6,472 bases of DNA, taken from positions 1 to 6,472 of the forward strand of contig WTGE01000127.1 in assembly GCA_011525445.1 (NCBI GenBank), read 5' to 3'. Shown piece after piece: positions 1-6,472 of the stretch (within the stretch, counting starts at the first letter, position 1; each line of letters starts with the position of its first letter). Below the pieces are notes generated by a model. That model saw nothing but the letters and a program-made list of their open reading frames with translations, had not been told where the DNA came from and did no database searches. This DNA comes from Synechococcus sp. CO36386bin_37. Lineage in GTDB: Bacteria > Cyanobacteriota > Cyanobacteriia > PCC-6307 > Cyanobiaceae. The position numbers were made by a program, and so were the translations under genes.

Positions 1-122
1 CCGGCTAAGCGGAGATAACCGCAAGGACCAGCATGCTCTTGGAGCGCTTTGAGAATCCAGCTGCTCTTGCCGCAACCTGGCGGTCCGGACACCAACCAGG
101 TCCTCGTCACGTTTGTCGTCAT
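1..122 (-). CDS. P-loop NTPase, possibly CobW/G3E GTPase-like (truncated by the window edge)
   Basis: Reading the minus strand from the ATG at 122-120 gives 40 whole codons that stay open to the window edge. An in-frame TGA lies a short way upstream, so this ATG is the likely start. Residues 9-22 read WLVSGPPGCGKSSW: a hydrophobic strand leading straight into a Walker A loop (GPPGCGKS, residues 13-20). This shows an ATP- or GTP-binding protein whose nucleotide fold begins at the extreme N-terminus, as in CobW/HypB/UreG-type G3E GTPases, which act as metal chaperones. Other P-loop families (AAA-like or small kinases) cannot be excluded, because the Walker B and base-recognition motifs lie outside the window. 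It runs in the same direction as the nit genes, 117 nt after nitG, so read-through is possible. There is no well-placed Shine-Dalgarno; a GGAG lies about 14 nt before the ATG. Confidence 0.75.
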   Translation of the reverse strand, partial: MTTNVTRTWLVSGPPGCGKSSWILKALQEHAGPCGYLRLA

Positions 123-168
123 GGAGTGGCTTTGAACTCCAGCGGCTCAAAATCCACTGGATGACTCA

Positions 169-197
169 CTGGTAACCATTCTCATTCTGGTTGCCAG
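169..197 (-). other. Imperfect stem-loop between nitG and the P-loop gene
   Basis: CTGGTAACC (169-177) and GGTTGCCAG (189-197) form a 9-position stem around an 11-nt loop. In a plus-strand RNA all nine positions pair, one as G-U. In the minus-strand RNA, the direction of the surrounding genes, that position becomes a C-A mismatch. No U-tract follows on the minus strand, so this is not a classical intrinsic terminator. It could be a partial terminator, an RNA-processing or stability hairpin, or a protein-binding palindrome. The 9-mer CCAGCGGCT also occurs twice in this gap (139-147 and 194-202), the second copy overlapping the right arm. Confidence 0.35.
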
Positions 198-239
198 CGG
201 CTTGTGTTGTCCATGCATCACGGCCTCAGTGGCTTGTCA

Positions 240-521
240 TTAGGCCAGCTGGCTAATGATTTTGACGCTGTCCTCGGGCCCATAATGCGCCACCCATTCG
301 CGCAGCCGGGCACTTTCTTCATCGGTGCGAGTACAGGCAAAGCCGTAGCGAGCACGCACCCGTTCGGATGCGGCGCTCAGGGCTTGCAAGCCTCTGGCCT
401 CCATCTGCGAGACCGTGAGGCAATCTCCAGGATTGAGATACTCATGAATCACGGTCGACGGGGAATACAAGGTGCTGCACTGCCCATCAGGCCATTGCAG
501 TTGAAAACAGACTTCCGGCAT
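240..521 (-). CDS. nitG: MSMEG_0570-family nitrogen starvation response protein (NitG)
   Basis: A 93-residue protein matching the small MSMEG_0570 family, a standing member of Nit1C clusters with no known activity. Recognition rests on the N-terminal strand and turn (FQLQWPDGQCSTLYSPS, residues 6-22), followed by a helical stretch with ALSAASERVRARYGFACT (residues 47-64), and on its place as last gene of the nit block. It has no signal peptide or membrane segment, so it should be cytoplasmic. Cysteines are at positions 5, 15, 34 and 63. The ATG lies 38 nt after the nitF stop, preceded by AGGGA with only about 3 nt spacing, so initiation may rely partly on ribosomes finishing nitF. The stop is TAA. 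The longer plus-strand frame over the same bases (204-566) shows no family resemblance. The family call is firm; the function is unknown. Confidence 0.88.
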   Translation of the reverse strand: MPEVCFQLQWPDGQCSTLYSPSTVIHEYLNPGDCLTVSQMEARGLQALSAASERVRARYGFACTRTDEESARLREWVAHYGPEDSVKIISQLA

Positions 522-559
522 TCATCCCTGTCGGCCCTGTTCAGCCTGCCGAGGCGGGG

Positions 560-1552
560 TCAATAGTTGCTGTCATCGTTGGCACAGCCAAAACCCGTGA
601 GGGTCAAGTTGGCATCCCAGATCGTTTCCATGCAGTCGTCGCGTCGTAGCAGCACTTGGCCATGCCCTACGCCGAAGCTGCCAATGCAGCAGCAGATCAG
701 TTCCGGTTGGTTCGTCAAGCGTTGCTTCAGCTCTGTCGAGCGGCTTGGGTCAACAGCTAGGAGGAAGCCAAAGCTTGGGAAACAGGTCAGCCAAGCGTGT
801 TCTGCAACGCCTTGAGGCCGTTCCACCGCATTGAGCTCAATGGTGAGAGCGCGTCCGCAGGCCTCCGCGAACATCACGGCAGTTCCAGTGATCCCACCCA
901 TGCTGATGTCTTTGGCAGCGTGGATGAGGCCTTCCGCGGCTAGCGATGGCAGCAGCTCGAGATGGGAGCGCAGCAGCTCTGCATTGGCATCACTAGCCGC
1001 ATCCCAAAAGGGGTAGTGGCGATAAAACGTTCCTCGTTGATTGACGAGTAACCACAGCTGATCGCCTGCGCGCGCGGAACGGGCCGAGAGAACCGGTCCG
1101 TTTGCAACTCCAAGCACGGCAACCGAGAGCGCCGAATAAGGACTCTGCTGATTGGAGTGGCCGCCGACGATGGGCACTCCAAAGCGTTGGCTCGCGCACT
1201 GCATGCCTTGCAACATCGCGATCTGCTGGTCTGCAGTTGCACTCCACACGCTGTTCACAACCGCAAGGGGGTGCCCCCCCATGGCAGCAATGTCGCTCAA
1301 GTTCACAACCACTGAACTCCAGCCTGCAAACCAGGGGTCTTCCTCCACGAGAGTGGGCTGCATCCCCTCACAGGCCAGCAAGAGTTGTCCGCTCTGCGCT
1401 GGCAGCAGTGCTGCATCGTCTCCGAGCATGCCAGCGTTGCCGAGTTCAGGGAACGGCAGATGATCCAACACCTGTGCAGCAGCTTGGATATCGCGCTTGG
1501 CCAGCAGACCACTCTGTTGGCGTAGCTGATCAGCCAAAACGTCGAGCTTCAT
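560..1552 (-). CDS. nitF: AIR synthase-like protein, Sll0787 family (NitF)
   Basis: A 330-residue member of the PurM/ThiL/SelD/HypE superfamily, whose enzymes use ATP to activate an oxygen or carboxamide group or transfer phosphate. Visible motifs, in order: the nucleotide/Mg loop GDDAA (44-48), NLSDIAAMGG (84-93), VGGHS (129-133), and in the C-terminal AIRS domain AKDISMGGITGT (213-224) and PSFGFLLAV (259-267). Length is close to PurM (about 345 residues), but the cluster and the divergent sequence argue that it is not the purine enzyme. The substrate is unknown. A CCC triplet lies at 287-289. The ATG overlaps the nitE stop as ATGA (1552-1549), with only a weak GAAG upstream, implying translational coupling. 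In Mycobacterium the corresponding NitE- and NitF-like regions are one polypeptide (MSMEG_0567), which supports a physical or functional partnership. Confidence 0.92.
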   Translation of the reverse strand: MKLDVLADQLRQQSGLLAKRDIQAAAQVLDHLPFPELGNAGMLGDDAALLPAQSGQLLLACEGMQPTLVEEDPWFAGWSSVVVNLSDIAAMGGHPLAVVNSVWSATADQQIAMLQGMQCASQRFGVPIVGGHSNQQSPYSALSVAVLGVANGPVLSARSARAGDQLWLLVNQRGTFYRHYPFWDAASDANAELLRSHLELLPSLAAEGLIHAAKDISMGGITGTAVMFAEACGRALTIELNAVERPQGVAEHAWLTCFPSFGFLLAVDPSRSTELKQRLTNQPELICCCIGSFGVGHGQVLLRRDDCMETIWDANLTLTGFGCANDDSNY

Positions 1553-2166
1553 GCCGAGATGGCTTCAGCGGGACGGCGCTCCGCTGACGCTGTGTAGTAG
1601 TTCAGGTCTGCCTGCATGAGGTGATGGCGGATGCCATGGATGTCCATCTCTTCAAGGGAACTCCAATGCAACCGCTGGAAAAATCGCACGTTTTGAATCT
1701 GCACTGCGGCCTGAAAGCATTGGCAGCCCCAGCCGTTGGCCGTCGTGACCGCTTTCCAGATCAATCCTTTGCCGATCTGGTTGTGGCTGCGGAATGACCG
1801 ATGGACGCCAAGCCGGCCACCGAACCAATGGTGTGGTTGGGTCTCCACAATCCTCACGACGCCAACGACATCGATGGGGCTGTTGCCGTGATGCAACGCA
1901 GCAATGGGATAAGCCCTTTGATCAAGCTCGTCGCGATCGGTGGATTGGAACACAAGCTGCTCAGTGCAGAAGATGCTTTGACGCAGTGACCAGTAGCTCC
2001 TCAGCAACGATTGGTTGTTGTGCAGCAGGTGGAACGAAAACCAATCAGAGCTGGCCGTCGGTGAAAGGCGGAAGTCTTCAGCCTCAATGCCAATGCCTCT
2101 GCGCACCGAGGGAGTAAAGGCACGCGGTGCAGAACTGATGCTGCTGCTGGGGTCCAGACAGATCAC
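1549..2166 (-). CDS. nitE: GNAT-type acyltransferase, MSMEG_0567/Sll0786 family (NitE)
   Basis: A 205-residue GCN5-related acyltransferase, expected to move an acyl group from acyl-CoA to an amine; the acceptor is unknown. The conserved core starts near residue 52 (SLLRSYWSLRQSIFCTEQ, 53-70). It includes STDRDELDQ (75-83), the strand VVGVVRI (100-106), GGRLGVH (116-122), the CoA pyrophosphate loop NQIGKG (129-134) and QNVRFFQRLHW (158-168), a typical GNAT end motif. The first residue of the usual Q/R-x-x-G-x-G/A loop is Asn here. The start is uncertain. The GTG at 2166, 5 nt after the nitD stop, has no Shine-Dalgarno, and the first 30 or so residues look unconserved. A second in-frame GTG at 2106 also lacks one. 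There is no in-frame ATG before the core. Its stop overlaps the nitF start. Confidence 0.9.
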   Translation of the reverse strand: MICLDPSSSISSAPRAFTPSVRRGIGIEAEDFRLSPTASSDWFSFHLLHNNQSLLRSYWSLRQSIFCTEQLVFQSTDRDELDQRAYPIAALHHGNSPIDVVGVVRIVETQPHHWFGGRLGVHRSFRSHNQIGKGLIWKAVTTANGWGCQCFQAAVQIQNVRFFQRLHWSSLEEMDIHGIRHHLMQADLNYYTASAERRPAEAISA

Positions 2167-2171
2167 GTTGA

Positions 2172-3263
2172 TTAGTCAGTTCGCTCAAACAGGGAAAGAG
2201 CCGAACAGGCTCCACATTTGGCGCATCCAGCCGACATGTTTTGAGAATGGAGATTGCCCTGCTTGAGCAACTCGGCAATTCCTTGGTAGATGTCCACCAT
2301 GAAATTGGTTGAGGGGCTCGGGTGGTGCTCTAACGGGGTGCCAGTAATTGGCACAAATGGCACCACGAAGGGGTAGACCCCCAGCTCAATAAGATGCCGG
2401 CTGCAATCCAGCAGTGCTTCACGGCTATCACCAAGGCCTGCCAACAAATAGGTCGACACTTCGCCACGACCAAAAATGGCCACGGCCTTGGCAAACGCGT
2501 CGTAATACCGCTCCAGGGTGAGTTCAGATTTGCCGGGCAGGATGCGCTTGCGCACCTCTGGCTCAACCACTTCAAGATGCATGCCCAGGCTGCTGATCCC
2601 TGCCTGTTTCATCCGCGCAAACCAGATCGGATCATCGGGTGGTTCGCATTGCGCCTGAATCGGCAGGTTGACGCGACGTTTGACAGCGATGGCCGTTTCC
2701 ACCATCAGCCGTGCTCCGCGGTCACTGCTGTTAGGAGTGCCTGTTGTCATCACCAGCTGTTGCACGCCATCAAGGCGCACCGCAGCTTCAGCCACCTCGG
2801 CCACCTGTTCTGGACTCTTGCGAGCCAACGTGCCTCCATCGTCTAACGACTGTTCAATCGCGCAGAACTGGCAAGACGATGCGCGATCACGGAATCGGAT
2901 GCAGGTCTGTTGCAGCGTGGTGGCGAGGACATCGCGGCTGTGGAGCAAAGCGATTGAGCGGTAGGGGATCCCATCGGCTGTTCTGAGCCCGTAAAAAGCA
3001 GGCTCGTCGCTTGTGCGAACAGTGGCTGTCTTGGCCTGCTGCATGCCTGCAATGGCCAGACCATCACGGGTTGATTCCAGGCTGTAGGGAGATTCCGCCG
3101 AGGCGTTGTTGTGAATGGGAACCATCACCGTTGTCCCATCTAGGTGCAAGGCGAGGTGGTCCGAGGGGCCGGCACCACCGCGTCGTCCTCGGTTGCCTGG
3201 AATGGCTTTGCCGCGCACCCCTTTGACCTGCAATTCAGTGACCAGTCGTCCCAGTTCAGACAT
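2172..3263 (-). CDS. nitD: Radical SAM protein, MSMEG_0568 family (NitD)
   Basis: A 363-residue radical SAM enzyme of the family found in Nit1C clusters. Its reaction is unknown; resemblance to cofactor-biosynthesis radical SAM enzymes has been noted for the family. The likely cluster-binding cysteines are C121, C131 and C134 ([15 protein letters not shown]), giving CX9CX2C in place of the usual CX3CX2C. Downstream lie TTGTPN (173-178, a GGE-like SAM-binding strand), [13 protein letters not shown] (226-238) and LLAGLGDS (273-280). The C-terminus carries CAKCGAC (347-353), a CX2CX2C cluster that could hold an auxiliary iron-sulfur cluster or a metal. The N-terminal 110 residues precede the barrel and contain a basic glycine-rich stretch (residues 18-32). 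The ATG overlaps the end of nitC by 8 nt and has the strongest Shine-Dalgarno in the window. The stop is TAA, with nitE starting 5 nt later. Confidence 0.94.
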
Positions 3264-4251
3264 GGTTGAGCTCCTCCAGGCTGACTTCAGAAGCGCCAGC
3301 AGGTTCAGTAGCGATGGAGTCTGCTGATAGCTCCTGCATCAGCACCGCAGGGGAGCGATTGATTCGTAGTGACAGCAGCTCAGGTCGGCTGTAGTGCCCA
3401 GCGCTGTCCATCATTCGCTTGCGCTTGGTGATCAGTGCCATGTCGAGTTCAGCGATCGCCAGGCCTTCCCCATCGGGGAGCGGGCCGGCAAGGTATTTGC
3501 CTTCAGGGCTGATTACTGCGGTGTGACAGCCCCCTTGAAACGCTTTGTGGAGCGTCGTGTCAGCCGTGATCGACCCATAGTCTTCGGGGTCAAGCCAGCC
3601 GGTTGAGCAGATCACAAAACATCCCGCTTCCAAGGCGTGATGCCGCATGGTGACTGCGGTTTGCTCAGTGAAGATCGGCCCGACGAGCGATCCGGGGAAC
3701 TGGGCGCAATGGATCTCTTCTGCCTGCGCGATGAGGGCGAATCGAGCCAATGGGTTGTAGTGCTCCCAGCAGGCCAAAGCACCGATACGACCTACTGGGG
3801 TTGGCACCACCTTGAGGCCAGCTCCATCGCCTTGCCCCCACACCATTCGTTCGTGATAAGTGGGTGTGATCTTGCGCCGCTTGAGAACCAGCTCGCCACT
3901 GCTACTGAAGAGCAGCTGCGTGTTGTAGAGCGTGCCTCCATCTCGCTCATTGACTCCCAACAGCACCTGCATGCCGTATTGACGCGCTGCCGCAGCGACA
4001 GCTTTGGTGGTTGGACCCGGAACAACGACCGCCTGCTCGTAGAGAGCGAGGTGGGGCTTGCCCATGCGCACCGGCGGCTCGACGAACGAGAAGTAGGGGT
4101 AGTACGGCAGAAACGTTTCCGGAAAAACGATCAACTCCACCCCCTCGGCGGCTGCTTGAGCGATCGAATCGAGCACTTTCTGCAGTGATCCATCCAGGCT
4201 GAACAGCACTGGACGGATCTGAGCAGCAGCAACTTTGACTGTGGTCACCAT
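3256..4251 (-). CDS. nitC: Nitrilase, Nit1C type (NitC)
   Basis: A 331-residue cytoplasmic nitrilase (C-N hydrolase superfamily, branch 1), converting a nitrile to a carboxylate plus ammonia. All catalytic residues are present: Glu45 in [13 protein letters not shown] (42-54), Lys127 in [21 protein letters not shown] (residues 123-143, with a second glutamate at 134), and Cys161 in [11 protein letters not shown] (158-168). The C-terminal [10 protein letters not shown] (286-295) is the usual nitrilase ending, followed by a tail of about 30 residues. The Synechocystis homologue (sll0784) was characterised as a nitrilase acting on dinitriles, and the Pseudomonas nitC gene is tied to cyanide assimilation; the physiological substrate here is not known. 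The ATG is 18 nt after the nitB stop, with a weak GAGAAG-type ribosome site. The 3' end overlaps nitD and carries its ribosome binding site. Confidence 0.96.
3271..3277 (-). promoter_or_regulatory. Strong Shine-Dalgarno for nitD inside nitC
   Basis: The minus strand reads GGAGGAG followed by 7 nt and the nitD ATG at 3263-3261. It lies within the last codons of nitC (the LEEL stretch). The near-perfect match and spacing fix the nitD start and suggest reinitiation or strong independent loading at the nitC-nitD junction. Confidence 0.85.
3452..3459. repeat. Single HIP1 octamer (GCGATCGC)
   Basis: One exact copy of the cyanobacterial highly iterated palindrome lies inside nitC. A near copy, GCGATCGA, lies around 4156-4163. 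One copy in 6.5 kb is weak support for a cyanobacterial origin and does not show the dense HIP1 spacing seen in many freshwater strains. Confidence 0.6.
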
Positions 4252-4269
4252 GACGTCTTCTCTGGTGAA

Positions 4270-4752
4270 TCAGAGCGTCCAGGTGTCGAGGATGAAAGCG
4301 CCGTCCTTGCGATGCATCAAAACAATGTCGAGAACATCGAGTGGATTTACCGGGGTGATGCCAGGCATCAATGCCTTCTCCCCATGTCCATAGAGCGCCT
4401 GGAGAGCAAACCGGCAGGCATACACCTTGCCCCCTTGATCCATGAACTTTTGAAGCCGGGCATTGAAGTTCAGGTGCCCATCAAAAGCAGCGTCGCCAAG
4501 TTTGGGAAAACCACGCATCACTCCGAGAGTGACACCAGGTCCATACAGCAGGATTGAGGTTTCAAAGCCTTTATTGATCAATCGGCTGGCCTGCAGCAGG
4601 TTGACCAAACCAATCGAACCTTCGAATGCGACGGTATGGAATGTTACGAGTGCCTTTTCACCAGGCTCAGCTTTTACATCAGGGAAAACCTTCTCCTCAT
4701 AGTCAACAAGAAAGTCTCCTGGTTGGTTAGAGGGGCGATCAACAACAGGCAT
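4270..4752 (-). CDS. nitB: MSMEG_0572/Sll0783-family nitrogen starvation response protein, DsrE-like (NitB)
   Basis: A 160-residue soluble protein, first gene of the minus-strand nit operon. It resembles DsrE/DsrF/TusD-like small proteins. A beta strand (ALVTFHTV, 34-41) leads to a helix, then [10 protein letters not shown] (65-74) and a conserved C-terminal block, [22 protein letters not shown] (107-128), then [17 protein letters not shown] (129-145). Cys113 is the only cysteine and sits where DsrE-like sulfur carriers keep their reactive cysteine; a persulfide or thiol role is possible but unproven. The Synechocystis homologue sll0783 is strongly induced on nitrogen starvation, and its loss lowers polyhydroxybutyrate. 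The ATG at 4752 is preceded by TGAGGA with 8 nt spacing. The stop is TGA, with nitC following 18 nt later. Confidence 0.93.
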
Positions 4753-4760
4753 AGAGAGAA

Positions 4761-4766
4761 TCCTCA
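4761..4766 (-). promoter_or_regulatory. Shine-Dalgarno for nitB
   Basis: TGAGGA on the minus strand, 8 nt before the nitB ATG at 4752-4750. It supports this start for the first gene of the operon. Confidence 0.7.
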
Positions 4767-4792
4767 GCTACGAAAGCCTGGCCCTTTGATGA

Positions 4793-4862
4793 GGATAAAA
4801 AATGTTGTTTTTGTCACCAAATCTGGCTCCTTAAGGAAAGGATCGGCCCCTGATTTTTATCC
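4793..4862. repeat. Inverted repeat GGATAAAAA / TTTTTATCC flanking a palindrome
   Basis: GGATAAAAA (4793-4801) and its exact reverse complement TTTTTATCC (4854-4862) face each other across 52 nt. Between them is the perfect 10-bp palindrome TCCTTAAGGA (4828-4837). Each transcription direction therefore meets the same TTTTTATCC box, 40 nt upstream of nitB and 60 nt upstream of nitH. It could be a paired regulator site or matching promoter elements; chance is possible in A/T-rich sequence. Confidence 0.45.
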
Positions 4863-4922
4863 GGCTCGCTGGAATTAATCTCCCTTTATAGAATTGAAAT
4901 CCACTTGCGCCTTGATTGCTCA

Positions 4923-6233
4923 ATGGCACCCGCTGTGGAAAGAACTTCGGCTGTGATTTCGCATCACTCGGTGGTGGTGATTGGTGCTGGCCAAGCAGGT
5001 CTCTCAGTGGCATATGCCCTGCAACAGCGAGGCATACGGCCATTGGTATTGGAAAAAAATCGCATTGGATACGCCTGGGATCAGCAGCGATGGGATTCCT
5101 TCTGCCTGGTAACGCCGAACTGGCAGTGCTGTTTGCCAGATTTTCCCTACGACGGTCAAGAGCCAGAAGGGTTCATGGACAAGGCCTCAGTGGTGGAGTT
5201 TCTGCAACGGTTTGCTCGCCATGCCAACGGCGATGTCCGTGAAGGCGTTGCCGTTCAACGGCTGATGTCTCATGGAAATGGCTATCGCCTGATCACAAGT
5301 GAGGGAGAGCTGGAGGCGGAACAGGTGGTTGTAGCCACTGGTAGTTATCACGTGCCTCGCCGGCATCCATTGGCCGAACGCCTACCCCAATCTCTCTTGC
5401 AACTTGATGCCCGGGACTACCGAAATCCTGATGCCCTGCCCGCCGGACCTGTTTTGGTTGTTGGAAGTGGACAGTCGGGAAGCCAAATTGCTGAGGACTT
5501 GTTTTTAGCGGGCCGGACGGTCCATCTCAGCGTCGGTAGCGCTCCCCGTTCCCCGCGCCGCTATCGCGGCCGTGATGTTGTCGATTGGCTCGATCAAATG
5601 GGCTATTACGCGATGCCCATCAGTGATCACGCTGATCCGCGCAGCGTACGGGCTAAGACCAATCACTATCTCACCGGTCGTGATGGCGGCCGTGAAATTG
5701 ATTTGCGTCAACGAGCATTGGAAGGCATGGATCTGCATGGACGTCTGGCATCCATCAGTTCAGATCACATTGGTTTTGCAGATGACCTTGGCGGCAATCT
5801 CGACCAGGCTGACGCCGTTTATTGCCGGATTCGCAGCAGCATCGACAGTTGGATTCAACAGCAGGGCATAGATGCTCCGCTTGAGCCTGCTTACTCACCG
5901 AAGTGGCAACCCTCGCCAGCCCCAGATGCCGGCATTGCATTGACCCCTGATGCACTGGGATCGGTCATTTGGTGTACGGGTTATCGCAGTGATTTCAGCT
6001 GGATTGATGTGCCGGTCTTTGATGGATCTGGCCAACCGGCCCATGACCGCGGTGTCACCCAAAGCACTGGGCTGTATTTCCTGGGTTTGCCATGGCTGCA
6101 TACCTGGGGTTCGGGCCGGTTTTGTGGCATCAAAGACGATGCCAACTACCTCGCTCATCTGATTAGCCATCGTCTACAGCGGCGCGATGCCAGCCAGGAA
6201 CGCTTGGAATGCACGGCCATTCTGGGATCCTGA
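4923..6233 (+). CDS. nitH: Flavin-dependent oxidoreductase, MSMEG_0569 family (NitH)
   Basis: A 436-residue FAD enzyme of the flavin monooxygenase-like group. The FAD fold has VVVIGAGQAGLSVA (17-30) ending at Glu44 (VLEK), and a second dinucleotide fold, VLVVGSGQSGSQIAEDL (177-193), should bind NAD(P)H. VVVATG (135-140) and VIWCTGY (348-354) are the ATG-type motifs linking the domains. Arginines at 209, 212, 213 and 215 could contact the NADPH phosphate. There is no signal peptide. The predicted role is NAD(P)H-dependent oxidation of an unknown substrate, possibly feeding the nitrilase pathway. I prefer the ATG at 4923; an in-frame TTG at 4905 would add six residues. Neither has a Shine-Dalgarno, and an in-frame stop lies at 4851. 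The gene ends in tandem stops (TGA TAA). It is divergent from nitB, so both units may share control. Confidence 0.93.
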   Translation: MAPAVERTSAVISHHSVVVIGAGQAGLSVAYALQQRGIRPLVLEKNRIGYAWDQQRWDSFCLVTPNWQCCLPDFPYDGQEPEGFMDKASVVEFLQRFARHANGDVREGVAVQRLMSHGNGYRLITSEGELEAEQVVVATGSYHVPRRHPLAERLPQSLLQLDARDYRNPDALPAGPVLVVGSGQSGSQIAEDLFLAGRTVHLSVGSAPRSPRRYRGRDVVDWLDQMGYYAMPISDHADPRSVRAKTNHYLTGRDGGREIDLRQRALEGMDLHGRLASISSDHIGFADDLGGNLDQADAVYCRIRSSIDSWIQQQGIDAPLEPAYSPKWQPSPAPDAGIALTPDALGSVIWCTGYRSDFSWIDVPVFDGSGQPAHDRGVTQSTGLYFLGLPWLHTWGSGRFCGIKDDANYLAHLISHRLQRRDASQERLECTAILGS

Positions 6234-6239
6234 TAACTC

Positions 6240-6253
6240 CTCTCTGCTGAGAG
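6240..6253 (+). terminator. Weak hairpin after nitH
   Basis: CTCTC-TGCT-GAGAG forms a perfect 5-bp stem starting 6 nt after the nitH stop. No T-run follows, so intrinsic termination is doubtful. Confidence 0.2.
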
Positions 6254-6293
6254 CGTTACGAGCAACAGCGAGCGACACCATTATTTGGCAATT

Positions 6294-6308
6294 TCCGCTA
6301 CCGGCGGA
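6294..6308. terminator. Small G/C-rich hairpin between the convergent genes
   Basis: TCCGC-TACCG-GCGGA is a 5-bp stem with a 5-nt loop, lying between nitH and the convergent gene that ends at 6321. On the plus strand a TTTT occurs 10 nt beyond the stem. On the minus strand only AATT follows. It may act weakly in either direction. Confidence 0.25.
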
Positions 6309-6320
6309 GCGTTCGTGCTT

Positions 6321-6472
6321 TTACCGCCCTTCGCAGTGCTCCACGGCTTTGAGGTAATTCAGGTGGCCGGGGGTGGTGCCGCCCTGTGGGTTCACCGCCA
6401 CACGCATCTGAATCTGTTGATCAATGCAACGGTTGTAGCGGTGGGTTTTGACCGCCTGGGGAATTAAGAGCA
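6321..6472 (-). CDS. Unknown protein, C-terminal part (truncated by the window edge)
   Basis: The minus strand has an open frame from the window edge to a TAA at 6323-6321, giving the last 49 residues of a protein I do not recognise. It is hydrophilic and ends in NYLKAVEHCEGR, with HRYNRCIDQQIQMRVAVNPQ (residues 10-29 of the visible part) before it. Coding evidence: by my count 36 of 49 third positions are G or C, the composition is that of a soluble protein, and it ends cleanly 87 nt from the nitH stop in a normal convergent layout. A plus-strand frame over the same bases (6285-6467) opens with TTG and reads as hydrophobic and low-complexity, so I prefer the minus strand. The start and most of the protein may lie beyond the window. 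Confidence 0.55.
   Translation of the reverse strand, partial: LLIPQAVKTHRYNRCIDQQIQMRVAVNPQGGTTPGHLNYLKAVEHCEGR

Follow-up and report, generated by a model that had tools for sequence, protein, structure and literature searches.

A complete Nit1C operon with an NtcA-like upstream architecture in Synechococcus, most likely serving nitrogen scavenging

We found that the window, the whole stretch of 6,472 nucleotides analysed here, holds a complete Nit1C operon, comprising nitBCDEFG on the minus strand and a divergent nitH. Its most likely role is nitrogen scavenging, with nitrile hydrolysis by NitC as the final step. On published work on nitrogen control and growth on cyanide, and on the promoter evidence described below, we put a probability of about 0.6 on an operon for emergency nitrogen acquisition that is driven by NtcA, ends in nitrile hydrolysis by NitC and feeds ammonium into assimilation.

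Gene content and identity of the cluster

The seven Nit1C families (nitB-H) were all located within 240-6233, each in an open frame:

240..521, minus strand: nitG, MSMEG_0570 family, 93 aa, conserved C63
560..1552, minus strand: nitF, Sll0787-type AIR-synthase-like ATP-binding enzyme, 330 aa, 4 nt overlap with nitE
1549..2166, minus strand: nitE, MSMEG_0567/Sll0786 GNAT acetyltransferase, 205 aa, GTG start
2172..3263, minus strand: nitD, MSMEG_0568 radical SAM protein, 363 aa, 8 nt overlap with nitC
3256..4251, minus strand: nitC, Nit6803-family nitrilase, 331 aa
4270..4752, minus strand: nitB, MSMEG_0572/Sll0783 family, 160 aa, conserved C113
4905..6233, plus strand: nitH, MSMEG_0569 flavin-dependent oxidoreductase, divergent from nitB; the frame opens at TTG 4905, and ATG 4923 is the likelier start

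All seven proteins exceeded the curated NCBIfam cut-offs: NitB (TIGR04044, 270 bits, cut-off 110), NitC (TIGR04048, 566 bits, cut-off 503), NitD (TIGR04043, 568 bits, cut-off 304), NitE (TIGR04045, 207 bits, cut-off 68), NitF (TIGR04049, 418 bits, cut-off 321), NitG (TIGR04042, 109.6 bits, cut-off 79.9) and NitH (TIGR04046, 636 bits, cut-off 498). Chance is ruled out as the source of these seven matches. Key residues were intact in the window proteins and common to at least 97% of aligned relatives. These results bear out the original prediction that the seven families are present and intact with conserved motifs, that they form a Nit1C cluster, and that the genes belong to the expected MSMEG_/Sll families.

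The Glu-Lys-Cys triad of NitC (E45, K127, C161) was found at no fewer than 97% of 78 sequences, and the protein has a solved nitrilase relative (3wuy; phmmer E 1.8e-145). By its triad, NitC is classed as a branch 1 nitrilase of the Nit6803 family, predicted to convert a nitrile into an acid and ammonia. NitD carries C121/C131/C134 (CX9CX2C) together with C-terminal C347/C350/C353 (CX2CX2C). NitB has a predicted DsrE/YchN fold and matches solved DsrE-family structures; a PDB fold match sought for NitG gave none. NitF retains D45-D46. In HypE-like nitrile-forming AIRS enzymes, a conserved C-terminal cysteine carries the carbamoyl/cyano group. NitF does not show this feature: the C-terminal Cys323 of the window protein is unconserved across 76 NitF sequences (an equivalent occurs in L145, L001, L002, L066 and L004, and is missing from L003, L013, L008 and L025). 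To our knowledge, the reaction is known for none of the six Nit1C proteins besides NitC.

The six co-directional genes run in the order nitB-C-D-E-F-G with few or no intergenic bases, the order defined by Podar et al. 2005, who also describe the cyanobacterial arrangement. Placement of nitH at the start of the cluster on the opposite strand is the cyanobacterial variant, a layout common to 60 of 80 loci. No transporter gene was present within the window. The nearest named record to NitG was from Synechococcus sp. MIT S9452 (99% identity), and the two nearest genome loci compared for NitD, both labelled Synechococcus, had 79% and 78% identity, in agreement with the predicted unicellular cyanobacterial host.

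The cluster is already known, since the same cluster has been published for marine picocyanobacteria, with examples from both Synechococcus and Prochlorococcus. According to the description in Dore et al. 2023, Pro-eCAG_006 / Syn-eCAG_002 are seven-gene nitHBCDEFG sets from these two genera, like the window and with no difference in gene content as far as that description goes. The clusters of Synechococcus sp. WH8102 and Synechocystis PCC 6803 (sll0783-0787, ssl1464), compared with the window as described by Podar et al. 2005, have the same seven families in the same order, with the flavoprotein gene first and on the opposite strand; they come from different strains. The nit1C cluster described for Pseudomonas oleovorans/pseudoalcaligenes CECT 5344, which is tied to growth on cyanide, shares the nitBCDEFGH families, but there the divergent gene is nitA, coding for a sigma-54 activator, and nitH closes the row in the same direction as the others, whereas the window has no nitA and a divergent nitH. 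The gpr cluster of Mycobacterium smegmatis (MSMEG_0565-0572) is described as a homologous set under nitrogen-starvation control via GlnR and, unlike the window, has eight ORFs, another regulator and a reported role in peroxide resistance.

Absent genes and the upstream region of nitB

As originally predicted, no NitA-like sigma-54 activator gene was found within the window. This absence is expected and unremarkable, because a search of 25 related genomes for the Sigma54_activat domain, at E 1e-20, detected it in none (the control matched in 4 of 14) and because the upstream region instead has an NtcA-like promoter architecture. The predicted absence of a glycosyltransferase was likewise confirmed: the gap between nitF and nitG is only 38 nt (522-559) and therefore leaves no space for one. 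Podar et al. 2005 describe the glycosyltransferase variant of Nit1C from Burkholderia and Rubrivivax.

Two elements were located upstream of nitB:

4804..4817, minus strand: GT-N10-AC box (GTGACAAAAACAAC), at -65 of nitB, a candidate NtcA operator, weak in the window strain
4775..4780, minus strand: -10-like CAGGCT, 23 nt downstream of the GT-N10-AC box, within the conserved 22-23 nt spacing

Upstream regions were usable for 72 loci including the window, giving 33 after dereplication, of which 27 formed the test set and six non-picocyanobacterial regions (L067, L068, L069, L073, L074, L075) were left out. With the interval chosen after the sequences had been inspected, GT-N10-AC starting at -80 to -60 of nitB occurred in all 27 dereplicated picocyanobacterial loci, compared with a chance level of 1.55 loci on average and 6 at most in 500 shuffles. 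It ranked top of 3328 dyads tested over this interval (runner-up, 22/27 loci) and was found there in 0/6 of the non-picocyanobacterial regions. An NAN3T hexamer, likewise picked after inspection, lay 22-23 nt downstream of the box in 27/27 loci, with a median of 2 at other offsets. NtcA-activated promoters have a -10 element about 22-23 nt past the box. The canonical TAN3T was found at this distance in none of the 27 loci, the first T being missing.

Compared with the NtcA consensus GTA-N8-TAC (PMC3898017), the window box matched 4 of 6 positions. It also scored poorly against a urtA/glnA matrix (1.1 bits, shuffle p 0.79), which 22 of the 27 loci matched at p 0.05 or below, and no distal box was found upstream of the window's nitB. 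Box and -10 element together were patchy in the control upstream regions (7/17 urtA, 5/16 glnA and 1/22 amt). Of 20 urtA loci, 17 served as controls, since three had too little DNA upstream; the 22 glnA loci gave 16, with six falling below the family cut-off. The matrix was built from 10 of the 13 control boxes after two duplicates and the single amt box were dropped. The region upstream of nitB resembles an NtcA promoter, of which the window strain has a weak copy. The cluster's on-switch thus looks like the general nitrogen-starvation switch rather than a dedicated regulator, and the architecture predicts nitrogen-starvation control without such a regulator.

Co-inheritance, proposed role and rival explanations

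Among 200 genomes of the order, NitC, NitD, NitF and NitH were each found in 49, with 50 copies each, and these 49 were identical for all four. Nit1C, for the four families counted, is therefore inherited as a whole set. DUF3050, predicted to be heme-oxygenase-like, was present in 16 of the 200 genomes, all 16 of which also had Nit1C; the Fisher values behind this comparison are uncorrected for kinship. No DUF3050 gene was seen within the window. It may be an extra Nit1C component in relatives, and the association of DUF3050 and DUF1348 with Nit1C suggests two further candidate parts.

When nitrogen runs short, NtcA together with 2-oxoglutarate would probably bind the box at 4804-4817 to start transcription of nitBCDEFG. 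NitH (flavin monooxygenase-like), NitD (radical SAM), NitE (acyl transfer) and NitF (ATP-dependent activation) may then act, in one order or another, on a nitrile- or cyanide-derived compound, assisted by the cysteine proteins NitB, with its DsrE-like fold, and NitG, to yield the form that NitC accepts. Through its triad, and following the known chemistry of its family, NitC would convert the C-N triple bond into a carboxylate and ammonium, and the ammonium would be assimilated.

Published accounts report that the Nit1C cluster is required for growth on cyanide in Pseudomonas, is repressed by ammonium in Synechocystis and is induced more than 500-fold in a GlnR-dependent manner in M. smegmatis, and that picocyanobacterial Nit1C is found in warm, low-nitrogen waters (Dore et al. 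2023). Two reported phenotypes are not obviously those of nitrogen acquisition, namely the PHB/NADPH phenotype of Synechocystis sll0783 mutants and the peroxide resistance conferred by the M. smegmatis cluster. Together with the weak window box and the lack of a transporter in the window, they speak against NtcA-driven nitrogen acquisition.

These phenotypes would fit a main role in redox homeostasis or stress tolerance, in which NitB, NitH and their partners maintain the NADPH pool of cells starved of nitrogen, with nitrile hydrolysis taking second place: loss of sll0783 is reported to alter NADPH-linked PHB accumulation, the eight-gene mycobacterial cluster to restore peroxide resistance, and the predicted NitB fold is of a redox/sulfur-relay kind. 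We consider this role unlikely, as the nitrilase, superfluous to it, has an intact triad and NitC occurs in all 49 genomes with NitD, while by published accounts peroxide fails to induce the M. smegmatis operon and growth of Pseudomonas on cyanide depends on the cluster. A system that detoxifies cyanide, nitriles or defence compounds instead of supplying nitrogen, raised as a possibility in Dore et al. 2023 and Podar et al. 2005, is very improbable; the reported ammonium repression and nitrogen-starvation control would be unexpected for such a system.

The original prediction had left a choice between nitrogen scavenging and a nitrile-containing metabolite, and the literature and the promoter favour scavenging. 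An internal nitrile metabolite that is made and turned over, with NitC ending a biosynthetic or salvage route, would account for so many uncommon enzyme types around a single hydrolysis, for the missing transporter and for the confinement of DUF3050 to genomes with Nit1C. It nevertheless appears doubtful, since the nitrogen-starvation or ammonium control described in three phyla and the distribution in low-nitrogen waters suit scavenging better. Equally tentative is a reading in which an NtcA-driven pathway of picocyanobacteria extends beyond Nit1C, its core, to DUF3050 (as a predicted heme-oxygenase-like di-iron enzyme) and a DUF1348 protein; this pathway would oxidatively degrade a nitrogen-rich natural compound, the nitrile being made in situ, the nitrilase releasing ammonia in the last step and cyanide use being a side activity. 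Nit1C is described as widespread in abundant ocean phototrophs, and the all-or-nothing inheritance of the four counted families, together with the DUF3050/DUF1348 association, makes the question of what its proteins do more testable.

Composition and conservation of the cluster

The window contains seven closely packed genes, six on the minus strand and one on the plus strand, with a further frame at each end:

1-122, minus strand (same as nitG): first part of a P-loop gene that begins about 120 nt past nitG and is cut by the left end
4752 downward, minus strand: nitB, nitC, nitD, nitE, nitF and nitG, in that order
4905 or 4923 to 6233, plus strand: nitH, divergent
about 6324-6470, minus strand: short open frame of 49 codons, entering from the right end

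The nitC and nitD genes overlap by 8 nt, nitE and nitF overlap by 4 nt, and a gap of 38 nt separates nitF from nitG. All seven genes passed the curated NCBIfam cut-offs of the Nit1C families, bearing out the original prediction of a complete seven-family cluster, and the catalytic and metal-binding residues are intact in the window and conserved at a level of at least 97%. The cluster is a known one, and both content and arrangement match the published Nit1C of marine Synechococcus. The nearest loci from named genomes were also from Synechococcus, with NitD identities of 79% (L001), 78% (L002) and 76% (L066; L-numbers denote the relatives' loci compared with the window), and the best NitF match among 399 genomes of the order reached 69%. 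NitG was 99% identical to a protein cluster with the source name Synechococcus sp. MIT S9452. For the 49-codon frame, no relatives from the loci searched were among the matches listed.

We compared the cluster across 80 loci from named genomes by tblastn. The results showed that 62 loci carried all seven genes and 18 had at least one gene absent, most of these with the gap at a contig end. By the same search, nitG was not found in L058 and L067, though the DNA past nitF was present and did not end there, and nitH was not found in L068 within 8.4 kb before nitB. As in the window, nitH was divergent from nitB in 60/80 loci; it was last and co-directional in the five gammaproteobacterial loci (L074, L075, L077, L078 and L079), and first and co-directional in L067 and L069. 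In L071, L072 and L073, from other cyanobacteria, nitF and nitG lie about 1.1-1.3 kb apart, a gap that could accommodate the glycosyltransferase found in other lineages. Two Nit1C clusters occur in a single strain (L010 and L047, Synechococcus sp. CS-1325; genome G133).

Inheritance of the set was assessed with NitC, NitD, NitF and NitH in 200 genomes of the order, whose completeness is unstated. Each of the four families was above cut-off in 49 genomes (for NitD, 81 at the looser E of 0.001), with 50 copies each, two of them in one genome, and the four genome sets were identical. The nitrilase is therefore no add-on, and in this sample the set is either retained in full or lost in full.

Regulation and the nitB promoter

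The original prediction singled out the lack of a regulator gene in the window. NitA, the activator of the Pseudomonas cluster, is described as belonging to the sigma-54 activator type. Domains of this type were found in 0/25 related genomes (E 1e-20), several of which are small single-cell or metagenome assemblies, and in 4/14 well-known genomes searched as a control.

Upstream of nitB, a GT-N10-AC box (4804..4817, minus strand, in the window) started at -80 to -60 in each of 27 dereplicated regions from picocyanobacteria, among them the window, against a chance mean of 1.55 and maximum of 6 in 500 shuffles, the interval having been picked after the sequences were seen. Shared ancestry was controlled for by counting 3328 dyads (spacings 4 to 16) over this interval; GT-N10-AC ranked first, and the runner-up occurred in 22/27. 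A NAN3T hexamer, likewise picked after the sequences were seen, lay 22-23 nt past the box in 27/27 regions; at other offsets the median was 2. A second GT-N10-AC was present at -150..-101 in 24/27 regions versus 3.7 by chance, the exceptions being the window, L052 and L057; judged by its orientation, this second box may serve nitH. Both boxes also occurred in the six closest further genomes, and the box at -80..-60 was absent from 6/6 non-picocyanobacterial regions.

The NtcA consensus is given as GTAN8TAC (PMC3898017). Speaking against an NtcA reading are the lack of the box in the six non-picocyanobacterial regions, the agreement of the window box with only 4/6 consensus positions, and its failure in a matrix test. 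For this test we scored the regions with a matrix derived from 10 boxes of the urtA and glnA genes in related genomes. At a threshold of ≤0.05, with the best site taken anywhere in the region, 22/27 loci passed; L002, L008, L032, L058 and the window did not, the window box giving p 0.79 (100 shuffles). No report on NtcA control of this promoter was found among the titles and opening lines of abstracts covered; such reports may exist elsewhere.

Proteins and proposed role

NitC aligned with the solved nitrilase 3wuy (E 1.8e-145), which we take to be Synechocystis Nit6803. In NitD, a CX9CX2C cluster motif is accompanied by a CX2CX2C at the C-terminal end. NitF is similar to ATP-binding enzymes of the ThiL/SelD type; HypE-like cyano-transfer by NitF is unsupported, because its C-terminal region has no cysteine that is conserved. 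The NitG model was confident (92.3) and had no PDB match. NitB is predicted to have a DsrE/YchN fold, from a model with a mean pLDDT of only 67.7, in which C113, the sole conserved cysteine, lies at the end of a strand. This fold appears as an earlier proposal in Podar et al. 2005 and Yang et al. 2018.

In the most likely scheme, nitrogen starvation turns the operon on, probably via NtcA; the auxiliary enzymes would then prepare a nitrile, and NitC, judged by its family, would free ammonium. Published accounts of cyanide-dependent growth in Pseudomonas, ammonium repression in Synechocystis, GlnR control in Mycobacterium and a low-nitrogen ocean distribution of the cluster support this nitrogen role. 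A redox role is a less likely alternative, to which PHB/NADPH and peroxide phenotypes described in published work point.

Genes beside the cluster in relatives

DUF1348 and DUF3050 genes lie directly behind nitG in L001, L002, L004, L017, L043, L148, L151, L152 and L153; the next gene within view in the window is the P-loop gene, not either of these. Counted anywhere in the available DNA, DUF1348 matched in 11/80 named loci and DUF3050 in 6/80. L066 has nothing more than a DUF1348 match of 53 codons. Across the 200 genomes, uncorrected for kinship, DUF3050 occurred in 16, all 16 among the 49 with Nit1C, and DUF1348 in 43, 35 of them with Nit1C. DUF3050 is described as predicted heme-oxygenase-like with a di-iron site (PMC4520260), and DUF3050 and ntf2 genes are named on one contig with a Nit1C cluster in the legend to a figure of Panwar et al. 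2022. A DUF3050 protein has a solved structure (9vwb, E 7e-45). The association of DUF3050 and DUF1348 with Nit1C and the promoter architecture are modest additions that ease testing of the unsolved pathway.

The Prochlorococcus homologue of the P-loop gene (L008:18235-19026) sits about 5 kb past nitG, and its match to the CobW C-terminal domain is barely above the cut-off (22.6 versus 22 bits). In L149:527-4220, L150:561-4245 and L151:719-4364, genes for a TauABC-like ABC transporter and for a Rieske protein are found no more than about 5 kb from nitG. Such a pair is described by Dore et al. as accompanying a guanidine cluster, and these three loci possibly hold two organic-nitrogen clusters side by side.
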